From positions 1 to 64,000 of the forward strand of contig CAIFEZ010000020.1 in NCBI GenBank assembly GCA_903789595.1: 64,000 nucleotides of DNA, read 5' to 3'. Shown piece after piece: positions 1 through 64,000 of this stretch. The position numbers and the translations under genes are program-made. This DNA is from an uncultured eubacterium 1-6. GTDB lineage: Bacteria; Bacillota; Clostridia; Lachnospirales; Lachnospiraceae. Each line of letters begins with the position of its first letter. Position 1 is the stretch's first letter. The notes below the pieces were generated by a model that saw only the letters and a program-made list of their open reading frames with translations, was not told the DNA's origin and ran no database searches.

Positions 1-93
1 CAATGGAATCTAACTCATAGAGTTTAACTTAATGACATTGCGCATGAACAGTAACTTCAATAGGACTTGAGGGACCGACAGAATCTCCAGGAA

Positions 94-122
94 TTGATTT
101 CTTCTATAAAATCAGCTAGAAT
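94..122 (+). promoter_or_regulatory. Candidate sigma-A promoter of murG
   Basis: TTGATT at 94-99 and TAGAAT at 117-122 are separated by 17 nt, close to the housekeeping consensus. Transcription would begin near 129, leaving a leader of about 55 nt before the murG ATG. Nothing else recognisable lies in bases 1-185. Confidence 0.55.
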
Positions 123-185
123 GCATCTGGATAGTAAAGCATCTGTTCCGAAATATTCACGCACAGCATCTATGGAGGCCATTTG

Positions 186-1250
186 ATGAAGCACATCGTT
201 CTCACAGGCGGCGGCACCGCCGGTCATGTAACTCCGAATATTGCCCTGATCCCGGGCCTGAAGGACATGGGATACAAGATTTCCTACATCGGTTCTTACA
301 ACGGAATTGAAAAAAGCCTGATTGAGGCGGAGAGGATCCCCTATTACGGAATCTCCACCGGCAAGCTGCGCCGCTACATTGACCCCAAGAACCTGTCGGA
401 TCCGTTTCGCGTGGTGAAGGGCATTTTTGAAGCAAGAAAACTGATAAAGAAAATCAGCCCGGACATTGTCTTCTCAAAAGGCGGCTTCGTAGCGGTTCCG
501 GTTGTTCTCGCGGCGAAAAACTGCAAGGTTCCGGTTATCATCCATGAATCAGACATGACACCGGGACTCGCAAATAAAATATGCATTCCCTATGCCTCCA
601 AGGTCTGCTGCAACTTTCCGGAAACGCTCTCCAGTCTGCCGGAGGGAAAGGCCGTTGTGACCGGAACACCGATCCGGAAGGAACTGAGAGAGGGAGATGC
701 CGGACGGGGTTATGCATTCACCGGCCTTTCCCAGGACAAGCCGGTCATCCTCGTCATGGGCGGAAGTCTTGGCTCCGTAAATGTAAATAACCATGTCCGC
801 GAAGCCCTTCCGGAGCTCCTGAAGCAGTATCAGGTTGTGCATCTGTGCGGCAGGGGAAATCTGGATCACTCCCTGGATCAAACCGACGGATACCGCCAGT
901 ATGAATATATCAAGGAAGAACTGCCGGATCTTTTTGCGATGGCCGATCTGATTATCTCCCGCGCGGGAGCAAATGCAATCTGCGAAATCAGTACCCTTGC
1001 CATTCCGAACCTGCTCATTCCGCTTTCCGCTAACGCCAGCCGCGGCGATCAGATTTTAAATGCACGTTCTTTTGAGAAGCAGGGGTACAGCGAGGTAATC
1101 GAAGAGGAAAATCTCACCACACAGACCCTCCTCGCCGCCGTACAGAAGCTTCATGACAACCGGGATGCCTATATCTCCGCAATGAAGAACAGCAGACACA
1201 CCGATTCCATACAGATGATCCTCGATCTCATCCGCGAATACACAAAGTAA
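186..1250 (+). CDS. murG: UDP-GlcNAc:undecaprenyl-PP-MurNAc-pentapeptide GlcNAc transferase (MurG)
   Basis: MurG adds GlcNAc to lipid I on the inner face of the membrane to make lipid II for peptidoglycan. The protein starts with the family's glycine-rich loop GGGTAGHVTPN, has FSKGGFVAVP in the N-lobe and the donor-binding GGSLGS and ISRAGANAICE motifs in the C-lobe. Its 354 residues are the normal family length. The ORF track begins at a TTG at 183, but GGAGG at 174-178 is spaced 7 nt from the ATG at 186, so I place the start there. It is monocistronic in view, outside the usual dcw cluster, which is common in Lachnospiraceae. The identification is secure. Confidence 0.96.
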   Translation: MKHIVLTGGGTAGHVTPNIALIPGLKDMGYKISYIGSYNGIEKSLIEAERIPYYGISTGKLRRYIDPKNLSDPFRVVKGIFEARKLIKKISPDIVFSKGGFVAVPVVLAAKNCKVPVIIHESDMTPGLANKICIPYASKVCCNFPETLSSLPEGKAVVTGTPIRKELREGDAGRGYAFTGLSQDKPVILVMGGSLGSVNVNNHVREALPELLKQYQVVHLCGRGNLDHSLDQTDGYRQYEYIKEELPDLFAMADLIISRAGANAICEISTLAIPNLLIPLSANASRGDQILNARSFEKQGYSEVIEEENLTTQTLLAAVQKLHDNRDAYISAMKNSRHTDSIQMILDLIREYTK

Positions 1251-1277
1251 CACGAAAAAACGCGGCTGCTGCAGCCG

Positions 1278-1350
1278 ATCTCTGCAACGAGATAAAACAC
1301 GCTGCGCGAGTTTTATCTCGCTATCGCGACGCTCGCCGCACACGAATACT
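1278..1350 (-). repeat. R3 family repeat, GAGATAAAAC hairpin
   Basis: The core 1288-1320 has perfect 11-bp arms (CGAGATAAAAC / GTTTTATCTCG) around a GC-rich loop. The minus strand, including the flanking GCGGCGAGCG stretch, aligns with 42600-42665, so this is a dispersed repeat. It lies between the convergent murG and HIT genes and may also act as a terminator stem. Confidence 0.6.
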
Positions 1351-1383
1351 TCGCATTCGGCTGCGGCTCACTGTTCGCGTAAA

Positions 1384-1436
1384 TAAAAAAAACGACGCCC
1401 GCCACAGCCGATCTTTCTTCCGGCTGTGACAGGCGT
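1384..1436 (-). terminator. Rho-independent terminator of the HIT gene
   Basis: On the minus strand a long GC-rich stem (CGCCTGTCACAGCCG pairing with CGGCTGTGGCGGGCG) is followed by a run of eight T. It lies about 85 nt past the stop of the HIT gene. Confidence 0.85.
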
Positions 1437-1519
1437 ATTCGCGGTACTCCCGATGGCATGGCTTTCATTCAGGCGCATCTAATCACATACTTTAGTACAA
1501 GAAAAGCCCGGATAAAAGC

Positions 1520-1930
1520 TTACTTGAGATTTCGTGCCTTCTCCAGTATCTCCTTCTTCACTTCATCAGTCAGAGTTCCCGGCTTCCATGTGACGCCGGC
1601 ACCGTCCCCATTGTACCTCGGAATCAGGTGAATATGAAAATGGAACACGGTCTGCCCCGCTGCCTCTCCATTGTTCTGAACCACGTTATAGCCGTCACAC
1701 GGCAATTCTTTCATCATGAAGGTTACAATCTTCTTCGCCAGCACTGCCGCTCTGGATAAAAGATCCTCCGGAATCTCCGTGATGTCCGCATAATGCTTTT
1801 TCGGAAGAATCAGTGCATGCCCCTTTGTCGCCGGTCCGAGGTCCAGAATCACCCGGAAATCATCATCTTCATAAATTGTCGCCGACGGAATTTCACCCGC
1901 CGCAATTTTACAGAAAATACAATCATTCAT
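1520..1930 (-). CDS. HIT family (histidine triad) nucleotide-binding hydrolase
   Basis: This is a branch I Hint-type histidine triad protein, a cytoplasmic purine nucleoside phosphoramidate hydrolase. The N-terminus CIFCKIAAGEIP and the catalytic triad HFHIHLIPR are diagnostic. I start it at the internal ATG at 1930 (MNDCIFC) because GGGAGG lies 8 nt upstream and family members begin just there. The track's longer ORF adds 15 residues that are not conserved. The resulting length of 136 residues fits the family. It is monocistronic with its own terminator. The exact physiological substrate cannot be told from sequence. Confidence 0.93.
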   Translation of the reverse strand: MNDCIFCKIAAGEIPSATIYEDDDFRVILDLGPATKGHALILPKKHYADITEIPEDLLSRAAVLAKKIVTFMMKELPCDGYNVVQNNGEAAGQTVFHFHIHLIPRYNGDGAGVTWKPGTLTDEVKKEILEKARNLK

Positions 1931-2073
1931 GATATTGTCCTCCCTGTCTGTGTCCATAAATTTCATATATCTCACTGTCGGTCACACAAGCGCACGGCAT
2001 GAAGCAATCAGCAGACGGTACCATTTACGGCACCGGCTGCAGTACGTTTCCTGTGTGATATACAGCAGATCCA

Positions 2074-3471
2074 TTATACACTTTCCGGAGGCCGTTGAAC
2101 AATCCCCGACGTGTGATACATGAAAGACTGATCCGAAAAGCGCAGCCGGTCGCCGTCTCTGAGCGGATATGCCTCTCCCGAGACGAGCAGCTCCCCGTTC
2201 CGGAAGGTGCCGTTTTTCGAGTTCAGATCGATAATGCAGTATCCCTCCTCCCGATACACAAACCTGGCATGGATTCGGCTCACAGTCGGAACACTCAGAA
2301 TAAGGTCCGCTGATTTTCTGCTCTTTCCCAGAATATGGTTCGTTTTCCACAATTCAAGCGCGCCTGTGCGGCTGTCAGCGCTCCTGTCTGCAGAACCTTG
2401 ATCACGGCTCTTCCATGTTCGGTCTTCGGAGCCCTGTTCCCGGATGTCCGGCAGCAAAACGGCCAGAACCTTCGGATCCGCTTCCCGGGTACCCGCCGTC
2501 AGAAGCACGGTTTCCTTTCCGCCGTCCTCGTCTCCTTCCGAATGGTCCTCTCTCCTTTCGATCATATCCATCGCCATGTTCCCGGTCGATTCCGGCGGTC
2601 CTTTTCCATCTCTTTCATCCGGAAAACCTGTCGAAATGGGCTCCGGCCGGATTCTCTGCGCCTTTCTTTTTCTGTCCGGAAGAAAATCACGGCTTTCTCC
2701 CTGTTCCCCTTTTCCGGAGCTTTCCTCTTTTTCGGAGCTTTCCTCTTTTCCGGAGCTTTCGTCTTTTCTTTTCATTCGTGAGAACCAGTTTCGAATTCGC
2801 GAAAAGACCCCTTCGCCAACGGTACGATTATCTTCCTCAAAAAACTCATCCAGTATCTTTTCCCGCTGCTCCCGCCGTTCTTTTTCACCGGGATTCATCA
2901 GATCCCGGCTCTCCGGCTCCGGCTTCGGACGGCATTCCTCCAGAAGCTCCTGAAAATCCCCGACGCAGAGGCTTCCCTCCGATGCCTTCTGATAAAAAGC
3001 GTAGCCCATGATTACCGACTTTCGGTCTCCGTGATCCAGATGCGGAAGCATCGTTTCTCCGAGATTTTTCAGCTGGTCCGAAAAGGGTTCTTCCTCATCC
3101 GGATAGTATATAAAATAGATCCGCGTTCTCTCCGCATTCAGAAAAACAAGCGACGGACGCAGCTGTATCCCGTTTTCATCCAAAAGAAACTCTTCGAGAT
3201 TCCGGATAGCGGCAAGCAGAGAGGAGTACAGAAGTTCCAGAAACTGCCCCGTGATCTTCTCTGTCTCCAGGATATCCTCCAGCGACTGCCTCGAAGTCAC
3301 ATCGTACAGATAGCGCGTGCCGGCATCAATTTCCTGGATGCGGCAATCGATAAAACCCGGTATATGATTTTCTGTCACCATGCGCACGATATAACTGCCA
3401 CGGTCCGGAGTCTTTCCTTCCGAAAGGATCCGGTAATTGTGACAGATATCACGGCTGCTTTCAATCTTCAT
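2074..3471 (-). CDS. DUF6382-like / FHA domain protein of the Tad locus
   Basis: The C-terminal 90 residues form a forkhead-associated phosphothreonine-binding domain (ILGKSRKSADL, SRIHA, DLNSKNGTF, LRDGDRLRF). The N-terminal 170 residues match my memory of DUF6382, which commonly precedes FHA in clostridial Tad loci. Between them lies a charged low-complexity linker with ESSGKE-like repeats. There is no signal peptide or obvious membrane span, so it is probably cytoplasmic. A strong RBS (AAGGAGG) precedes the ATG. As the last gene of the pilus operon it may connect pilus assembly to Ser/Thr kinase signalling, but that is inference, and no kinase gene is in the window. Confidence 0.85.
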   Translation of the reverse strand: MKIESSRDICHNYRILSEGKTPDRGSYIVRMVTENHIPGFIDCRIQEIDAGTRYLYDVTSRQSLEDILETEKITGQFLELLYSSLLAAIRNLEEFLLDENGIQLRPSLVFLNAERTRIYFIYYPDEEEPFSDQLKNLGETMLPHLDHGDRKSVIMGYAFYQKASEGSLCVGDFQELLEECRPKPEPESRDLMNPGEKERREQREKILDEFFEEDNRTVGEGVFSRIRNWFSRMKRKDESSGKEESSEKEESSGKGEQGESRDFLPDRKRKAQRIRPEPISTGFPDERDGKGPPESTGNMAMDMIERREDHSEGDEDGGKETVLLTAGTREADPKVLAVLLPDIREQGSEDRTWKSRDQGSADRSADSRTGALELWKTNHILGKSRKSADLILSVPTVSRIHARFVYREEGYCIIDLNSKNGTFRNGELLVSGEAYPLRDGDRLRFSDQSFMYHTSGIVQRPPESV

Positions 3472-3614
3472 CGGACCGCCTCCTTTCTTGCATTTCTTCC
3501 TGACTGCCAGAACGTTCCCTGTTTGCCCGGTCCAATTGATATCCGTAAACGGAGCAAACGGAGCTTATCCCGGCGCTCCCCATGCAAAAGCATCGGTCTG
3601 ATTATCTTCATGTT

Positions 3615-4202
3615 CTACTGCCTCTCGACAGCTTTCCTCACAGTTCTGGCGGCCCTTAATTCTCCGACCGGAGTTACCTTATCCACATCCGCGCTCACAG
3701 ACAGATTGAAAATATCCCGAAACGCCGCAAAACTCTGATTCAAGAAGGAAACCGACGTTCCGCCTTTTCCGCAGCTTACCTCAACCGCCGGACGGGATGC
3801 CGGCATAACCTGCGCCTCCACTCTCTCCTCCGCCTTTCTCTCCGCCATATTCTGCGCATCAATATCCCGGTCATACCGGCTGTTTCCGGCAAGACACACC
3901 TCTGCTCCCGCCGCCAGATACCAGTTCCGGTTATGCACATAGAAACACAGAATGATCAGCAGTGCAGTCAGCAGCACCGTCGCCGGTACAATAAACGACG
4001 CTTCCACCGTCATGCTTCCCTTCGAGAGCCGCGCCGCCTTCTCACGCAGGGCAGCGTACCCTCGGTGTTCTCTTCCATTCCTTTCTTTCCCGCTTACTTC
4101 TTTTCCACTTACTTCTTTTCTGCTTACTTCTTTTCTGCTTACTTCTTTCCCACTTACTTCTTTTCTATTTACTTCTTTTCCACTCACTTCTTTTGCACTC
4201 AC
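3615..4202 (-). CDS. TadE-like pseudopilin with repeat-rich leader
   Basis: Residues around 62-90 read KGSMTVEASFIVP followed by a single hydrophobic helix. This is a TadE-type class III prepilin signal: cleavage after G, with E at +5. The mature part is about 130 residues. The 62-residue cytoplasmic leader is far longer than usual and consists mostly of KEVSG/KEVSR/KEVNR repeats. The start is a GTG at 4202, itself inside the repeat, with GAGGAG spaced 8 nt upstream. The likely role is a minor pilin or assembly factor of the Flp pilus, processed by one of the two A24 peptidases encoded in the locus. The function is inferred from family and neighbours. Confidence 0.8.
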   Translation of the reverse strand: MSAKEVSGKEVNRKEVSGKEVSRKEVSRKEVSGKEVSGKERNGREHRGYAALREKAARLSKGSMTVEASFIVPATVLLTALLIILCFYVHNRNWYLAAGAEVCLAGNSRYDRDIDAQNMAERKAEERVEAQVMPASRPAVEVSCGKGGTSVSFLNQSFAAFRDIFNLSVSADVDKVTPVGELRAARTVRKAVERQ

Positions 4203-4208
4203 TTCTTT
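4074..4208 (-). repeat. In-frame 15-nt minisatellite, about 9 copies
   Basis: On the minus strand the unit AAAGAAGTNAGYGGN repeats about nine times. It spans the start codon of the TadE-like gene and encodes KEVSG-type pentapeptides. The period is divisible by three, so copy-number change would keep the reading frame. Confidence 0.85.
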
Positions 4209-4306
4209 TTCTCCTCACTGCTCTTTGAAAATGCAGATAAATTCCTTGCCAATAAAGCATTCATAAGGGATCCTGCGGCAAAAGAGAGATTCTGCGGCAT
4301 AAGTAT

Positions 4307-4720
4307 TCACCGGAGAGTCAATCCGAAAGCGAGCAGTATCGTACAGGACAGCCATAAAAACGGCACAAACGGCAATATTATTTTCTTTTCCGAGCGCACC
4401 GCTTTCATTACGGCTCCCGTGAGGAGAGCCGCGATGAGCGCGAGAATCAGAATCCTGCAAATTGTAAAAAGATCACTCCATGCTCCGCACGCGAGGAGCA
4501 CGATTCCATCGCCCGGTCCTACCTTTTCCCTTGTCAGAACAGCGGCCAGAAGAAAAAGAATCCCCGGAAACATTGCCGGCAGATCGATTCCCTGCCGGGC
4601 GATGATGCCGGACACGAGAAGCAGGAACGTAAATCCCGGCAAAATTCGAAAGGTTCTCAGATCAGATACGCCATTTACCGTCAGAATCAGCAACAGCGCT
4701 CCGTTACTCAGACATTTCAT
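4307..4720 (-). CDS. A24-family prepilin peptidase (second in Tad locus)
   Basis: This small polytopic membrane aspartic protease belongs to the TadV/CpaA-like class. The two catalytic aspartates are visible in GVSDLRT near residue 20 and in the GPGD motif near residue 65. About five hydrophobic segments follow. I start it at the ATG at 4720 (MKCLSNG), with AAGGA a few bases upstream. The longer track ORF is out of keeping with the family. The stop codon of the upstream TadE-like gene is one base away, so the two genes are translationally coupled. It would process TadE-like or Flp prepilins. A second A24 gene lies at the head of the operon. Confidence 0.85.
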   Translation of the reverse strand: MKCLSNGALLLILTVNGVSDLRTFRILPGFTFLLLVSGIIARQGIDLPAMFPGILFLLAAVLTREKVGPGDGIVLLACGAWSDLFTICRILILALIAALLTGAVMKAVRSEKKIILPFVPFLWLSCTILLAFGLTLR

Positions 4721-4721
4721 T

Positions 4722-5597
4722 TTATTCCTTGCCTTCTTCTGCGGCACACCGGCTGCAGATATGCATTCCTTCCGCCTCGGAAGCCGGAACGAGATGAACC
4801 TTCCTCGTAAGTCCGCTGCACCGCGAAGAATTGTGATAGCAGTCTCCCTCTCCGGTGATATACACAAGGCCGTGCATTCCTCCCTTTCCGACACATTTCT
4901 CACAGGCGTGATACCTTCCTCCTCCGGCATTCCGCATCGCGGGGACCAGCGCCGAGGGCACCTTCCGGATCTTCAGCTCCAGATAGGTGCATTCCGAACG
5001 GGTGTGATAAACACTCCCGTACTCTGTCACATATACCAGCCGGTTTTCCTCCTCCGAAGGAAGCTCCCGATTTTCCTCAGGATCCCTTCCCGTCCATGCA
5101 TGAACCCTCCCTCTTACGGCAATCCTTCTGCCCGGAATCGGAACCGGAAACCACTCCGGTCTGTAAGAAACAGGCTCACAAAGATCAATGACGGACGGCC
5201 CCTGATAAGTCCCGACAAGGCCCGCAGCCGCCCCTGTTTTCTCGACGGCTTCCTGAAGGCGGACCATCCTTTTTACATACAGGCCGTAAATGTCCATCAT
5301 ACAGATCAGTGACGTCACACACAGAAAAAACAAGGGAACCGACCATGCCGCTTCTACGGTCAGACTTCCTCTTCTCCATCTGCCTTTTCTTCCCGCTGTT
5401 CTTCTCTCTGCTCTCTCCTCCGCTCTTCTCGCTGCTCTTCTGCCTGTACTCGCCTTCTCTCTTTTCGCTGCTCTTCTGTCTGTTCTTCGCTCTTTTCTTC
5501 CCGCTGTTTGTCTGTCTGCTCCTTCTTCTTTTCTTTCCGCTGTTTGTCTGTCTGCTCCTTCTTCTTTTCTTTCCGCTGCTTCTCCTTTGATTATCAC
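4722..5597 (-). CDS. TadE-like pseudopilin with basic repeat leader
   Basis: The motif RRGSLTVEAAWSVP followed by a hydrophobic helix near residues 76-105 is a TadE prepilin signal. The leader of about 77 residues is highly charged, with a 12-residue repeat (AERKEEGADRQT, two full copies) and further RRAARRAEERAERR-type sequence. The mature domain is extracellular and cysteine-containing, with CHxC-like groups (HACEKC, HICSRC) that could bind metal or form disulfides. The start is GTG at 5597 with AGAGGA 7 nt upstream. It is coupled to the downstream A24 peptidase. A role as a minor pilin of the Flp pilus is inferred. Confidence 0.75.
   Translation of the reverse strand: MIIKGEAAERKEEGADRQTAERKEEGADRQTAGRKERRTDRRAAKREKASTGRRAARRAEERAERRTAGRKGRWRRGSLTVEAAWSVPLFFLCVTSLICMMDIYGLYVKRMVRLQEAVEKTGAAAGLVGTYQGPSVIDLCEPVSYRPEWFPVPIPGRRIAVRGRVHAWTGRDPEENRELPSEEENRLVYVTEYGSVYHTRSECTYLELKIRKVPSALVPAMRNAGGGRYHACEKCVGKGGMHGLVYITGEGDCYHNSSRCSGLTRKVHLVPASEAEGMHICSRCAAEEGKE
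5505..5576 (-). repeat. 36-nt in-frame tandem repeat in TadE-like leader
   Basis: Two nearly identical 36-nt units encode AERKEEGADRQT twice, followed by a diverged third unit. It parallels the 15-nt repeat in the other TadE-like gene. Confidence 0.8.
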
Positions 5598-5895
5598 GAT
5601 TTTTTCCTCTGCCTGAGATGTGCCACTTCCGCCCGCACGAAGTGTGACACATCAGATCATTTGTACGGAATCCGTCGGGCTGCCTCCCGAATGCGCTTGG
5701 ATCCGGGAATACATTCGCAGAATTATCTCATGTCCTTTCTCATGATAAAATATTATTTTGTAAACGGCCGCGCACGATGCGCCCGCCTGCGTTTCCGCAG
5801 AGCTTATACTGTATTTTTTGTCGTTTTAGGTGTAGGGGGAATATCAGACCCTCCCGCAAAGCGGGAGACACCCCGCCGGATTCCGTGTGATCAGG
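5598..5895. other. Intergenic gap with hairpin and R2 remnant
   Basis: No gene is seen here. A perfect 7-bp hairpin CTCCCGC-aaa-GCGGGAG lies at 5851-5867 without a T run, so termination is uncertain. The stretch near 5790-5816 (CAGAGCTTATACTGTA) resembles one terminus of the R2 repeat family. Confidence 0.5.
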
Positions 5896-7455
5896 TTACA
5901 TATCGTATCCGTAGCTTCTCTCCGCAGTATAGGTATTGGTACCGACGGACGCGCCGATCTCTACGCTTACCGCATCGATGCAGTGATCCAGATGAAAATT
6001 TTCCTTTCCCTCATGGGTCCGGATATTGAGCTCCGTCAGATCCATAATTCTCTCCGTCAGCTTCTTTGTTCCTTCGCCCAGGAGCAGAATCCTCAGGTAA
6101 TCCCTGTATTCCAGCCCGGCCGCGGAAGATTTTCTCTCCCCGTCCGCTGCGGATGTGAATCTTCCGAGATTTTCGATGGAAAGCTGCCAGGACTCCGCGG
6201 TCTTTACCAGCGGTACTTTCCCGCCGCGGGTCAGGACCTGGAGATCCAGTATTGACTCCCCGTAAGCCCACGCCACACGGATCGCGAATGCCAGAACCGG
6301 CGCGAGCTCCGGATTCAGAAGCCCCGCGCTGATCCCCGCGGCCAGCAGATCCGCCTGCGCCCTCTTGTCCGGGTCCGTCATCAGAAACGCCATATTCGAA
6401 GCCGCTCTGAGAACCTGCATTTTCGACAGAACCACCTTCAGATTGTCCCGGTCGTTTCGCCTTCCTCCTATGGCATACTCCGCCTGGTAGGCGAGCGGTT
6501 TCTGCTGATCCTTATCTGAAAAGCACGGAAAATCCTCGATCAGAAATTCCTGAATCAGAATCTTTTCCATCGGACCTTCCCACTCCGACGGGGTCATGCC
6601 CATCCCCAGAGAATGCTCTCTGCCGCTCAGCAGCTCCCCGGCGCTTACGCTTTTCCGGGAAAGCCCGGATTCTCCTTCTCCAAATACAAGCTTCAGCAGT
6701 CCTCTGCCCCGAAGGAGCTGATAAGAAAGAAGCGGGTTCTCCCAGACAGGCACCACATTGCCGCCGAATCCTTCTGCGATTTCCTCCGCCGATGCTTCCT
6801 CCGCGCCGTCCCCGCTCTGTTCAGCCGAGGGCACCGGACGGCACAGCCCCTCGGCCACATCTCTGTCATAATACGCCTGCGCATTTTCCGTCCGGTAAGT
6901 GCCCGCCTGTCTCTCCAGCTCTTCCGCTTTTTCTCCATTCTGAAAGACACCCTCCGACATCTTTTTCAGGAGCTCTGCTCCGGCCTGAAGCTTCATCTGT
7001 TCACATACCTGTCTCCGAAAGGCAGTGTTTTCCTGATCGGTCGCCAGGACATAGCCTGTCATCGAGCAATTCTCCCGGTTCAGCCGTATGCTCAGCAGAT
7101 TGCCGCCTCCCGTCAGATTGTTCTTCGTCGGATCCAGAATATACTCCGACCAGGTCTCCGTCTCCCGGAGCACCTCGTCCAGGCGCAGGCCGGATGCCCC
7201 GTATCCCCCGTCCAGAAACAGCAGACCGTAATCCTCGAACAGCTCGCGGTCATACTGCGCAAATACCGAGTACAGTCCCTGCTCCAGAGCGCTTGCCACT
7301 GTAGCTCTCGCGGCTGCCTGGCGCATGGATTTCAGTCCCGCAAGGATCAGCCCCAGGAGAACCAGAAGCAGCAGACTGACAAACAGCGTAATGCTGCCCC
7401 GGCTCATTTTTTCTCTCTGTCTGCCCGCTGACAGATTCCGCATCGTGTCCCTCAT
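5896..7455 (-). CDS. DUF5702 domain protein of the Tad locus
   Basis: A single N-terminal membrane helix follows RGSITLFVSLLLL, and the rest is about 480 residues predicted outside the membrane. Length, position and N-terminus match the DUF5702 proteins found in clostridial Tad operons, which resemble TadG-like surface components. GAGG lies 7 nt before the ATG at 7455, and the gene begins only 10 nt after the flp stop codon. The protein is probably anchored at the cell surface and needed for pilus assembly or display. The molecular role is unknown. Confidence 0.8.
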   Translation of the reverse strand: MRDTMRNLSAGRQREKMSRGSITLFVSLLLLVLLGLILAGLKSMRQAAARATVASALEQGLYSVFAQYDRELFEDYGLLFLDGGYGASGLRLDEVLRETETWSEYILDPTKNNLTGGGNLLSIRLNRENCSMTGYVLATDQENTAFRRQVCEQMKLQAGAELLKKMSEGVFQNGEKAEELERQAGTYRTENAQAYYDRDVAEGLCRPVPSAEQSGDGAEEASAEEIAEGFGGNVVPVWENPLLSYQLLRGRGLLKLVFGEGESGLSRKSVSAGELLSGREHSLGMGMTPSEWEGPMEKILIQEFLIEDFPCFSDKDQQKPLAYQAEYAIGGRRNDRDNLKVVLSKMQVLRAASNMAFLMTDPDKRAQADLLAAGISAGLLNPELAPVLAFAIRVAWAYGESILDLQVLTRGGKVPLVKTAESWQLSIENLGRFTSAADGERKSSAAGLEYRDYLRILLLGEGTKKLTERIMDLTELNIRTHEGKENFHLDHCIDAVSVEIGASVGTNTYTAERSYGYDM

Positions 7456-7464
7456 TGGTCTTCC

Positions 7465-7644
7465 TCAGATTCCCTGGCTTTTGCTGGTGATCTTGCTCAG
7501 AATATTCGACACCAGGCTGGTGAGCTGGCTCTTGAAGATAATGACAAGGCCGATCAATACAACGATGATCAGAACGATTTCCACCGTACTGATGGCGTCC
7601 TCTTCCATCCAGAAGTTTCGTATCACATTCTGCAAGTTCTTCAT
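7465..7644 (-). CDS. Flp1-like type IVb pilin (major pilin candidate)
   Basis: This 59-residue gene is too short for the ORF track. The sequence MKNLQNVIRNFWMEEDAIST leads into a hydrophobic helix with the processing motif A-ISTVE, which places Glu at +5 of the mature chain as in Flp pilins. The mature pilin would be about 42 residues, typical for Flp. GGAGG lies just upstream of the ATG. It sits between tadC and the DUF5702 gene. It is the only Flp-type pilin visible, so it is the likely shaft subunit. Confidence 0.85.
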   Translation of the reverse strand: MKNLQNVIRNFWMEEDAISTVEIVLIIVVLIGLVIIFKSQLTSLVSNILSKITSKSQGI

Positions 7645-7871
7645 TTTGTCCTCCTTTTCTTCTCAAAAATTCTTCTCCGCTTTCTTCCTGTGATCTGTTT
7701 ACACTTATCTGACCAGACAGGAATCCCACAGCACCTTTATCTCCTCATTATCAGATAAAAAATCGTTTCTTTCAGATATCCGGTAAACAATAACCTTCTC
7801 CGCCATCCTGCGGCGCGGGCGCTTATACAGTTTGCGGCACTATGTGCCGTGCTTCCATCTCCCTGATTTTC
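7645..7871. other. Gap upstream of flp; small palindrome
   Basis: No gene is seen. A perfect palindrome CGGCAC-tat-GTGCCG lies at 7835-7849 and an R2-like terminus GCTTATACAG at 7821-7830. The gap may hold a separate promoter or processing site for the highly expressed pilin, but no clear promoter stands out. Confidence 0.4.
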
Positions 7872-8330
7872 TCAAAGCTGCATGGTCGCGGGAATGATTA
7901 TGATGAGCAGTACAATGCCAAGCATGACAAACATCGGAAACGCCATGCGTACGGCCGCCCGGTCTCCATCCGCTCTTGCCCGCCTCTTCCGGGTTTCAAA
8001 AGCCTCCTGCACCTCCTTTTCCAGCATTCCCGACAGCTGGCTGCCTCCCTTTTTCTGGCTCTGCGCAAGAAGGAGCGCCAGCTTTCTGTATTCCGGCGTG
8101 CCGCACCGCTCCCCGAAGTGTGTCAGAGCATCCTGCTCATACACCCCGTTATTCATCTCTGCCACGGTTACGGCTACCTCCCGATACTCCTTTCCAAGCC
8201 TCTCCATCGCCTTTCTCACGCTGAGTCCCGCTGCCGTAAGCAGCTGCAGCTTGCTTACCAGCTCCGGATACTGGCCGGTAAGCACCTTCCTTCGCTTCTG
8301 CTCCGCCTTCTCTTTCCTGTCCTTCCCCAC
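7872..8330 (-). CDS. TadC-like T2SSF protein, C-terminal part (split gene)
   Basis: This fragment carries a type II secretion system F domain (YPELVSKLQLLTAAGLSVRKA through the EALTHF-like helices) and a C-terminal hydrophobic helix. The ORF opens at a GTG at 8330 with no Shine-Dalgarno sequence. It continues in the -1 frame from the upstream 309-residue ORF, which it overlaps by 76 nt. A single extra T in the TTTTT run near 8331-8335 would join the two into one TadC-like protein of about 435 residues. The gene is therefore most likely one frameshifted tadC, though an assembly error or recoding cannot be excluded. Confidence 0.75.
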   Translation of the reverse strand: MGKDRKEKAEQKRRKVLTGQYPELVSKLQLLTAAGLSVRKAMERLGKEYREVAVTVAEMNNGVYEQDALTHFGERCGTPEYRKLALLLAQSQKKGGSQLSGMLEKEVQEAFETRKRRARADGDRAAVRMAFPMFVMLGIVLLIIIIPATMQL

Positions 8331-9184
8331 AAAAAGGGCGCGATCCCGGCCAGCAGAATGATCATGCAGAGATAGGCTCCTTTATGCTCGATTTTTCTGT
8401 ACCAGATCAGCTTCTGTCCGTCCGCCTCCTCCGGAAGCAGATACTCCTCCGACAGATCTCTTCCGTTCCTCGCGGCTCTCTCATTCAGCATCTCACTTTC
8501 CTTTTGAATTCTTTTTCGCACCGCCTCCTTTTCTCTGGAAGGATACACCGTCATCACCCTCTGATATTCTTCCTCCTCTCCTGACAGTGAGAGCTTTCCG
8601 GTCAATGTCACCTCCTCCCCGTCCTCCGGAACCTCGGGGGAGAGAACGCCCTCCCAGCTGACAAGATCCGGCCGGTCGGTGGACCACTCCGCCGTCATCG
8701 AAGGATTCGTGAAGCTCTCCGGAAGCTCCAGGTTCCACTCGACCCTTTCGAAATCTTCGTTTCTTCCCAGGATTCTCCCGTCCAGCGCCTGTATCTCCTT
8801 TCGCAGCTCTGCTTCCGCCGCCCGGGAGGAATAACCCGGTCCCTGTATCTCAATTGTGATCTTCTCCTTTTCGCCCCTGCCGGAGGCAACGGCCAGATCC
8901 ACCTGTTCTCCCGCGGTTTCCCCCGATGTCCTCCTCACGGATTGCACCGTCTCCCAGTCTCCCTCCTGTATTTCCCGAAAGACCAGCACTCCTGTGGCCG
9001 CGGTACTGAGGATCAGTACGAGGAAAAAGGCCCCGGATATCTTCTGATGACGGAAAAGCCAGATGACAGCCGCTGCCGTAGCTGCCGGAAGCACCATTTT
9101 AATCAATTTTTCCTCCCTTCCCGCTGTAAACGATTCACACCTCAATCCTGCACAGCTTTCTTCCCGCCAGAAACGCACCCGCAT
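8255..9184 (-). CDS. TadC-like protein, N-terminal part with Ig-like region (split gene)
   Basis: Two membrane segments near residues 30-70 are followed by an extracytoplasmic-looking region of about 170 residues with a beta-rich Ig-like pattern, then a third membrane helix (GAYLCMIILLAGIAPFL). After this the frame runs into an Arg-rich nonsense tail, while the T2SSF domain resumes in another frame at 8330. The gene starts inside the end of tadB (50-nt overlap), as expected for coupled tadB-tadC. The insertion of a large domain before T2SSF appears to be a feature of the clostridial family from memory. The frameshift may inactivate the platform protein. Confidence 0.7.
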   Translation of the reverse strand: MRVRFWREESCAGLRCESFTAGREEKLIKMVLPAATAAAVIWLFRHQKISGAFFLVLILSTAATGVLVFREIQEGDWETVQSVRRTSGETAGEQVDLAVASGRGEKEKITIEIQGPGYSSRAAEAELRKEIQALDGRILGRNEDFERVEWNLELPESFTNPSMTAEWSTDRPDLVSWEGVLSPEVPEDGEEVTLTGKLSLSGEEEEYQRVMTVYPSREKEAVRKRIQKESEMLNERAARNGRDLSEEYLLPEEADGQKLIWYRKIEHKGAYLCMIILLAGIAPFLWGRTGKRRRSRSEGRCLPASIRSW

Positions 9185-9941
9185 ACAGAATCAGACAGAA
9201 GGTCATCAGGACGGCACCTGCCGGATTTCCGTAAATTCTGTCGGAGAATCCTTCGAATGTCACCCTCATGTATAGGATGATTCCCGCCGGCATGAAGCTC
9301 ATGATACTCTGCTCATATCTTCTGGCAGCTGTAACCGTATCAATTTCCTGCCGGGTGTCGATCTTCCCGCAGATATTTCTCCAGGTTGACTCCAGGATGT
9401 GGCTCATATCTCCGCCTGTCCGCTTTGCGATCACCAGAACCTCTCCGAAATTCATGATATCCTCCACCCCGCTCCGCGTTCCGAGCTCAAGGAACAGCTG
9501 CTCTGCCGGTTTTCCGAACCGCATCTGCCCTGTAATATCCTTCAGTTCCACTGCCAGCGCGTCCTTTCTGCCATACAGCTTCGCGAGGTCGGCAGCCGAC
9601 ATGCGGACACCGTTTTCCAGAGAGTATCCGGCTAGAAGATTGGTGTGCAGAGAGGACAGAAAATCCCGGAAATGATAATTCAGCAGCCGCTGCCTCTCCT
9701 CCCTCTTCTGCTTCTTCTTCGCGAAAAGATAGAAAACCATGACCGGGATGGCCGCCGGCACCGCATAAACCGAGTTGTAGCACAGCCATACCACGCACAG
9801 TCCCAGAAGCAGACCGGCCGAACCGTACTTCAGAAGCTCCGGAGCTGTGAAATGATAAACCCGATAGTCCGTTCTGCCTTTCTCACGGGAGGTCCCGCCT
9901 CCTCCAAAGCTTCTCCAGTTTTTCACGATTTCCAAGCTCAT
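9135..9941 (-). CDS. tadB: TadB-like inner-membrane platform protein (T2SSF family)
   Basis: Two N-terminal membrane helices (LLKYGSAGLLLGLCVVW and following) precede a T2SSF domain (FRDFLSSLHTNLLAGYSLENGV), and two helices close the protein. This is the usual TadB layout of 268 residues. The domain should interact with the TadA ATPase to drive pilin insertion. The start overlaps the end of tadA by 59 nt, which is long, so translation is presumably coupled; the next in-frame starts lie deeper in the protein. Identity to the TadB/TadC class is clear from order and fold. The letter B rests on position after tadA. Confidence 0.85.
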   Translation of the reverse strand: MSLEIVKNWRSFGGGGTSREKGRTDYRVYHFTAPELLKYGSAGLLLGLCVVWLCYNSVYAVPAAIPVMVFYLFAKKKQKREERQRLLNYHFRDFLSSLHTNLLAGYSLENGVRMSAADLAKLYGRKDALAVELKDITGQMRFGKPAEQLFLELGTRSGVEDIMNFGEVLVIAKRTGGDMSHILESTWRNICGKIDTRQEIDTVTAARRYEQSIMSFMPAGIILYMRVTFEGFSDRIYGNPAGAVLMTFCLILYAGAFLAGRKLCRIEV

Positions 9942-11091
9942 TGACTTTTCTCAGCACTCCTTCTCTGTCCCGTTCAAACAGGGTGCGGATCACCGGCTCC
10001 TCTCCCTTCATCCCGGAAATCTCCGCGATTTCTCCGAGCCTCCTTGTCCCGTCTGCCTCCCTCGTCAGATGAATCATGATCTCCACTCCGGACACAATCT
10101 GCCTGCGGATGACGGAAACCGGAAGCTGCTCTCCCATCAGAACCATCATTTCCAGCCTCGAAATCATATCCCTCACACTGTTGGCATGTGCTGTGCCCAG
10201 GCTTCCGGAATGTCCCGTATTCAGGCACATCAGAAAATCCTCCGCCTCGGCTCCGCGCACCTCTCCTATGATGATCCGGGTCGGCCGCATTCTGAGGGCC
10301 GCCTTGATCAGATCCCGGATCGTGACGGCATGCGCCCCGTCCAGGTTTGCGTCTCTCGCCTCCATCCGCACCAGATTCGGAATGCCCTGAAGCTGGAGCT
10401 CGGCGTTGTCCTCAATCGTGATGATCCGCTCCTCAGACGGAATACAGGAGGAAAGCGCGTTCAGAAATGTCGTCTTCCCCGTCGATGTGCCTCCTCCGAT
10501 TAGCATCGAATACCGTGCCTCCACGAGATCCCGCAGAAAAACCGCCGCTTCTCTTGTCACACTTCCCCAGCGGATCAGATGATCAAGCGTCACCGCCTCC
10601 TCCGGAAAACGGCGTATCGTGAGAATCGGTCCGTCGAGCGCGATCGGATTCAGGACAACGTTCACGCGCGAGCCGTTGTCGTCCGGAAGCCTTGCGTCCA
10701 CAATCGGTCTCTGTTCATTCACCACCCGGTTGCATCTTCCCACAATCTGCTGAATCACGTCCTCCAGCCTCTCTCTTGAGGCAAAGTGCCTTTTCCACGA
10801 ATACAGCCGGCCTCCCTTCTCAAAAAAAATATGGCGGTATCCGTTTACCATGATCTCCGTGATCTCCGGGTCGTCCATCAGCTCCTGCAGGACATCCAGC
10901 CTGCGCACCGAATAGAACAGCGATTTGTGAAGCTGCTCCTTTTCCGCCAGCGACAGCGGTGACGCAGACGGTTCCTTCAGAATCAGATCATCGATGAATT
11001 CCTGAATTTCCGCGTCCTCCAGATCCGGGTTATCCTCCAGATGATCCATCAGGCAGATCCGTATTTTCTCAAAGATGTCCTCGTTCCGCAT
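9883..11091 (-). CDS. tadA: TadA/CpaF-type secretion ATPase
   Basis: This is the motor ATPase of the Flp pilus. It has Walker A GGGTSTGKTTFLN, an Asp box (IITIEDNAELQL), Walker B (TRIIIGEVRGAEAEDFL) and a His box (TGHSGSLGTAHANS), all characteristic of the TadA/VirB11 type IV secretion ATPase family. At 402 residues it is complete. The ATG at 11091 has GGAGGAGGAAG upstream inside the end of tadZ, which it overlaps by 43 nt. It acts as a hexamer at the inner face of the membrane with TadB/TadC. Confidence 0.94.
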   Translation of the reverse strand: MRNEDIFEKIRICLMDHLEDNPDLEDAEIQEFIDDLILKEPSASPLSLAEKEQLHKSLFYSVRRLDVLQELMDDPEITEIMVNGYRHIFFEKGGRLYSWKRHFASRERLEDVIQQIVGRCNRVVNEQRPIVDARLPDDNGSRVNVVLNPIALDGPILTIRRFPEEAVTLDHLIRWGSVTREAAVFLRDLVEARYSMLIGGGTSTGKTTFLNALSSCIPSEERIITIEDNAELQLQGIPNLVRMEARDANLDGAHAVTIRDLIKAALRMRPTRIIIGEVRGAEAEDFLMCLNTGHSGSLGTAHANSVRDMISRLEMMVLMGEQLPVSVIRRQIVSGVEIMIHLTREADGTRRLGEIAEISGMKGEEPVIRTLFERDREGVLRKVNELGNREKLEKLWRRRDLP

Positions 11092-12125
11092 CGCTCTTCC
11101 TCCTCCGTTGTCTCTCCGGGATCCGCGCAGCCCCGAATGATCCTTCCCAGCCTTCCGGACATCTGTCTCTCCAGAAAATCACCCCCTCCGGGCATGCCGT
11201 CGGGGTCCGGAAGTATCACCTCGCGTATCCTCTCTCTGCCCGCGCACGCCTCCAGCTCGTCGGCAAACGCCCGGTTTCGCATTCTGGAAACCGGATCGTC
11301 ATGCGCGATGACATAGATCTCCTCACAGCTCTGCAGCAGCTCCTCAAACCCTTCCATCTGCCAGTCCAGATCCAGAAGAATTCTGCGATAAGTACTGGTC
11401 CTTGTCAGTTCCCCGATCATCCCGGTCCACTGCTCCTCTGTCATCTCCGCGATGTCCGACGCATCCTTCACGGGAAGCAGATAATCCAGCTGGCCGAATT
11501 TGCCAAGCATCGTATTCAGCTGGTAAATCAGTCCGCTCCTGCCCCTCCGGTAGAAATACATCAGATCACTGAGCGTCCGCATGCCTTCCTTTTCGTCAAG
11601 GAACTGCTCCATGCCAGACCTCGGCTCCAGGTTCAGATAAAGACTCGGAAATCTTTCCGCAAGGATACGCCCGTACAGCATGGAAAAAATCACCTTCTGC
11701 CCCGGGTCAGACACGGAGCATATCCCGGTTCTCAGGCAGGACGGTTTCGCGATAACTTCCGGACCCGTCGCGGCTTTCTCCGCACCGTAACAGTCCATGA
11801 CCTCTCTGACCACGCGGCTCTGGCTCTGGTATTTGTAGACCTGCCGGCACTTCGCCTTTTCCGGAAATGCATCATTCAGGAGATCGGCGCCGTCCTCCGT
11901 CAGAACGATCACCGTCCCGACATCCATCTGACGCACCTCGTCATCGGCGGCCTTTTCCGAAATCAGCAGAATCTCAATGTGATGACCTTTTGCAAATTCT
12001 CTCAGCGTCTCCACCGAGGTAAAGCTCTGGATTTCAAACGGAAGATTTTCCTTCTCCGTCAGATAATTCATGAAACGAACCGCATATTCTCTTTCCGTGT
12101 CGCACACGGCAAGTATTTTTTTCAT
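11049..12125 (-). CDS. TadZ/CpaE-like pilus localisation protein
   Basis: The N-terminal 120 residues are receiver-like (ILAVCDTEREYAVRFMNYL). The second half has the MinD/ParA-like fold of TadZ, but the Walker A lysine motif is absent, as in the degenerate clostridial members (SVSDPGQKVIFSMLYGR occupies its place). It lies directly upstream of tadA, the standard order. TadZ proteins mark the pole or assembly site for the pilus. Loss of ATP binding suggests a purely structural role here. The family call rests on fold pattern and position rather than one strong motif. Confidence 0.8.
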   Translation of the reverse strand: MKKILAVCDTEREYAVRFMNYLTEKENLPFEIQSFTSVETLREFAKGHHIEILLISEKAADDEVRQMDVGTVIVLTEDGADLLNDAFPEKAKCRQVYKYQSQSRVVREVMDCYGAEKAATGPEVIAKPSCLRTGICSVSDPGQKVIFSMLYGRILAERFPSLYLNLEPRSGMEQFLDEKEGMRTLSDLMYFYRRGRSGLIYQLNTMLGKFGQLDYLLPVKDASDIAEMTEEQWTGMIGELTRTSTYRRILLDLDWQMEGFEELLQSCEEIYVIAHDDPVSRMRNRAFADELEACAGRERIREVILPDPDGMPGGGDFLERQMSGRLGRIIRGCADPGETTEEEERCGTRTSLRKYGSA

Positions 12126-12200
12126 CGGTCTCTCTCCTTCCCGGACCCTTTCCTAAACTGACAGTCTCCGTATGTCTTTCTGCGTATTCGAAGCGCCTGT

Positions 12201-12743
12201 TCAATACAGCCCGGCCGCCCAGGGGATCAGCCCGGCGAACACATAAACCGCCAGATGCACCCGCTCCTCCGGACGGCTGCTATTCCAGTATGGTTCCCAC
12301 ATGACAGATGGCCGGAGCAGGACAGCGGATCGGACTATGTATATATATGTCTTCAGATATCGGAATCTTTCAGAAAAGCAGACGCGGTTTGAATCAGGCC
12401 ATGAAATGCAGGAACGCAGAACGGCACAGACAGCCGCCGACAGAAAAGTAAGCAGGAGCAGGCGGAGAATCTGACCGGGCGCCATAAACACCCCGATCAG
12501 CATCAGAAGCTTGACATCACCCGCCCCGATCATCCGGAGCAGATAGAAAGGGAACAGAAGCAGAAGGGGAATCAGCGCAGACAGAAATTCCGGATGCCGG
12601 TAGCTGTCCCGGAACAGCAGGAGCTGCCCCGCCAGACTGAAAAGAAGTCCGGTCAGAAGCCACAGGTTCGGGATCCGCTCCTCCTTCAGATCAAAGAGCG
12701 CCGCTCCCTCTGCAAGAGTCAGAACGAGAAAACGTGTATTCAT
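12201..12743 (-). CDS. A24-family prepilin peptidase (TadV-like), first gene of Tad operon
   Basis: This polytopic membrane protease has catalytic aspartates in LFDLKEERIPN near residue 18 and in the GAGD motif near residue 74, followed by hydrophobic helices. Its 180 residues fit the short TadV/CpaA class lacking the N-methylation domain. It begins the operon, about 145 nt after a good candidate promoter. A second A24 protease is encoded at 4307-4720, so the pathway may divide pilin and pseudopilin processing between two enzymes. No strong Shine-Dalgarno precedes the ATG at 12743. Confidence 0.87.
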   Translation of the reverse strand: MNTRFLVLTLAEGAALFDLKEERIPNLWLLTGLLFSLAGQLLLFRDSYRHPEFLSALIPLLLLFPFYLLRMIGAGDVKLLMLIGVFMAPGQILRLLLLTFLSAAVCAVLRSCISWPDSNRVCFSERFRYLKTYIYIVRSAVLLRPSVMWEPYWNSSRPEERVHLAVYVFAGLIPWAAGLY

Positions 12744-12888
12744 AAAATCATTCTTTCATCAGGAATTTGTATAACAGATGGAACAGATGCAGTCGATGTA
12801 TGACTGGCGCAACAGATGTGTAACTGATACGATAGATGCAGAGCCGCTGCGAAAGATGTGCGGCCGCTGTGACAGCTTTGATGATATA

Positions 12889-12917
12889 AGAATATAATGC
12901 GGACTGCTCTTTTTCAA
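12889..12917 (-). promoter_or_regulatory. Candidate promoter of the Tad operon
   Basis: On the minus strand TTGAAA and TATTCT are separated by exactly 17 nt. The leader of about 135 nt contains several spaced CATCTGTT-like repeats (about 12770-12870) that could be protein-binding sites. That last point is inference. Confidence 0.6.
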
Positions 12918-12987
12918 GCCGGCAGAATATGTCACTATCCACAAAAATTTTTCCGGATTTTGTTGCATTTTTTCTTCCGGTACTTTG

Positions 12988-12996
12988 TGGTATAAT
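12988..12996 (+). promoter_or_regulatory. Extended -10 element beside TraX-like gene
   Basis: TGGTATAAT is a perfect extended -10. It lies only about 10 bases before the ATG at 13006, and GAGG at 12997-13000 directly follows. If used, it would give a nearly leaderless mRNA. A better upstream promoter may exist. Confidence 0.35.
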
Positions 12997-13005
12997 GAGG
13001 TGCTT

Positions 13006-13743
13006 ATGAAGAATGCAAGCCACTCCTTTCCCGTAAAAAAATTAACTCTGAGCGGAAACGAATTGAAAATCATCGCCTGTATCAGTATGTTCCTGGACCA
13101 TTTCGCGAAGGTATTTCAGAACGAGCTGAGTCCGGCCCTGTACTTTGTGCTGGATAACGTCGTCGGAAGACTTGCCTTTCCCCTCTTCTGCCTTCTTCTG
13201 GCGGAGGGGTATTTCCACACAAGAAACCTCCGGAGGTATCTGCTGCGGATCGCGCTTCTTGCGCTGGTTTCGGAAATTCCCTTCGATCTCGCCATGTCGG
13301 ATCAGGTTCTGGACCCCGGCTGGCAGAACACCGTATTTACCCTTCTGCTGGGTCTGATGATGTTCTGCGTTCTCGATTTTGTCCGGAGAAAATCGTCCCC
13401 GGGCCGGCTTCCCGCCGTACTGCTTCAGATACTGACCGTCGCCGCGTTTGCCGCATCCGCATGGGCGCTTCGCACGGACTATGACATCTTCGGGATCGGC
13501 GCTCTCGCATGCTTTTACTATCTCAACGGGCGAATTTACCGAAATCCCGTGACCGCGGATCTCTGGGCGTGCTTCTGTCTGTTTCAGGAACCGGCATCCT
13601 TTCTGTCCCTTCTTCCCGCGGCGTTCTACAGCCGCACCCGGGGAAGGCCGGGAATGAAATATTTCTTCTACGTTTTCTACCCGCTGCATCTGCTCCTGCT
13701 GGTCTTTCTCCGTGAATGGATCCGCGGCAGATACGGACTGTGA
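13006..13743 (+). CDS. TraX family membrane protein
   Basis: This polytopic protein of 245 residues has about seven hydrophobic helices. Its family signatures are LKIIACISMFLDHFAK at the start, GRLAFPLFCLLLAEGY, and KYFFYVFYPLHLLLL at the end. TraX was first described as the F-pilin N-acetyltransferase. Chromosomal homologues are widespread in Firmicutes and their substrates are mostly unknown. The start is the ATG at 13006 with GAGG 5 nt before it, not the TTG used by the track. It is divergent from the Tad operon, so a role in modifying pilin is conceivable but unproven. Confidence 0.87.
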   Translation: MKNASHSFPVKKLTLSGNELKIIACISMFLDHFAKVFQNELSPALYFVLDNVVGRLAFPLFCLLLAEGYFHTRNLRRYLLRIALLALVSEIPFDLAMSDQVLDPGWQNTVFTLLLGLMMFCVLDFVRRKSSPGRLPAVLLQILTVAAFAASAWALRTDYDIFGIGALACFYYLNGRIYRNPVTADLWACFCLFQEPASFLSLLPAAFYSRTRGRPGMKYFFYVFYPLHLLLLVFLREWIRGRYGL

Positions 13744-13761
13744 TTCTGTGAATAATATAGG

Positions 13762-13880
13762 GACATTGCCGGCATTTCCGCTCACACGCAAAAATATCGG
13801 CCTTTCCGATCATATATGAAAAAATATCGGCCTTACTGCTTACACACACAAACCATCGGTTCTTCCGCTCACATATACAA
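13762..13880. repeat. Degenerate tandem repeat, about 30-bp unit, four copies
   Basis: Four imperfect units of the type AAAATATCGGCCTTNCNGCTCACATA fill most of the gap between the TraX-like gene and the NSS transporter. Confidence 0.6.
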
Positions 13881-13907
13881 AACAAATGAGGAGGATATCA
13901 ACTCGAA

Positions 13908-15341
13908 ATGGCATCTATGGAAAACCGGGCCGGATCCGGAAAGAAAAAATCAAAGACAGGCTCGTTCAGCGGACAGCTGGGATTTGTAATGGCCGCCGGA
14001 AGCGCGGTCGGCGTGGGAAATCTCTGGCGGTTCCCCTATCTCGCGGCAAAGGACGGCGGGGGACTTTTCCTCATCATCTACCTCTGTCTCGTCCTCACCT
14101 TCGGATTCACCCTTCTGACCTCCGACATCGCAATCGGGAGAAAAACGGGAAAAAGCTCGATTTACGCTTATGCCGCCATGCGGCCGCGCTGGAAGTTTCT
14201 CGGAATCATCACGTTTTTCGTCCCGGTCCTCATCATGACCTATTACGCGGTGATCGGAGGCTGGATCAGCCGCTATATCGTCGTATGTTTTACCGGAGCC
14301 GGAAACGCAGCCGCCGAAGACGGCTTCTTTTCTTTTTTCATTACCTCCCCGGTATCTCCGGTATTTTTCGCCCTGCTCTTCATGGCCGTGACATCCGTCA
14401 TCGTCTATAAGGGCGTGGAGGGCGGAATTGAATCGGTATCCAAATGGATGATGCCGATTCTGCTGGTCCTCATCGTTGCGATCGCCGTTTTTTCCCTGAC
14501 GCTCCGCCATACGGACGAAAACGGTGTCACCAGGACCGGCCTGCAGGGGCTTCTCGTCTACCTGACTCCGGATCTCTCCGGCCTGACCGTGGGAAGATTC
14601 CTGCAGATCCTTCTGGACGCCATGAGCCAGCTGTTCTTCTCACTCAGCGTCTCCATGGGAATCATGATCACCTACGGCTCCTATGTGAAGCCGGACGTGA
14701 ACCTCAGCCGCTCTGTCAATCAGATCGAAATCTTTGACACCGGGGTGGCACTCCTCGCCGGAATGATGATCATTCCGTCCATCTACGTATTCTCCGGAAC
14801 AGACGGCATGAGTGCGGGCACCAGCCTTATGTTCGTATCCCTTCCGAAGGTATTCTATGCGATGGGAACGCCGGGCATCTTCGTCGGCGCCACGTTCTTC
14901 ATCATGGCGGCCTTTGCCACACTGACCTCCTGCATTTCCGTTCTGGAAGCGATTGTCGCCAACTGTATGGAGCTGTTTCACGCCTCCCGGAAAAAGGTCA
15001 CCGTCATTCTGACTGTCATCTATATGGCCGCTTCCGCGGTCATCGCGCTCGGATACAGCATCTTCTACGTAGAAGTCAAGCTGCCCAACGGTTCCGTCGG
15101 ACAGCTTCTGGATATCATGGACTATATCAGCAACAGCTTCATGATGCCATTTATCTCCCTGCTCTCCACCATCCTGATCGGGTGGGTCGTCGGTCCGAAA
15201 TGGATCATCGATGAGATGGAGTCCAGCGGAGACCGGTTCACCAGAAAGAAGCTGTATATCGTCATGATCAAATATGTCGCGCCGGCCATGATGTTCGTCC
15301 TCTTTCTGCAGTCCACCGGCCTGCTGAACGCCCTGGCATAA
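13908..15341 (+). CDS. Sodium-dependent transporter, NSS family
   Basis: This neurotransmitter:sodium symporter (SLC6-like) protein has the hallmark GNLWRFPYL in TM1 and about 12 predicted helices over 477 residues. NSS proteins of bacteria such as LeuT, TnaT and MhsT import amino acids with Na+. The substrate here cannot be read from sequence. The track start at 13908 is preceded by GAGGAGG, at a rather long spacing of 13 nt, and a second in-frame ATG lies at 13917. The gene ends in a 14-bp tandem repeat that continues into the spacer, and a strong terminator follows. Confidence 0.9.
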   Translation: MASMENRAGSGKKKSKTGSFSGQLGFVMAAGSAVGVGNLWRFPYLAAKDGGGLFLIIYLCLVLTFGFTLLTSDIAIGRKTGKSSIYAYAAMRPRWKFLGIITFFVPVLIMTYYAVIGGWISRYIVVCFTGAGNAAAEDGFFSFFITSPVSPVFFALLFMAVTSVIVYKGVEGGIESVSKWMMPILLVLIVAIAVFSLTLRHTDENGVTRTGLQGLLVYLTPDLSGLTVGRFLQILLDAMSQLFFSLSVSMGIMITYGSYVKPDVNLSRSVNQIEIFDTGVALLAGMMIIPSIYVFSGTDGMSAGTSLMFVSLPKVFYAMGTPGIFVGATFFIMAAFATLTSCISVLEAIVANCMELFHASRKKVTVILTVIYMAASAVIALGYSIFYVEVKLPNGSVGQLLDIMDYISNSFMMPFISLLSTILIGWVVGPKWIIDEMESSGDRFTRKKLYIVMIKYVAPAMMFVLFLQSTGLLNALA

Positions 15342-15417
15342 CCGCCCTTTTATGAACGCTCTGGTATGAGCGCTCTGGTATCAACGCCCCGGTATGAGAA
15401 CGCCCCGGCATAAACGC
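15322..15417. repeat. 14-16-bp tandem repeat spanning the NSS stop codon
   Basis: Units of the type TATGAACGCYCYGG repeat about six times. They begin within the last codons of the NSS gene and continue into the spacer. Confidence 0.65.
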
Positions 15418-15444
15418 CTCTCCTCAGGCGCCTGCCGCTTCCTT

Positions 15445-15510
15445 CGCCGCAGAGCAGCACAAGTCCGGCCGTATCCGGATTTATCTATCCTGCCCTGCGG
15501 CGCTTTTTTA
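15445..15510 (+). terminator. Rho-independent terminator of the NSS gene
   Basis: The stem CGCCGCAGaGCAG / CTGCcCTGCGGCG is followed by TTTTTT on the plus strand. The T run overlaps the stop codon of the convergent Nudix gene, so the two genes end tail to tail. Confidence 0.75.
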
Positions 15511-16593
15511 CCCTCTGCCGCCCCTGCATTTCCCGTTTTCCCTCAGGTAATTCAGAACCCGGTCAAATTCGTCCGGGTAGATACAGGTTGCTTCTCTGTC
15601 CTCGGATACCATGCGGCGGCACTCCTCAAGATCCATCCATCGCACGCTCTCCACCTCGGATTTCTGGAGCACGAGACGGTTTTCATCGACCTCGCCCTTA
15701 TAGACGAACAGATGCGCGAATTCATGATCCCGGAACATCCGGCCGTGAAACTCCTTCTCATAACTTCCCTCGTGGACGCCCAGATATTCTAGATCGCCGG
15801 GGCCGGCATGAATTCCCAGCTCCTCGCCCAGTTCCCGCAGCGCCGACTCCGTCGGCTCGTCTCCGGCATCAATATGCCCAGCAGACGAGATATCTAGACA
15901 GCCCGGATTGGAATCCTTTTCGGCGCTGCGCTTCTGCAGAAGCACCTCCAGACCAGAGGGGCTGCTCTCCGACGGCCGCACAATCCAGATGTGGACCGTC
16001 CCGTGAGGATCTCCCTCCCGGTGCACGACATTCCGCTCCTGCACGATACCGCTTTTTGTGCCATCCTCGTTCAGGACATCGAACAGCTCCATCGGCCGAC
16101 CGTTCAGCGCCGCAGTCACCAGTCTGTCCTTTCCGTCATACACCAGCTTCAGGGAAAAAAACGGCACATTCTCGTCCAGAAGCCGGAAGAAAATCTTGTC
16201 GCCGGCCCAGAGATTCAGCTTCCAGACCTCCTCGATGCCGATCCACGCAAGCTCTCCCTCGTCGCATTCCGCCGGCTCGCCGGTATAAGCATCCGCCGTG
16301 AACAGGGACATGTATTCATAATCTCCCTTTCCGGAGTCAAAGGTCACAATTCCCCGGTACTTCCAGGATGTCAGCGTGTAGCCTGTTTCCTCCCGCACCT
16401 CCCGGACCACACACTCCTCCGGACTCTCGCCCAGCTTAAAATGACCGCCGACGCCGATCCACTTGTCCCTGTTTACATCATGCTTCTTCACGGTTCGGTG
16501 AAGCATGAGATATTTCCCGTCCTTTTTCAGGTAGCAAAGCGTGCTCATGTTCTTCAGATCATTTTTCTGTTTTTCCTTCTCGTTCTTCATCAT
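15508..16593 (-). CDS. Tandem double-Nudix hydrolase fusion
   Basis: Two complete Nudix boxes are present: GGHFKLGESPEECVVREVREETGY fits the first (MutT-like, near residues 45-70) and GHIDAGDEPTESALRELGEELGI the second. The second domain, with an ELFDVLNEDGT start, looks like the YfcD/IDI-like branch. Such proteins hydrolyse nucleoside diphosphates linked to other moieties, and each half may have a different substrate. I start at the ATG at 16593, 7 nt after GGGAG. The track's extra 140 N-terminal residues run antisense through repeats and the neighbouring gene and are not credible. The length is 361 residues. Confidence 0.86.
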   Translation of the reverse strand: MMKNEKEKQKNDLKNMSTLCYLKKDGKYLMLHRTVKKHDVNRDKWIGVGGHFKLGESPEECVVREVREETGYTLTSWKYRGIVTFDSGKGDYEYMSLFTADAYTGEPAECDEGELAWIGIEEVWKLNLWAGDKIFFRLLDENVPFFSLKLVYDGKDRLVTAALNGRPMELFDVLNEDGTKSGIVQERNVVHREGDPHGTVHIWIVRPSESSPSGLEVLLQKRSAEKDSNPGCLDISSAGHIDAGDEPTESALRELGEELGIHAGPGDLEYLGVHEGSYEKEFHGRMFRDHEFAHLFVYKGEVDENRLVLQKSEVESVRWMDLEECRRMVSEDREATCIYPDEFDRVLNYLRENGKCRGGRG

Positions 16594-16654
16594 CCGCATT
16601 CTCCCGCCATACAGCGGCACCGGCATTCCACAGCCGGGTGCTCCGTTTTCTTCT

Positions 16655-16730
16655 GATCCAACAGCCGGCCTTCTCTCATAATCAAACAGCCGGCTTTCTT
16701 TCGTAATCCAACAGCCGGTTCTCTTCAAGT
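16655..16730. repeat. 25-bp tandem repeat, three copies
   Basis: ATCCAACAGCCGG recurs at exact 25-bp spacing (16658, 16683, 16708), with a diverged copy near 16627. It fills the spacer between the lipoprotein stop and the Nudix start. Confidence 0.7.
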
Positions 16731-16792
16731 CCTTGTGAGCCGGCAGCCGTCTCTTCCGCCGGATACGCTGCATCCTGTGATCCCAAATTTCC

Positions 16793-18220
16793 TCATCCGG
16801 GTATTCCGTCCCCGTCATAATCGGTCTGTCCCCGATATCCTGCCGCCCAGGACGACAGCGCATCATAAGTATAGGCAGTCCCGTTTGCGGTCGGCGCCAG
16901 CTTTGATATATAATCCGCGGTTCCCCCGGAGTGCTCCGACCCGTCGTCCCGCACATGCACCGAAGACGTAAGGAAGGTGGCGTAGCCGTCCGCCGTGTAA
17001 TAGGTGTACTCATCGCCCGGCGTATAATTGCTGATCTGATCCGTCGTCAGATTAAACATAAAGTGCCGGATCCGGTTCCAGTACGCCGCGTCATTCAGCG
17101 CCGCGCTGATGATGGAACCGCCGGACGCGTACTGCTGCGGATCTGAGTCCTGGTCGTCCCAGGTCGCATCCACCTCATACCACGCACCGTCCAGCTGAAC
17201 CAGATTCCAGGAATGCGCCTCCATAGAATCCGGACTGGAACCCGCATATCCCCCGACTCTGGTGCACGTAATTCCCGCCTGCTGCAGAAGATACTCATAG
17301 GCATAGGAATATCCGTCGCAAACACAGGTATTTGTCTGGTTTCTGCTGTTGGCGACCAGCGCACCGTACGCGGTATACCCGTAATCGAAGGCGCCGTCCG
17401 AAGAATAGGATGCGGCCAGATCCGTGTCATAGGTCACCGTATCGATCAGCTTGTCATGAATCTGAAGAGCGATCACAGGCTGCGGCTGCGTCAGGTCGAT
17501 GTCCGCCATGAAATCACTCACCGCCTGATTAAATGCCGTCATCTGATTCTGATAATCATCATACGTTCTGCTGAGCCGGATCATGACATCGTAGGTCCCG
17601 CCCGTGCTGAGGCTGTTGTAATAATACTGAAAATTCCCGCTGCTCTGCCGGAACCAGAAAAGCTCCGGGTGATCATAGATCAGCGCCTCATACGCAATCG
17701 TCAGCTCCCTGCCGAAAGCATCCGACGAAGGGTCCTCGCTGACCGTCACCTTTTTATGATAATCCGTGGATGTCGGATCTCTCGTCACCGCCAGAAGCGC
17801 ATCGTATATCCCCTGCTCCTCCTCGGAAAGCTGTGTGTAGTAGTAAAAAACCGGCGCGTTATTCACAAAAAGCGTATCGCCCTCCGGAAGCTTGTCCTTA
17901 TAATCCCCGGTCACGCCGTCCAGAAACGACGAGATGTCCGAGACAATCGACTGCCCGGAATCCGATGCGGACGATTCTCCGGAATCCGACGCCGTACCTG
18001 AACCGGCTCTCGCATCTGCTCCCAGACCGTTCGAATCTCCCGAGCCGGAAGCGTTCTCCGACGAAGACGTATCTTCCAGATTTTTTCTCACATCAAAAAA
18101 GTTCCGGAACATATCCGGGAGATCCGAGACGTGAAATTCTCCGGAACCGCAGCCCGCAAGCAGGGTCCCGCACAGGATCACAGTCAGGACGGAAAGCCCT
18201 GCCTTCTTTTTTCCTTTCAT
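16793..18220 (-). CDS. Lipoprotein with transglutaminase-like domain
   Basis: A lipoprotein signal peptide ends in LLAGC, so the mature protein is tethered to the outer face of the membrane. A Ser/Asp/Gly-rich linker of about 80 residues follows. The C-terminal half is a transglutaminase-like (papain-fold) domain: candidate catalytic Cys in TCVCDGYSYAYEYLL, His in EAHSWNLVQLDG and Asp in YEVDATWDD. These proteins may be peptidases or amidases of the cell surface, and the substrate is unknown. AAGGAG lies 8 nt before the ATG. The C-terminus ends abruptly in DYDGDGIPG, reminiscent of a dockerin or EF-hand-like calcium loop cut short. Confidence 0.87.
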   Translation of the reverse strand: MKGKKKAGLSVLTVILCGTLLAGCGSGEFHVSDLPDMFRNFFDVRKNLEDTSSSENASGSGDSNGLGADARAGSGTASDSGESSASDSGQSIVSDISSFLDGVTGDYKDKLPEGDTLFVNNAPVFYYYTQLSEEEQGIYDALLAVTRDPTSTDYHKKVTVSEDPSSDAFGRELTIAYEALIYDHPELFWFRQSSGNFQYYYNSLSTGGTYDVMIRLSRTYDDYQNQMTAFNQAVSDFMADIDLTQPQPVIALQIHDKLIDTVTYDTDLAASYSSDGAFDYGYTAYGALVANSRNQTNTCVCDGYSYAYEYLLQQAGITCTRVGGYAGSSPDSMEAHSWNLVQLDGAWYEVDATWDDQDSDPQQYASGGSIISAALNDAAYWNRIRHFMFNLTTDQISNYTPGDEYTYYTADGYATFLTSSVHVRDDGSEHSGGTADYISKLAPTANGTAYTYDALSSWAAGYRGQTDYDGDGIPG

Positions 18221-18550
18221 CCTATCATCTCCTTGAAAAAACGCTTTCCCCGCACTGCAGCCTGCATCAGGCGCTCATACACCGCATTGCCGCCTGCCAC
18301 CCTATTTTCATACTCACATTCCCATTGCATCACTGACAGATATGCTTATTTTGTGAAGAGAATTATATCATGTTCCTCTCAAATATGCTAAAATATCAGG
18401 CAAGATAAAAATCGCCGGTTCCGTCTGCATTTCTTATGCTTTCGGAGCGTGGCAAACGATCCTTCTGAAAAAATCTGTATTTTTTTGCATCCGGCGCATT
18501 TTCTCCGGCGCCAGATTTTGCAAAGCCATGGAAAGGAGTTCATTGAAATT
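18221..18550. other. Divergent intergenic region, lipoprotein / deoD
   Basis: No gene is seen in these 330 bases. A possible -10 (TAAAAT, 18388-18393) faces deoD, but no convincing -35 accompanies it. A small GGCGC/GGCGCC stem lies near 18493-18511. Confidence 0.4.
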
Positions 18551-19291
18551 ATGGGAAATGTTTCACCATCAGCATGCATGGAAGTAAAGGACGGAACACA
18601 TGTCGCAAAAGTGGTCCTGATGCCAGGCGATCCTCTCCGCGCAAAATATGTGGCGGAAACCTATCTTCAGAATCCGGTCCTCTTCAATGATGTCCGCGGA
18701 ATGCTCGGATACACCGGAATCTACGACGGTGTGGAGGTATCCGTCATGGGAAGCGGCATGGGCATTCCGTCCATCACCCTTTATGCCCATGAATTATTCA
18801 CCTTCTACGGCGTCGAGGGAATCATCCGCATCGGTTCCGCTGGCGGTGTCGGCGACAGCGTTAACGTCCGGGACGTCGTCGTCGCGATGAGTGCATCCAC
18901 AAATTCCGCTGCTCCGTCCCGCTACGGCCTGCCGGGCACGATCGCTCCGACCGCTGACTGGGAGATGCTCCGTGACGCCGTGCGGATTGCGGACGAGATG
19001 GGAGTTCGCACCTCTGTCGGAAGCGTCTATTCCTCCGATTTCTTCTACTATCCCGATCCGGCCGTTGCCCAGAAGGAAAAGGAAGCAGGTCTTCTGGCCG
19101 TAGAGATGGAAAGCGCCGGCCTTTATACGGAGGCGATGTATGCTCACAAGAAGGCACTGGCTCTCTTCACAGTTTCCGACCATCTCTTCAAGCCGGAACA
19201 TCTGACCCCGGAAGAGATCAAGACCTCCTTCCATGAGATGATGGAAATCGCCCTGAAAACCGCTGCCGACACCGTAAGAAAGCTCGGCTGA
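18551..19291 (+). CDS. deoD: Purine nucleoside phosphorylase, DeoD type
   Basis: DeoD is the hexameric phosphorylase that cleaves purine (deoxy)nucleosides to base and (deoxy)ribose-1-phosphate in salvage. Visible signatures are VLMPGDPLRAKYVAETYL, MGSGMGIPSITLYAHEL, RIGSAGG and AVEMESAGLY, and the catalytic Asp lies in TVSDHLF. The start is the ATG at 18551 with AAAGGAG upstream at a 12-nt spacing. The track's longer start at 18449 has no conserved residues before MGNVSPS. Length of 246 residues is typical. Confidence 0.95.
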   Translation: MGNVSPSACMEVKDGTHVAKVVLMPGDPLRAKYVAETYLQNPVLFNDVRGMLGYTGIYDGVEVSVMGSGMGIPSITLYAHELFTFYGVEGIIRIGSAGGVGDSVNVRDVVVAMSASTNSAAPSRYGLPGTIAPTADWEMLRDAVRIADEMGVRTSVGSVYSSDFFYYPDPAVAQKEKEAGLLAVEMESAGLYTEAMYAHKKALALFTVSDHLFKPEHLTPEEIKTSFHEMMEIALKTAADTVRKLG

Positions 19292-19320
19292 CCCGCAGAT
19301 TTGCATAATCTGTGCAACAA

Positions 19321-19351
19321 GACCCTCTGTGCCGGTTCGACGCGGAGGGTC
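19321..19351. terminator. Hairpin between convergent deoD and murI
   Basis: GACCCTC pairs with GAGGGTC around a loop of about 17 nt. T runs on either side are poor, so it is a candidate bidirectional terminator only. Confidence 0.4.
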
Positions 19352-19359
19352 CTGTCATA

Positions 19360-20151
19360 CTACCCGATATCAGCATGCAGAAGCTGATGATAAATTTTCA
19401 TTTCCTCCTCGGTCTTCAGGCTGGAATCCAGAACCACCCTCCCCGGTTTCTCTCCATTCTTCAGAAGGCCACATCTCGAAAGCTGACGGCGCAGCTCCCT
19501 TGCGGTTCCGCTGCCACCGTCATAGAGCGGTACGTCTCCCATGACAGTCCGGATCTGCTTCTTTAAGAACGGATAGTGGGTGCATCCCAGTACAATTCCG
19601 TCAATTTTTCCCCGATAAGAGCCGATCATACACTCCAGCATCTCCGTGACATCCGCCGCGTCCAGCCGTCCCTTTTCCACCCGGTCAGCAAGACCCGCAC
19701 AGGAAACCGGGATGAATTCCGCCTCCCCGGCCAGCCTTCCCGAAAGCTCATGATATTTCTCCAGCTTCAGGGTAACCGGCGTCGCCATCACGAGAATACG
19801 CCCGTGATGTTCCTCTCTGGCGGCGGGCTTCAGCGCCGGCTCGATTCCGATCACCGGCATTGCCTTTCCGTACTTTTCCCGGATCAGACCGACCGCCGCA
19901 CTGGTGGCGGTGTTGCAGGCGACGACAATCGCCTTGCACCCTTCGTCCGCCATACGGTCCACAATCGCCATCGACAGCTCCTGCACCTTCTCCACCGTCT
20001 TCTCGCCGTAGGGCGCATTCGCGGAATCCCCGAAATAATAAAAATCCTCCGACGGAAGCTCCCGGATCAGTTCCTTCAAGACACTGATTCCGCCGACTCC
20101 GGAATCAAATACGCCAATATATCCCTTGTATTTTCTCTCATCTGTACCCAT
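19360..20151 (-). CDS. murI: Glutamate racemase
   Basis: MurI interconverts L- and D-glutamate for peptidoglycan stem peptides. The two catalytic cysteines are in VVACNTATSA and GCTHYPF, and the N-terminus IGVFDSGVGG is diagnostic. Its 263 residues fit the family. The ATG at 20151 has only a weak AGGG upstream. It is convergent with deoD. Confidence 0.95.
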   Translation of the reverse strand: MGTDERKYKGYIGVFDSGVGGISVLKELIRELPSEDFYYFGDSANAPYGEKTVEKVQELSMAIVDRMADEGCKAIVVACNTATSAAVGLIREKYGKAMPVIGIEPALKPAAREEHHGRILVMATPVTLKLEKYHELSGRLAGEAEFIPVSCAGLADRVEKGRLDAADVTEMLECMIGSYRGKIDGIVLGCTHYPFLKKQIRTVMGDVPLYDGGSGTARELRRQLSRCGLLKNGEKPGRVVLDSSLKTEEEMKIYHQLLHADIG

Positions 20152-20407
20152 TGTTCTGCCCTGATTTCACCTGTCAGAATTACAGCCGTCTGTAATGCGT
20201 ACTTCCGCACATGACTGCTTCACGGCTGAATACCACTCACGATTCCCGCCGTCACGGCACTCGCCTGCGAAAGATGTGCATGTATCTCCTGATGTTCTCG
20301 CAAACGCAGAAGGTGCCGCGCTGTCCGTGCGCGACACCCCTATCTTACCAAATGTTTCCCTATTCTTCAATTTCCTGTCTTTTTTTTGTTCCTGTCACCG
20401 GACAGGT

Positions 20408-20540
20408 CGGCTACTGTTCACAATATATCTGAAAGGCAGGGATTTCACAGCCCTGTCTCCATTCGCAAATCAGCGGTAAAATCTCTGCCTGGTCAGTTAA
20501 CCGTAAACCGTAATACAGGGCAAAGGTTTCACAGTTCTGC
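20408..20540. repeat. R1 family fragment in the murI / nptA-like spacer
   Basis: The stretch from TGTTCACAATATATCTGAAA through GGCAGGGATTTCACAGCCC to CATTCGCAAA matches one arm of the R1 element, and a second shorter arm-like piece (GGCAAAGGTTTCACAG) follows at about 20520. The rest of the 397-bp spacer, including a T8 run at 20381-20390, shows no gene. Confidence 0.65.
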
Positions 20541-20548
20541 GATGCGTT

Positions 20549-22294
20549 TCAGCGGACCGGCTCACGTACAGCGCCATCCGCCGGAAGCCTGCTCTCCGTC
20601 TCCGGGTCCGGATCTCCCTGAAGAAGCGTGCTGAAATGGATTTCCTTCAGTGCAGTATCCGACAGATTGAGGCAGCTGCTTCCCATACGGTCGAGATCGT
20701 GCAGAAGCGCGTTGAAGCTAAGCGTCATGTTCGCGTCACACTTTCCCTTTGCCACGCGTTTCACATGGTCCTTCCGCATTTCCTCGCCGATGTCCATGAC
20801 CATCTCCCGCTCCTTTTTCAGACTGTCCGGTTCGTTTTTCTCCGGATCCGCCATCAGCACGAGCGTTTCCTCAAACATCCTCCGGATCAGCTCCATGGAT
20901 TTTCGAAGCTCCTTCATTGCGTCCTTGGAATATTTCAGCTTTTTATCCTTCGCGCCGGCAATATTCTCGATAATGCTCCGACACAGATCTGCGATCCGGT
21001 CGATCTCGCTCTGAATCAGAAGGACGCCGGTCGCCATTGATGCCTGATCCTCGGCGATCGCGCCGAAGGAAAAAACAGCTGCCAGATATTCATTGATTTT
21101 CTCCGACAGGGCATGCACCCCCGCCGCCTGTGCCCGGATGTCTCCGAGTACGGCATCGCTTTCCTTCTGTGTGATCTCCTCCGCCCTTCCGAGCATCCGC
21201 TGTACGATATGCGCGGAATGAAGCGTCTCATGCGCCACAAGATGAAGCGCTGCCACCGGCTGGCCGATGAGCTTGTCATCCAGATATTTCGGCTGACCGA
21301 GTACAACGGTTTTCTCCTTCTTTCCGGGGATAAGCTTCATAACGATTTTCACCATCAGCCACAGAAGTGGCGTCCAGATCAGCGTCATGACAATATTGAA
21401 CCCGGTGTGGGCATTCGCGATCTGCCTCGAAATGACATCCACCTCATTGCCCTTCGGGGACAGCAGCGTGATCAGGCTCGCGTAAGGCTTCACAAACCAG
21501 ATGAACAGAAGGCTTCCGCTTACATTGAAGATACAGTGCGCAAGCGCCGTCCGCTTTGCGTCGATGCTCTGACCGATGCTCGCCAGAACGGCCGTGATCG
21601 TCGTTCCGATGTTGTCGCCGAGAAGAATCGGAATCGCGCCGGCCAGCCCGATAATGCTTGTGATTCCGTCCGCGGCAGGCTGAGACGCGAAGTTCTGCAG
21701 AACGGCGATCGTAGCGCTCGAGCTCTGCACCACAAGGGTCATCAGAAGGCCTGTCAGGACGCCCAGCACCGGAACATGTGCGACTTTTCCGATCATATCC
21801 ACAAAGAAGGGACTCGATGCCAGAGGCTTCATGACGCTTCCCATGATATCAATTCCTTCAAACAGAAGTCCAAAGGCCAGGATCGTATTGCCGATATATT
21901 TTATCTTCTGCTTCTTCGCGGCAAATCCGATGATAAAGCCGACGAAAATGATGATATAGATGTAATCGCTCAGGTTAAACGCAATGATCTGCGCTGTCAT
22001 CGTCGTGCCGATGTTGGCGCCGAAGATGATCGATATCGCCTGCGGAAGCGTCATCAGACCCGCGCTCACGAATCCGATCGCCATGACCGTCGTCGCGCTG
22101 GAGCTCTGTAGGACCGCTGTGACAAGCGCTCCGGAAATCACCCCCATCACCGGGTTCTTCGTCAGCATCCCCAGCACCGTCCGCATCTTCTCTCCGGCCG
22201 CTTTCTGCAGACTGTCGCTCATCATGTTCATGCCGAACAGGAAAATCGCGAGTCCTCCCAGCAGACCAAATACTATCTGTACCTTCTCATTCAT
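20549..22294 (-). CDS. Na+/phosphate cotransporter family protein with PhoU-like tail
   Basis: The N-terminal 320 residues form two inverted repeats of membrane helices, each with the hallmark QSSSA motif (AVLQSSSATTVMA and VVQSSSATIAVLQ), plus GANIGTT and GDNIGTT. The C-terminal 200 residues are helical and PhoU-like. This is the PNaS/NptA architecture common in Firmicutes, which imports inorganic phosphate with Na+ or exports it. The length of 581 residues is normal. The upstream region carries a three-repeat PhoP-box-like array, which supports control by phosphate starvation. Confidence 0.92.
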   Translation of the reverse strand: MNEKVQIVFGLLGGLAIFLFGMNMMSDSLQKAAGEKMRTVLGMLTKNPVMGVISGALVTAVLQSSSATTVMAIGFVSAGLMTLPQAISIIFGANIGTTMTAQIIAFNLSDYIYIIIFVGFIIGFAAKKQKIKYIGNTILAFGLLFEGIDIMGSVMKPLASSPFFVDMIGKVAHVPVLGVLTGLLMTLVVQSSSATIAVLQNFASQPAADGITSIIGLAGAIPILLGDNIGTTITAVLASIGQSIDAKRTALAHCIFNVSGSLLFIWFVKPYASLITLLSPKGNEVDVISRQIANAHTGFNIVMTLIWTPLLWLMVKIVMKLIPGKKEKTVVLGQPKYLDDKLIGQPVAALHLVAHETLHSAHIVQRMLGRAEEITQKESDAVLGDIRAQAAGVHALSEKINEYLAAVFSFGAIAEDQASMATGVLLIQSEIDRIADLCRSIIENIAGAKDKKLKYSKDAMKELRKSMELIRRMFEETLVLMADPEKNEPDSLKKEREMVMDIGEEMRKDHVKRVAKGKCDANMTLSFNALLHDLDRMGSSCLNLSDTALKEIHFSTLLQGDPDPETESRLPADGAVREPVR

Positions 22295-22376
22295 AACCTA
22301 CCTCCGGGCTCTGTAACGCTCCATTAACATACTAATTAAGCGTACTAAAGATAATCCGGAGATACTATCTGTTTAA

Positions 22377-22422
22377 TATAAAGTCTGTGTTAATGCTATG
22401 TTAATTATCGTCGGAATGTTAA
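22377..22422 (-). promoter_or_regulatory. PhoP-box-like array upstream of Na+/Pi cotransporter
   Basis: On the minus strand TTAACA, TTAACA and TTTATA occur with exact 11-bp periodicity (22399-22404, 22388-22393, 22377-22382). A further TTAACA lies 18 bp upstream (22417-22422). This matches the TT(A/C/T)A(C/T)A repeats known for PhoP in Bacillus. Confidence 0.65.
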
Positions 22423-22527
22423 CGAACAATATGTAAAAGGGCCGCCGCACTGAATAAAATCAGAACAGAAACCTCCGATCCTTTCTTTTAAATTTCTGTT
22501 CAAAACTCAAATAACAAAAGCAATCTT

Positions 22528-22779
22528 CTAAACTCCCTGTATAGCATCGTCTATCACAGATTTTGCATAATCATAGTCATTTTTTTTCACATAAACATAG
22601 TACATGATTTTTTGGTTCGGATTTTCACCAAAGTTGCCCAGCAATCCAGAACCTCTATTTGACCTTCCAAAATCGCTACTTTTTATCTCATATCTAATCT
22701 TAGCACTATTAAGCCTTCTGGTAATATTTTGCAATTTTACCGTATCATATGTTAAAAATAGTTCTCTTTTCCCAAACAT
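22528..22779 (-). CDS. Small hypothetical protein, possibly DUF2007-like
   Basis: I do not recognise this 83-residue protein with certainty. It is basic, has no membrane helix, and contains LQNITRRLNSAKIRYEIKSS followed by a loop and YYVYVKKNDYDYAKSVIDDA. That beta-alpha-beta pattern resembles the small DUF2007 'signal transducing' domain. AAGGTGAT precedes the ATG at a good spacing, so it is probably translated. The gene lies in a stretch (about 22300-22890) clearly richer in A+T than its neighbours, which hints at recent acquisition. Confidence 0.6.
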   Translation of the reverse strand: MFGKRELFLTYDTVKLQNITRRLNSAKIRYEIKSSDFGRSNRGSGLLGNFGENPNQKIMYYVYVKKNDYDYAKSVIDDAIQGV

Positions 22780-22892
22780 ATAATCACCTTAAAATTAAGC
22801 TATCGCAGAAAGGAAGCGATTCATTCCAAAAGTTAATAGATACTCCCGCAGTATGTGCTGCATGCATATATTGCAAAATTTTCCACAGTCTG

Positions 22893-25091
22893 TCAGTTGA
22901 ATTTGAATACCGCGGCTCCGTAAGCCGGAAGCTCGTAGGCGATGTGAAGCTTCTGCCCGTCGCATTCGCCCTCCTCGGCCTTGTATTTGAGCGGAACCTT
23001 GTGATCCCCTCCGTACTTCTCGCATCTGCTGTCGAGGATCAGCGTGTAATTCCCGGCCTTCGGCACGCCGCACATATAGTCCGCGCGCTCCACCGGCGTG
23101 AAATTGATGACAAAGAGAAGATTGTTTCTCTTCGTCGGCGACCATCTCACAAAGCTGAAGATGCTCCGATCGCAGTCGTCCGCGTTCATCCATTCAAATC
23201 CCTCATAGCCCTTGTCATTTGCGTAAAGGGCAGGATATTTCCGGTACATATTCAGCAGATCCCGCACATAGGCCTGCAGATGCTCATTCTTTTTGTCCTC
23301 CAGAAGAAACCAGTCCAGCTCCCTCTCCTCGCTCCACTCCCTGTACTGCCCGAAATCCTGTCCCATGAACAGAAGCTTCTTGCCCGGGTGACCGAACATG
23401 AAGGTGTAGCCGACCTTCAGATTCTGGAACTTCTCGTCGTCCTGTCCCGGCATCTTGTTGATCATGGAGCACTTCAGATGCACCACCTCATCGTGCGAGA
23501 GAACCAGGATGTATCTCTCGCTGAACGCATAGGTCATCGCAAAGGTCATCTTGTTGTGGTTGAACTTGCGGAAGTACGGATCCAGCTTCATGTACTCCAG
23601 GAAATCATGCATCCAGCCCATGTTCCACTTGTAGGTGAAGCCGAGACCGCCGTCCTCGACCTTTCCGGTCACCTTCGGCCATGCGGTCGATTCCTCGGCG
23701 ATCATCATGACGCCCGGATTCCGTCCCGGCACCAGCGTGTTCAGGTGCTTGAAGAATTCAATCGCCTCGAGATTCTTGTTGTCGCCGTATTTATTGGCGA
23801 TCCACTCGCCGTCCTTTCTTCCGTAATCCAGGTACAACATGGACGCGACGGCATCTACCCGCAGGCCGTCCACGTGGAACTCCTCCACCCAGTAGAGCGC
23901 GTTGGCAAGCAGGAAATTCTTCACCTCCGGACGGCCGTAATTAAAGATCTTGGTCCCCCAGTCCGGATGCTCGCCCTGCCTGGGGTCCGCATGCTCATAT
24001 ACGGCGTCTCCGTCGAAATTCGCGAGACCCTCGGCGTTTTTCGGAAAATGCGCCGGCACCCAGTCCAGGATCACACCGATCTTATTGCGGTGAAGATAAT
24101 CCACCAGATACTTGAAATCCGCCGGTGCCCCATAGCGGGAGGTCGGTGCGTAATACCCCGTCACCTGATATCCCCAGGACTGATCCAGGGGATGCTCGGC
24201 AATCCCCATGAGCTCGACATGGGTGTATCCCATGTCCTTCACGTACTCGACGATCCGCTTCGCGAACTCCCGATAGGTGTAAAATCCCTCCGGGTTTTCT
24301 TCGCTGTAGGGATGCTTCATCCAGGAACCCGGATGCACCTCATAGATCGAGAGAGCCGCCGTCTCCGGAACAAAGTTCTGCCTGTTCCGAATCCACGCTG
24401 CATCGCCCCACCGATAGCTCAGGTCCGCGATTCTCGAAGCTGTTCCCGGGCGAAGCTCCGCCCAGTTTCCGTACGGGTCCGCCTTATAGAGCTTCTGATT
24501 ATCCTTCGAAATGATCAGATACTTGTATAGCTGACCCACGACAGCTCCCGGTACAAAGATCTCCCAGATTCCCTGATCCTCGATCTTCTTCATGGGATTT
24601 GCGTTCTCATCCCAGCTGTTGAACTCTCCGATCACATATACCGCGACTGCGTTCGGCGCCCACAGCGTGAACCATGTTCCGTTCTTGCCGTCGAGGCGCG
24701 CCGTATGCGCTCCCATCTTCTTGTACAGGTCATAGTGCGTCGCCTGCCCGAACAGATAGGAGTCCAGATCGGAAAAAATGTGCGGATCCTGCTTAACCCC
24801 GTTTTCCGGAGCTTCTTCCGCTTTTCCGGATTCTCCGGAAGCCTCCGGCTCATCCACGATCTTCCCCGACTGTGCCTTGGCAACCGACCTCTTCACATTT
24901 TTCTTCACCGAATTCACCGTAGCGGCTGCATTCTCTCCCGCTTTTTCCGCGGCCTCCTTCACCGCCTTCGACGCGATATCCGACGCCTCCTTTGCCGCCT
25001 TGACAGCCTTCCCCGATGCTTCCTTCACCGCGGCCGTCGCCTTCTCTACGGTCTCGTTTCCTTTTTCTTCCCCGATATTTTTCTTTGCCAT
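22893..25091 (-). CDS. glgB: 1,4-alpha-glucan branching enzyme with Ala/Lys-rich N-terminal extension
   Basis: GlgB makes alpha-1,6 branches in glycogen. A CBM48-like domain (FTLWAPNAVAVYVIGEFNSW) precedes a GH13 barrel with nucleophile Asp in DGLRVDAVASM, acid/base Glu in MMIAEEST and the third Asp in LSHDEVVH. Start: ATG at 25091 (MAKKNIG) with GGAGAGGG upstream. The first 100 residues are odd: an Ala/Lys/Glu-rich stretch with repeated KEASxxA heptad-like units, like LEA or apolipoprotein-type helices, then an acidic linker. Other glg genes are not in the window. The upstream track extension lies in repeats and is not coding. Confidence 0.94.
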   Translation of the reverse strand: MAKKNIGEEKGNETVEKATAAVKEASGKAVKAAKEASDIASKAVKEAAEKAGENAAATVNSVKKNVKRSVAKAQSGKIVDEPEASGESGKAEEAPENGVKQDPHIFSDLDSYLFGQATHYDLYKKMGAHTARLDGKNGTWFTLWAPNAVAVYVIGEFNSWDENANPMKKIEDQGIWEIFVPGAVVGQLYKYLIISKDNQKLYKADPYGNWAELRPGTASRIADLSYRWGDAAWIRNRQNFVPETAALSIYEVHPGSWMKHPYSEENPEGFYTYREFAKRIVEYVKDMGYTHVELMGIAEHPLDQSWGYQVTGYYAPTSRYGAPADFKYLVDYLHRNKIGVILDWVPAHFPKNAEGLANFDGDAVYEHADPRQGEHPDWGTKIFNYGRPEVKNFLLANALYWVEEFHVDGLRVDAVASMLYLDYGRKDGEWIANKYGDNKNLEAIEFFKHLNTLVPGRNPGVMMIAEESTAWPKVTGKVEDGGLGFTYKWNMGWMHDFLEYMKLDPYFRKFNHNKMTFAMTYAFSERYILVLSHDEVVHLKCSMINKMPGQDDEKFQNLKVGYTFMFGHPGKKLLFMGQDFGQYREWSEERELDWFLLEDKKNEHLQAYVRDLLNMYRKYPALYANDKGYEGFEWMNADDCDRSIFSFVRWSPTKRNNLLFVINFTPVERADYMCGVPKAGNYTLILDSRCEKYGGDHKVPLKYKAEEGECDGQKLHIAYELPAYGAAVFKFN

Positions 25092-25149
25092 AAATCCCTC
25101 TCCTTTATTTATACGGATTCCGTTCCTGATCCGTCTGCAATCCTGTTCC

Positions 25150-25220
25150 GGTGTAAAAATTCCTGTGCTTTGCGTGCGGCGTGCCGCTCCGCGTTTTCGA
25201 AGAGCTTTTTCCTTGCTGTG
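25150..25220. repeat. R2 family partial copy
   Basis: The right-hand part of R2 (GCGTGCGGCGTGCCGCTCCG...TTCGAAGAGC) is followed by CTTTTTCCTTGCTGTG and then by the next copy. Confidence 0.7.
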
Positions 25221-25487
25221 ACTGTATAAGCTCCGGATTGCTCCGTGCTTCGCACTCTCGCAATCCCACATAGACCGACTTCGTCGGTCTGCCGCGGCGT
25301 TCGCCCCACCGCATCACACGATGTGTGTGCGGATGTGGCTCACTGCTCGCGCACATAAGCACTCTCGTGCCGCTCCGCGTCACTTCGTGCTTATGCTTGT
25401 TGCCTTCGAAATCGCTGACCGTCTCGCTCGCACGCTTTGCGTGCGGCGTTCCGCTCCGCGTTTTCGAAGAGCTTTTTCCTTGCTGTG
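25221..25487. repeat. R2 family copy with internal insertion
   Basis: It starts with ACTGTATAAGCTC and runs to TTCGAAGAGC, with the same hairpins as the next copy. About 85 bp of extra hairpin-rich sequence (GACCGACTTCGTCGGTC and others) sits in the middle. The distal terminus is replaced by TTTTTCCTTGCTGTG. Confidence 0.75.
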
Positions 25488-25667
25488 ACTGTATAAGCTC
25501 CGGATTGCTCCGTGCTTCGCACTCTCGCAATCCTACAAGCATAAGCACTCTCGTGCCGCTCCGCGTCACTTCGTGCTTATGCTTGTTGCCTTCGAAATCG
25601 CAGACCGTCTCGCTCGCACGCTTCGCGTGCGGCGTGCCGCTCCGCGTTTTCGAAGAGCTTATACAGT
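25488..25667. repeat. R2 family complete copy, 180 bp
   Basis: Perfect terminal inverted repeats ACTGTATAAGCTC / GAGCTTATACAGT enclose nested hairpins: GGATTGC/GCAATCC, ACAAGCATAAGCAC/GTGCTTATGCTTGT and CGCACGC/GCGTGCG. It is a tandem neighbour of the previous copy at a 186-bp period. No gene lies in 25092-25762. Confidence 0.85.
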
Positions 25668-25762
25668 CATGATATCACATAAAGCTTTGGATTCGTATAA
25701 AAATATCGTGAAAAATCCACAAAAGCAGCCGCAGTTTTCCTGCTTCTGCTGGCCGATAAGGC

Positions 25763-26530
25763 TTACTGAAGCCGGTACATTCTGCAGGCGTTTTCCCAGG
25801 TGGTCTGTTCGACTTCTTCCGCCGGGATTCCCTTTAATTCCGCGATGGCGCGTACCACATAGCGGAGATTTCGGGAGCTGTTTCTGGTTCCGCGGTTCGG
25901 CTCCGGAGCCAGATAGGGGCAGTCGGTCTCGAGGACGAGATGGGACAGCGGAACCGCCTGCACCGTTTCCTTCAGACGACGGGCGTTCTTGAACGTGACG
26001 ACGCCGCCGATCCCCAGGTACATCCCCATATCCGCATATTCGAGAGCCTGCTCGACGGAATACGCATAGCAGTGAATCACGCCTCCGATATCTCCGAGCT
26101 TTTCCTCCCTTGCGATACGCATGGTATCCTGCGCGGCGTCCCTGCTGTGAATAATCACCGGAAGTCTGTGTCTTCTCGCCAGGTCCAGCTGCCTTGTGAA
26201 CCAGTAGATCTGTTCCTCCCGGTTATCCTTGTTCCAGTGATAATCCAGGCCAATCTCTCCCACGGCCACACACTTCGGAAGATTCAGATACTCCTCCAGT
26301 TTCTTCATCCGATCCTCATCCAGTTCGCCGACATTGTCCGGATGCAGCCCGAAAGCCGCATAAGCATCCGGACAGTTCTCCGCGATCTTCCGCGTTTTTT
26401 CCAGACTGGACCAGTCGGAGGCCACATTCACAAAACGATTGACATGATAATCCGGAAGGGTCCGGATCATCTCCTCCCTGTCCTCGTCAAAAGCCTCATC
26501 CTCATAATGCGCATGTGTATCAAATATCAT
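25763..26530 (-). CDS. tatD: TatD family metal-dependent hydrolase
   Basis: This is a TIM-barrel metallohydrolase of the TatD/YcfH class, with DNase or other phosphoesterase activity. Metal ligands are visible in FDTHAHY, VGEIGLDYH, VIIHSRDA, IHCYAYS and LETDCPYLAPEP. AGGGG lies 8 nt before the ATG at 26530. The track's 10-residue longer start is not needed. It lies downstream of metG, the neighbourhood typical of tatD in Firmicutes. Confidence 0.93.
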   Translation of the reverse strand: MIFDTHAHYEDEAFDEDREEMIRTLPDYHVNRFVNVASDWSSLEKTRKIAENCPDAYAAFGLHPDNVGELDEDRMKKLEEYLNLPKCVAVGEIGLDYHWNKDNREEQIYWFTRQLDLARRHRLPVIIHSRDAAQDTMRIAREEKLGDIGGVIHCYAYSVEQALEYADMGMYLGIGGVVTFKNARRLKETVQAVPLSHLVLETDCPYLAPEPNRGTRNSSRNLRYVVRAIAELKGIPAEEVEQTTWENACRMYRLQ

Positions 26531-26607
26531 TTCAAATCCCCTTTCCTCACTCGCCTGCATCGAGAAAAAAACACACCTGTTCCGTCATCCTGTATCTCCG
26601 GACGGCT

Positions 26608-26790
26608 GCATTCGTGCCCGGATACAGAAGAAAACCCTGCCGCACGAAAATATCCGTGAATCCGGATATGATCGCGTTCGCGCCCGGATACAAAAGAAAA
26701 CCCTGTCGCAGCAGGACATCTGTGAAAGCGCATATAATCGCATTCATGCCCGGATACAGAAGAAGACTGCAACATACAAATGCTGCAGTC
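26608..26790. repeat. 66-bp direct repeat, about 2.8 copies
   Basis: GCATTCGTGCCCGGATACA recurs at 26608, 26674 and 26740, exactly 66 bp apart, with related sequence between. The period is a multiple of three, so false ORFs run through it on both strands. It fills the spacer between metG and tatD. Confidence 0.8.
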
Positions 26791-26796
26791 TTCCTG
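26761..26796 (-). terminator. Hairpin downstream of metG
   Basis: GAAGACTGCA pairs with TGCAGTCTTC around a 12-nt loop. The minus strand continues TTCTG, so the T tract is weak, but the position 45 nt after the metG stop suits a terminator. Confidence 0.5.
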
Positions 26797-26839
26797 TCTC
26801 AATTCATCCGCGGTTCCTGCGAATCCCGAAATCTTATTT

Positions 26840-28855
26840 TTATGAAATACCGGCACCTGACGGCATATCCTTTTCCGGGGTCATCAGCGTCACATTTCCC
26901 TCGCTGTCTTCCGCGGCGAGAATCATACCCTGGGACTCCAGACCGGCAAGCTTCGCCGGCTTCAGGTTAATCAGACACATAACCTTCTTCCCGACCATTT
27001 CCTCCGGCTTGTACCATTTCTTGATGCCGGACACGATCTGGCGGGTCTGATCGCCGAACTTAATCTGAGATACAAGGAGCTTCTTCGACTTCGGAACCTC
27101 CCTGCACTCCAGCACCTCTCCTACCGCGAACTGCATCTTCGCGAAATCATCGTAGGTGATCTCGTCCTTCGGCTCGATGTGGATCTCCTGCTTTTCTTCT
27201 CCCGCTTTGGCGGAAGCGTCATCGGCTTTGCCGCTCTCCGCAGAAGCTGCCTCTCCCGACGCGCCCTTCTGCTTTGCGCGGATCTCTTCGACCTTTTCCA
27301 TGACGTCCTTCAGATCCTGTCTTGCGAAGAGAATCTCCGGCTTATCCGTTACCTTTGTGCCGCTCTCGTACAGACCGAATTTGTCGGCGTCCGCGTAATC
27401 TCTCTTCTTCGTATTGAGCTGGCTGAGAATCCGCTCGGTGGTCTCCGGCATATACGGCTCAAGGAGAGACGCGCCTATGGTAATACTCTCCGCCAGATTG
27501 TAGAGAACCGTCGCAAGCCGGTCCTTCTTTGCCTCGTCCTTCGCAAGCGCCCACGGCATCGTCTCGTCGATGTACTTGTTGCAGCGCTTGAAGAGCGCGA
27601 AAATCTCGGTAATAGAATCCGCGACATGGAGCCCCTTCATCTTCTCCTCGACCCTGCCGGCCGTCGCAGTGACAACCGCCTTCAGATCATCGTCCACCGG
27701 CTCGTCCGCGTTTCTGTTCTCGACGATTCCGCCAAAATACTTATTGGACATAGATATCGTGCGGTTCACCAGATTGCCCAGCGTGTTCGCCAGATCGGAA
27801 TTGAGCCGTTCCACCATCAGCTCCCAGCTGATGACGCCGTCATTCTCAAAGGGCATCTCATGAAGAACAAAGTAACGCACCGCGTCGACGCCGAAGAGAC
27901 TGACCAGATCGTCCGCATAGATCACATTTCCCTTTGACTTGCTCATCTTGCCGTCCGCCTGGATCAGCCACGGATGTCCGAACACCTGCTTCGGAAGCGG
28001 CTCCCCCAGCGCCATCAGGAAGATCGGCCAGTATATCGTGTGGAAACGGATGATATCCTTTCCGACCAGATGAAGATCCGCCGGCCAGAACTTTTTGTAT
28101 TCCTCGCTGCTGTTCCCGTCCGCGTCATAGCCGAGGCCGGTGATATAGTTCGCCAGCGCGTCCAGCCATACGTAGACGACATGCTTGTCGTCAAAATCCA
28201 CCGGGATGCCCCACTTGAAGGATGTCCGGGAGACGCAGAGATCCTGAAGGCCGGGAAGCAGGAAGTTGTTCATCATCTCATTTTTTCTCGATACCGGCTG
28301 AATAAATTCAGGATGCTCATTGATATATTCGATCAGCCTGGGGGCATATTTGCTCATTCTGAAGAAATATGCCTCCTCCTTTGCTCTTGTAACAGGCCGT
28401 CCGCAGTCCGGACACTTGCCGTCCACCAGCTGGGAATCGGTCCAGAAGGACTCGCACGGCGTACAGTACCAGCCCTCATAATGACCCTTGTAGATATCTC
28501 CCTGCTCATAGAACTTCTTGAAGATCTTCTGAACCTGTCTGACGTGATACGCGTCCGTCGTGCGGATGAACTTGTCATAGGAGGTATTCATCAGATCCCA
28601 GATCCGGTGAATCTCGGCTGCCACATCGTCTACATACTGCTGCGGCGTGCATCCCTTTTCCTCGGCCTTGTTCTCAATCTTCTGACCGTGCTCGTCCGTG
28701 CCGGTCTGAAAATATACCTGATACCCCTGCATTCTGCGGAATCTCGCGATGCTGTCCGCAAGAACGATCTCATAGGTATTCCCGATGTGCGGTTTTCCGG
28801 ACGCATATGCAATCGCCGTAGAAATGTAATAGTTCTCTCCTGTGTGTTTTACCAT
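26840..28855 (-). CDS. metG: Methionyl-tRNA synthetase
   Basis: MetG charges tRNA-Met. The HIGH-like motif is GKPHIGNTYE and the KMSKS loop is DGKMSKSKGN. A single zinc knuckle CTPCESFW...CPDCGRP is present. The C-terminal 110 residues form an OB-fold tRNA-binding domain (MQFAVGEVLECREVP), joined by an Ala/Lys-rich linker. AGAGGTG lies 8 nt before the ATG at 28855, so the track's 19-residue longer start is rejected. It follows hom after a 212-bp spacer with a strong leader hairpin, and no T-box is visible. Confidence 0.96.
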   Translation of the reverse strand: MVKHTGENYYISTAIAYASGKPHIGNTYEIVLADSIARFRRMQGYQVYFQTGTDEHGQKIENKAEEKGCTPQQYVDDVAAEIHRIWDLMNTSYDKFIRTTDAYHVRQVQKIFKKFYEQGDIYKGHYEGWYCTPCESFWTDSQLVDGKCPDCGRPVTRAKEEAYFFRMSKYAPRLIEYINEHPEFIQPVSRKNEMMNNFLLPGLQDLCVSRTSFKWGIPVDFDDKHVVYVWLDALANYITGLGYDADGNSSEEYKKFWPADLHLVGKDIIRFHTIYWPIFLMALGEPLPKQVFGHPWLIQADGKMSKSKGNVIYADDLVSLFGVDAVRYFVLHEMPFENDGVISWELMVERLNSDLANTLGNLVNRTISMSNKYFGGIVENRNADEPVDDDLKAVVTATAGRVEEKMKGLHVADSITEIFALFKRCNKYIDETMPWALAKDEAKKDRLATVLYNLAESITIGASLLEPYMPETTERILSQLNTKKRDYADADKFGLYESGTKVTDKPEILFARQDLKDVMEKVEEIRAKQKGASGEAASAESGKADDASAKAGEEKQEIHIEPKDEITYDDFAKMQFAVGEVLECREVPKSKKLLVSQIKFGDQTRQIVSGIKKWYKPEEMVGKKVMCLINLKPAKLAGLESQGMILAAEDSEGNVTLMTPEKDMPSGAGIS

Positions 28856-28907
28856 TCTATCATCACCTCTTCCGCCGACAGATGAGCCGGCTTCTCTGTT
28901 GAATAAC

Positions 28908-28954
28908 GCCACATGCAGGAGCAGGAGAACGTCATCTCCCGAACCTCATGTGGC
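28908..28954 (-). other. Leader hairpin upstream of metG
   Basis: GCCACATG pairs with CATGTGGC, with an inner GGAGA/TCTCC stem. The 47-nt structure lies about 55 nt before the metG start. It does not match the T-box or S-box core that I know. Its role is unknown. Confidence 0.45.
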
Positions 28955-29067
28955 ATTGAAAATCTGATATTGTTCACGAAAGCTCTGCCGGGCAGAGTTT
29001 TTACGATCCTGCTGCCATTTCAGCTGCGCGGACAGTAACGAATCACTTGCTCAGATTTCTCTCCTTC

Positions 29068-30288
29068 TCAGAAAAATACACGGATTCTTCCGAGGATTTC
29101 TCCCTTCATCTGATCCGCCTTTTCTCCGAATTCAGATTCCTTCATCTTCTTTGTGATAAAGGCGAACTCGCCGGGTACTGCCGGCAGACTGATCGGCTCT
29201 ACTCTTCCGAACACGTCATTCACCTTGTCGATCTTTTCCGATACAGATCCCTTCACGCGCACGAAGAAACGGTTCTCCATCGTGCTGATGTCGCACAGCT
29301 TCAGGGTTCTGCTGCTCCAGTTCATCATAATGTTGCGGTGAAGATGCTTCGCCTCATCCACAACATCCGCCACAACTGCGCTCGCGGTGGGAAGCTTTCC
29401 CGCGCCGCTGCCGTAGAACATGGCGTCTCCGAGAACATTTCCGTGAATAAAAATCGCGTTGAACACGCCGTTTACACTGTAAAGAGGACTGCTGTCGTTG
29501 ATCATGCCCGGGCACACCATGGCATAGAAGCCGTCGTCCGCCTTGCAGCTTGTCGCGAGGAGCTTGACGGCCGCTCCGATTTCCTGCGCGTATTTCATAT
29601 CGGTCGCCGTGATCCTTGTGATTCCCTCGGTATAGATGTCGTGGTAATCCACATGCCGTCCGTATGCCAGGGAAGAAAGGATGGCGATCTTCCGGCAGGC
29701 GTCATATCCTTCAATATCCGCCTCCGGATTGCGCTCCGCGTAGCCGTTATTCTGCGCCTCCGCGAGAGCCTCGTCAAAATCAGACCCGTCGCGGCTCATT
29801 TTCGTCAGAATGTAATTTGTCGTTCCATTCAGAATACCCGTAATCTCATCGATCTCATCCGCCGTGAGAGAAGAGTTCAGCGGGCGGATGATCGGGATTC
29901 CTCCGCCGCAGCTTGCCTCGAACAGATAGTTGATGCTCTTCTCCTTCGCGATCTTCAGAAGCTCGGTTCCGTGTGTCGCAACCAGTTCCTTATTGGAGGT
30001 GCAGACACTCTTTCCCGCAAGGAGAGCGCTCTTGGTAAACTCATACGCCGGATGCAGTCCGCCCATGGTCTCCACGATGATGTCTACCTCCGGGTCCTGC
30101 AGAATCACATTGAAATCATGCACCAGAACCTTCTCCACCGGGTCTCCCGGAAAATCTCTGAGGTCGAGGACGTATTTGATATGGATCTCGTCTCCCGCCT
30201 TCTTGTTGATACTGTCATGGTTGGTATTGATTACTTCAACTACGCCGGAACCTACGGTTCCGTAACCCAGAACGGCAACATTAACCAT
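29068..30288 (-). CDS. hom: Homoserine dehydrogenase with ACT domain
   Basis: Hom reduces aspartate semialdehyde to homoserine for threonine and methionine. The N-terminal Rossmann fold carries VAVLGYGTVGSGVV, the catalytic domain has CTSNKELVATHG and GILNGTTNYILTKM, and an ACT-like regulatory domain (FVRVKGSVSEKIDKVNDVF) ends the protein at 406 residues. GAGGAA precedes the ATG by 10 nt. It lies between prfB and metG, and metG shares the methionine theme. Confidence 0.95.
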   Translation of the reverse strand: MVNVAVLGYGTVGSGVVEVINTNHDSINKKAGDEIHIKYVLDLRDFPGDPVEKVLVHDFNVILQDPEVDIIVETMGGLHPAYEFTKSALLAGKSVCTSNKELVATHGTELLKIAKEKSINYLFEASCGGGIPIIRPLNSSLTADEIDEITGILNGTTNYILTKMSRDGSDFDEALAEAQNNGYAERNPEADIEGYDACRKIAILSSLAYGRHVDYHDIYTEGITRITATDMKYAQEIGAAVKLLATSCKADDGFYAMVCPGMINDSSPLYSVNGVFNAIFIHGNVLGDAMFYGSGAGKLPTASAVVADVVDEAKHLHRNIMMNWSSRTLKLCDISTMENRFFVRVKGSVSEKIDKVNDVFGRVEPISLPAVPGEFAFITKKMKESEFGEKADQMKGEILGRIRVFF

Positions 30289-30319
30289 CTGTATTTTTCC
30301 TCGCTCTCATCTGATGTAG

Positions 30320-30383
30320 GTGTATAAGCTCTTCGAAAACGCACAAAGGCCCGCCTTTCGCGAAGCGGCGCGTGGACTTATAC
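30320..30383. repeat. R2 family mini-element, 64 bp
   Basis: TGTATAAGCTCTTCGAAAACGC at the left is followed by a GCG-rich core and CTTATACA at the right, so the termini of R2 are kept but the centre is deleted. It sits between the prfB stop and the hom start. Confidence 0.7.
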
Positions 30384-30386
30384 AAA

Positions 30387-31515
30387 TTACTTTGCGTGTT
30401 CCTTCTTCTTCAGTGCGGTCCACTTCAGGTACGCATTGATAAACGGATCGATATCGCCGTCCAGTACGGCGCTTGCCTGCGCCCGCTCTTCGCCTGTCCG
30501 GAGATCCTTGACCATCGTGTACGGCTGAAGGACATAGGACCGGATCTGATGTCCCCAGGCGATGTCCGTGACCTCACCGCGGATTCCGGCTTCCTTCTCC
30601 GCCTGCTTCTCCTGCTCCAGCATGTACAGCTTTGATTTCAGGACCTGCATGGCCTTGTCCTTATTCATGTGCTGCGACCGCTCGTTCTGGCAGGTGACCA
30701 CAATGCCGGTCGGCAGATGCGTGATCCGGATTGCCGATGAAGTCTTGTTGATGTGCTGACCGCCCGCACCGCTGGAACGATAGGTGTCCACGCGGATGTC
30801 CTCGTCCCGCACTTCAATGTCGATATCCTTGTCCAGATCCGGCATCACATCGCAAGAGACGAAAGACGTCTGTCTCTTTGCCTGCGCGTTAAACGGCGAA
30901 ATACGCACGAGGCGGTGAACACCTGCCTCCGACTTGAGATAGCCGTATGCATTCTCGCCATTAACCTGGAACATCACCGACTTGATGCCGGCCTCATCGC
31001 CTTCCTGATAGTCCAGCTCTTCTATGCTGAACTGGTGTCTCTCCGCCCACCTGGTATACATGCGGTAGAGCATGCCGCACCAGTCCATGGCCTCTGTACC
31101 GCCAGCACCCGCGTTCAGTCTGACGATCGCGTTGCAGGAATCATATTCCTCGGAGAGAAGCGTCTTGATCCGGATGTTCTCAAGCTTCTCCTTGAATTCA
31201 TCCAGCATCTCCCGCACTTCCGGAACCACGGACTCGTCGTCCTCTTCCTCGCCCATCTCAATCAGTGTCTCGATGTCTTCTCGGGAGGACACAAGCTTAT
31301 TGTAGGTGTCCCGGTCGTCCTTGAGATTTCCGAGCTCTCTCGTCTGCTTCTGAGCCTCCTCCGGGTTGTCCCAGAAATTCGGCTCCTCCATTTTTCTCTC
31401 TAACTCTTCGATCCGCTGCTCTTTGCCAGCGAGGTCAAAGTGAATCCCTCACTTCCACCAATGGCTGATCGAATGTCCTGAGTTCCTGTTTCATGTTTTC
31501 AAGTTCTACTACCAC
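30387..31515 (-). CDS. prfB: Peptide chain release factor 2 (programmed +1 frameshift)
   Basis: RF2 recognises UAA/UGA and hydrolyses peptidyl-tRNA (GGQ motif in SSGAGGQHINKTSSA). The track lists only 334 residues from an internal Met. The true gene starts upstream at a GTG at 31515 (VVVELENMKQEL), preceded by AAGGTGG. It reads 26 codons to CTT-TGA-C, shifts +1 and continues DLAGKEQRIEELERKMEEPNF. Total length is then 375 residues, normal for RF2. The internal stop is UGA, RF2's own codon, giving autoregulation. This is one of the best-known recoding events and the site is intact here. Confidence 0.95.
31433..31449 (-). promoter_or_regulatory. prfB programmed frameshift site
   Basis: The minus strand reads AGGGATTCACTTTGAC: a Shine-Dalgarno-like AGGGA just before CTT, then the UGA stop followed by C, the classical slippery context for +1 shift. 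Confidence 0.92.
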
Positions 31516-31756
31516 CAGCTTCACCACCTTTTGTTCTGTGAACATTTTATTCCGGTTTGGGTATTTTATCTGTAAGGGCCGGTTCCGAAAACCGGTAATC
31601 GGGGCCCTGCGGCGGCACAGGATAGCTGCGCTTTGCAGATTCTGTCCTGTCATCCGCCTGACCTGCATGACGATGCTGTCACACCGGCATCCATTCATCC
31701 GGCGCGGCAGCTTCCATAAGCAGATATCCGCTCAGATGTCAGGAGAAAATATCCGC

Positions 31757-34357
31757 TCAGATATCAAGCGGCGGCGCTCCCTTCCGTCCGTGGCACTGCT
31801 TGTACTTCAGGCCGCTTCCGCACGGGCAGGGGTCGTTCGGATAAATCTTTTTCGCCTTTCTCTGTACCGGCTTCTTCTCCGATTCATCGTCCTTGTTCGT
31901 TCCGGTAACCTGAGCCACCTGCTCACGCTCCACCTTCTCCTCGATGCGGACATGGTACAGAAGACGAATGGTGTCCTCCTGAATCGATGCGGTCATCTCA
32001 TTGAACATGTCGTAGGCCAGCATCTTGTATTCTACCTTCGGATCCTTCTGGCCGTATGCCTGAAGGCCGATTCCCTGACGCAGCTGCTCCATGTCATCGA
32101 TATGATTCATCCATTTCTCATCGATCACACGCAGAAGGATGACACGCTCCAGCTCACGGATCTGCTCCTCAGACTGGAACTGGGCCTCCTTCTCCTCGTA
32201 AAGCCGGACAGCCTTGTCCTTGAGATTCTGCTTCAGCTCTTCCTTGCCCTTCTTCAGAGCGGTCACGTCTTCCTTCGTGATCTTCTCAAGCGGAATAATC
32301 GGCAGCAGGAGACGATTCAGCTCGTCCAGATCCCAGTTCTCCGGCTCATCTCCGCTCTCGCCGATCGCCCGCTCCACGGTGTTGTCGATCGTGTCGTAAA
32401 TCATCTTCATGATGGAGTCGCGCATGCTCTCGCCGTCCAGTACCTGGCGGCGCTCCTTGTAGATAATCTCTCTCTGCTCATTGTTGACAAGGTCGTAATC
32501 CAGCAGATTCTTACGGATTCCGTAGTTATTGCCCTCGATCTTCTCCTGCGCCTTCTCGATCGTGGAGGAAAGCATCTTGTGATGAATCTCCTCTCCCTCG
32601 GCCACGCCCAGAGACTTGAAGACGGACATCAGCTTCTCGGATCCGAACAGACGAAGAAGGTCGTCTTCCAGTGACAGATAGAAACGGCTTTCGCCCGGAT
32701 CTCCCTGCCGTCCGGAACGTCCGCGCAGCTGATTGTCGATACGTCTCGACTCATGGCGCTCCGTACCGATGACCTTCAGTCCGCCGGCCGCTCTCGCTTC
32801 CTCGTCAAGCTTGATATCGGTACCACGGCCCGCCATATTCGTGGCGATGGTTACCGCGCCCGCCTCTCCGGCGTGGGAGATAATCTCGGCCTCGAGCTCA
32901 TGATACTTTGCATTCAGCACCTGATGCGGGATTCCCTCCTTCTTCAGCATGCGGCTGAGAAGCTCCGAGGTATCGATATTCACGGTGCCGACAAGCACCG
33001 GCTGCTTCTTCGCGTGAGAGGCCTTGACGTCCTCGATCACTGCGCGGTATTTTTCCTTCTTTGTGATGTAAACCGCGTCATCATGATCGATACGGGCGAT
33101 CGGCTTATTCGTCGGAATTTCGATGACGTCCATTCCGTAGATATCGCGGAACTCCTGCTCCTCAGTCAGAGCGGTACCTGTCATACCGGCCTTCTTCTCA
33201 TATTTGTTGAAGAAGTTCTGGAAGGTAATGGTGGCGAGGGTCTTGCTCTCCCGCTTTACCTTAACATGCTCCTTAGCCTCGATCGCCTGATGCAGTCCGT
33301 CCGAATAACGGCGGCCCGGAAGCACACGGCCGGTAAACTCATCTACGATGTAGACCTGATCGTCCTTGACGATGTAATCGCGGTCCTTGAACATCAGATT
33401 GTGCGCACGGAGCGCCAGAATGATGTTGTGCTGAATCTCGAGATTCTCCGGATCAGAGAGGTTGTCGATGTGGAAAAACTGCTCCACCTTTTTGACGCCC
33501 TGCTCGGTAAGAGTTACGATCTTGTCCTTTTCATTGACGATAAAGTCTCCGGTCTCCTCAATTTCCTCGCCCATGATGGCGGTCATCTTGGTGACCTCGC
33601 CGGAGGCCTCGCCGCGCTGAAGCTGCGTCGCGAGAATATCGCAGGTCTCGTAGAGCTTCGTGGACTTTCCGCTCTGTCCGGAAATAATCAGAGGTGTGCG
33701 GGCCTCATCGATCAGAACCGAGTCAACCTCATCGATGATCGCATAAGCGAGATCTCTCTGTACCATCTGATCCTTGTATATCACCATGTTGTCACGAAGG
33801 TAGTCAAAACCGTCCTCGTTGTTTGTGACATAGGTGATGTCACAGTTGTACTGCGCACGGCGCTCGTCATTCTTCATGCTGTTCAGAACGCATCCCACGG
33901 TCAGACCCAGGAACTCATGAACCTTTCCCATCCAGCCGGCGTCACGGCTTGCCAGGTAATCATTGACGGTGATGATGTGCACGCCCCTGCCCGTGAGGGC
34001 ATTCAGATAAGCCGGCATTGTGGATACAAGGGTTTTTCCTTCACCGGTCTTCATCTCCGCGATTCTTCCCTGGTGCAGGATAATGCCTCCGATAATCTGA
34101 ACTCTGTAGGGTTCCATGCCGAGTACACGCTTCGCCGCCTCCCTTACGGTTGCAAATGCCTCCGGGAGAAGGTCATCCAGTGTCTCGCCGCCCGCCAGAC
34201 GGTCCTTGTACTCCTTTGTCTTGGCGCGAAGCTCATCGTCGCTGAGCGCCTGCATGGCGGGACGATAGGATTCTACCTTGTCTACGATCGGCTCAATTCG
34301 TTTTAACTCTCTCTGGCTGTGCGTACCAAAGATTCTCTCTGATAATTTCATTCCCAA
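31757..34357 (-). CDS. secA: Preprotein translocase ATPase SecA
   Basis: SecA drives Sec-dependent export. Visible parts are Walker A MKTGEGKT, Walker [27 protein letters not shown] of the second motor domain, the helical scaffold, and the C-terminal zinc motif [15 protein letters not shown] that binds SecB or ribosomes. At 866 residues it is complete. The start is uncertain: a TTG at 34357 has AGGAG at an ideal 8-nt spacing, while the ATG at 34351 (MKLSERIFG) is two codons further. It sits between hpf and prfB, the conserved Firmicutes order. Confidence 0.96.
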
Positions 34358-34384
34358 ATTCTAAGCTCCTGTGTGGTTTACGAG

Positions 34385-34408
34385 GAAAAAACGCCTTTCG
34401 GCGTCTTT
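34385..34408 (-). terminator. Terminator between hpf and secA
   Basis: GACGCC-gaa-AGGCGT followed by TTTTTT on the minus strand. It may limit read-through from hpf into secA. Confidence 0.75.
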
Positions 34409-34456
34409 TCCCTCTGGCAGGTCTGCCGGAAACAATGCGGATCCGAAAATCTCAGA

Positions 34457-34984
34457 TCAGTTTTCCGGTTCAATCAGACCATAAGTGTTCCCTTTTCTCT
34501 TGTATACTACATTTACCTGGTCGGTGTCCGCGTTCATGAATACGAAGAAACTGTGTCCGAGAAGCTCCATCTGTACGCAGGCATCTTCCGGATACATCGG
34601 CTTGATATCAAACTTCTTCGTGCGGACGATGCGAATCTCCTCATTCTCCATGTAATCATTGTCGATGTATGTCTTCTGGAAATTGGAAGCAGCCTGTTTC
34701 TTGTCGATGATTTTGGTCTTATACTTGCGAAGCTGACGCTCGATCACCTCTTCTACAAGATCAATGGATACATACATATCGTTGCTGACCTGCTCGGAAC
34801 GGATGATTTTGCCTTTGACAGGAATTGTGACCTCAATTTTCTGTCTTTCTTTTTCCACACTCAGTGTAACGATTACGTTTGTATCCGGTGTGAAATATCT
34901 CTCCAGCTTGCTCAGCTTCTCAGTTACTGCAGCTCTGAGACCATCGGTAATCTCTATGTTTTTTCCACTGATTGTGATATTCAT
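34457..34984 (-). CDS. hpf: Ribosome hibernation promoting factor, long form
   Basis: The N-terminal 100 residues match the S30AE/YfiA domain (MNITISGKNIEITDGLRAAV) and the C-terminal 60 match the dimerisation domain of long HPF (KFDIKPMYPEDACVQMELLGH), so it should form 100S ribosomes in stationary phase. AAGGAG is spaced 8 nt from the ATG at 34984, and I therefore trim nine residues from the track ORF. It lies directly upstream of secA, as in many Firmicutes. Confidence 0.95.
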   Translation of the reverse strand: MNITISGKNIEITDGLRAAVTEKLSKLERYFTPDTNVIVTLSVEKERQKIEVTIPVKGKIIRSEQVSNDMYVSIDLVEEVIERQLRKYKTKIIDKKQAASNFQKTYIDNDYMENEEIRIVRTKKFDIKPMYPEDACVQMELLGHSFFVFMNADTDQVNVVYKRKGNTYGLIEPEN

Positions 34985-35032
34985 AAAAACATCTCCTTTC
35001 GAGGGGTACATACACCCTATTTTGATTAGAAT

Positions 35033-35061
35033 ATTATAACAACAGATCTGTCATTCGTAAA
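35033..35061 (-). promoter_or_regulatory. Promoter of hpf
   Basis: TTTACG and TATAAT are separated by 17 nt on the minus strand, with the start site predicted about 40 nt before the ATG. Confidence 0.65.
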
Positions 35062-35101
35062 GTGCAGATAACTTCTGAACCACTTCTGAATAAACGCCGG
35101 C

Positions 35102-35368
35102 CGAATTGTCAGTTCCTGTTCACGCGCAACTGACAAGGCAAGGATTTCACAGCACCTTTGCCAGAGCATTACTGGCTGTTAAAAGTTTTATCCTTAAATC
35201 CTTCATGGAATAAACAGCGAGGACTGTTTGACGAAGGCGCTCGCGCCTGAGGAGTTCCGCAGCTTCAATAAATAAGGATAAAACTTTGTTACAGCCAGTT
35301 TGCGAATGGCAACAGGGCTGTGAAATTCCTGCCTTTCAGACATCCCGTGAAAAGTAACGAATTGTCAG
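35102..35368. repeat. R1 element with 11-bp flanking direct repeats
   Basis: The 245-bp element 35113-35357 has imperfect inverted repeats of about 75 bp. They begin TTCCTGTTCACG and end CGTGAAAAGTAA, and include ATTTCACAG arms and ACTGGCTGT/ACAGCCAGT with GTTTTATCC/GGATAAAAC. The exact 11-mer CGAATTGTCAG flanks it on both sides (35102-35112 and 35358-35368). The right copy contains the rsmI stop codon. Confidence 0.85.
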
Positions 35369-36213
35369 GTATTTTTATTGAGATACGCGTAGATCTCCCG
35401 CTTGCCGCAGCCCCGGTCTCTGGCCACCTGCTTCATGGCCTCCTTCCGGTCTGTCCCGCGGTCCAGATAGTACGCCATATGCTGTTCCACGGTCATTTTC
35501 TTCCAGAACGCCTGCTCTTCCTCCTTCCGCTCCCGGAAGCTTTTGCCCTCGATCACCAGAACAAATTCGCCTCTCGGCGCCTCTGTCTCATAGTGCTCCA
35601 GCGCCGCGTCAAGCGTCGTCCGCTGCACGTTCTCATGCTTTTTGGTAAGCTCTCTGCACAGACTGATCCGCCGGTCCCCGCCGAGCACGTCCCGAAGCTC
35701 ACCGAGCGTCCTCACCAGCCGGTGCGGCGCCTCGTAAAGGATGATCGTTCTCGTCTCCTTCTTCAGATCCTCCAGCACCGCCGCCCTCTCCTTTTTCTCC
35801 ATGGGAAGAAATGCCTCGAAGGCGAAGCGCCTCGTGGAAAGTCCCGACATCGTCAGTGCCGTGATACAGGCGGCGGGACCAGGCAGTGAGGTCACCTCGA
35901 TCCCGGCCTCCGCGGCCATCCGTACCAGAACCTCTCCCGGATCGGAGATGCCGGGCGTTCCCGCGTCCGTGATCAGAGCAATATTCGTCCCGGAGAGAAG
36001 CTTCTCCACGAGCTGCCTGCCCTTGTCATAGCGGTTGTTCTCGTGATAGGCAGTCATCGGCGTATGGATATCAAAATGGTTCAGCAGCTTTATACTGTTT
36101 CTCGTGTCCTCCGCGGCAATCAGGTCTGCCTCCTTCAGGGCACGGACCACCCGGAAGGTAATATCCTCAAGGTTTCCGATCGGTGTTGCGCAAAGGGTAA
36201 GCCTGCCCGGCAT
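35365..36213 (-). CDS. rsmI: 16S rRNA (cytidine-1402-2'-O)-methyltransferase
   Basis: RsmI methylates C1402 in the decoding centre, using SAM. Signatures are LTLCATPIGNLEDITFR, DLIAAEDTRNS, LITDAGTPGISDPG and SLPGPAACITAL. Start: ATG at 36213 with AGGAGG 5 nt upstream; the track's 36-residue extension is rejected. The stop codon lies inside the right direct repeat of the R1 element, so R1 appears to have inserted at the very end of this gene. It follows the trmN6-like gene after a 253-bp spacer. Confidence 0.94.
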   Translation of the reverse strand: MPGRLTLCATPIGNLEDITFRVVRALKEADLIAAEDTRNSIKLLNHFDIHTPMTAYHENNRYDKGRQLVEKLLSGTNIALITDAGTPGISDPGEVLVRMAAEAGIEVTSLPGPAACITALTMSGLSTRRFAFEAFLPMEKKERAAVLEDLKKETRTIILYEAPHRLVRTLGELRDVLGGDRRISLCRELTKKHENVQRTTLDAALEHYETEAPRGEFVLVIEGKSFRERKEEEQAFWKKMTVEQHMAYYLDRGTDRKEAMKQVARDRGCGKREIYAYLNKNT

Positions 36214-36350
36214 AACGCCCTCCTTTCCGGTACTTTCTCCGTACCTTACCGCAGTATGTATAATGATCCAGCACAGAGAAAACTGCAGTTTATCGAGATC
36301 GGAGTGCTGAATACTTATCATTTTTTCATTCGCGCAAAGCTTTCAGGTGA

Positions 36351-36378
36351 ATCTTTCACAGCGCCTTTGTCTGAGCAT
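36351..36378. repeat. R1-like fragment
   Basis: ATCTTTCACAGCGCCTTTGTC followed by TGAGCAT closely matches the left arm of R1. The rest of the spacer 36214-36466 shows no gene. Confidence 0.5.
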
Positions 36379-36466
36379 GGACGGATATCACAAGCCTTCA
36401 TCTGTGATTCCCGCACAATACAGACAGCCTCCCGCGAACAGTGACGTTATTTGAACCGGTCCGGCG

Positions 36467-37207
36467 TTATCTTCCGTCCCCGTAGATCTCGCGAATCTCC
36501 CGGGTATATACGCCGGGGCGCTCATACACAATCAGGGGCTTCTCCACCCGGATTCTGGGATTGCCGTTCTTGCACGCTTCCAGAAGAACCATGTTCGGCT
36601 CCTTGTCCGCAAAGGGATACACCAGACGCATCCGCTTCGGCTCCAGACGGTACTCCTTCAGGGTACACATGATCTCCGCCAGGCGGAAGGGCCTGTGGAT
36701 CAGGTAAAAACGCCCCTTGTCGGTGAGAATCCGGGATGTCTGCTCCGCGATGTCGCGGAAGCTGCACAGGATCTCATGTCTCGCGACGGCCACCGCCGGA
36801 TCGGGATTGGTCAGGCCGTGATGTCCGATCATATAGGGCGGATTGCTCACCGCTACGTCAAAGGAAGCCGCACCGAATGTGGATACGGCTTCCCGGATGT
36901 CTCCCTGTACAATAGATATTCTGTCTTCCAGATGGTTAAACGCCACGCTTCTTCGAGCCATATCCGCGCTTTTCTCCTGGATCTCCAGACCTGTGAAGCT
37001 CCGGCCCGGCGTCTTGGCGGCGAGAAGAATCGGAAGAATCCCGGTCCCGGTACCGAGATCCACCACCCGCTCTCCCGGCTTTACCTGCGCGTAGCCGGAC
37101 AGCAGCACCGCGTCGATTCCGTAGCGGAAGCTCTTCTGTCCCTGAATGATAAAAAATCCGTTCTGGAGATCATCAAGATGTTCTCCCTCTTTCAGCTCTG
37201 GGGACAT
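36467..37207 (-). CDS. tRNA1(Val) (adenine-37-N6)-methyltransferase-like protein
   Basis: This class I SAM methyltransferase has the SAM loop VVDLGTGTGILPILLA and the catalytic NPPYM motif of N6-adenine enzymes. Its 246 residues match the TrmN6/YfiC family, which is common in Firmicutes next to rsmI. The start codon follows the ricT stop codon directly (TAAATG arrangement), so the two are translationally coupled. Function on tRNA is inferred from the family. Confidence 0.88.
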   Translation of the reverse strand: MSPELKEGEHLDDLQNGFFIIQGQKSFRYGIDAVLLSGYAQVKPGERVVDLGTGTGILPILLAAKTPGRSFTGLEIQEKSADMARRSVAFNHLEDRISIVQGDIREAVSTFGAASFDVAVSNPPYMIGHHGLTNPDPAVAVARHEILCSFRDIAEQTSRILTDKGRFYLIHRPFRLAEIMCTLKEYRLEPKRMRLVYPFADKEPNMVLLEACKNGNPRIRVEKPLIVYERPGVYTREIREIYGDGR

Positions 37208-38551
37208 TTACGACTCCTTGTTCTCTTCCGGCATTTCTTTCCTGCCGCGCTCCGGGCGTCTCCGCTCGCGTCTTCTGGGCCGTTCCGGATTCCGGTTTTC
37301 CGGGTTTCCTCCGTCCTCCGGAGAGCGCCCTTCTCCCCGTGCGCGAAGGCCCTCGCCCTCCCGGTTCATGGTTCCTTCCGGATCCGCTCCGTTTCTTCTC
37401 TCCCGGTTCCCCCGCCTTCCGCGGCGGTTTCGCCGGCTTCTTCTCTCTGTGTTTTCGTCCTGGCGTTCCTCCGTGCCCTCCGCCTCTGAAGCAGGCCTGC
37501 CGGACGGCACTCTGTCGCCTGCGGTCGTTCTCTGGCGGCGCTCCTGCTCTCTGGCACCGGATGATTCCCGCATCTCTCTCCTGCTTCCGTCTCTTCCGGC
37601 CTGCTCCCGGCGGTTTTCCCTCCGGTCTCTCGCTTCCCGTTTCCCGGAAGAGCCGTTTTCTCCGGCTGCGGACGCGGATTTCTCCGCTCCTCCCGGCGCC
37701 CTGTGATCTCTTTCCGGTTTTCCGCCTCCTTTTTTACGCTTCTGGATCAGCGTAATCTCCTCGGCCGGATAGTCCGCCACCTCCTTGTCGTCCCCTTCCT
37801 CGATCAGGACCCGGACCTTCTGACGGAGAACGTTCAGAGACTGCACTTCCCCTTCCCGTCCGTCCGGCGTCTGAACCACGTCGCCGACGCCCGGCAGCTT
37901 CCGGTTCAGGTACTCATAGGTTTCTTCCTCATTCTTCAGGCAGCACATCAGCCTTCCGCAGACGCCGGAAATCTTCGCCGGGTTCAGCGAAAGATTCTGC
38001 TCCTTTGCCATCCGGATGGAGACCGGAGCAAAATCAGACAGATACGTGCTGCAGCAGAGCGGTCTTCCGCAGGTTCCGATTCCGCCCAGCATCTTTGTCT
38101 CATCGCGAACGCCGATCTGCCGAAGCTCGATTCTCGTCTTGAAAACCGAGGCAAGATCCTTTACCAGTTCCCGGAAGTCCACTCTCCCGTCCGCCGTAAA
38201 ATAAAACAGCATCTTCTTGTTGTCAAAGGTGTATTCCGCCTGCACGAGCTTCATTTCCAGATTGTGATCCCGGATCTTCTGTCTGCAGATCCGATAGGCT
38301 TCCTTCTCTTTGATCTGGTTCTCCTTCTCGTGCGCAATGTCCGCCTCACCGGCGGCACGGATCACCGGCCGGAGCGGCTGCACCACCTGGCTGTCCTCGA
38401 GTTCACGCGGCGCGAGAACAACTCTTCCGCATTCCACGCCTCTGGCAGTCTCTACAATGGCATAGCTGCCCTTTTTGAATTCCATGTCCTTCGGATCGAA
38501 ATAGTAGACCTTGCCCCCATTCCGAAACCGGATTCCGATAATTTTTACCAT
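37208..38551 (-). CDS. ricT: PSP1 domain protein RicT (YaaT-like) with Arg-rich tail
   Basis: Residues 1-260 are the PSP1/RicT core with Fe-S cysteines GTCGRPLCCSTYL and GVCGRLMCCLKNE. In Bacillus RicT forms a complex with RicA and RicF that stimulates RNase Y processing and affects sporulation and competence. The C-terminal 170 residues here are disordered, Arg/Glu/Gly-rich (RRNRRGRRGNRERR-like) and much longer than in B. subtilis, suggesting RNA binding. AGGAG is spaced 7 nt from the ATG at 38551. It is between holB and the trmN6-like gene, the conserved order. Confidence 0.9.
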   Translation of the reverse strand: MVKIIGIRFRNGGKVYYFDPKDMEFKKGSYAIVETARGVECGRVVLAPRELEDSQVVQPLRPVIRAAGEADIAHEKENQIKEKEAYRICRQKIRDHNLEMKLVQAEYTFDNKKMLFYFTADGRVDFRELVKDLASVFKTRIELRQIGVRDETKMLGGIGTCGRPLCCSTYLSDFAPVSIRMAKEQNLSLNPAKISGVCGRLMCCLKNEEETYEYLNRKLPGVGDVVQTPDGREGEVQSLNVLRQKVRVLIEEGDDKEVADYPAEEITLIQKRKKGGGKPERDHRAPGGAEKSASAAGENGSSGKREARDRRENRREQAGRDGSRREMRESSGAREQERRQRTTAGDRVPSGRPASEAEGTEERQDENTERRSRRNRRGRRGNRERRNGADPEGTMNREGEGLRARGEGRSPEDGGNPENRNPERPRRRERRRPERGRKEMPEENKES

Positions 38552-38631
38552 ATGATTACTCCTGTAAGTCCCGTTTCCGGAACCTGTCATTCACATCTTC
38601 TCCGCTGACCGCCTGCCGCAAGCTTACCCTG

Positions 38632-38708
38632 TTCACGGTATATCTGAAAGGCAGGGATTTCACAGCCTGCTGCTAGAAACCTCCGTACACGCAGCAGGGC
38701 TGTGTCAC
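38632..38708. repeat. R1 half-element in holB-ricT spacer
   Basis: TTCACGGTATATCTGAAAGG, then GCAGGGATTTCACAGC, matches one R1 arm. It is followed by a strong hairpin CACAGCCTGCTGC / GCAGCAGGGCTGTG. It occupies nearly all of the spacer. Confidence 0.65.
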
Positions 38709-38716
38709 ATCTCCGG

Positions 38717-39724
38717 TCAGCACTCCCGTATCGTAAGGAACAGAAGCTCCAGGGTCAGATCCAGATTTACATTTGCCCGGATCCTGCCCGCCGCCGTCTG
38801 TATTGCTTCCAGAATCTTCTGCAGTCCCTCATAGGAGCTGGTGCTTGCCCTCTCCCGGATCGCGTTGATCTCTCCCTTCATCACAAGTCCGTCCACTTCC
38901 CGCGTCGCCTTGAACATAAGGACATCGTGGAACCAGATCGTGAAAATGTCGAGATAATCAAAGATCTTCTGCTTATCGCCGGCCATCTCGCGGACGGCGT
39001 CTATCATTTCACCGACCTCCATCCTCTGCGAATTCTTCAGAAGATATACGGCATTCTCCACCATCTCCATGAATTCCGAGGACTCCGCAATCCGCTTTGC
39101 CTTGCCGATATTGCCCTGTGCAAAGGACGCCATGATATCCGCCTGATAATCGGGCACATGAAGCTGCTGCATCAGGTAGTCCTTCATCTCTTCCTCGGTG
39201 ACCGGCTTCAGATTCAATGTCACGCATCTGGACCGGATCGTCGGAAGCAGAATCTCCGGGTTGTCCGCCAGAAGCATGATAACCGCGTATTCCGGCGGCT
39301 CCTCAATCGTCTTCAGAAGCGCGTTCTGCGCCTGGGGCGTCATCTTGCCGGCTTCCTCCACGATATAGATCTTATACCGGCTCTCATACGGACGGATCTG
39401 CACATCCTCCACAAGCTGCTCCCGGATCTCGTCGATTCCCACGGAATTCGGCTTTTCATGCGTCACATAGATGATGTCCGGATGATTTCCGCCGAGGGCC
39501 TTCCTGCAGGAGGTGCATTTCCCGCACGGTTCCGTGCCGTGCTCCGCGCACTGAAGCGTCATGGCAAACAGCGTCGCGATGAGCCGCTTTCCGGAGCCCT
39601 TCTCTCCGCCGATGATATACGCATGAGAGATTTTTCCCGTCCGGACTGCATTCTGAATGTGCGACACCACGTCCTTATGTCCGACAATCCCCGCAAATCC
39701 TTTCATTTCGTCAGGTTCACGCAT
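38717..39724 (-). CDS. holB: DNA polymerase III subunit delta'
   Basis: Delta' is a clamp-loader subunit. It shows a P-loop (GGEKGSGKRLIA), the zinc module CAEHGTEPCGKCTSC, a DEADKMT-like VEEAGKMTPQAQNALLKTIEEPP and the SRC motif IRSRC. AAGGAGG is spaced 9 nt from the ATG at 39724, which gives 335 residues. The track's extension is not conserved. It lies upstream of ricT, as in most Firmicutes. Confidence 0.94.
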   Translation of the reverse strand: MREPDEMKGFAGIVGHKDVVSHIQNAVRTGKISHAYIIGGEKGSGKRLIATLFAMTLQCAEHGTEPCGKCTSCRKALGGNHPDIIYVTHEKPNSVGIDEIREQLVEDVQIRPYESRYKIYIVEEAGKMTPQAQNALLKTIEEPPEYAVIMLLADNPEILLPTIRSRCVTLNLKPVTEEEMKDYLMQQLHVPDYQADIMASFAQGNIGKAKRIAESSEFMEMVENAVYLLKNSQRMEVGEMIDAVREMAGDKQKIFDYLDIFTIWFHDVLMFKATREVDGLVMKGEINAIRERASTSSYEGLQKILEAIQTAAGRIRANVNLDLTLELLFLTIREC

Positions 39725-39859
39725 TGTTAAATCCCTCCTTGATCCTCGATGCTCTTCTGTCTTCCGGTTCCCGTGCCGCGAATGCGGCACATGACAGTTC
39801 ATTTGTATTTCTGTCGTTAATCATAAATCATACCATATTTACGGCCGCCTGGGTAGACT

Positions 39860-40453
39860 TCACCGTCCTGCCGCCCGGATAAATCCGGCGATTTCGTCGA
39901 TGCAGTCCCGGATCGCCCCGTTGTTCTCGAACCGTCTGGTGATGCCGGCCCGTGCTATTTTTTCCTCGGAAAAATCCTTCTGGTCCGCCAGAAACCGCCT
40001 GCACATCTCTTCATACTGCGGCCTCTTCTGCTTCCGCTCTCTCTTGAGCGCCCTCTCCAGCCGGATCCCGTCGTCCACTTCAATGTAGACCGGCACCATG
40101 ACATTTCTTCCGTAGTAATGCACCATCTGCGCATAGGACTCCAGCGTACCGATTCCGAGGTAATCGCTCGTCTTCAGATCAATCTGTCCTTCGTCCGCCG
40201 TAAAATAATACCATGGCCCGCTGACCGTCTGATAACAGCGTTCCTCTATGATCCGCCCGGCCTTTCTCAACGCCTTCAGATGCTTTTCATCTGTGAAGAA
40301 ATATTCTCTGCCGTTCTCTTCTCCCTGCCGCATCGGCCTCGTGGTATAAAGCACGATCGGTTTCAGATTCAGATCCTTCCCGGCAAGCAGAGCGGTGTAG
40401 ATGTGATCCTTTCCGCTCGCGCTTTTTCCCATAATATAATAAATCATGCTCAT
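39860..40453 (-). CDS. Guanylate kinase-like protein
   Basis: The P-loop MGKSASGKDHIY and TTRPMRQGEENGREYFF match guanylate kinases, whose GMP-binding loop carries R and Y at these places. The protein is atypical: P-loop ends in KD rather than KST/S, and the C-terminal lid is Lys/Arg-rich. The start overlaps the end of the MATE gene (ATGA, 4 nt), so translation is coupled. It may be a second, divergent GMP kinase or another nucleotide kinase; the canonical gmk is not in the window. An alternative start is two codons downstream. Confidence 0.75.
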   Translation of the reverse strand: MSMIYYIMGKSASGKDHIYTALLAGKDLNLKPIVLYTTRPMRQGEENGREYFFTDEKHLKALRKAGRIIEERCYQTVSGPWYYFTADEGQIDLKTSDYLGIGTLESYAQMVHYYGRNVMVPVYIEVDDGIRLERALKRERKQKRPQYEEMCRRFLADQKDFSEEKIARAGITRRFENNGAIRDCIDEIAGFIRAAGR

Positions 40454-41799
40454 ATTCTCTCTTTTCCCCCGCTCTCTCCCATCCGGTGAAGACGCCGGAT
40501 CAGGAACGGAAGCTCAAAAACGCTCATCGCGATCCACCCGAGCAGATACGACCAGGGAATCGAGATAAAGCCCCAGTGCCACACGAACACCATCGGGATT
40601 TCCGATGCAACCCGGACGCCCATATTGATCAGACTGGAATACAGCGTCACCTTCAGATCCCCGGTCCCCCGGAAATATCCCTGAAGTCCGTTTGTAAATG
40701 CGGGCGCCGGGTACATGACCGCAATGAGCCGCATATAGCGCTGTCCCTCCGCAATGACCTCCGGATCCGAGGTAAACAGCCGGATCAGCGGCCCTGCCGT
40801 GAAGAAGACGGCGGCCCCGATCACTACTCCGTAGACAAGCTCAGCGTACATCCCGGCGCGATACGTCCGCTTCACCCGCTGCGTATTCCCCGCTCCCACA
40901 TTCTGCGCCATCACCGAGGTCATGGCATGCGCGATGTTCTGCTGCGGAATGGTGGCAAAATCATCCACCCGGTTCGTCGCGTTGAACGCCGCCGTCGCGT
41001 TCACGCCGAGCGTATTGACAATTGTCTGGGTGCCGATCTTTCCCATCTGCACCGTGCTCTGCTGAAGCGCGCTGACAAAACCGAACGCAAGGGTTTTCTT
41101 CAGCATCGACCGGTCAAAGATCAGCCATTTTTTTCCGAGACGAAGCTCGGGAACCTTCCTCTGAATATAGAAATAACAGAGAACCGCACTGAGTGCCTCG
41201 CAGATCACCGTGCTGACCGCGGCGCCCTCCACGCCCATATGCAGAACCGCGATAAAAAACAGATCTCCGATAATGTTCAGCACGGCGCTTCCCCCGAGAA
41301 AGATCAGCGGGGAAACGCTGTCGCCCATGGCCCGCAGCATGCTGGCCAGATAATTATAGATGAAGCTGAAGAACATTCCGAACAGAATGATTCTCAGATA
41401 AAATACCGCCTCCGGCAGAATGACCGCTTCCACCTGCAATGCCGTCAGAAGAGGCCTCGCCGCCGCGTACATCACGGCCGCGACCGCCGCAGAGAAAATG
41501 CACCCGGAGATCATGCCCGTGCTCACCTGCCTCTGCAGCTCCTCCTTCTTCCCCGCTCCGTACAGCGTGCTCACCAGAATTCCGGCTCCCAGGCAGATTC
41601 CGTTTGTGAAAAGCAGAACAAGGGTAACCAGAGGATTCGTCGTTCCCACCGCCGCGAGCGCTGTCTTTCCGACAAACCGTCCCACAATCATACTGTCCGC
41701 CGCATTGTAGGTGAGCTGAAGCAGCGTCCCCAGAACCAGGGGGATTGTAAATAATAGCAGGGTCTTGAGAATCGGACCCTTTGTCATATCCTTTGTCAT
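40450..41799 (-). CDS. MATE family efflux transporter
   Basis: This 12-helix Na+- or H+-coupled exporter has the MATE signatures LTYNAADSMIVGRFVG and the second repeat ATNRVDDFATIPQQNIAHAM. The start is uncertain: the ATG at 41799 (MTKDMTKGPILKTLL) fits the family, and the track's GTG at 41832 overlaps a good -10 (TATAAT, 41833-41838 on the minus strand) and is unlikely. The substrate is unknown, being drugs or metabolites. It forms a two-gene unit with the guanylate kinase-like gene. Confidence 0.9.
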   Translation of the reverse strand: MTKDMTKGPILKTLLLFTIPLVLGTLLQLTYNAADSMIVGRFVGKTALAAVGTTNPLVTLVLLFTNGICLGAGILVSTLYGAGKKEELQRQVSTGMISGCIFSAAVAAVMYAAARPLLTALQVEAVILPEAVFYLRIILFGMFFSFIYNYLASMLRAMGDSVSPLIFLGGSAVLNIIGDLFFIAVLHMGVEGAAVSTVICEALSAVLCYFYIQRKVPELRLGKKWLIFDRSMLKKTLAFGFVSALQQSTVQMGKIGTQTIVNTLGVNATAAFNATNRVDDFATIPQQNIAHAMTSVMAQNVGAGNTQRVKRTYRAGMYAELVYGVVIGAAVFFTAGPLIRLFTSDPEVIAEGQRYMRLIAVMYPAPAFTNGLQGYFRGTGDLKVTLYSSLINMGVRVASEIPMVFVWHWGFISIPWSYLLGWIAMSVFELPFLIRRLHRMGESGGKERI

Positions 41800-41951
41800 G
41801 TCATAAACCCGCTTTCCTGCCCATACCTGCACATTATAACACCGAAGACGCCGGATTCCATTTTAATTCTGAAGCAAGACGATGAAATTTCCGTGTATCG
41901 GCGAAGCCGCGGCGCTCCTCCCCTTCAGATATCCCGTGAACATTAGCTCTC

Positions 41952-42313
41952 TCTGATATTGCTCTGTTCACTGCAACTCTTTACGGCAAGGATTTTACAG
42001 TCCTGTTGCCCTTCGCAAACTGGCTGTAGCAAAGTTTTATCTTGTTTTTTTAAGCTGCGGAACTCCTCAGGCGCAAGCGCCTTCGTCAGACTGCAAATCT
42101 ACTAGGCTCATTTCATTCTCCAAGGGATTTGTATGCGTCGCACGTAAGCGGCCGCAAGCGCCCGCTAAGTGCTCATCGCAAAGTCCTCGCTATCCACTTC
42201 ATGAAGAATTCACGGATAAAACTTTTTACAGCCAGTAATGCTCAGGCAAAGGTACTGCAAAATCTTTGCCGTTTCAGTAGTGCCTAAACATATAACGTCC
42301 TTCTGATATTGCT
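41952..42313. repeat. R1 element with internal insertion and 12-bp flanking direct repeats
   Basis: This inverted copy spans about 41964-42301. It keeps the arms (GGCAAGGATTTTACAG, ACTGGCTGTAGCAAAG, GATAAAACTTTTTACAGCC) and AGGCGCAAGCGCCT core. About 90 bp of extra sequence (from about 42095) interrupt the middle. The 12-mer TCTGATATTGCT flanks it exactly (41952-41963, 42302-42313). Confidence 0.8.
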
Positions 42314-42371
42314 TGCGTCTGATTCAGCATACGGGATTGACACAGAAAAATAAAGCGGCTAGAATGAGAAA

Positions 42372-42466
42372 AAACAGCAGGGGAGTCCGCCAAAAGGACT
42401 GAGATACAGATGTTGTCTGTGACCCTTATACCTGATCTGGATCATGCCAGCGTAGGAAGCGCAGAG
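42372..42466 (+). promoter_or_regulatory. TPP riboswitch (THI box)
   Basis: The conserved core is present: GGGGAGTCC, GGACTGAGA, GACCCTTATACCTGATCTGG, ATCATGCCAGCGTAGGAA. It should sense thiamine pyrophosphate and control the downstream thiamine-binding gene. Confidence 0.93.
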
Positions 42467-42509
42467 AAAAGCAAGGGATTTTTTCGTGGAGAATTCGCTC
42501 TTCATCCTT

Positions 42510-42552
42510 AATACAGCAGTGCCTGATTCCATCGGGTGCTGCTGTATTTTTT
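42510..42552 (+). terminator. Riboswitch-linked terminator
   Basis: AATACAGCAG pairs with CTGCTGTATT and is followed by TTTTTT. It lies about 45 nt after the THI box and is the likely expression platform. Confidence 0.85.
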
Positions 42553-42599
42553 ACTATTTTTATGCGAACAGCAGGAAGCACCCGGCCACAAACGCGGTC

Positions 42600-42665
42600 T
42601 AGGGCGGCGAGCGCCGCGGTGACAAGATAAAACCCGCGAATCACGGTTTATCTTGTCTGCGCAGG
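42600..42665 (+). repeat. R3 family repeat between riboswitch and gene
   Basis: GACAAGATAAAACC pairs with GGTTTATCTTGTC (42621-42657). With its GCGGCGAGCGCCGC left flank it matches the repeat at 1278-1350. It lies just upstream of the RBS of the next gene. Confidence 0.6.
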
Positions 42666-42690
42666 CAGCGAGAAAAAGGAGGAAAGAGAA

Positions 42691-42993
42691 ATGAGAGCAA
42701 GTGTAGCCATTCAGACATTGCCGGACGTGGATAACGATGAGGAGCTGATCCGGATTGTGGACGAGGTCATCGCCTACATCAAGAGCACCGGCCTCAGCTA
42801 TTACGTGGGGCCCTTTGAGACCGCCATTGAAGGAGACAGCTATGATCAGCTGATGGATGTGGTAAAGGAATGCCAGCATGTGGCGATCCGGGCGGGTGCG
42901 CCTTCGGTTTCTGCGTACATCAAGGTGGTCTACAACCCGGAGCAGGATATCCTGAGCATCGACAAAAAAGTATCCAAGCACCATACTGCATAA
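42691..42993 (+). CDS. MTH1187/YkoF-like thiamine-binding protein
   Basis: This 100-residue protein (VAIQTLPDVDNDEELIRIVDEV, YYVGPFETAIEGDSYDQLMDVV) belongs to the DUF77/MTH1187 ferredoxin-like fold family, members of which bind thiamine or its HMP moiety. AGGAGG is well spaced before the ATG. The upstream TPP riboswitch and terminator support a thiamine-related role, perhaps as carrier for salvage or uptake, but no transporter or thi gene follows. The stop codon lies within the terminus of an R2-like repeat (ACTGCATAAGCTC). Confidence 0.88.
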   Translation: MRASVAIQTLPDVDNDEELIRIVDEVIAYIKSTGLSYYVGPFETAIEGDSYDQLMDVVKECQHVAIRAGAPSVSAYIKVVYNPEQDILSIDKKVSKHHTA

Positions 42994-43195
42994 GCTCTTC
43001 GAAAATACGAATGCCGGCAGGCCTGCGCAAGAGGCGTCACGAAGGGCACAGGAAGGGCGCCGTGCGCGAGCGTTCTCAAGTGTTCATAAGAAACCGGACG
43101 CGATTCCGAAGGCAGCCGGCAGGAGCGTGAAGACGTGTGGACCACGACAAAAACGCAAATCCTGCCGGATTGCGGGAGTGCGCGGCGCAGAGCCC
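42984..43195. repeat. Decayed R2 copy after thiamine-binding gene
   Basis: One terminus ACTGCATAAGCTCTTCGAAA is clear and contains the stop codon of the upstream gene. GGATTGCGGGAGTGCG near 43167 resembles the opposite end of R2. The middle has diverged. Confidence 0.5.
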
Positions 43196-44287
43196 TCAGC
43201 CTTCTCTGTGATAGCGTCTGTTATAATATTCCAGAGAATAGTGATAGAGCTCGTCCCTCGCGATATCCGTCTGCTTCGGATCTGTCATGTCCGTCATCAC
43301 GCTCGCCAGGATTCTGCCGTTTGCCCCGAAGTGATCTACAAAATCGCGCACGATTTTCCGGATTTCCTTTTCATCCGCCCCGTGCGGAATATCAATATCA
43401 AAGGCAAAGCTCATTTTCGTATTCCACCGATCAAACAATTCATCATAATCATTGGCCCGGTGCTGCGGATTCCAGTAATCCACTCCCATTTCGATCATTT
43501 CCGGAAGATACTGCCCGTTCTTTCCGCAGGAGTGCAGCTCCACGAAACGGCCGCTCTTCTTTACGAAATCATGCAGAAATTTCTTCTCATAGGGAAGCAG
43601 CTGCTCGTCAAACATCTTATTTGAGAAAAATCCCGCCCGCTCGGTTCCCCAGTCATCGTGATACAGAACGCCGTCCACGCGGCCATAATACGCGAAGACC
43701 TTCTGTGTCGTCTCGATCTTGTAGTCCGCCATTTTGTCAAAGAATTCCGCCAGAAGCTCCGGCTCTTCATAGAATGCCGTCAGCGATTCCGCAAAGGGAA
43801 TCAGCTCATGGAGTCTCTCGAAAATTCCTTCCGTACACTGATAGATATGGACGCGGTCCGGATCCAGGTCCTTCTGAATTTTTTCTCCATCCGACTTGAA
43901 ATCCACCTGAGAGATATCCGGCCACTCCAGCTCCTCCTTCCATCTCGAGAAATCTGAAATGGTCCTCGTTCCCGGTTTGGTGATCATCCCATTGATGCTG
44001 TCGACCATCTCCCAGTACACGCCCCACCAGTCATACCCGCTTACCTCCGGAACCGGATGCTCCTCTATCGCGTCCGGCCATATGGTATTTGATTCATAAA
44101 AATAGCAGGGAATCCAGTAGGGCTCCTCCCCCTTTACCGCCCGTATGTAATTTTCCTTTACGGAAACCGGTCTCCCGCCGATCGGCGGTTTCGGCTGCTG
44201 AATCAGCCAGGGAAAAGTCCCCGGAACCGCCCAGTGTCTGGTATAATCTCTCTCAGATGCTCTTTTCATATACTTTCCGATCGCCAT
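43196..44287 (-). CDS. Uroporphyrinogen decarboxylase (URO-D) family methyltransferase-like protein
   Basis: The fold is that of URO-D/MtaA/CmuA-type proteins, which transfer methyl groups between corrinoid proteins and thiols or tetrahydrofolate. Visible elements are GVLYHDDWGTE and the zinc-ligand-like VELHSCGKNG followed by MIEMGVDYWNPQH. It is 363 residues long, without heme genes nearby, so a true HemE role is unlikely. GGGAGA precedes the ATG. It lies just after a decayed MFS gene. A second URO-D-type gene and a PucR-like regulator are close, suggesting an inducible methyl-transfer or demethylation pathway. No corrinoid protein is in the window. Confidence 0.82.
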   Translation of the reverse strand: MAIGKYMKRASERDYTRHWAVPGTFPWLIQQPKPPIGGRPVSVKENYIRAVKGEEPYWIPCYFYESNTIWPDAIEEHPVPEVSGYDWWGVYWEMVDSINGMITKPGTRTISDFSRWKEELEWPDISQVDFKSDGEKIQKDLDPDRVHIYQCTEGIFERLHELIPFAESLTAFYEEPELLAEFFDKMADYKIETTQKVFAYYGRVDGVLYHDDWGTERAGFFSNKMFDEQLLPYEKKFLHDFVKKSGRFVELHSCGKNGQYLPEMIEMGVDYWNPQHRANDYDELFDRWNTKMSFAFDIDIPHGADEKEIRKIVRDFVDHFGANGRILASVMTDMTDPKQTDIARDELYHYSLEYYNRRYHREG

Positions 44288-44314
44288 AGTCTCCCTCTCT
44301 TCCCGCTCGTGCTT

Positions 44315-44599
44315 CTATTGAAATGCCGGCGCGACCCCGCCGATGAGCGCGATGACAGACGCAATAATCGCCAGCGTCCGATATTTTATCTTTCGTCCCA
44401 TAACTGCTCCGGCGAGAAATGTGCCGATGACGATAAACAATGTCGGAAGCGTCGAAATATATGAAATATACTCCGCCTTGTCCGGCCAGTGCTCCATAAA
44501 TGTCGCCATGGCAGGCGTCACAACCGTGATCGCCATAGAAACAAAATACAGGGTCATGATCGCCGCAAGCCCTGATCAGCGTACCTTTTTCTCTTCCAT
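44315..44599 (-). pseudogene. MFS transporter remnant with in-frame TGA
   Basis: GAGGAGG followed by an ATG at 44599 opens MEEKKVR, then a TGA, then in the same frame SGLAAIMTLYFVSMAITVV and two further hydrophobic segments with the MFS-like loop GAVMGRKIKYRTLA. The frame ends at a TAG after about 95 codons, so only about three of twelve helices remain. The good RBS and intact frame after the TGA suggest recent decay. Its position before the URO-D gene suggests it once carried the substrate of that pathway. Confidence 0.7.
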
Positions 44600-44746
44600 C
44601 TTTTTTCCTCCTCGCATCCTTGCAAAACCTTCTCATCACACCATGTTTTCCGAGGATTCCCGCCCTTCCGGACGGCCGGAATCATGCGCGCCTCTGTTTC
44701 GGACCGCCGGAAATACAAACTTCCCTTTCTTCAAATACTCAGAATA

Positions 44747-44809
44747 TCTGTTCAGCCCCATTCTCGAGAACCTGCGGTTCTCTCGATGTGAGGAGTCCGG
44801 GAATCTTCG
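44747..44809 (+). repeat. R4 family repeat
   Basis: CTGTTCAGCCCCATTCTCGA then GAACCTGCGGTTCTCTCGATG, with a GAGAACC/GGTTCTC hairpin. It is closely similar to 48606-48670 and, inverted, to 55812-55857. It lies in the 450-bp divergent spacer, which holds no gene. Confidence 0.75.
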
Positions 44810-44975
44810 GCTCATAACTACATATTAAAAAAAAACGACGTTCTGAGACAGATGCTCCCGGCACAAGAATACCGGTTTAAAAATTTTGAATTTTGTGCTC
44901 GAAAAAGACGAAAAATGACAAATTCCGGATACAGTCCGATGCCCGCGAAAGAGAAGTACGAAAAAACACCGGAAA

Positions 44976-44984
44976 TGTTATACT
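44976..44984 (+). promoter_or_regulatory. Extended -10 of the PucR-like regulator
   Basis: TGTTATACT is an extended -10 about 65 nt before the start codon. A small CCGTTT/AAACGG hairpin follows in the leader. Confidence 0.5.
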
Positions 44985-45050
44985 AAAAAAAACCGTTTAT
45001 GAAAACGGCAGCTATTGTAATTCAATATTTTTCGAAGGGACTTTGATATT

Positions 45051-46532
45051 ATGAAACTTAGCATGTGGATGATAGCCAACCGGCTCTCCCCATTAATGGA
45101 TGTCAGGACAAACATCCGCCAGGACGCCGCTCCTGTGCTCAAAAGTGCCAGACTCGTCTATTCCACAAACTGCGTCCATGTCTATCAGGAGGGGGATCAC
45201 GTGGTCTGCAGCGGAGAAGGCGATACGATCTGTCTGTATGATGTAACCGCAAAGGAAGCCTTTGAAATCATACAGGATGTCTTTGATTTTTATCAGGACT
45301 GGGAAGATGATATCCAGAAGGCGGTTCAGAGAAATGATTTTCAGAAGATCGTTGATTCCAGCGAGCTCCTGATACAGAACCCGATGAATATACAGGATGC
45401 GAACAACAAGCTGCTCGCGATCAGCAGGCATCCGGACCCGGCAGCCGTAGACGCGGAGTGGGAGTATATCAGCCGGTACGGCTACTCCTCTCTGAACGCC
45501 GTCAAGGCCTTCGACCTCTCCAACAGTGGCATTGATTTCACCAGGCGCGGCGCGCACCGCTTCACCCCTGCCGACTGCCCGTCGCTGAAATACGGAGGTA
45601 TCGCCTACATTCTGCAGCTGAACGGAGTCGAATGCGGCAGAATGACCGTTCTCGAAATGATCCGCCCCACGAATCCGGGAGACTGCCAGGTCCTGGACCG
45701 GATCGCGCAGTACCTGGAGCCTGTGCTCGGCACAATCACACTCTCCGGAACCGACCAGCCTCATTTCAACGCTCTGTACAGTCTGATTTTCCATCGGACC
45801 TATGACCCCAGGGAGCTTCAGATGCAGCTGACCTATCAGCAATGGACCGAAAATGACTATTTTCAGATGCTTCTGATACAGCCTGATTCTCTGCAGAATT
45901 CCTTCCGCTCCGTTGAAATTCTGTACGGAATTCTTCAGCACAATCTTCCAAGCTGCGTGGTGTTGCGGAAAGATCCATACATTCTTGTGCTTTCGAATCA
46001 GATTCTCGAAGGGAAACAGAGTCTGATGGACTTTCTCGACGCGCTCCACAAAAGCAACCGGATTCGTGCCTCCTTCAGCCTTGGTGCGCAGGGAACGGCG
46101 GAGATTCCGTGGATGCTGAATCAGTGTCTTTTCGGACTGAAAGACGCGCAGATAAAGACCCCCGACCGATGGCTCACCGGATTCCGCAGCCATGCCGTCG
46201 ATTACATTCTGTTCTTTGCGGACAAAAATGAGCGGGTGCACGCCTGCCACCCGCTGATCCGAAGGCTTTGGAATGACCGTGAAGCAAACGGCGACGAGAT
46301 CTTTCAGACGCTCCTGACCTATCTGGACAATGAGCGCTCGGTCAGCAAGACCTCCGCCGCCCTCTTCACCCATCGCAACACCGTTATGTACCGGATCCGG
46401 AAATTACAGGATATCTGTCCCGTCGACCTGAATGATCCCGAGACAAGATACTATCTGCGCCTCTCAATGGAGATCCTGTCTTCTCCGGTCCGGCTGCACG
46501 CGGAGTCCTTCACCGGACCCGACTGTTCCTGA
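45051..46532 (+). CDS. PucR-type transcriptional regulator
   Basis: The C-terminal 60 residues are the PucR/CdaR helix-turn-helix (TSAALFTHRNTVMYRIRKLQDI, then DPETRYYLRLSMEIL). The rest of the 493 residues is a sensory region resembling GGDEF-like and PucR N-terminal domains. PucR regulators usually activate catabolic genes when their substrate is present. It is divergent from one URO-D gene and convergent with another, and is the likely regulator of both. AAGGGA precedes the ATG at about 11 nt. Confidence 0.86.
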   Translation: MKLSMWMIANRLSPLMDVRTNIRQDAAPVLKSARLVYSTNCVHVYQEGDHVVCSGEGDTICLYDVTAKEAFEIIQDVFDFYQDWEDDIQKAVQRNDFQKIVDSSELLIQNPMNIQDANNKLLAISRHPDPAAVDAEWEYISRYGYSSLNAVKAFDLSNSGIDFTRRGAHRFTPADCPSLKYGGIAYILQLNGVECGRMTVLEMIRPTNPGDCQVLDRIAQYLEPVLGTITLSGTDQPHFNALYSLIFHRTYDPRELQMQLTYQQWTENDYFQMLLIQPDSLQNSFRSVEILYGILQHNLPSCVVLRKDPYILVLSNQILEGKQSLMDFLDALHKSNRIRASFSLGAQGTAEIPWMLNQCLFGLKDAQIKTPDRWLTGFRSHAVDYILFFADKNERVHACHPLIRRLWNDREANGDEIFQTLLTYLDNERSVSKTSAALFTHRNTVMYRIRKLQDICPVDLNDPETRYYLRLSMEILSSPVRLHAESFTGPDCS

Positions 46533-46616
46533 AATTCGCATCATGTCCGACTGCTCTGAAAATCCGCGGCAGATCTGCAGTGAATCATAATAAATCCCCG
46601 GCGGGTCCGCATACGG

Positions 46617-47663
46617 TCAGAACATAATCTGGATCGGCTCTCTCGCCGCTTCCAGCTGTTCCTTCGTAAATCCGTACTTTTCTTCATTGATCTTGTCGAT
46701 GATATCCGACATGCTCTGGTATACGCCCGGGAATACGGATCCGGGGCCGCCCTGCGCAATACAAGGGATAAAGTACCTGGTTCCGTCCTCCTGAAGCGTC
46801 TTCCGGATTACCGCCTCGTTGTTCTCGTCCGTCCAGCCCTCAAAGTCTACCAGATGGTTCTCGATTCCTCCCATGAAGGTGATCTTTCCGTCTGTCTCTT
46901 TGAGCAGCTTCGGAATATCATTCGTAGAAAAGCAGCCCTGCCATACATCGATTCCCATCTCGATCATATCCGGTACCAGTGTCGCGGCATAGCTGTCAGA
47001 ATGATGGAAGATATATTTGACTCCGTGATCATGATAGTATCCGTAGATCTCCTTGTACGGCTCCACGAAGAACTCCTCGAACATCGACGGGCTCATGAAT
47101 GTACTCTTCTGACTGCCCCAGTCATCATGATGGAAAATTGCTTCCGGGTGAAGATGATCGCAGATTCCTTCCGCAAGGCGAAGCTCAAACTCCGTCAGCA
47201 TCTTGATCATATCATGGAGCTCATCCGGAGACTCGTACATCGCCATCAGCGTGTCATCGATTTTGCACATATGATGGCACTGCTCGAACACGCCGGGAGC
47301 GACAAAGGTCGCCTTCATCGCCTTGTCGCCGACGGCTTCGTACATTTCCTTACATCTGCCCCATTCCTCATCCGTGAAATTCGTATCCGGAACCTTTACA
47401 TAATCCTGCCAGTGATCAATATCCTTTACGAGAACGTGTTCCGCGTCCTGCACCGGAAACGCCCCTGGCGTGTTCTTCGGAAACGCATTGTATACGCCCC
47501 ATGCATTCGGAATCGCGTCCTTTACCTCTGTTCCCTTCTGTACCATCGGCGAACGGAACATAAACGGATGAAACAGAAGCGCCAGTCCCTCGTACTGGTT
47601 CACAATCCGGTCCGGCTTTCCTCCCTCAATCGTTTCGATCAGATTCTCACGCGCTGTCAACAT
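46617..47663 (-). CDS. URO-D family methyltransferase-like protein, variant without Cys ligand
   Basis: The protein has the URO-D/MtaA-type barrel (IFHHDDWGSQKSTFMSP, MIEMGIDVWQGCFSTND). In place of the usual His-x-Cys zinc motif it reads IFHHSDSYAATL, so the canonical zinc-thiol chemistry may be absent. Length is 348 residues. GGGAGGT is spaced 7 nt from the ATG. It resembles but does not duplicate the 43196 gene. Its substrate is unknown. A bidirectional terminator lies upstream at 47825-47856, so it is transcribed on its own. Confidence 0.82.
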   Translation of the reverse strand: MLTARENLIETIEGGKPDRIVNQYEGLALLFHPFMFRSPMVQKGTEVKDAIPNAWGVYNAFPKNTPGAFPVQDAEHVLVKDIDHWQDYVKVPDTNFTDEEWGRCKEMYEAVGDKAMKATFVAPGVFEQCHHMCKIDDTLMAMYESPDELHDMIKMLTEFELRLAEGICDHLHPEAIFHHDDWGSQKSTFMSPSMFEEFFVEPYKEIYGYYHDHGVKYIFHHSDSYAATLVPDMIEMGIDVWQGCFSTNDIPKLLKETDGKITFMGGIENHLVDFEGWTDENNEAVIRKTLQEDGTRYFIPCIAQGGPGSVFPGVYQSMSDIIDKINEEKYGFTKEQLEAAREPIQIMF

Positions 47664-47824
47664 ATCGCATACCTCCCTTTTCCTGCTGTTTTTGCGGCCC
47701 TGCTGCCTTTTGCGGCACTCCGGTCTCTCACAGCAACGTTGTCTTCGCTGCGCTCAGCCGCATCATAAGCTGTATACATCTACTATATGTGCTCCGCGCG
47801 CGATTTCCCATGTGATATCTACAC

Positions 47825-47856
47825 AAAAAAAGAGCGGCAATGCCGCTCCTTTTTTG
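47825..47856. terminator. Bidirectional terminator
   Basis: AAAAAAAGAGCGGC-aat-GCCGCTCcTTTTTTTG, a perfect stem with A and T runs on both sides. It ends the desulfoferrodoxin transcript on the minus strand. Confidence 0.9.
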
Positions 47857-47863
47857 TGCCGTT

Positions 47864-47960
47864 CTGCTTCCGGCAACAAATCTCTGATATCTGCCGTCCT
47901 GCTCCCGGCAACGAATCCCCGGTATGTGCCGGCCAGCTTTCGGTATCAGATCTCTGCCTT
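47864..47960. repeat. 35-bp tandem repeat reaching the desulfoferrodoxin stop
   Basis: CTGCTTCCGGCAACAAATC recurs at 35-bp spacing (47864, 47899), with a diverged third unit overlapping the 3' end of the desulfoferrodoxin gene. Confidence 0.65.
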
Positions 47961-48323
47961 CCAGAGTCCGTGGAGATTGCAATACTCATAGGCCGCAACC
48001 GGCTCCTCTCCGTCCGCAAGCGCGAAAACCGCCTCCGGCTTGTCTCCCGGCTTCAGATCTCTCTTCTGGAATCCGTTCTTCGTCTCCAGGATGATCCACT
48101 GGATATAATGCTCCTCCATCATCGGATGTGCAACACTTCCCACCCTGACCGTAACCGTTCCGTTCTCAACACTGACAACCGGCACATGCTTCTCCGTCGC
48201 CGCGTCGGTCGTGTTCGGTGTCAGCTCCTTCATTGTCTCGCCGCAGCACTTCGGCGTGCATGCTGTCTTCTCCGTCAGAAAAGTAATGAAATTTCCGCAT
48301 CCTTCGCATCTGTAAAATAGCAT
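47946..48323 (-). CDS. dfx: Desulfoferrodoxin (superoxide reductase, two-iron class)
   Basis: This enzyme reduces superoxide to peroxide in anaerobes. The N-terminal desulforedoxin-like site has CEGC and PKCCGE cysteines. The C-terminal SOR site has its His ligands in EKHVPVV and HPMMEEHYIQWI, and Cys and His in EYCNLHGLW. Start: ATG at 48323 (MLFYRCEGCGN), with AAGGAGG at about 11 nt. The track's 18-residue extension is rejected. It indicates an oxygen-sensitive anaerobe. Confidence 0.93.
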   Translation of the reverse strand: MLFYRCEGCGNFITFLTEKTACTPKCCGETMKELTPNTTDAATEKHVPVVSVENGTVTVRVGSVAHPMMEEHYIQWIILETKNGFQKRDLKPGDKPEAVFALADGEEPVAAYEYCNLHGLWKAEI

Positions 48324-48605
48324 TTCTGTCTCAGCCTCCTTAAACCCGTCTGCCCGCCCTGATGCGGGACAGACCATTATCCTTGAAAAGAAGTATTCAA
48401 GCTGCTTCTTTCATCATACACGAAACAGAAACCATACACAAGCAAATTTTCTGTAAAATTTGCTGTCGCTTCCGCTGTTCACGCACAACTATCAGAAAAA
48501 CAGATCCTGATGCAGATATGCCTGAAAAGCGCCGCATACGGTGTTACCCGCGGATTGCACCGCGCCTCGTGCGCCCGCATTCCTGCAGGTATTACCATTT
48601 GCTGT

Positions 48606-48670
48606 CTGTTCGGCACCTCAATCTCGAGAACCTGCGGTTCTCTCAATATGAGGATGCCGGAAGCCTTCGG
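48606..48670 (+). repeat. R4 family repeat overlapping the DUF1284 gene end
   Basis: Over 60 bp are nearly identical to 44747-44809. The repeat runs antisense to the gene and supplies its last roughly 17 codons and stop. Confidence 0.75.
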
Positions 48671-49100
48671 CCGTCTCTTTTCCGAGAATTCTGCTCCTGC
48701 ACAGGCTGACCGGATACCAGCTGCAGGTTCCGCATATGGAGGCGAGTCTCTCCTCTGTCATGTGCTCGTCTACGAACCGGATGAGATCCTGATAATTGTA
48801 GACCTCTCCCTCCTTCAGTCCGAAGAAATCCATGACCTTCCGGTCAAACGCGGTCACCTTCTCATCACTCATACAATGCTTCGGATCCGCCAGATTCGGG
48901 CATGCTGCGCAGATGTCATCCGGATGAAGGGTGATTCGCACCCGGAATCCCTCTTCCTGCCGCATGCGCGTCACGTAATCGGTCATCCTTCTCACAAACT
49001 TCTCATCATAGCCCTTTCCCTCATATCCCTGTGTGCACAGAAGATGGTGCGGGCGAAGTCTCATATCTTCCAAATCAGCCTTCCGTCCGTCCGTCTCCAT
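48618..49100 (-). CDS. DUF1284 domain protein
   Basis: The family signature RLRPHHLLCTQGYEGKGY opens the domain, followed by HPDDICAACPN and ICGTCSWYPVSLC, whose cysteines suggest an iron-sulfur or metal site. Function is unknown. Start: ATG at 49100, with GGAG and AAGGAG upstream. The C-terminal tail (SRILGKETAEGF...) is read from an R4 repeat, and in the family the protein normally ends near the last cysteine, so the tail is probably acquired. The gene lies before the desulfoferrodoxin gene in the same direction. Confidence 0.85.
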   Translation of the reverse strand: METDGRKADLEDMRLRPHHLLCTQGYEGKGYDEKFVRRMTDYVTRMRQEEGFRVRITLHPDDICAACPNLADPKHCMSDEKVTAFDRKVMDFFGLKEGEVYNYQDLIRFVDEHMTEERLASICGTCSWYPVSLCRSRILGKETAEGFRHPHIERTAGSRD

Positions 49101-49137
49101 AAACTCTCCGCTCCTTTGTCTGTAATAAGGCATGCGC

Positions 49138-49157
49138 GTTTTCGAAGCGCTGATACG
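49138..49157. repeat. R2 terminus remnant at bioY stop
   Basis: GCGTTTTCGAAGCGCTGATA resembles the R2 terminus GCGTTTTCGAAGAGCTTATA and abuts the bioY stop codon. Confidence 0.4.
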
Positions 49158-49763
49158 CTAAACAGCAGCCGTACGTCTGACCTCCAGAACGTGTGCCTTC
49201 TCAAGAGAACGCTTCAGTACCGGTCCGAGAATCAGCACAAGGACCGCCTTGAGAATCGATGTCGGGATAAAGGGAATCACACATGCCGTGAGCGCCGTGG
49301 CCAGATTTGCCTGTGACACCGCCATAAACCACAGAGATCCCACCGCATAGTTTACTGTGTAGCCGACCACAACTCCGATCAGCAGTCCCGCGCTGGAGAA
49401 GATTTTTCTGGCCCGCGGACCCGCCGACGCAGAAAGCCGCGTGCCGATTTCGTCGCCGAGACCGGTAAACAGCGCAATCAGCGGGAAAGAGACAAGAAAG
49501 CCTCCCGTCATGCCCATGATCACGCCGATTCCTCCTGTCCATCCGGCAAACACCGGAACTCCGACCGCGCCGATCAGAATATAGATCAGCGTCGACCAGA
49601 ATCCCTTTCTCGAACCCAGAATCGCGCCCGCAAGCGCGACGATTAACGTCTGCAGAGTCATGGGAACGCCGCCCGGAAGCGGGATGCTGAACTGCCCCAC
49701 AATACTGATGATCGCCGCAAAAACGGCAATCAGACAAAGATCCTTCACTGTATTTCTCTTCAT
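49158..49763 (-). CDS. bioY: Biotin transporter BioY (ECF S component)
   Basis: BioY is the substrate-binding membrane subunit for biotin uptake through the ECF transporter. About six helices with PLPGGVPMTLQTLIVALAGAILG, GGFLVSFPLIAL and FIPTSILKAVLVL are typical. Length is 201 residues. The energising EcfT/EcfA genes are not in the window, so it probably uses the shared module. The upstream palindrome overlapping the -35 box indicates repression by BirA when biotin is sufficient. Confidence 0.95.
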   Translation of the reverse strand: MKRNTVKDLCLIAVFAAIISIVGQFSIPLPGGVPMTLQTLIVALAGAILGSRKGFWSTLIYILIGAVGVPVFAGWTGGIGVIMGMTGGFLVSFPLIALFTGLGDEIGTRLSASAGPRARKIFSSAGLLIGVVVGYTVNYAVGSLWFMAVSQANLATALTACVIPFIPTSILKAVLVLILGPVLKRSLEKAHVLEVRRTAAV

Positions 49764-49861
49764 TGTTTATTCTCCTCCTGCAAGCGATGCGAAAGCCGCA
49801 AAGCAGCGCAGCACGGATAACTGATACATACCGCAGCCCCGCATGAGACTTTATCGTATTG

Positions 49862-49915
49862 AGTATAAAATCACAGGAGGACATTGTCAACCTAATATAT
49901 CTTTCAGGTTGACAA
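49862..49915 (-). promoter_or_regulatory. bioY promoter with BirA-type operator
   Basis: The palindrome TTGTCAACC-N14-GGTTGACAA (49884-49915) matches the biotin-operator pattern of Firmicutes. On the minus strand TTGACA (49885-49890) and TATACT (49862-49867) are spaced 17 nt, so the operator covers the -35 element. Confidence 0.85.
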
Positions 49916-49931
49916 TATGTGGCAATCCATG

Positions 49932-50176
49932 TAACTGTTCACACACAACTAACAAGGCAAGGATTTCACAGCACCTTTGCCTGAGCATTACTGGCTGTTA
50001 AAAGTTTTATCCGTAAATCCTTCATGGAATGAACAGCGAGGACTGTTTGACGAAGGCGCTCGCGCCTGAGGAGTTCCGCAGCTTCAATAAATAAGGATAA
50101 AACTTTGTTACAGCCAGTTTGCGAATGGCAACAGGGCTGTGAAATTCCTGCCTTTCAGATATCCTGTGAAGAGCAA
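49932..50176. repeat. R1 element, 245 bp
   Basis: This copy is nearly identical over its whole length to 35113-35357 and has the same orientation and length. It fills the spacer between the divergently placed bioY promoter and the end of the response regulator gene. I see no clear direct repeats at its ends. Confidence 0.85.
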
Positions 50177-50183
50177 TGACAAT

Positions 50184-50870
50184 TCAGATCTTGAATCGGT
50201 ATCCGACGCCCCATATCGTCTCAATATACTGGGGCTTTGCCGTATTAAACTCGATTTTTTCCCGGATCTTCTTGATATGCACCGTAACGGTCGCAATATC
50301 TCCCACAGAATCCATGTTCCAGATCTCCCGGAACAGCTCCTCCTTGGTAAACACATGATTCGGGTGTTCCGCCAGAAAGGTGAGGAGATCGAATTCCTTA
50401 TTGGTGAAAGACTTCTCCTCGCCGTTAACCCAGACCCTTCTGGCCGTCTTGTCGATCCGGATCCCCCGGATCTCAACAATGTCATTCTTGGGCTGGCTGC
50501 TCAGCAGACGGTCATACCGCGCCATGTGCGCCTTGACCCGCGCCACCATCTCGCTCGGTGAAAACGGCTTCGTCATATAATCGTCCGCACCCAGTCCGAG
50601 TCCGCGAATCTTGTCGATGTCGTCCTTTTTCGCCGAGACAATGATGATCGGTGCGTTCTTTTGCTCACGGATCTGCCTGCAGATCTCAAATCCGTCCACA
50701 ACCGGAAGCATAAGGTCAAGGATGTACAGGTCATAATCGTTCTCAAGCGCCTTCTTCAGCCCCTTGTCTCCCTCGTTCTCAATGTCCACCTCAAAGCCCG
50801 AAAGCTCCAGATAATCCTTCTCCAGCTCTGCAATGGATTCTTCATCTTCAATGATCAGAATTTTGCTCAT
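50184..50870 (-). CDS. OmpR-family response regulator
   Basis: The receiver domain has the phospho-acceptor Asp in LYILDLMLPVVDG and the switch Lys in DYMTKPFSPSE. The C-terminal winged helix (KSFTNKEFDLLTFLAEHPNHVFTKEEL, GVGYRF) is of the OmpR/PhoB type. Length 228 residues. It overlaps the start of its kinase partner's end by 23 nt, so the pair is co-translated. The signal sensed is unknown. Confidence 0.94.
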   Translation of the reverse strand: MSKILIIEDEESIAELEKDYLELSGFEVDIENEGDKGLKKALENDYDLYILDLMLPVVDGFEICRQIREQKNAPIIIVSAKKDDIDKIRGLGLGADDYMTKPFSPSEMVARVKAHMARYDRLLSSQPKNDIVEIRGIRIDKTARRVWVNGEEKSFTNKEFDLLTFLAEHPNHVFTKEELFREIWNMDSVGDIATVTVHIKKIREKIEFNTAKPQYIETIWGVGYRFKI

Positions 50871-52395
50871 GTATATCCTCCTGATATTTGCGAAGCACGA
50901 AGGTAATCACCGTTCCCTCGCCCTCTTTGCTTGCCGCCCATACCTTTCCTTCATGATCCTCGATAATCTTCTTCACAATGGAAAGTCCGATTCCGCTGCC
51001 GCCTCTGGCTCTTCTGGCCTGATCGCTCCGGTAGAACCGGTCAAAAATCCTCGGGATATCCTTCTGATTGATCCCTCTTCCGTTATCCCCGATCTCAACC
51101 TGTATGAAATCGCCGGCATCGCGCAGACGAATGCTTATGATTCCCGGATCCTTGTCCATATATTTTACGGAATTGCCGACGATGTTGTTAATCACGCGGC
51201 GAAGCTGCTCCGGATCCGCGATGATGACCGCGTCATCGACCAGGTCATTGCTGTAGTTCAGCCGGATGTTCTGCTGCTCCAGCTCCATGCTGAGCTCCTC
51301 CCGGCAGTCCTCAAAATAAGAGGCCGCGTGGATCTTCTGAAAATTATACGGAATCCGGTTCGTATCAATCTTTGAGTACATAGTCAGCTCATCGATCAGC
51401 CTCGTAATCTCTATGGTCTTGGTGTAAATCGTGCGAACATAACGTTCCTGCTTCTCCGGCGTGTCCGCCACACCGTCGATCAGTCCCTCCGTATATCCCT
51501 TGATCGCGGTCACCGGGGTCTTCAGATCATGGGAAATATTGCTGATCAGCTCTCTGTTCTGCGCGTCAAAGCGTACTTTTTCCTCGGCGGACTCCTTCAG
51601 GCGTATCCGCATCTCCTCGAAATCGTCACAGAGATCATCCATCTCCTTGATCCCGCTCTTCTGCGTCACAAAATTCAGATTGCCGTCACGGATGTTCTGA
51701 GCTGCTTTTTTCAGCTGATTGATGGGAATGCTCACGCCCCTGTAGATCCAGACGCCCATCGCGATGCTGGTAAAGCTCAGAATCACGATGATCAGCAGAA
51801 TCGTCTCCGTCATGGCGCCCTTGATCTCCGGCGCCAGCTGATTCAGCATGCTGATCAGAAAAATGCTCCCTCTGGAGCCGTCGAAAAACTGAAAGCTGAT
51901 CTGCTTGAGCATGGCCTGATTCCGGACCTGGATGTAGGAATTCTCGCCTTCCTCCCCGCTTCCGGATTCCGCCTGTGCCGATGAAGGAAGCTGCGACAGC
52001 AGCTCTGCATTCGAGAGATCGGTGCTGCCGTTATAATAGATGGAGCTGCCCTTCCGTACAACAAGGAACGCGCCGTTTCCGCTCAGCGTCCCATTCAGCT
52101 CTTTCAGATAATTCTTATCTTCCAGTTTTCTCGGATCCGTCTCCAGTGTATGCTGTATCGAAGAAAGTGTCTCATCCAGAGACTTGGAAATCAGCAGCGC
52201 ATTATTGTACAGGCTTTCCATTCTCGGGTTGTCGATTCCGTACTGCCTACCCAGCTGCTTTACCTTATAATTGATCAGAATGTAAAATGCCGCACTGCAC
52301 AAAACGACCGGAATCAGAATCACCAGAATGAAGGCAATACCGATTCGGGTCCGCAGATCCATCGTTGGTTTTTCTTTTCTTCGTTTCAAAATCAC
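50848..52395 (-). CDS. Sensor histidine kinase
   Basis: The order is: TM1 (IGIAFILVILIPVVL), an extracellular sensor of about 150 residues, TM2 (TILLIIVILSFTSIAMGVWI), HAMP, HisKA with the phospho-His in ISNISHDLKTPVTA, and a HATPase domain (NNIVGNSVKY, IGDNGRGI, GGSGIGLSIVKKI). It partners the downstream regulator. The start is uncertain: I use a GTG at 52395, preceded by GAGG; ATGs at 52428 and 52362 are alternatives, and the track's 52482 is less likely. Confidence 0.9.
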   Translation of the reverse strand: MILKRRKEKPTMDLRTRIGIAFILVILIPVVLCSAAFYILINYKVKQLGRQYGIDNPRMESLYNNALLISKSLDETLSSIQHTLETDPRKLEDKNYLKELNGTLSGNGAFLVVRKGSSIYYNGSTDLSNAELLSQLPSSAQAESGSGEEGENSYIQVRNQAMLKQISFQFFDGSRGSIFLISMLNQLAPEIKGAMTETILLIIVILSFTSIAMGVWIYRGVSIPINQLKKAAQNIRDGNLNFVTQKSGIKEMDDLCDDFEEMRIRLKESAEEKVRFDAQNRELISNISHDLKTPVTAIKGYTEGLIDGVADTPEKQERYVRTIYTKTIEITRLIDELTMYSKIDTNRIPYNFQKIHAASYFEDCREELSMELEQQNIRLNYSNDLVDDAVIIADPEQLRRVINNIVGNSVKYMDKDPGIISIRLRDAGDFIQVEIGDNGRGINQKDIPRIFDRFYRSDQARRARGGSGIGLSIVKKIIEDHEGKVWAASKEGEGTVITFVLRKYQEDIHEQNSDH

Positions 52396-52612
52396 TGTTC
52401 TCAGGTCCTCTTGCCGCTGCTGTGCCATTTGTACCCGCGCCCGGTCAGCCACGCGAAGGCAAAAAATCAGCTCTTGCGGCACCTTTCATACTCTTTGCGG
52501 CACAGCCTGCACTCCTGACGTTTTAATCGGCTGCATGGCTGCTGCATAACCACAGTCTGATATCGTTCTCAGTATATCATAATCGCGATCTGTGAGTTTT
52601 GAAAACTTTATG

Positions 52613-52660
52613 AAAAGGGCCCTCTTCCCGGATCCTCAGGACCGGGAAAAGAGCCCTTTC
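52613..52660. terminator. Terminator of metK
   Basis: AAAGGGCTCTTTTCCCGG pairs with CCGGGAAGAGGGCCCTTT on the minus strand, followed by TC-rich sequence. It lies about 110 nt after the metK stop, and the remaining spacer has no gene. Confidence 0.75.
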
Positions 52661-52767
52661 TGTATATCACACTGCAGCTGCTGAAAGCCCCGAATGCGGA
52701 CTTCTTCCTGCTGCGGTACCCCTTCCGGGGCGTATTCCATTACATGACCGCCTCAAGCCGCAACTGA

Positions 52768-53949
52768 TTAAAGGCTTGCCTTGATCGCGTCTACCTTGTC
52801 GAGATGCTCCCACGGAAGGTCCACATCAGTACGTCCGAAGTGGCCGTAAGCCGCTGTCGCCTTGTAGATCGGACGGCGAAGATCAAGCATCTTGATGATC
52901 CCGGCCGGACGGAGGTCGAAGTTCTTGCGGATGACCTCCACAAGCTTCTCATCGGATACCTTTCCGGTTCCGAAGGTGTCAACCATGATAGAGGTCGGCT
53001 CAGCGACGCCAATCGCATAGGAAAGTTGAATCTCACATCTGTCCGCAAGTCCTGCCGCAACGATGTTCTTTGCGACATATCTGGCTGCATAGGCCGCGGA
53101 ACGGTCAACCTTTGTGCAGTCTTTTCCGGAGAATGCTCCGCCGCCGTGACGGGCATATCCGCCGTATGTGTCTACGATGATCTTCCGTCCGGTAAGACCT
53201 GCATCTCCGTGAGGTCCTCCGATTACAAAACGGCCGGTAGGATTGATGTAGATCTTTGTCTTCTCATCTACCATTGCCGGATCCAGAACCTCATCAAATA
53301 CATATTTCTTGATATCCGCATGAATCTGCTCCTGGCTGACATCATCATCGTGCTGTGTGGAAAGAACGACAGCCTCGAGTCTCACCGGCTTTCCGTTCTC
53401 ATCGTACTCTACAGACACCTGTGTCTTGCCGTCCGGACGAAGATACTTCAGCGTTCCGTTCTTGCGAACCTCTGTCAGCTTCAGTGCCAGCTTGTGCGCA
53501 AGTGCAATCGGATACGGCATCAGCTCCGGTGTCTCATTGCAGGCATAGCCGAACATCATGCCCTGATCGCCGGCACCGGTGTCCAGATCATCATCCTGCG
53601 CGCCGCCCTTTGCCTCGAGGGACTTGTCAACGCCCATCGCGATATCGGCGGACTGCTGATCAAGCGCAACCATGACCGCACAGGTGTTTCCGTCAAAGCC
53701 GGTCTTCGCGTCGTTATAGCCGATCTCGTTCACTGTCTCTCGAACGATAGCCGGAATATCCAGCTTTGCCTTAGTAGTAATCTCACCGGTTACAAGAACG
53801 AATCCGGTACATGCAGCGGTCTCGCACGCCACACGGCTCATCGGATCCTGTGCCATGCAGGCGTCAAGAATCGCGTCACTTACCGCATCACAGACCTTGT
53901 CCGGATGACCCTCGGTGACAGACTCGGATGTAAATAATCTCTTCTCCAT
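52768..53949 (-). CDS. metK: S-adenosylmethionine synthetase
   Basis: MetK makes SAM from methionine and ATP. Signatures are [17 protein letters not shown], the [12 protein letters not shown] loop and [19 protein letters not shown]. At 393 residues it is complete. GAAGGAG precedes the ATG. A SAM-I riboswitch with terminator upstream provides feedback control by the product. Confidence 0.97.
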
Positions 53950-54096
53950 TTTGTCTCTCCTTCTGCTTCAGGACACATGTCCTGTCCAATATGTAATGAC
54001 TCCCGGCGGATGCCGGTCATCGCACGAACTGCCATGCCTCTTTGATACTTATTCCCTGCTTTACAGCTGATCGCTCCTGATTCCGAATTCCGGAAA

Positions 54097-54245
54097 CAAA
54101 AAAGCGGCCCAACAAGTACTGAATTGGATCCGCCGACCAATTCCCTTATTGTTCGAGTATCTCGCTCAGGTTGGCACCTTCCGTCTCCGGGGTTGCCGTG
54201 GTTTCATAGATCCTATGTATCTCCGCCACTCTGAATAAGAGAAAG
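54097..54245 (-). promoter_or_regulatory. SAM-I riboswitch (S box) with terminator
   Basis: On the minus strand CTCTTATTCAGAGTGGCGGA, GAAACCACGGCAACC, GGAAGGTGCCAA and a closing CAATAAGGG are the S-box core. It is followed by the GCGG...CCGC stem with TTTTTT (54097-54134) as expression platform, upstream of metK. Confidence 0.93.
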
Positions 54246-54275
54246 CAATATGCAGTTTTCCTAACTTCGTGCTAT

Positions 54276-54304
54276 ACGATAACGCTTTTGATATAGCCCG
54301 TCAA
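54276..54304 (-). promoter_or_regulatory. Promoter of the metK leader
   Basis: TTGACG and TATCGT are separated by 17 nt on the minus strand, ending about 30 nt before the S box. Confidence 0.55.
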
Positions 54305-54446
54305 GCCGATTACCTGAAAAACAGCGCGCATTTAGACACCGAAAATAAATTGTCCAACCATCTCATGCTGACGGAGGTCGCATCCGCGCCGAAAAGGATT
54401 ACCGGCCGTCTGCCTTTTTCGTCTCTGCTCCGAAAACGATCCGCTG

Positions 54447-55739
54447 TCAGCCGACTCTGAGACGGAACTTCTGGATCTCCCGCTCATCCGACACGCGTTC
54501 GATTTCCGCTCCGACATTTCTGAGCTTCGTGTCAAAATCCTCATACCCTCTCAGGATATAGACAATATCATCGACAACGGTAATGCCTTCCGCTGCCATT
54601 CCCGCAATAACGAGAGCTGCTCCGGCGCGCAGATCGGGAGCGCTTACTCTCGCTCCTGTGAGACTCTCCACACCGTCAATGATCGCCGTGTTGCCCTCTA
54701 CCTTGATGGAAGCGCCCATGCGCGTCAGCTCATCGGCATACTTGAAACGATTTTCAAAAATACTCTCTGTCACAATGCTGGTGCCGTTTGCGAGGCAGAG
54801 CGTCACACTGATCTGCGGCTGCATATCAGTCGGAAATCCCGGATAAGGGAGTGTCTTTACATGGGTCTTGCCGAGACGATGCTTTGCAGAGATGCGAATC
54901 GCATCATCAAATTCCGTGACATCGCATCCGATTTCCTGTAACTTCGCGGTGATCGCCTCCAGATGCTTCGGAATCACATCCTTGATCAGAAGGTCTCCTC
55001 TGGTGGCCGCTGCCGCCATCATATACGTTCCCGCCTCAATCATGTCAGGAACGATCGCGTAATTTGTGCTGTGAAGAGACTCCACGCCGCGGATACGGAT
55101 CACATCGGTGCCGGCGCCCTTGATATTCGCTCCCATGCTGTTCAGGAAGTTAGCAGTGTCGACCACATGTGGCTCTCTCGCCGCGTTCTCGATGATGGTG
55201 TTGCCTCTGGCAAGAGCCGCTGCCATCATGATATTGATGGTGGCGCCGACAGACACCATATCCATGAAAATATGCGCGCCGTGAAGGTTCTCCGCCTTCG
55301 CGACAATGACACCGTGCCGGATTTCCACATTTGCTCCAAGCGCACGGAATCCCTTCAGGTGCTGATCGATCGGACGGCTTCCGATGTTGCAGCCTCCAGG
55401 AAGCGGAACCTCCGCATGCTTGTACTTTCCGAGAAGCGCTCCCAGAAGGTAATAGGACGCTCTGATTTTCTTGATATACTCGTAATCCACGCTGACGGAG
55501 CCGATGGTATTCCCGCAGATTCTCACAGAGTGGCGGTCAAGACGGTCAACAGCAGCGCCGATGACGGAAATTGCGTCAAGCAGTACATTTATGTCACTTA
55601 CATCCGGCATATTCTCAATGGTAACCGGGTCATCTGTCATAATTGCAGCTGTAAGTATAGCAAGTGCAGCATTCTTGGCTCCCCCGATCTCAACTTCTCC
55701 GACAAGAGGATTGCCTCCCTTGATCACATACTTATCCAT
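54447..55739 (-). CDS. murA: UDP-N-acetylglucosamine 1-carboxyvinyltransferase
   Basis: MurA catalyses the first committed step of peptidoglycan synthesis and is the target of fosfomycin. The catalytic Cys loop reads PLPGGCNIGSRPID. The start GGAKNAALAI and the GFPTDMQPQ motif are typical, and the Cys is retained. The ATG at 55739 (MDKYVIKGG) has GAGG 6 nt upstream; four extra residues in the track are rejected. Length is 430 residues. Firmicutes often have two murA paralogues, and I cannot tell which this is. Confidence 0.95.
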   Translation of the reverse strand: MDKYVIKGGNPLVGEVEIGGAKNAALAILTAAIMTDDPVTIENMPDVSDINVLLDAISVIGAAVDRLDRHSVRICGNTIGSVSVDYEYIKKIRASYYLLGALLGKYKHAEVPLPGGCNIGSRPIDQHLKGFRALGANVEIRHGVIVAKAENLHGAHIFMDMVSVGATINIMMAAALARGNTIIENAAREPHVVDTANFLNSMGANIKGAGTDVIRIRGVESLHSTNYAIVPDMIEAGTYMMAAAATRGDLLIKDVIPKHLEAITAKLQEIGCDVTEFDDAIRISAKHRLGKTHVKTLPYPGFPTDMQPQISVTLCLANGTSIVTESIFENRFKYADELTRMGASIKVEGNTAIIDGVESLTGARVSAPDLRAGAALVIAGMAAEGITVVDDIVYILRGYEDFDTKLRNVGAEIERVSDEREIQKFRLRVG

Positions 55740-55811
55740 TCTCCACCTCAATATTCCCGACCGTCAACTCTCCCCTGACTGCCGTTCTTATTCTATATAT
55801 TTTGTAACACT

Positions 55812-55857
55812 TCAGCACATCGGAAGAACCGCAGGTTCTCGGGACCGGGTGCTGAAC
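55812..55857 (-). repeat. R4 family repeat, inverted copy
   Basis: The minus strand GGTTCAGCACCC, CGAGAACCTGCGGTTCT and CGATGTG aligns to the two other R4 copies. It is in the aroK-murA spacer. Confidence 0.65.
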
Positions 55858-55951
55858 CGTAGCTGTATTTTCATCTGTACACGTGTATCTGTACGCGCCC
55901 GGAATCCGCATGCGCAGATACGCGCATTTACTTCCTCATATTAACCTACTT

Positions 55952-56473
55952 TTAATCTTTTGTAAAGCAAGGCTGGTCCTTCAGGGCATTCTCAACCATG
56001 ACAAGCGTGCCCTCGATATCTCTTCCGGTCTCATCTACAATGATGTCCGCGTATTTTTCGTAGAGGACGCTTCTCTCCTCGTAGAGATCTCTCAATGTCT
56101 GTCCCTCTCGGAGCACCACACCGCGGTTGTGCAGATTTCCGAGTCGCCGCGTCAGATTCTTATACGGGAGCTTCAGATAGATAACCGTGCCGATCTCCCG
56201 GAGATGATTCATTGCCTCTTCACCGTAAACAACACTTCCGCCTGTAGCAATTACCGAACGCTCCGCCTGAAGACCGGCATTTACCTCGCACTCGATCCGA
56301 AGAAAGCCGTCTACCCCGTCCTGCTCAAGAATTTCCTTCAGCAGCCGTTTCTCCCTCTTCTGGATCAGGAGATCCGAATCCAGAAACTGATACCCTAGCT
56401 CCTTCGCCAGAATTACACCCAGGGTACTCTTGCCTGCTCCGGGCATTCCAATCAGCACAATGTTATTTTTCAT
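55952..56473 (-). CDS. aroK: Shikimate kinase
   Basis: This P-loop kinase phosphorylates shikimate at C3 in aromatic amino acid synthesis. Walker A is GMPGAGKSTLG, the substrate Asp is in LDSDLLIQ, and ATGGSVVY and the Arg lid (RRLGNLHNRG) are present. Start: ATG at 56473 (MKNNIVLIG), with GGAG 5 nt upstream; the ATG at 56494 is an alternative. Length is 173 residues. Other aro genes are not in view. Confidence 0.93.
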   Translation of the reverse strand: MKNNIVLIGMPGAGKSTLGVILAKELGYQFLDSDLLIQKREKRLLKEILEQDGVDGFLRIECEVNAGLQAERSVIATGGSVVYGEEAMNHLREIGTVIYLKLPYKNLTRRLGNLHNRGVVLREGQTLRDLYEERSVLYEKYADIIVDETGRDIEGTLVMVENALKDQPCFTKD

Positions 56474-56666
56474 GATAACTCCATCCTCATTCACATTCCC
56501 GTGAAGCGCATCCGACCGTTATCCACAGCCGGGATAGACAGGATTTCCATACACATCCCCACATCCGCACTCCGACAAAACGCTTCTGATGAACCGCACA
56601 AGGTCTCTCCGCATCAGAATAGAGAGATTGTACCCGCTCGCTCATTAATTTGCAAGCGTTTTCTGT

Positions 56667-56739
56667 ATCAGCTCTTCGCATCCGGCATCTTACGCGCGCT
56701 TCGCGTGCGACGTGCCTGGATGCGGTTTCGAAGAGCTGT
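56667..56739. repeat. R2-related short palindrome
   Basis: CAGCTCTTCGCATCC pairs with GGATGCGGTTTCGAAGAGCTG around a GCGCGCTTCGCGTGC core. It keeps R2 termini but not the centre. Confidence 0.6.
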
Positions 56740-56747
56740 CTTTGATT

Positions 56748-56929
56748 CTGTATAAGTCCACGCGTCACTACGCTGCTTCGCAGCTTCCGTGCCGCTAACA
56801 GGCATTCGCATTCCCGCGGTGTTCCACACCGCTCCATGCTCATACCTGTTGTCGTCGCAAAGCCATAGCCGGCCTTGCACGCCCTTCGGGTGTGCAGTCC
56901 GTCTCTGTCATGCGACTGAACTTATACAG
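56748..56929. repeat. R2 family copy, 182 bp, diverged
   Basis: Termini CTGTATAAGT / ACTTATACAG are perfect over 10 bp. Internal hairpins occur at GCTGCTTCGCAGC, GCGGTGTTCCACACCGC and CACGCCCTTCGGGTGTG. The sequence differs from the other R2 copies but length and ends agree. With the preceding palindrome it fills the 512-bp gap aroK-gdhA. Confidence 0.7.
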
Positions 56930-56930
56930 T

Positions 56931-56964
56931 AAAAAACGGGATCGGATTTCTCCGATCCCGCGAT
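56931..56964 (-). terminator. Terminator of gdhA
   Basis: GCGGGATCGGA-gaa-ATCCGATCCCG followed by TTTTTT on the minus strand, 22 nt after the gdhA stop. The T run touches the end of the R2 copy. Confidence 0.9.
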
Positions 56965-56985
56965 GTGTTTCCTGTCTGCTGACGA

Positions 56986-58433
<1,448 letters not shown>

Positions 58434-58585
58434 GAATAAAATCATATTTATTCAATTTATGTTATATAACGTCAATAATATACTTATTTTTCAGTACATA
58501 ATGCAAGTTTTGTTTTTATACATTCACTTTTGGCGGTACAAGGTGAAGAAAATCCACGGAAGCTTCCTGCCGTGCACATAAACAA

Positions 58586-58632
58586 GGCAGAGGTTTCACA
58601 GTTTTCTGATTAAAAACTGTAAAACCCCTGCC
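58586..58632 (-). terminator. R1-derived hairpin after the pyrophosphatase gene
   Basis: GGCAGGGGTTTTACAG pairs with CTGTGAAACCTCTGCC, an R1-arm palindrome, followed by TTGTTT on the minus strand. It may serve as terminator for the upstream gene. Confidence 0.6.
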
Positions 58633-58664
58633 CTGTCATTTACACCTGCTGTTAATAACGCGGG

Positions 58665-60326
58665 TTACTGATTCTCCTGAAGCGCACGCATAAAGGACGG
58701 AATCAGCTGCTTCTTTCTCGAAATCACACCGGGAAGCACACAGCTCTCCTCCCGGATCTCTTCTCCGGGAAACGCCTCGGTGATCAGCTCCCTCGCGCCG
58801 TCCCCGAAATAAAGAAGTTCCGTACATTCGTCAATGATGTTGGTCAGCATGAAGAAAACCATCTCGATATCGTGCTTGCCGCATTCCTGCTGCATATGCG
58901 GATACAGCTTGCTCTTGATGAACTGCAGCTCCTCCTTTGACATCGAGCTGATCTGACCGACACCGAAAGTTTTGTTCTCGATGTTGAATTTTTTGAAATC
59001 CTGGTAAAAAATCTCTTCCGCTGTCTTGTCTTCGAGATTGCTGCCGGCGCGGAACATTTCTGACGCATACTGCTCAATGTCCTCAACTCCGGCAATTCTG
59101 GCAAGATCCATTGCCACATTCTTGTCGAGAGGCGTACATGTCGGAGAACGGAACAGCAGCGTATCCGAAATGATCGCCGACATCAGAAGTCCTGCAATCT
59201 TAGGCGGAATCTCGAGATTTTTCTCTCTGTAGATCTTGTACATGATCGTGGCGGTACAGCCGACTGGCTCCATTCGGAAGAGAATCGGAGACATTGTCTC
59301 CAGAGAACCGAGACGATGATGATCTATAATCTCCAGGATATCCGCCTCATCGACATTGAGAACTGCCTGTGATTTCTCATTGTGATCTACCAGAATCAGC
59401 TTTTTGCCGCTTCTGCCGATCAGGTTTCTTCTGGAAATTGTGCCGACATATTTTTCCTTTGCGTCAAGAATCGGATAATCGCGGTGACGGCTGTTCTTCA
59501 TGACCTCCTGTATATCATCGATTTTGTCTGCCATATGGAACAGAATCAGATTTTCCCGCATCATCAGATGCTTGATCGGAATTGCCTGATTGATCAGTCT
59601 GGCGATCGTATACGTGTCGTGAGGACTGCTGATGATTACGCAGCCTGACTCCTCCGCAAGCTTAAGGATGGACTTTCCGACCGGCGCTCCAAGTCCGACC
59701 ACAATACAGCTTGCCCCGAGATCCAGACAGCAGAGCTGGTCCTCCGCACGGTTTCCGACGATGACCAGATCGTTCTCGTTAATGTAATTGCCCATCATAT
59801 CCGGATGAAAGGCTCCGATCACGACCTGTCCCTTGTTGAAATATCCGTTCCCGTCGCCCACAAGGATTGATCCGTCCAGCGTCTCGGCGATTGAGCTGTA
59901 GCGGGTATTTGCCTGGGCCAGAACGGTGCTGTCATAGACATCCATATAGGATTTCGCAATATCCGTAACCGTGATCAGGCCCTCAAGGTCCCTTTTCTTC
60001 GTCGTAATCGGAAGTGTAACGATGTTCTGCTCCTTCATGGACGCCCATGCCTTCTTGACAGAAATATCACCGGACACTCCGGGAACCTTATGAATCTCAA
60101 TTTCTTCTACCTGTGTGCCCGCATCAGGAAGATAACCGGGCAGTTCAACGCCGAAATGCCGCAGTACAAATTCTGTCTCTTCATTGATCTGACCCGCGCG
60201 CATCGCGCAATAGGTGTTGCTGTCATCCGACCGGTTTTTGATATCCGCATAGGCTATAGCAGAACAGATAGAATCGGTATCCGGGTTTCTGTGTCCTACG
60301 ATATACACTTCATTCTTTTTTGTCAT
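58665..60326 (-). CDS. ppaC: Manganese-dependent inorganic pyrophosphatase with CBS and DRTGG domains
   Basis: This family II (DHH) pyrophosphatase hydrolyses PPi to phosphate. Metal ligands appear in VGHRNPDTDSICSA, LILVDHNEKSQ, IIDHHRLG and the DHHA2 part. Two CBS halves (SMKEQNIVTLPITTK, DYPILDAKEKYVGTISR) and a DRTGG domain are inserted, as in the adenine-nucleotide-regulated clostridial enzymes. At 553 residues it is complete. AGAGG precedes the ATG at 9 nt. Confidence 0.93.
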   Translation of the reverse strand: MTKKNEVYIVGHRNPDTDSICSAIAYADIKNRSDDSNTYCAMRAGQINEETEFVLRHFGVELPGYLPDAGTQVEEIEIHKVPGVSGDISVKKAWASMKEQNIVTLPITTKKRDLEGLITVTDIAKSYMDVYDSTVLAQANTRYSSIAETLDGSILVGDGNGYFNKGQVVIGAFHPDMMGNYINENDLVIVGNRAEDQLCCLDLGASCIVVGLGAPVGKSILKLAEESGCVIISSPHDTYTIARLINQAIPIKHLMMRENLILFHMADKIDDIQEVMKNSRHRDYPILDAKEKYVGTISRRNLIGRSGKKLILVDHNEKSQAVLNVDEADILEIIDHHRLGSLETMSPILFRMEPVGCTATIMYKIYREKNLEIPPKIAGLLMSAIISDTLLFRSPTCTPLDKNVAMDLARIAGVEDIEQYASEMFRAGSNLEDKTAEEIFYQDFKKFNIENKTFGVGQISSMSKEELQFIKSKLYPHMQQECGKHDIEMVFFMLTNIIDECTELLYFGDGARELITEAFPGEEIREESCVLPGVISRKKQLIPSFMRALQENQ

Positions 60327-60529
60327 AATCGGCTGCCTCTTATTGTATTCGCACGTTCGCGGTGCTGCACAACGCTTCGTTTGATGAAAAATGTCGCATA
60401 CGCTGCATTGCGCTTCGCTTCGTTAATAAATGTCACATGGTGCTGTATCACACTTGTACATATTTGATAATAAATATACCATCGATTCGATTTACGGTAA
60501 AGTTTTAACTTTCGGCAAATAAAATTCTA

Positions 60530-60538
60530 TGCTATACT
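60530..60538 (+). promoter_or_regulatory. Extended -10 of the S1-domain gene
   Basis: TGCTATACT lies about 90 nt before the ATG at 60629. No good -35 accompanies it. The rest of the 302-bp divergent spacer shows no gene. Confidence 0.5.
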
Positions 60539-60628
60539 GAAGAAAGGATTTGCGTGAATCCGGGAATTTTACCGGAATCCAGCAGCAATATCTTCAACAA
60601 TAATTTATATATATGAGGTGATTTTATT

Positions 60629-61339
60629 ATGGCAGATGAGAACATGACCATGGAAGATTTTTCCAAAGCAGTCGACGACTCCTTTACATCTTTTAAGGAT
60701 GAGGGCGAGGCGAACTGGGAAAAATTAAAAGAGTATCAGGCAGAGAAAACTCCCCTGACCGTTACCGTTGACGGCGTAGTCAACAAAGGAGTGATCTCCA
60801 ATGTTGAAGGCGTTCGCGGATTCATTCCGGCTTCTCGCCTCGCGCTCGGACATGTAGATGATCTGAACGCTTATCTCGGCAAGGAGATTCAGGTAATTGT
60901 CCGCGAAATCGATGAGCAGAAGGGCCGCCTGATTCTCTCTGCCGTTGAACCTCTCCGCGCAAAGCAGAACGAGGAAAGAAAAGCCCGCATCAATGCAATT
61001 GAGGTTGGAGCGGTCCTGGACGGAAAGGTAGAGAACATTCAGTCTTACGGCGCATTCATCGATCTCGGCGACGGACTTTCCGGTCTCGTTCATATCTCTC
61101 AGATCTCCCGCAAGAGAATCAAATCCGTAGAGGATGTTCTTCAGCCCGGTCAGGAGGTTAAGGTTAAGGTTATCGCCGTTAAGGACGGCAAGCTCAGTCT
61201 TTCCATGAAAGCGCTGGAAGAGGGCGGAGATGACAGGAACGGCGACAGAGAGCCTGCGCCGAAGGATTACAAGCTCCCGAAATCAGAAGATATCTCCACA
61301 AATCTGGGATCTCTCCTGAAGGGAATCAAGCTGAACTGA
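60629..61339 (+). CDS. S1 RNA-binding domain protein
   Basis: Two S1 domains are present: a first near residues 45-110 (VTVDGVVNKGVISNVEGVRGFIPASRL) and a second near 125-195 (GAVLDGKVENIQSYGAFIDLGDGLSGLVHISQIS). The protein resembles the short, RpsA-like S1 proteins of Clostridia (236 residues). It probably aids mRNA binding or translation, but it is not a full ribosomal S1. GAGGTGA is well spaced from the ATG. A strong terminator follows. Confidence 0.9.
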   Translation: MADENMTMEDFSKAVDDSFTSFKDEGEANWEKLKEYQAEKTPLTVTVDGVVNKGVISNVEGVRGFIPASRLALGHVDDLNAYLGKEIQVIVREIDEQKGRLILSAVEPLRAKQNEERKARINAIEVGAVLDGKVENIQSYGAFIDLGDGLSGLVHISQISRKRIKSVEDVLQPGQEVKVKVIAVKDGKLSLSMKALEEGGDDRNGDREPAPKDYKLPKSEDISTNLGSLLKGIKLN

Positions 61340-61456
61340 TTCCGGATTTATCCGGCAGTTTGAGCAGTCAGGAGTGGAGTGCGTGTGCATATGCCGGACC
61401 CCTGGTCTGCTCAGGAATTCAGTCTGAACGGTCATTTCATCTGAAATATAATACCA

Positions 61457-61491
61457 GAAAACGCTGCCACTTAAGTGAGGCAGCGTTTTTT
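61457..61491 (+). terminator. Terminator of the S1-domain gene
   Basis: AAAACGCTGCC-acttaagtga-GGCAGCGTTTTTT, a strong stem with T run. Confidence 0.92.
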
Positions 61492-61552
61492 CTTGCTCGA
61501 ACAAAATATCTGAGATTTTCAGTAAAGCTATCATTTCTGAGATAAGATTGTT

Positions 61553-61837
61553 TCATTCCAGATGCCTCTTCTCTGACGGAAAGTTCTTCACCAGATCTTC
61601 CTTCTCCATCTTTGATAGGTGCTTCATCTCCACCTCTCTTCGCATGGCTTCTCCCTTTGTATCAAAGGTTTCATAGTAAACCAGTTCTACAGGCAGATGA
61701 CTGTGTGTGTATCTTCCGCCCTTTCCTGCCTGGTGCGTTCTAACTCTTTTCTTCAGATCATTCGTCCAACCGGTATACAGTGATCCGTCTGCACACCGAA
61801 GCATGTACGTAAAACATGATTTATCCACATTATTCAT
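61553..61837 (-). CDS. GIY-YIG nuclease-like protein
   Basis: This 94-residue single-domain GIY-YIG protein belongs to the YhbQ/UPF0213 group. The motif is CFTYMLRCADGSLYTGWTND, with R in LKKRVRTHQAG and a conserved E in RREVEMKHLSKMEK. It may cut or repair DNA, but its function is unknown. Its translation start lies among DnaA boxes and no strong RBS is visible. Confidence 0.88.
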   Translation of the reverse strand: MNNVDKSCFTYMLRCADGSLYTGWTNDLKKRVRTHQAGKGGRYTHSHLPVELVYYETFDTKGEAMRREVEMKHLSKMEKEDLVKNFPSEKRHLE

Positions 61838-61891
61838 AGGTTATCCACAAATTTGTCCACTTATCAACATTTGTCAGCCGTTTTTCAACAG
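61822..61891 (+). promoter_or_regulatory. DnaA-box cluster with 20-bp spacing
   Basis: TTATCCACA occurs exactly at 61822-61830 and 61842-61850, TTATCAACA (one mismatch) at 61862-61870, and TTTTCAACA near 61883. The boxes share one orientation and sit 20 bp apart. The first box lies inside the start of the GIY-YIG gene. Confidence 0.6.
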
Positions 61892-61949
61892 CTTTATTTT
61901 GCATTTGCAGAGTACAAAAGCCGATAAAACGGTTATCGGTTATTAATCT

Positions 61950-61992
61950 CTGAAAATTTACAAGCCGGTCTCCTGCTGTTCGGTAGACCGGC
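61950..61992 (-). terminator. Terminator of dacA
   Basis: GCCGGTCT pairs with AGACCGGC and is followed by TTGTAAATTTTC on the minus strand. Confidence 0.6.
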
Positions 61993-62018
61993 CAATACTA
62001 AAAGCTGGCTGTATTCGT

Positions 62019-63134
62019 TTATGCCGATGGAAGCTGGCTGTATACTGTCTCAGCGTCAGTAATATGAGGTGTGGCGTTTGCATCGCCGGCTGCTCCCGCG
62101 GTAACCAGAATGTACTCTACTCCGTTTGCGTCCGCAGCCAGACTGGCCAGACAATGTCCGGCTTCGTCGGTGTAGCCGGTTTTTCCGCCGATGATCGTTG
62201 TTCCGTTATCCAGCGTAGAAGATGCCAGATTTACAAAAGTCGTACTGCTCAGGGCAATACCCGCGCTGTGAACAGATGTTGCCTTTGTGGTGTAGATATG
62301 TGTGGAAAAAATTGTCTGAAAGGTTTCATTTTTCACTGCGTATTCCAGCAGTTTTGCCATATCCTGACAGGTGGAATAATGATTTTCATCCTGAAGGCCG
62401 GTTGCATTCGCAAAATTTGTAGCGGTCATTCCGATTTCCTGCGCCTTCTGGTTCATCAGGGTTACAAAGTCAGCTTCAGATCCCGATACATAATTACAGA
62501 TCGCGTAGCAGGCATCCGCGCCCGAAGGAAGCATGATTCCGTACAGAATGTCAAGAATCGGTACAGTTTCCCCGGCCTCAAAACCTGCAGTTGCGGCTCC
62601 CTGTGCGTACGCGGTATTGAACTCGGTCCCGTCAAAGGTATAGGTAGCGCTCAAATCATCAATATTCTCTATTGCGACGAGCACAGTCATAATCTTTGTC
62701 ATAGACGCCGGATAAATTCTTGCCGTTCCGTTCTGGTCAATTACCTGTGCGTTGTCCTTTACCCGGATCATATATACGTCCGGACTGGAAAGAGTGCTGG
62801 TGTCAATAGTGGGAACCGGTCCCAGATCCTCGGCAGAATTTGAACTGTCCGCTGAAGATGCAGAGGTCACATTTTCATCAGAAGAATCAAAAACGGTCTT
62901 TTCCCCTACATATGTCATCGAAAGACTTGTCACCGCCTCACTGTCAATCTGGTTGTTTTCCGCGTCAATTCTTCCCTTCAGCAGAACGACAAGGACAAGG
63001 ACGATGATGACAGCCAGAACGATTACGATCGTCGAAATAATCATCAGAATCTTCCGCTTCACCGCCCGCTCTCTGGCTTTTCTGGCCTTCCTTTCCTCTC
63101 TGCTCTCATCATAATCTCTATCTTCCGGTCTCAT
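62019..63134 (-). CDS. dacA: D-alanyl-D-alanine carboxypeptidase (S11 family)
   Basis: This membrane-anchored penicillin-binding protein trims the terminal D-Ala of peptidoglycan stems. A charged N-terminus (KARKARERAVKRK) precedes one long membrane helix, an acidic Ser-rich linker and the S11 domain with the active-site ASMTK, KTG in IGGKTGYT and, in place of SxN, PSGADACY. The Ala instead of Asn in the SxN motif is a notable change. GAGGAG precedes the ATG. Length is 371 residues. The C-terminal domain of DacA/PBP5 is absent. Confidence 0.9.
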   Translation of the reverse strand: MRPEDRDYDESREERKARKARERAVKRKILMIISTIVIVLAVIIVLVLVVLLKGRIDAENNQIDSEAVTSLSMTYVGEKTVFDSSDENVTSASSADSSNSAEDLGPVPTIDTSTLSSPDVYMIRVKDNAQVIDQNGTARIYPASMTKIMTVLVAIENIDDLSATYTFDGTEFNTAYAQGAATAGFEAGETVPILDILYGIMLPSGADACYAICNYVSGSEADFVTLMNQKAQEIGMTATNFANATGLQDENHYSTCQDMAKLLEYAVKNETFQTIFSTHIYTTKATSVHSAGIALSSTTFVNLASSTLDNGTTIIGGKTGYTDEAGHCLASLAADANGVEYILVTAGAAGDANATPHITDAETVYSQLPSA

Positions 63135-63311
63135 AAATCTCCTCTTGTATCTTCCCTACATGTAAATAATCCTGTCAGATGCGACGGATAAGATTTCTGA
63201 TTATTACATAATGATGTGAATAGAACCCATCAATGTTCTTAAACAGTATATCTTGTGAACCTGCAAAAATCAACTATCCGCACTTCCGGTACGCTTTTGC
63301 GTACCTTAACG

Positions 63312-63548
63312 GTTTACTGTACACCCCTATCTCTTTACGGCAAGGATTTTACAGTCCTGTTGCCATTCGCAAACTGGCAGTAACAAAGTTCTATCCTTAT
63401 TTATTGAAGCTGCGGAACTCCTCAGGCGCAAGCGCCTTCGTCAAACAGTCCTCGCCATCCACTTCTTCAATAATTAACGGATAAAACTTTTAACAGCCAG
63501 TAATGCTCAGGCAAGGGTACTGTAAAATCTTTGCCGTTTCAGTAGTGC
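63312..63548. repeat. R1 element, inverted copy
   Basis: It carries GGCAAGGATTTTACAG and the ACTGGCAG...GATAAAACTTTTAACAGCC arms, with the AGGCGCAAGCGCCT core. Orientation is opposite to the 35-kb copy. It adjoins R2 pieces on both sides. Confidence 0.8.
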
Positions 63549-63552
63549 GTCG

Positions 63553-63777
63553 CATGCGAAGCGCGCGATGAGCCCGACTGCGTTTTCTCCTTCTTCAATG
63601 TATAAGCTATAGATTGCTCCGTGCTTCGCACTCTCGCAATCCAACAAGAATGAGCACTTCCGGTACGCTTTTGTGTACCTTCGTGCTCATTCTTGTTGCC
63701 TTCGAAATCGCATCCTGTCTCATTCGCACGCTTCGCGTGCGATGAGCCCGACTGCGTTTTCGAAGAGCTTATACATT
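63553..63777. repeat. R2 partial copy plus complete 181-bp copy
   Basis: A right-end fragment (GATGAGCCCGACTGCGTTTT) at about 63568 precedes the complete copy 63597-63777, whose termini are AATGTATAAGCT / AGCTTATACATT. The internal hairpins match those at 25488-25667. Confidence 0.85.
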
Positions 63778-63806
63778 AAAAAAACCGGTAAGGCGTGCTT
63801 ACCGGT
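63778..63806 (-). terminator. Terminator of the tRNA cluster
   Basis: ACCGGTAAG-cacgc-CTTACCGGT followed by TTTTTTT on the minus strand, 7 nt past tRNA-Lys. The T run abuts the R2 copy. Confidence 0.9.
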
Positions 63807-63812
63807 AGTGTG

Positions 63813-63885
63813 TGAAGCATCGGGGACTCGAACCCCGGACAACTTGATTAAAAGTCAAGTGCTCTGCCGCCTGAGCTAATGCTCC
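63813..63885 (-). tRNA. tRNA-Lys (UUU anticodon)
   Basis: The acceptor stem GGAGCAT / ATGCTTC, D-arm TAGCTCAG, anticodon loop CTTTTAA and T-loop GGGGTTCGAGTCCCC give a full 73-nt cloverleaf. No CCA is encoded. Confidence 0.97.
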
Positions 63886-63896
63886 AAAAAAAAACG

Positions 63897-63969
<73 letters not shown>

Positions 63970-63975
63970 ACAAAG

Positions 63976-64000
63976 TTGCGGGAGAAGGATTTGAACCTCC
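63976..64000 (-). tRNA. Partial tRNA (3' end) at window edge
   Basis: The T-arm GGAGGTTCAAATCCTTC and acceptor half TCCCGCA with discriminator A are visible. The anticodon lies beyond the window, so the identity is not known. Confidence 0.75.

Follow-up and report, generated by a model that had tools for sequence, protein, structure and literature searches.

The Tad Operon and the Split tadC Gene

The window, i.e., the whole 64-kb stretch of DNA that was analysed, belongs to a rumen-type Lachnospiraceae genome and carries a Tad operon on its minus strand (Table 1). The tadC gene codes for one of the pilus's two membrane platform proteins; it adjoins genes for the TadA ATPase, TadB and the Flp pilin, and it encodes a T2SSF domain as well. 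All ORFs of the operon were open except tadC, and the remark of the initial annotation that the rest of the operon is intact was borne out for pilin, TadA, TadB, TadZ and peptidase. TadE-like proteins and a second peptidase are also encoded in the operon. The TadE-like proteins contain long charged Lys/Glu/Arg repeats preceding a membrane helix, and one of them has two Cys-x2-Cys motifs after that helix. A 40-bp similarity at another site of the genome raised the question whether the spacer separating tadC from the pilin gene is a repeat, but with one copy found within 3 mismatches it is not a close one. No second copy of tadC was found in the genome. Elsewhere in the window, copies of the Clostridiales-1 RNA and two riboswitches were observed.

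Table 1. Features of the tadC locus and other elements of the 64-kb window.
Feature	Coordinates	Strand	Remarks
TadE-like proteins	3615..5600	-	
DUF5702 protein	5896..7455	-	
Flp-type pilin	within 7430..7700	-	short intact ORF (MKNLQNVIRNFWMEEDAISTVEIVLIIVVLIGLVIIFKSQLTSLVSNIL...)
tadC, C-terminal part	7872..8330	-	cytoplasmic T2SSF domain, last membrane helix; possible GTG start
Out-of-frame tail of the N-terminal ORF	8255..8330	-	stop at end
Frame-change T5 run	8331..8335	-	one base fewer than the sister frame (Phe-Phe there)
tadC, N-terminal part	8331..9106	-	two membrane helices, aBig_2-type Ig-like external domain, beginning of the third membrane helix
aBig_2-type Ig-like region of TadC	8400..8900	-	between second and third membrane helices of Lachnospiraceae TadC
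tadB	9135..9941	-	platform partner protein, intact
tadA	9883..11091	-	assembly ATPase (T2SSE), intact
tadZ-like gene	11049..12125	-	intact ORF, weak TadZ-like_ARD match
Prepilin peptidase	12201..12743	-	Peptidase_A24, intact
Clostridiales-1 RNA, three copies	25494-25661, 56753-56924, 63602-63772 (-)		RF01699
TPP riboswitch	42369..42475	+	
SAM riboswitch	54143..54241	-	upstream of metK-like gene

The two halves of tadC were found in different frames, as an N-terminal ORF of 309 aa (8255-9184, minus strand) and a C-terminal ORF of 152 aa (7872-8330, minus strand), which overlap by 76 nt. At the break there is an A run on the plus strand (c-AAAAA-gggc), read as GCCC-TTTTT-GTGGGG on the coding strand. 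The alignment with two sister species locates the shortage of one base precisely in this T run and contains no further frame-changing gap inside tadC. Both the ORFs and the sister alignment agree with the initial annotation, which had given the two frames, their overlap and the position of the T5 run with the right coordinates. TadC is not encoded as one continuous membrane protein in this genome, whereas it is continuous in the sisters. An ATG at 9184 was considered as the start codon, but it overlaps the end of tadB. The likely start is instead the TTG at 9106, since this codon and the GGAGG upstream of it are both conserved in the sisters.

Domains and Predicted Structure of TadC

The C-terminal part of TadC matched the T2SSF domain of Pfam (PF00482, 9e-11), while a weak match of the N-terminal part to the Ig-like aBig_2 domain (9.8e-5) was below Pfam's cut-off. 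The structure predicted for an intact sister TadC (mean pLDDT 78, pTM 0.46) places the break at residues 256-259, inside a helix of 51 residues (241-291) that is modelled as connecting the third membrane helix with the T2SSF domain. This helix spans the join, in line with the earlier proposal that one added T would unite the halves in a plausible helix. In a fold search with the same sister protein, the PDB matches at E ≤ 0.001 were to the extracellular arabinanase AbnA only, over about 100 columns and with low TM-scores. This match presumably covers the Ig-like part, and no PDB match to the platform domain was found at that threshold.

The Ig-like region was also compared within a family set comprising the window's tadC and the TadC proteins of loci L018-L046. 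It could be aligned in all 30 members, 19 of which matched aBig_2 at E ≤ 0.01. We found no description of an Ig-like region in Lachnospiraceae TadC in the literature searched. An external domain of the platform protein may make contact with the pilus or the cell wall.

tadC in Related Genomes

Three relatives, the nearest ones, could be aligned at the join, with DNA identities over the gene of 86% (sister species G004), 83% (sister species G010) and 72% (congener G005). A public scan returned matching tadC records from Eubacterium sp. UBA4343, Lachnospiraceae bacterium hRUG896 and Eubacterium sp. UW_Xyl_LCO2. All three relatives had a single uninterrupted tadC frame, in G005 over the part of the gene that was covered. 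Their sequences across the join, CCT TTT TTT GCG (G004), CCA TTT TTT GCA (G010) and CCC TTT TTC ACC (G005), contain two Phe codons, whilst the window reads CCC TTT TTG TGG and is one base short. The orthologues of close relatives are thus intact, as expected for a recent pseudogene. With relatives continuous in the same reading frame, the alignment indicates that the break is not a matter of chance. The comparison covered three congeners, all intact, and a single genome of the species itself.

The survey was extended to 120 genomes of the family, one per genus. TadC was matched in 115 of them, i.e., in the window genome and 114 other genera, and internal stops were reported in none. Two suspiciously short matches (G120 and G080) were inspected, and partial matches (G054, G078, G083 and G090) were left out. 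In G080, TadC has a natural short form that lacks the Ig part and carries a membrane helix directly before the T2SSF domain. The only split tadC seen among the 114 other genera was that of G120, with its break in the Ig-like region, at an A6 run (CCAAGGAAAAAAGCGACG; L065, G120:C49, approximately 79.4-80.7 kb, minus strand); this frame break is independent of the one in the window. As a control, TadA was matched in 116 genomes, and internal stops were reported in four. Since one split tadC among 114 other genera stands against four genomes with internal stops in tadA, tadC is not broken unusually often across the family, and an excess of tadC breaks was rejected.

Age and Origin of the Lesion

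The dN/dS ratios of the N-terminal part of tadC were 0.12-0.15 between window and sisters, compared with 0.13 between the intact sisters, and those of the C-terminal part were 0.03-0.05 and 0.04, respectively. These values indicate purifying selection on both halves, as in the relatives. No second lesion, either another stop or another frameshift, was visible in tadC. Because the ratios match those of intact sisters and a second lesion is absent, the break is either very recent or an error.

Our preferred explanation, with a probability of roughly 0.7, is a strain-specific deletion of one base in a T6 run, which has made tadC a pseudogene only very recently. We infer that the base is truly absent from the DNA of the cell; a consensus error may account for the break instead and is the main rival. 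By that account the strain carries six Ts and an intact tadC, and the five Ts stem from sequencing or assembly. We regard this as a serious alternative, though a distinctly less probable one. The change is a single base in a homopolymer, the surroundings of the break are all intact and under purifying selection, and the draft assembly has N gaps and low-complexity debris in other places, e.g., poly-C/poly-G debris flanking a gap of 10 Ns in L090 (G000:C4, 7006-7248), which is probably an assembly artefact. However, a run of five or six Ts is short for a consensus error in short reads, and the poly-C debris beside the gap suggests that short-read chemistry was used. The rate of frameshifts was assessed in 849 kb of the genome (the window and sampled stretches) against 746 kb of congeners. 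Among 149 reference ORFs with a homologue in this sample, tadC was the only conserved gene with a clear frame break, and the frameshift error rate of the assembly is therefore low in the sampled genome, which favours a true mutation over an error. Homopolymer error throughout the genome was rejected as well: other flags were mostly antisense or shadow ORFs or of low identity, with four ambiguous cases (L097, L104, L122 and L106).

Switching, Recoding and a Functional Split

The initial annotation had left four options for the break. A fresh mutation and a sequencing error stay in consideration, while phase variation and recoding have become unlikely. That slippage in the T run gives reversible phase variation is, in our view, very improbable. 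In one version, the run would be a low-rate on/off switch of the Tad pili, selected where a population divides into adherent and free cells; this version is just as improbable. The length of the run does vary between species, from T5 here to T6 and T7 in sisters, though all sisters are in frame. Under the switch reading, the A-run break in G120 would hint at tadC as a preferred target for breaking the pilus, but the family-wide comparison with tadA argues against it. Phase-variable genes are recognised by long or unusual tracts, and the T5 run of tadC is neither; 1867 A/T5 and 606 A/T6 runs were counted in the 849 kb of this genome. Runs of five or six Ts are too short for frequent slippage. 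Moreover, the run is interrupted by TTC in G005, and with all three aligned congeners in frame, no on/off pattern was seen at this site across the genus.

Production of a full-length TadC by programmed -1 frameshifting or transcriptional slippage is less probable still. The frame required is indeed -1, and a hairpin could form downstream (minimum free energy -31.6 kcal/mol), but this structure was not clearly better than shuffles (z -1.52), a heptamer scan found no X-XXY-YYZ slippery site in the N-terminal frame of tadC, and the relatives have no need of recoding, the split not being conserved there. Equally doubtful is a functional split with the C-terminal part translated from its own GTG as a separate subunit: a GTG is present at the break and short TadC proteins without the Ig part exist, as in G080, but no Shine-Dalgarno sequence precedes the internal GTG, the upstream frame runs 76 nt beyond it before ending, and the C-terminal fragment lacks the preceding membrane helix that the short TadC of G080 retains. 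We consider all three readings unlikely, because the tract is ordinary, the gene has neither a slippery heptamer nor a Shine-Dalgarno sequence for the GTG, and the genome has no spare tadC.

Consequences of the Proposed Deletion and Comparison With Known Systems

With the one-base deletion, a single T would have been lost from the T6 run, and translation would give the N-terminal part, followed by about 25 wrong residues and a stop. The T2SSF domain would be cut off from the membrane helix that precedes it, and it is probably translated inefficiently. In other systems, the T2SSF domain contacts TadB and the TadA motor. Since TadC would be lost, assembly of the Tad pilus should stop, and the strain probably could not build the pilus. 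The break is a single event not shared by close relatives, and it is best read as ordinary gene loss or, less likely, as a sequence error, rather than as a switch. Should the deletion be real, the strain would be a naturally Tad-negative mutant whose operon is otherwise intact; it could serve as a control in pilus studies of rumen Lachnospiraceae, and the case cautions against inferring pili from the presence of genes alone. If the deletion is not real, it is of little importance.

The gene corresponds to the platform protein TadC (CpaH) of Tad/Flp systems in its T2SSF domain, in its position next to tadB and tadA, in the presence of pilin, TadZ and prepilin peptidase in the operon, and in that almost every Lachnospiraceae genus of the sample has a homologue. 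It differs in that the gene of the window is broken and that TadC of Lachnospiraceae has an added Ig-like external domain. In culture, Tad/Flp fimbriae are known to be lost spontaneously in the rough-to-smooth variants of Aggregatibacter actinomycetemcomitans, most of which had promoter SNPs and one a large deletion of the locus; their phenotype was tested, and no reversion of the smooth variants was reported (PMC9239275). As there, the Tad locus of the window would be disabled by mutation, but here the lesion is a coding frameshift whose effect on the pilus is predicted, and an origin in culture is not assumed. Another parallel is given by the strain-specific frameshift pseudogenes of Propionibacterium (Cutibacterium) acnes HL096PA1, 17 of 79 of which were checked by PCR and Sanger sequencing (PMC3666418). 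Like these, the putative tadC frameshift is recent and unique to one genome. Strain-specific frameshift pseudogenes are common (PMC3666418), and the split tadC requires no new kind of system, but is an ordinary finding.

Follow-up and report, generated by a model that had tools for sequence, protein, structure and literature searches.

A high-copy palindromic repeat beside rsmI in a Lachnospiraceae genome: a probable MITE with ISBst12/IS66-type ends and a hairpin core

The palindromic repeat R1 lies between rsmI and hpf in the 64,000-nucleotide stretch of DNA analyzed here (the window). It belongs to a family with multiple copies and target site duplications (TSDs), and related genomes contain corresponding sites that lack the element; therefore, R1 is a mobile MITE. 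This agrees with the first-pass annotation, which had read R1 as a non-autonomous, MITE-like element, and full insertion sequences (ISs) with matching ends were also found. R1 is very probably a MITE with ISBst12/IS66 ends that was mobilized in trans by a transposase of this type, whose staggered cuts mostly span 8 bp, and that carries a hairpin core as cargo. As a type of element, R1 is ordinary; the novelty lies in the assignment of its helper and in a constrained hairpin core that is also found in the absence of mobile ends. A specific transposase group (ISBst12/IS66) is hereby linked to a palindromic repeat that occurs in high copy number in a Lachnospiraceae genus. A 2007 review (PMC2229807) stated that just one bacterial repeat had until then been connected with its transposase in this manner. 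The repeat family also explains assembly breaks at such repeats in these genomes, while the conservation of the hairpin core goes unexplained by transposition.

Boundaries and fold of R1

R1 is 247 bp long (35112–35358, minus strand, defined as the strand with the conserved apex GCTGCGGAACTCCTCAGGCGC-GA-GCGCCTTCGTCA). Its terminal inverted repeats (TIRs), GTTCCTGTTCAC at 35112–35123 (plus strand) and GTTACTTTTCAC at 35347–35358 (minus strand; GTGAAAAGTAAC on the plus strand), differ from the family consensus GTTACTGTTCAC by two mismatches in all. The element is flanked by a perfect 9-bp TSD, GAATTGTCA, with a left copy at 35103–35111 and a right copy at 35359–35367 (both plus strand). The palindrome and the direct repeat described in the first-pass annotation are both real, but their lengths, given as 245 and 11 bp, had to be revised to 247 and 9 bp. 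The 11-bp repeat CGAATTGTCAG consists, in each copy, of the TSD and two extra bases, one from the terminus of the element and one from the flank, the latter matching by chance. The right duplicate does include the rsmI stop codon, as had been stated; it reads TCA on the plus strand and forms the last three bases of that copy (35365–35367).

The R1 strand forms a single long hairpin whose stability greatly exceeds chance expectation (z -8.7 both as RNA, at -114 kcal/mol, and as DNA). The structured core, which matches positions 1–159 of the covariance model, spans 35157–35315 (minus strand), with the invariant apex around 35229–35260. The apical loop of the core contains 2, 3 or 4 nt depending on the copy, and because its length differs in this way the core has no coding capacity, as had been noted for R1 from its sequence.

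A repeat family in the host genome

The search for further copies that the first-pass annotation had recommended returned at least 59 copies of the R1 core in the host genome (G000), that of a gut-type bacterium. With up to three mismatches allowed, the apex pattern gave 59 matches (29 forward, 30 reverse) and its reversed control none; copy counts are search-based and represent a lower bound, with 40 of 171 candidate places scored in the BLAST comparison of R1 against its own genome. The window itself contains a second full-length family member (49931–50177, minus strand), a third copy from a subfamily with diverged ends (63314–63560, plus strand), and a fourth copy of the long form (about 337 bp) with an extra 90-nt inner module (41960–42297, plus strand, limits approximate). 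The consensus ends derived from 30 aligned copies, GTTACTGTTCAC...GTGAACAGTAAC, are common to three size classes: core-less copies of 68–106 bp, copies of 247 bp, and copies of 337 bp that contain the 90-nt inner module.

Flanking duplications, whose absence from other copies would have counted against a mobile element, were recognized in 20 of 39 distinct TIR-bounded copies (8 bp in 15, and 7, 9 or 10 bp in the rest), about half of these copies being without a recognizable duplication, whereas the same test, applied to 20,000 random combinations of a left with a right flank, detected none. As a property of the family, duplication is beyond chance. The core-less short copies have the same TIR and an 8-bp TSD (e.g. 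AAACCGCA); thus, movement appears to require no more than the ends. The family is short, non-coding and multi-copy, with a TIR at both ends and TSDs, as in bacterial MITEs. Within the genus, the R1 core is patchy, being present in 4 of 16 genomes and absent from 12.

Several other repeats were observed near these copies or in the window. The copies L013, L022, L023 and L025 have no recognizable right TIR and are immediately followed by a further repeat whose sequence is close to GTATAAGCTACGGATTGCTCCGTGCTGCGCACTCTCGCAATCC (window about 63560–63650); they are thus composite repeats. A second dispersed repeat, about 80 bp long and likewise abundant, is located beside some MITE copies (window 25275–25351; flank of L028) and occurs at many places in G004, G010, G012 and G013. 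Another dispersed repeat is represented by a 105-bp stretch (window 1280–1384 and L147:7334–7438) with 95% identity to the spacer between secA and the next gene (prfB-like) of Eubacterium sp. UBA4343. Additionally, the ends of host contigs C6, C19, C27, C30 and C55 (L095, L098, L229, L093 and L097) fall within MITE termini and run on into CAATGTCAT(GC/TA)AGTTAA..., which we take to resemble an IS4-type end. These junctions are consistent with an IS, itself unassembled, that targets GTTCACNNN within the MITE terminus and makes a 9-bp duplication.

Sites without the element in related genomes

Of 12 joined-flank queries, one per copy, the first 10 were used to look for empty sites in 16 genomes of the genus. 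Orthologous loci do not always contain the element, a point on which the first-pass annotation had made its reading depend, and the cleanest case comes from a copy other than R1. In G004 and G010, the alignment of the L042 flanks runs uninterrupted across their junction, where the target is present once; this constitutes a clean empty site. The rsmI-hpf spacer has no R1-like element in G004, G005 and G001, where the spacer itself has diverged and the base-exact empty site is lost, and the sole basis for absence of the element in G008 is an alignment that is continuous at the R1 site, but at only 66%. Filled sites with empty orthologous counterparts, as in MITEs, are thus represented both by L042 (G004, G010) and by the R1 spacer (G004, G005, G001, G008).

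The rsmI-hpf spacer of G010 contains an element of its own, at another position and in the opposite orientation, that is cut by the contig end. The hpf region on G010 contig C69 is 98% identical to the window over 191 bases (hpf and upstream), and other matched stretches between G010 and the window species show roughly 76–90%; a recent exchange of this region is possible.

Full insertion sequences with the same ends

A search for IS66 transposases in relatives identified a divergent element in G021 with ends GTTACTGTTCAG and a 535-aa transposase. This protein, the only one tested, matches PF03050 with an E value of 8e-20, above the cut-off, and NF033517 with 172 bits, just below its cut-off of 180. 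When it was used as the query over 200 genomes of the family and the termini were inspected, full elements were found in four genera, those of G143, G090 and G108 being filed as IS66 by homology to the G021 protein (39–43% identity). The G143 element (2358 bp) has ends GTTACTGTTCAC/GTTACTGTTCAG and a perfect 8-bp TSD, GCCGGAAT. The G021 element (2207 bp, ends GTTACTGTTCAG) and the G090 element (2308 bp, GTTACTTTTCACGGGG at both ends) have no clear TSD, and that of G108 (2293 bp, GTTACTGTTCACACCC at both ends) begins at the first base of its locus, leaving the TSD unreadable. A transposase gene with matching termini, which had been named as something to look for, is hence present in other Lachnospiraceae, in full ISs with the same TIR and an 8-bp duplication; this autonomous partner was found in other genera of the family, whereas the genus of the host, the host included, yielded none. 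The GTAAC-type TIR and the direct repeat of mostly 8 bp (range 7–10) place the ends in the ISBst12 group. In ISDge4, an IS of this group with proven mobility, the TIRs read GTGACTACTCAGCA/GTAACTGCTCAGCA and the direct repeat is 8 bp long (PMC12898284).

A profile search detected no ISBst12-type transposase in G000 and, elsewhere in the genus, nothing beyond a remnant of 33 residues in G005. Contigs C62–C66 of G000 (1.7–2.4 kb) read as N, and a hidden autonomous copy in the host is therefore possible. The interior of the MITE showed no apparent resemblance to the full ISs, the likeness being confined to the ends. R1 had no match in phage and plasmid collections, and viral contigs containing the 14-mer TIR had no TIR pair.

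Other candidates were rejected. The classic IS66 of the host has GTAAGCG ends, and no matching ends were seen for its IS256. An inward-facing TIR pair on C2, 2556 bp in extent, encloses an ordinary membrane-protein-like gene between two separate short elements. PF03050 matches overlapping with the MITE-bearing congeners fail the ISBst12-type profile.

In the proposed mechanism, the 12-bp ends of R1 (GTTACTGTTCAC), which appear to be those of ISBst12-group IS66 insertion sequences, would have been cut by an ISBst12-group transposase acting in trans, and the element would have been inserted via a staggered cut, mostly of 8 bp. The conserved hairpin core would have been carried between these ends as cargo, and the helper IS may have been lost from the host genome or may be hidden in it.

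A conserved structured core

Analysis of 49 copies from four species showed that 98.1% of the cells in the stem alignment are paired, with 14 pairs changed on both sides, versus a mean of 6.7 in shuffles and 1–7 in slid controls. The divergence of the apex is 0.022 within G000 and 0.055 to G005 (2.2% and 5.5%), versus 0.21–0.25 and 0.45–0.58 (21–25% and 45–58%) for the spacers next to it. The inner module of the long form is also nearly identical across subfamilies. Near-identical blocks beside saturated spacers are not sufficiently explained by recent expansion; they require that the core be constrained or that conversion be confined to it. G005 has dispersed cores, about 197 bp long, between unrelated flanks with neither TIR nor TSD. 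These cores argue against IS66-type mobilization in that genome, since the ends are missing, and such mobilization cannot account for them. The covarying stems, the nearly invariant apex and the TIR-less cores of G005 thus suggest that the core, of roughly 200 bp, is a constrained structured element that was captured by IS66-type ends. Tentatively, it might be an undescribed element selected for its fold and apex, standing alone in G005 and serving as cargo of IS66-type ends in G000 and G010, with a hairpin that acts beyond transposition.

The double changes in the stem, the conservation of the apex and inner module, and the presence of the core in G005 without TIR or TSD also favor an alternative in which the core, under selection for its fold and apex, functions in its own right as a structured RNA (or ssDNA hairpin) belonging to either the host or the element, with the IS66-type ends acquired later as a vehicle in some species. 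However, the core matches no family in Rfam 15 and displays no orientation or gene preference. Two samples, of 200 and 397 genomes drawn mostly from other genera of the family, yielded no core in a search that scored 14 candidates per genome by covariance and used an exact pattern, such that distant relatives could be missed. Given its absence from the sampled genera and from 12 of the 16 genomes of its own genus, the core is not essential. Its pattern is absent from viral contigs and from the other genera sampled, which speaks against a widespread occurrence. This alternative is thus conceivable, but rather unlikely.

In the congener G009, where the R1 core was not found, two elements of about 200 bp (L223, L224) have the same GTTACTGTTCACGGG start and a different interior.

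Insertion at rsmI and neighboring genes

As a MITE copy, R1 is inserted between two genes of the minus strand: rsmI upstream (35365–36321), an intact ORF of 318 residues, and an hpf/raiA-type ribosome hibernation factor gene downstream (34457–35011). The 9-bp target, TGACAATTC on the rsmI strand, would have begun at the stop codon, which the TSD would then have regenerated. The hpf promoter, a sigma-70-like TTTACG-17-TATAAT (35033–35061, minus strand) that is conserved in congeners, lies outside R1 and would be unaffected. With the rsmI stop restored and the hpf promoter untouched, the insertion would have been tolerated.

A terminator or stability function, which the first-pass annotation had also raised, found no support. 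R1 could in principle terminate rsmI transcription rho-independently or stabilize the 3' end of the rsmI mRNA, and be kept by selection like BIME/REP sequences, as its very stable hairpin directly follows the rsmI stop and a few G005 copies are also close behind stop codons. However, R1 has no T-tract or terminator signature, and it is missing from congeners in which the genes are arranged identically. The orientations of the neighboring genes are even, with no strand preference, for the 35 copies with usable context (++, 10; --, 10; +-, 8; -+, 7), these counts being approximate, from automatic ORF calls in which single entries, that of R1 included, can be wrong. Since the orientations are even, a terminator signature is missing and the hpf promoter lies outside R1, a specific regulatory role is unsupported, and a terminator function is very unlikely. 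About equally unlikely is spreading by an IS200/RAYT-type single-strand mechanism that recognizes the hairpin, as in REPs: the hairpin with its conserved apex and the G005 copies without duplications would fit, but in G000 the TIR and the 8-bp duplications bear the signature of DDE transposition, targets are duplicated even by copies that lack the core, and REP/BIME elements, with a Y1 transposase, make no duplication.

Elements with the same TIR occur upstream of hpf in L124, L162, G000 and G010, numbers too small to claim a hotspot. Those of L124 (3725–3919) and L162 (3700–3898), from two other Lachnospiraceae, are unrelated multi-hairpin elements of 195–199 bp just upstream of hpf, with R1-type TIRs, 8-bp duplications (7/8 and 8/8) and fold z values of -15.4 and -8.2, respectively.

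Comparison with known elements

R1 has no transposase and only its ends in common with the ISBst12 group (e.g. ISDge4, PMC12898284), and its helper was not found in the host genome; the terminal repeat, however, is close to GT(A/T)ACTG(T/C)TCA, the TSDs of the R1 family are, as in that group, mostly of 8 bp, and full elements with R1-type ends are present in Lachnospiraceae. The classic IS66 of the host (contig C23) belongs to the same transposase superfamily and 8-bp duplication class, but its relatives and its own right end have GTAAGCGTCAAATA termini instead of GTTACTG. REP/BIME palindromes are likewise dispersed intergenic hairpins, whereas R1 is much longer and has TIRs and target duplications. 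Correia/NEMIS, ERIC and RUP (reviewed in PMC2229807) resemble R1 in being short and intergenic, with TIRs, a duplication, a single hairpin formed by the whole element, and long and short forms set apart by an internal module. In contrast to these repeats, R1 ends in GTTAC rather than 5'-TA, its helper family is IS66/ISBst12, and its core exists elsewhere without the ends.
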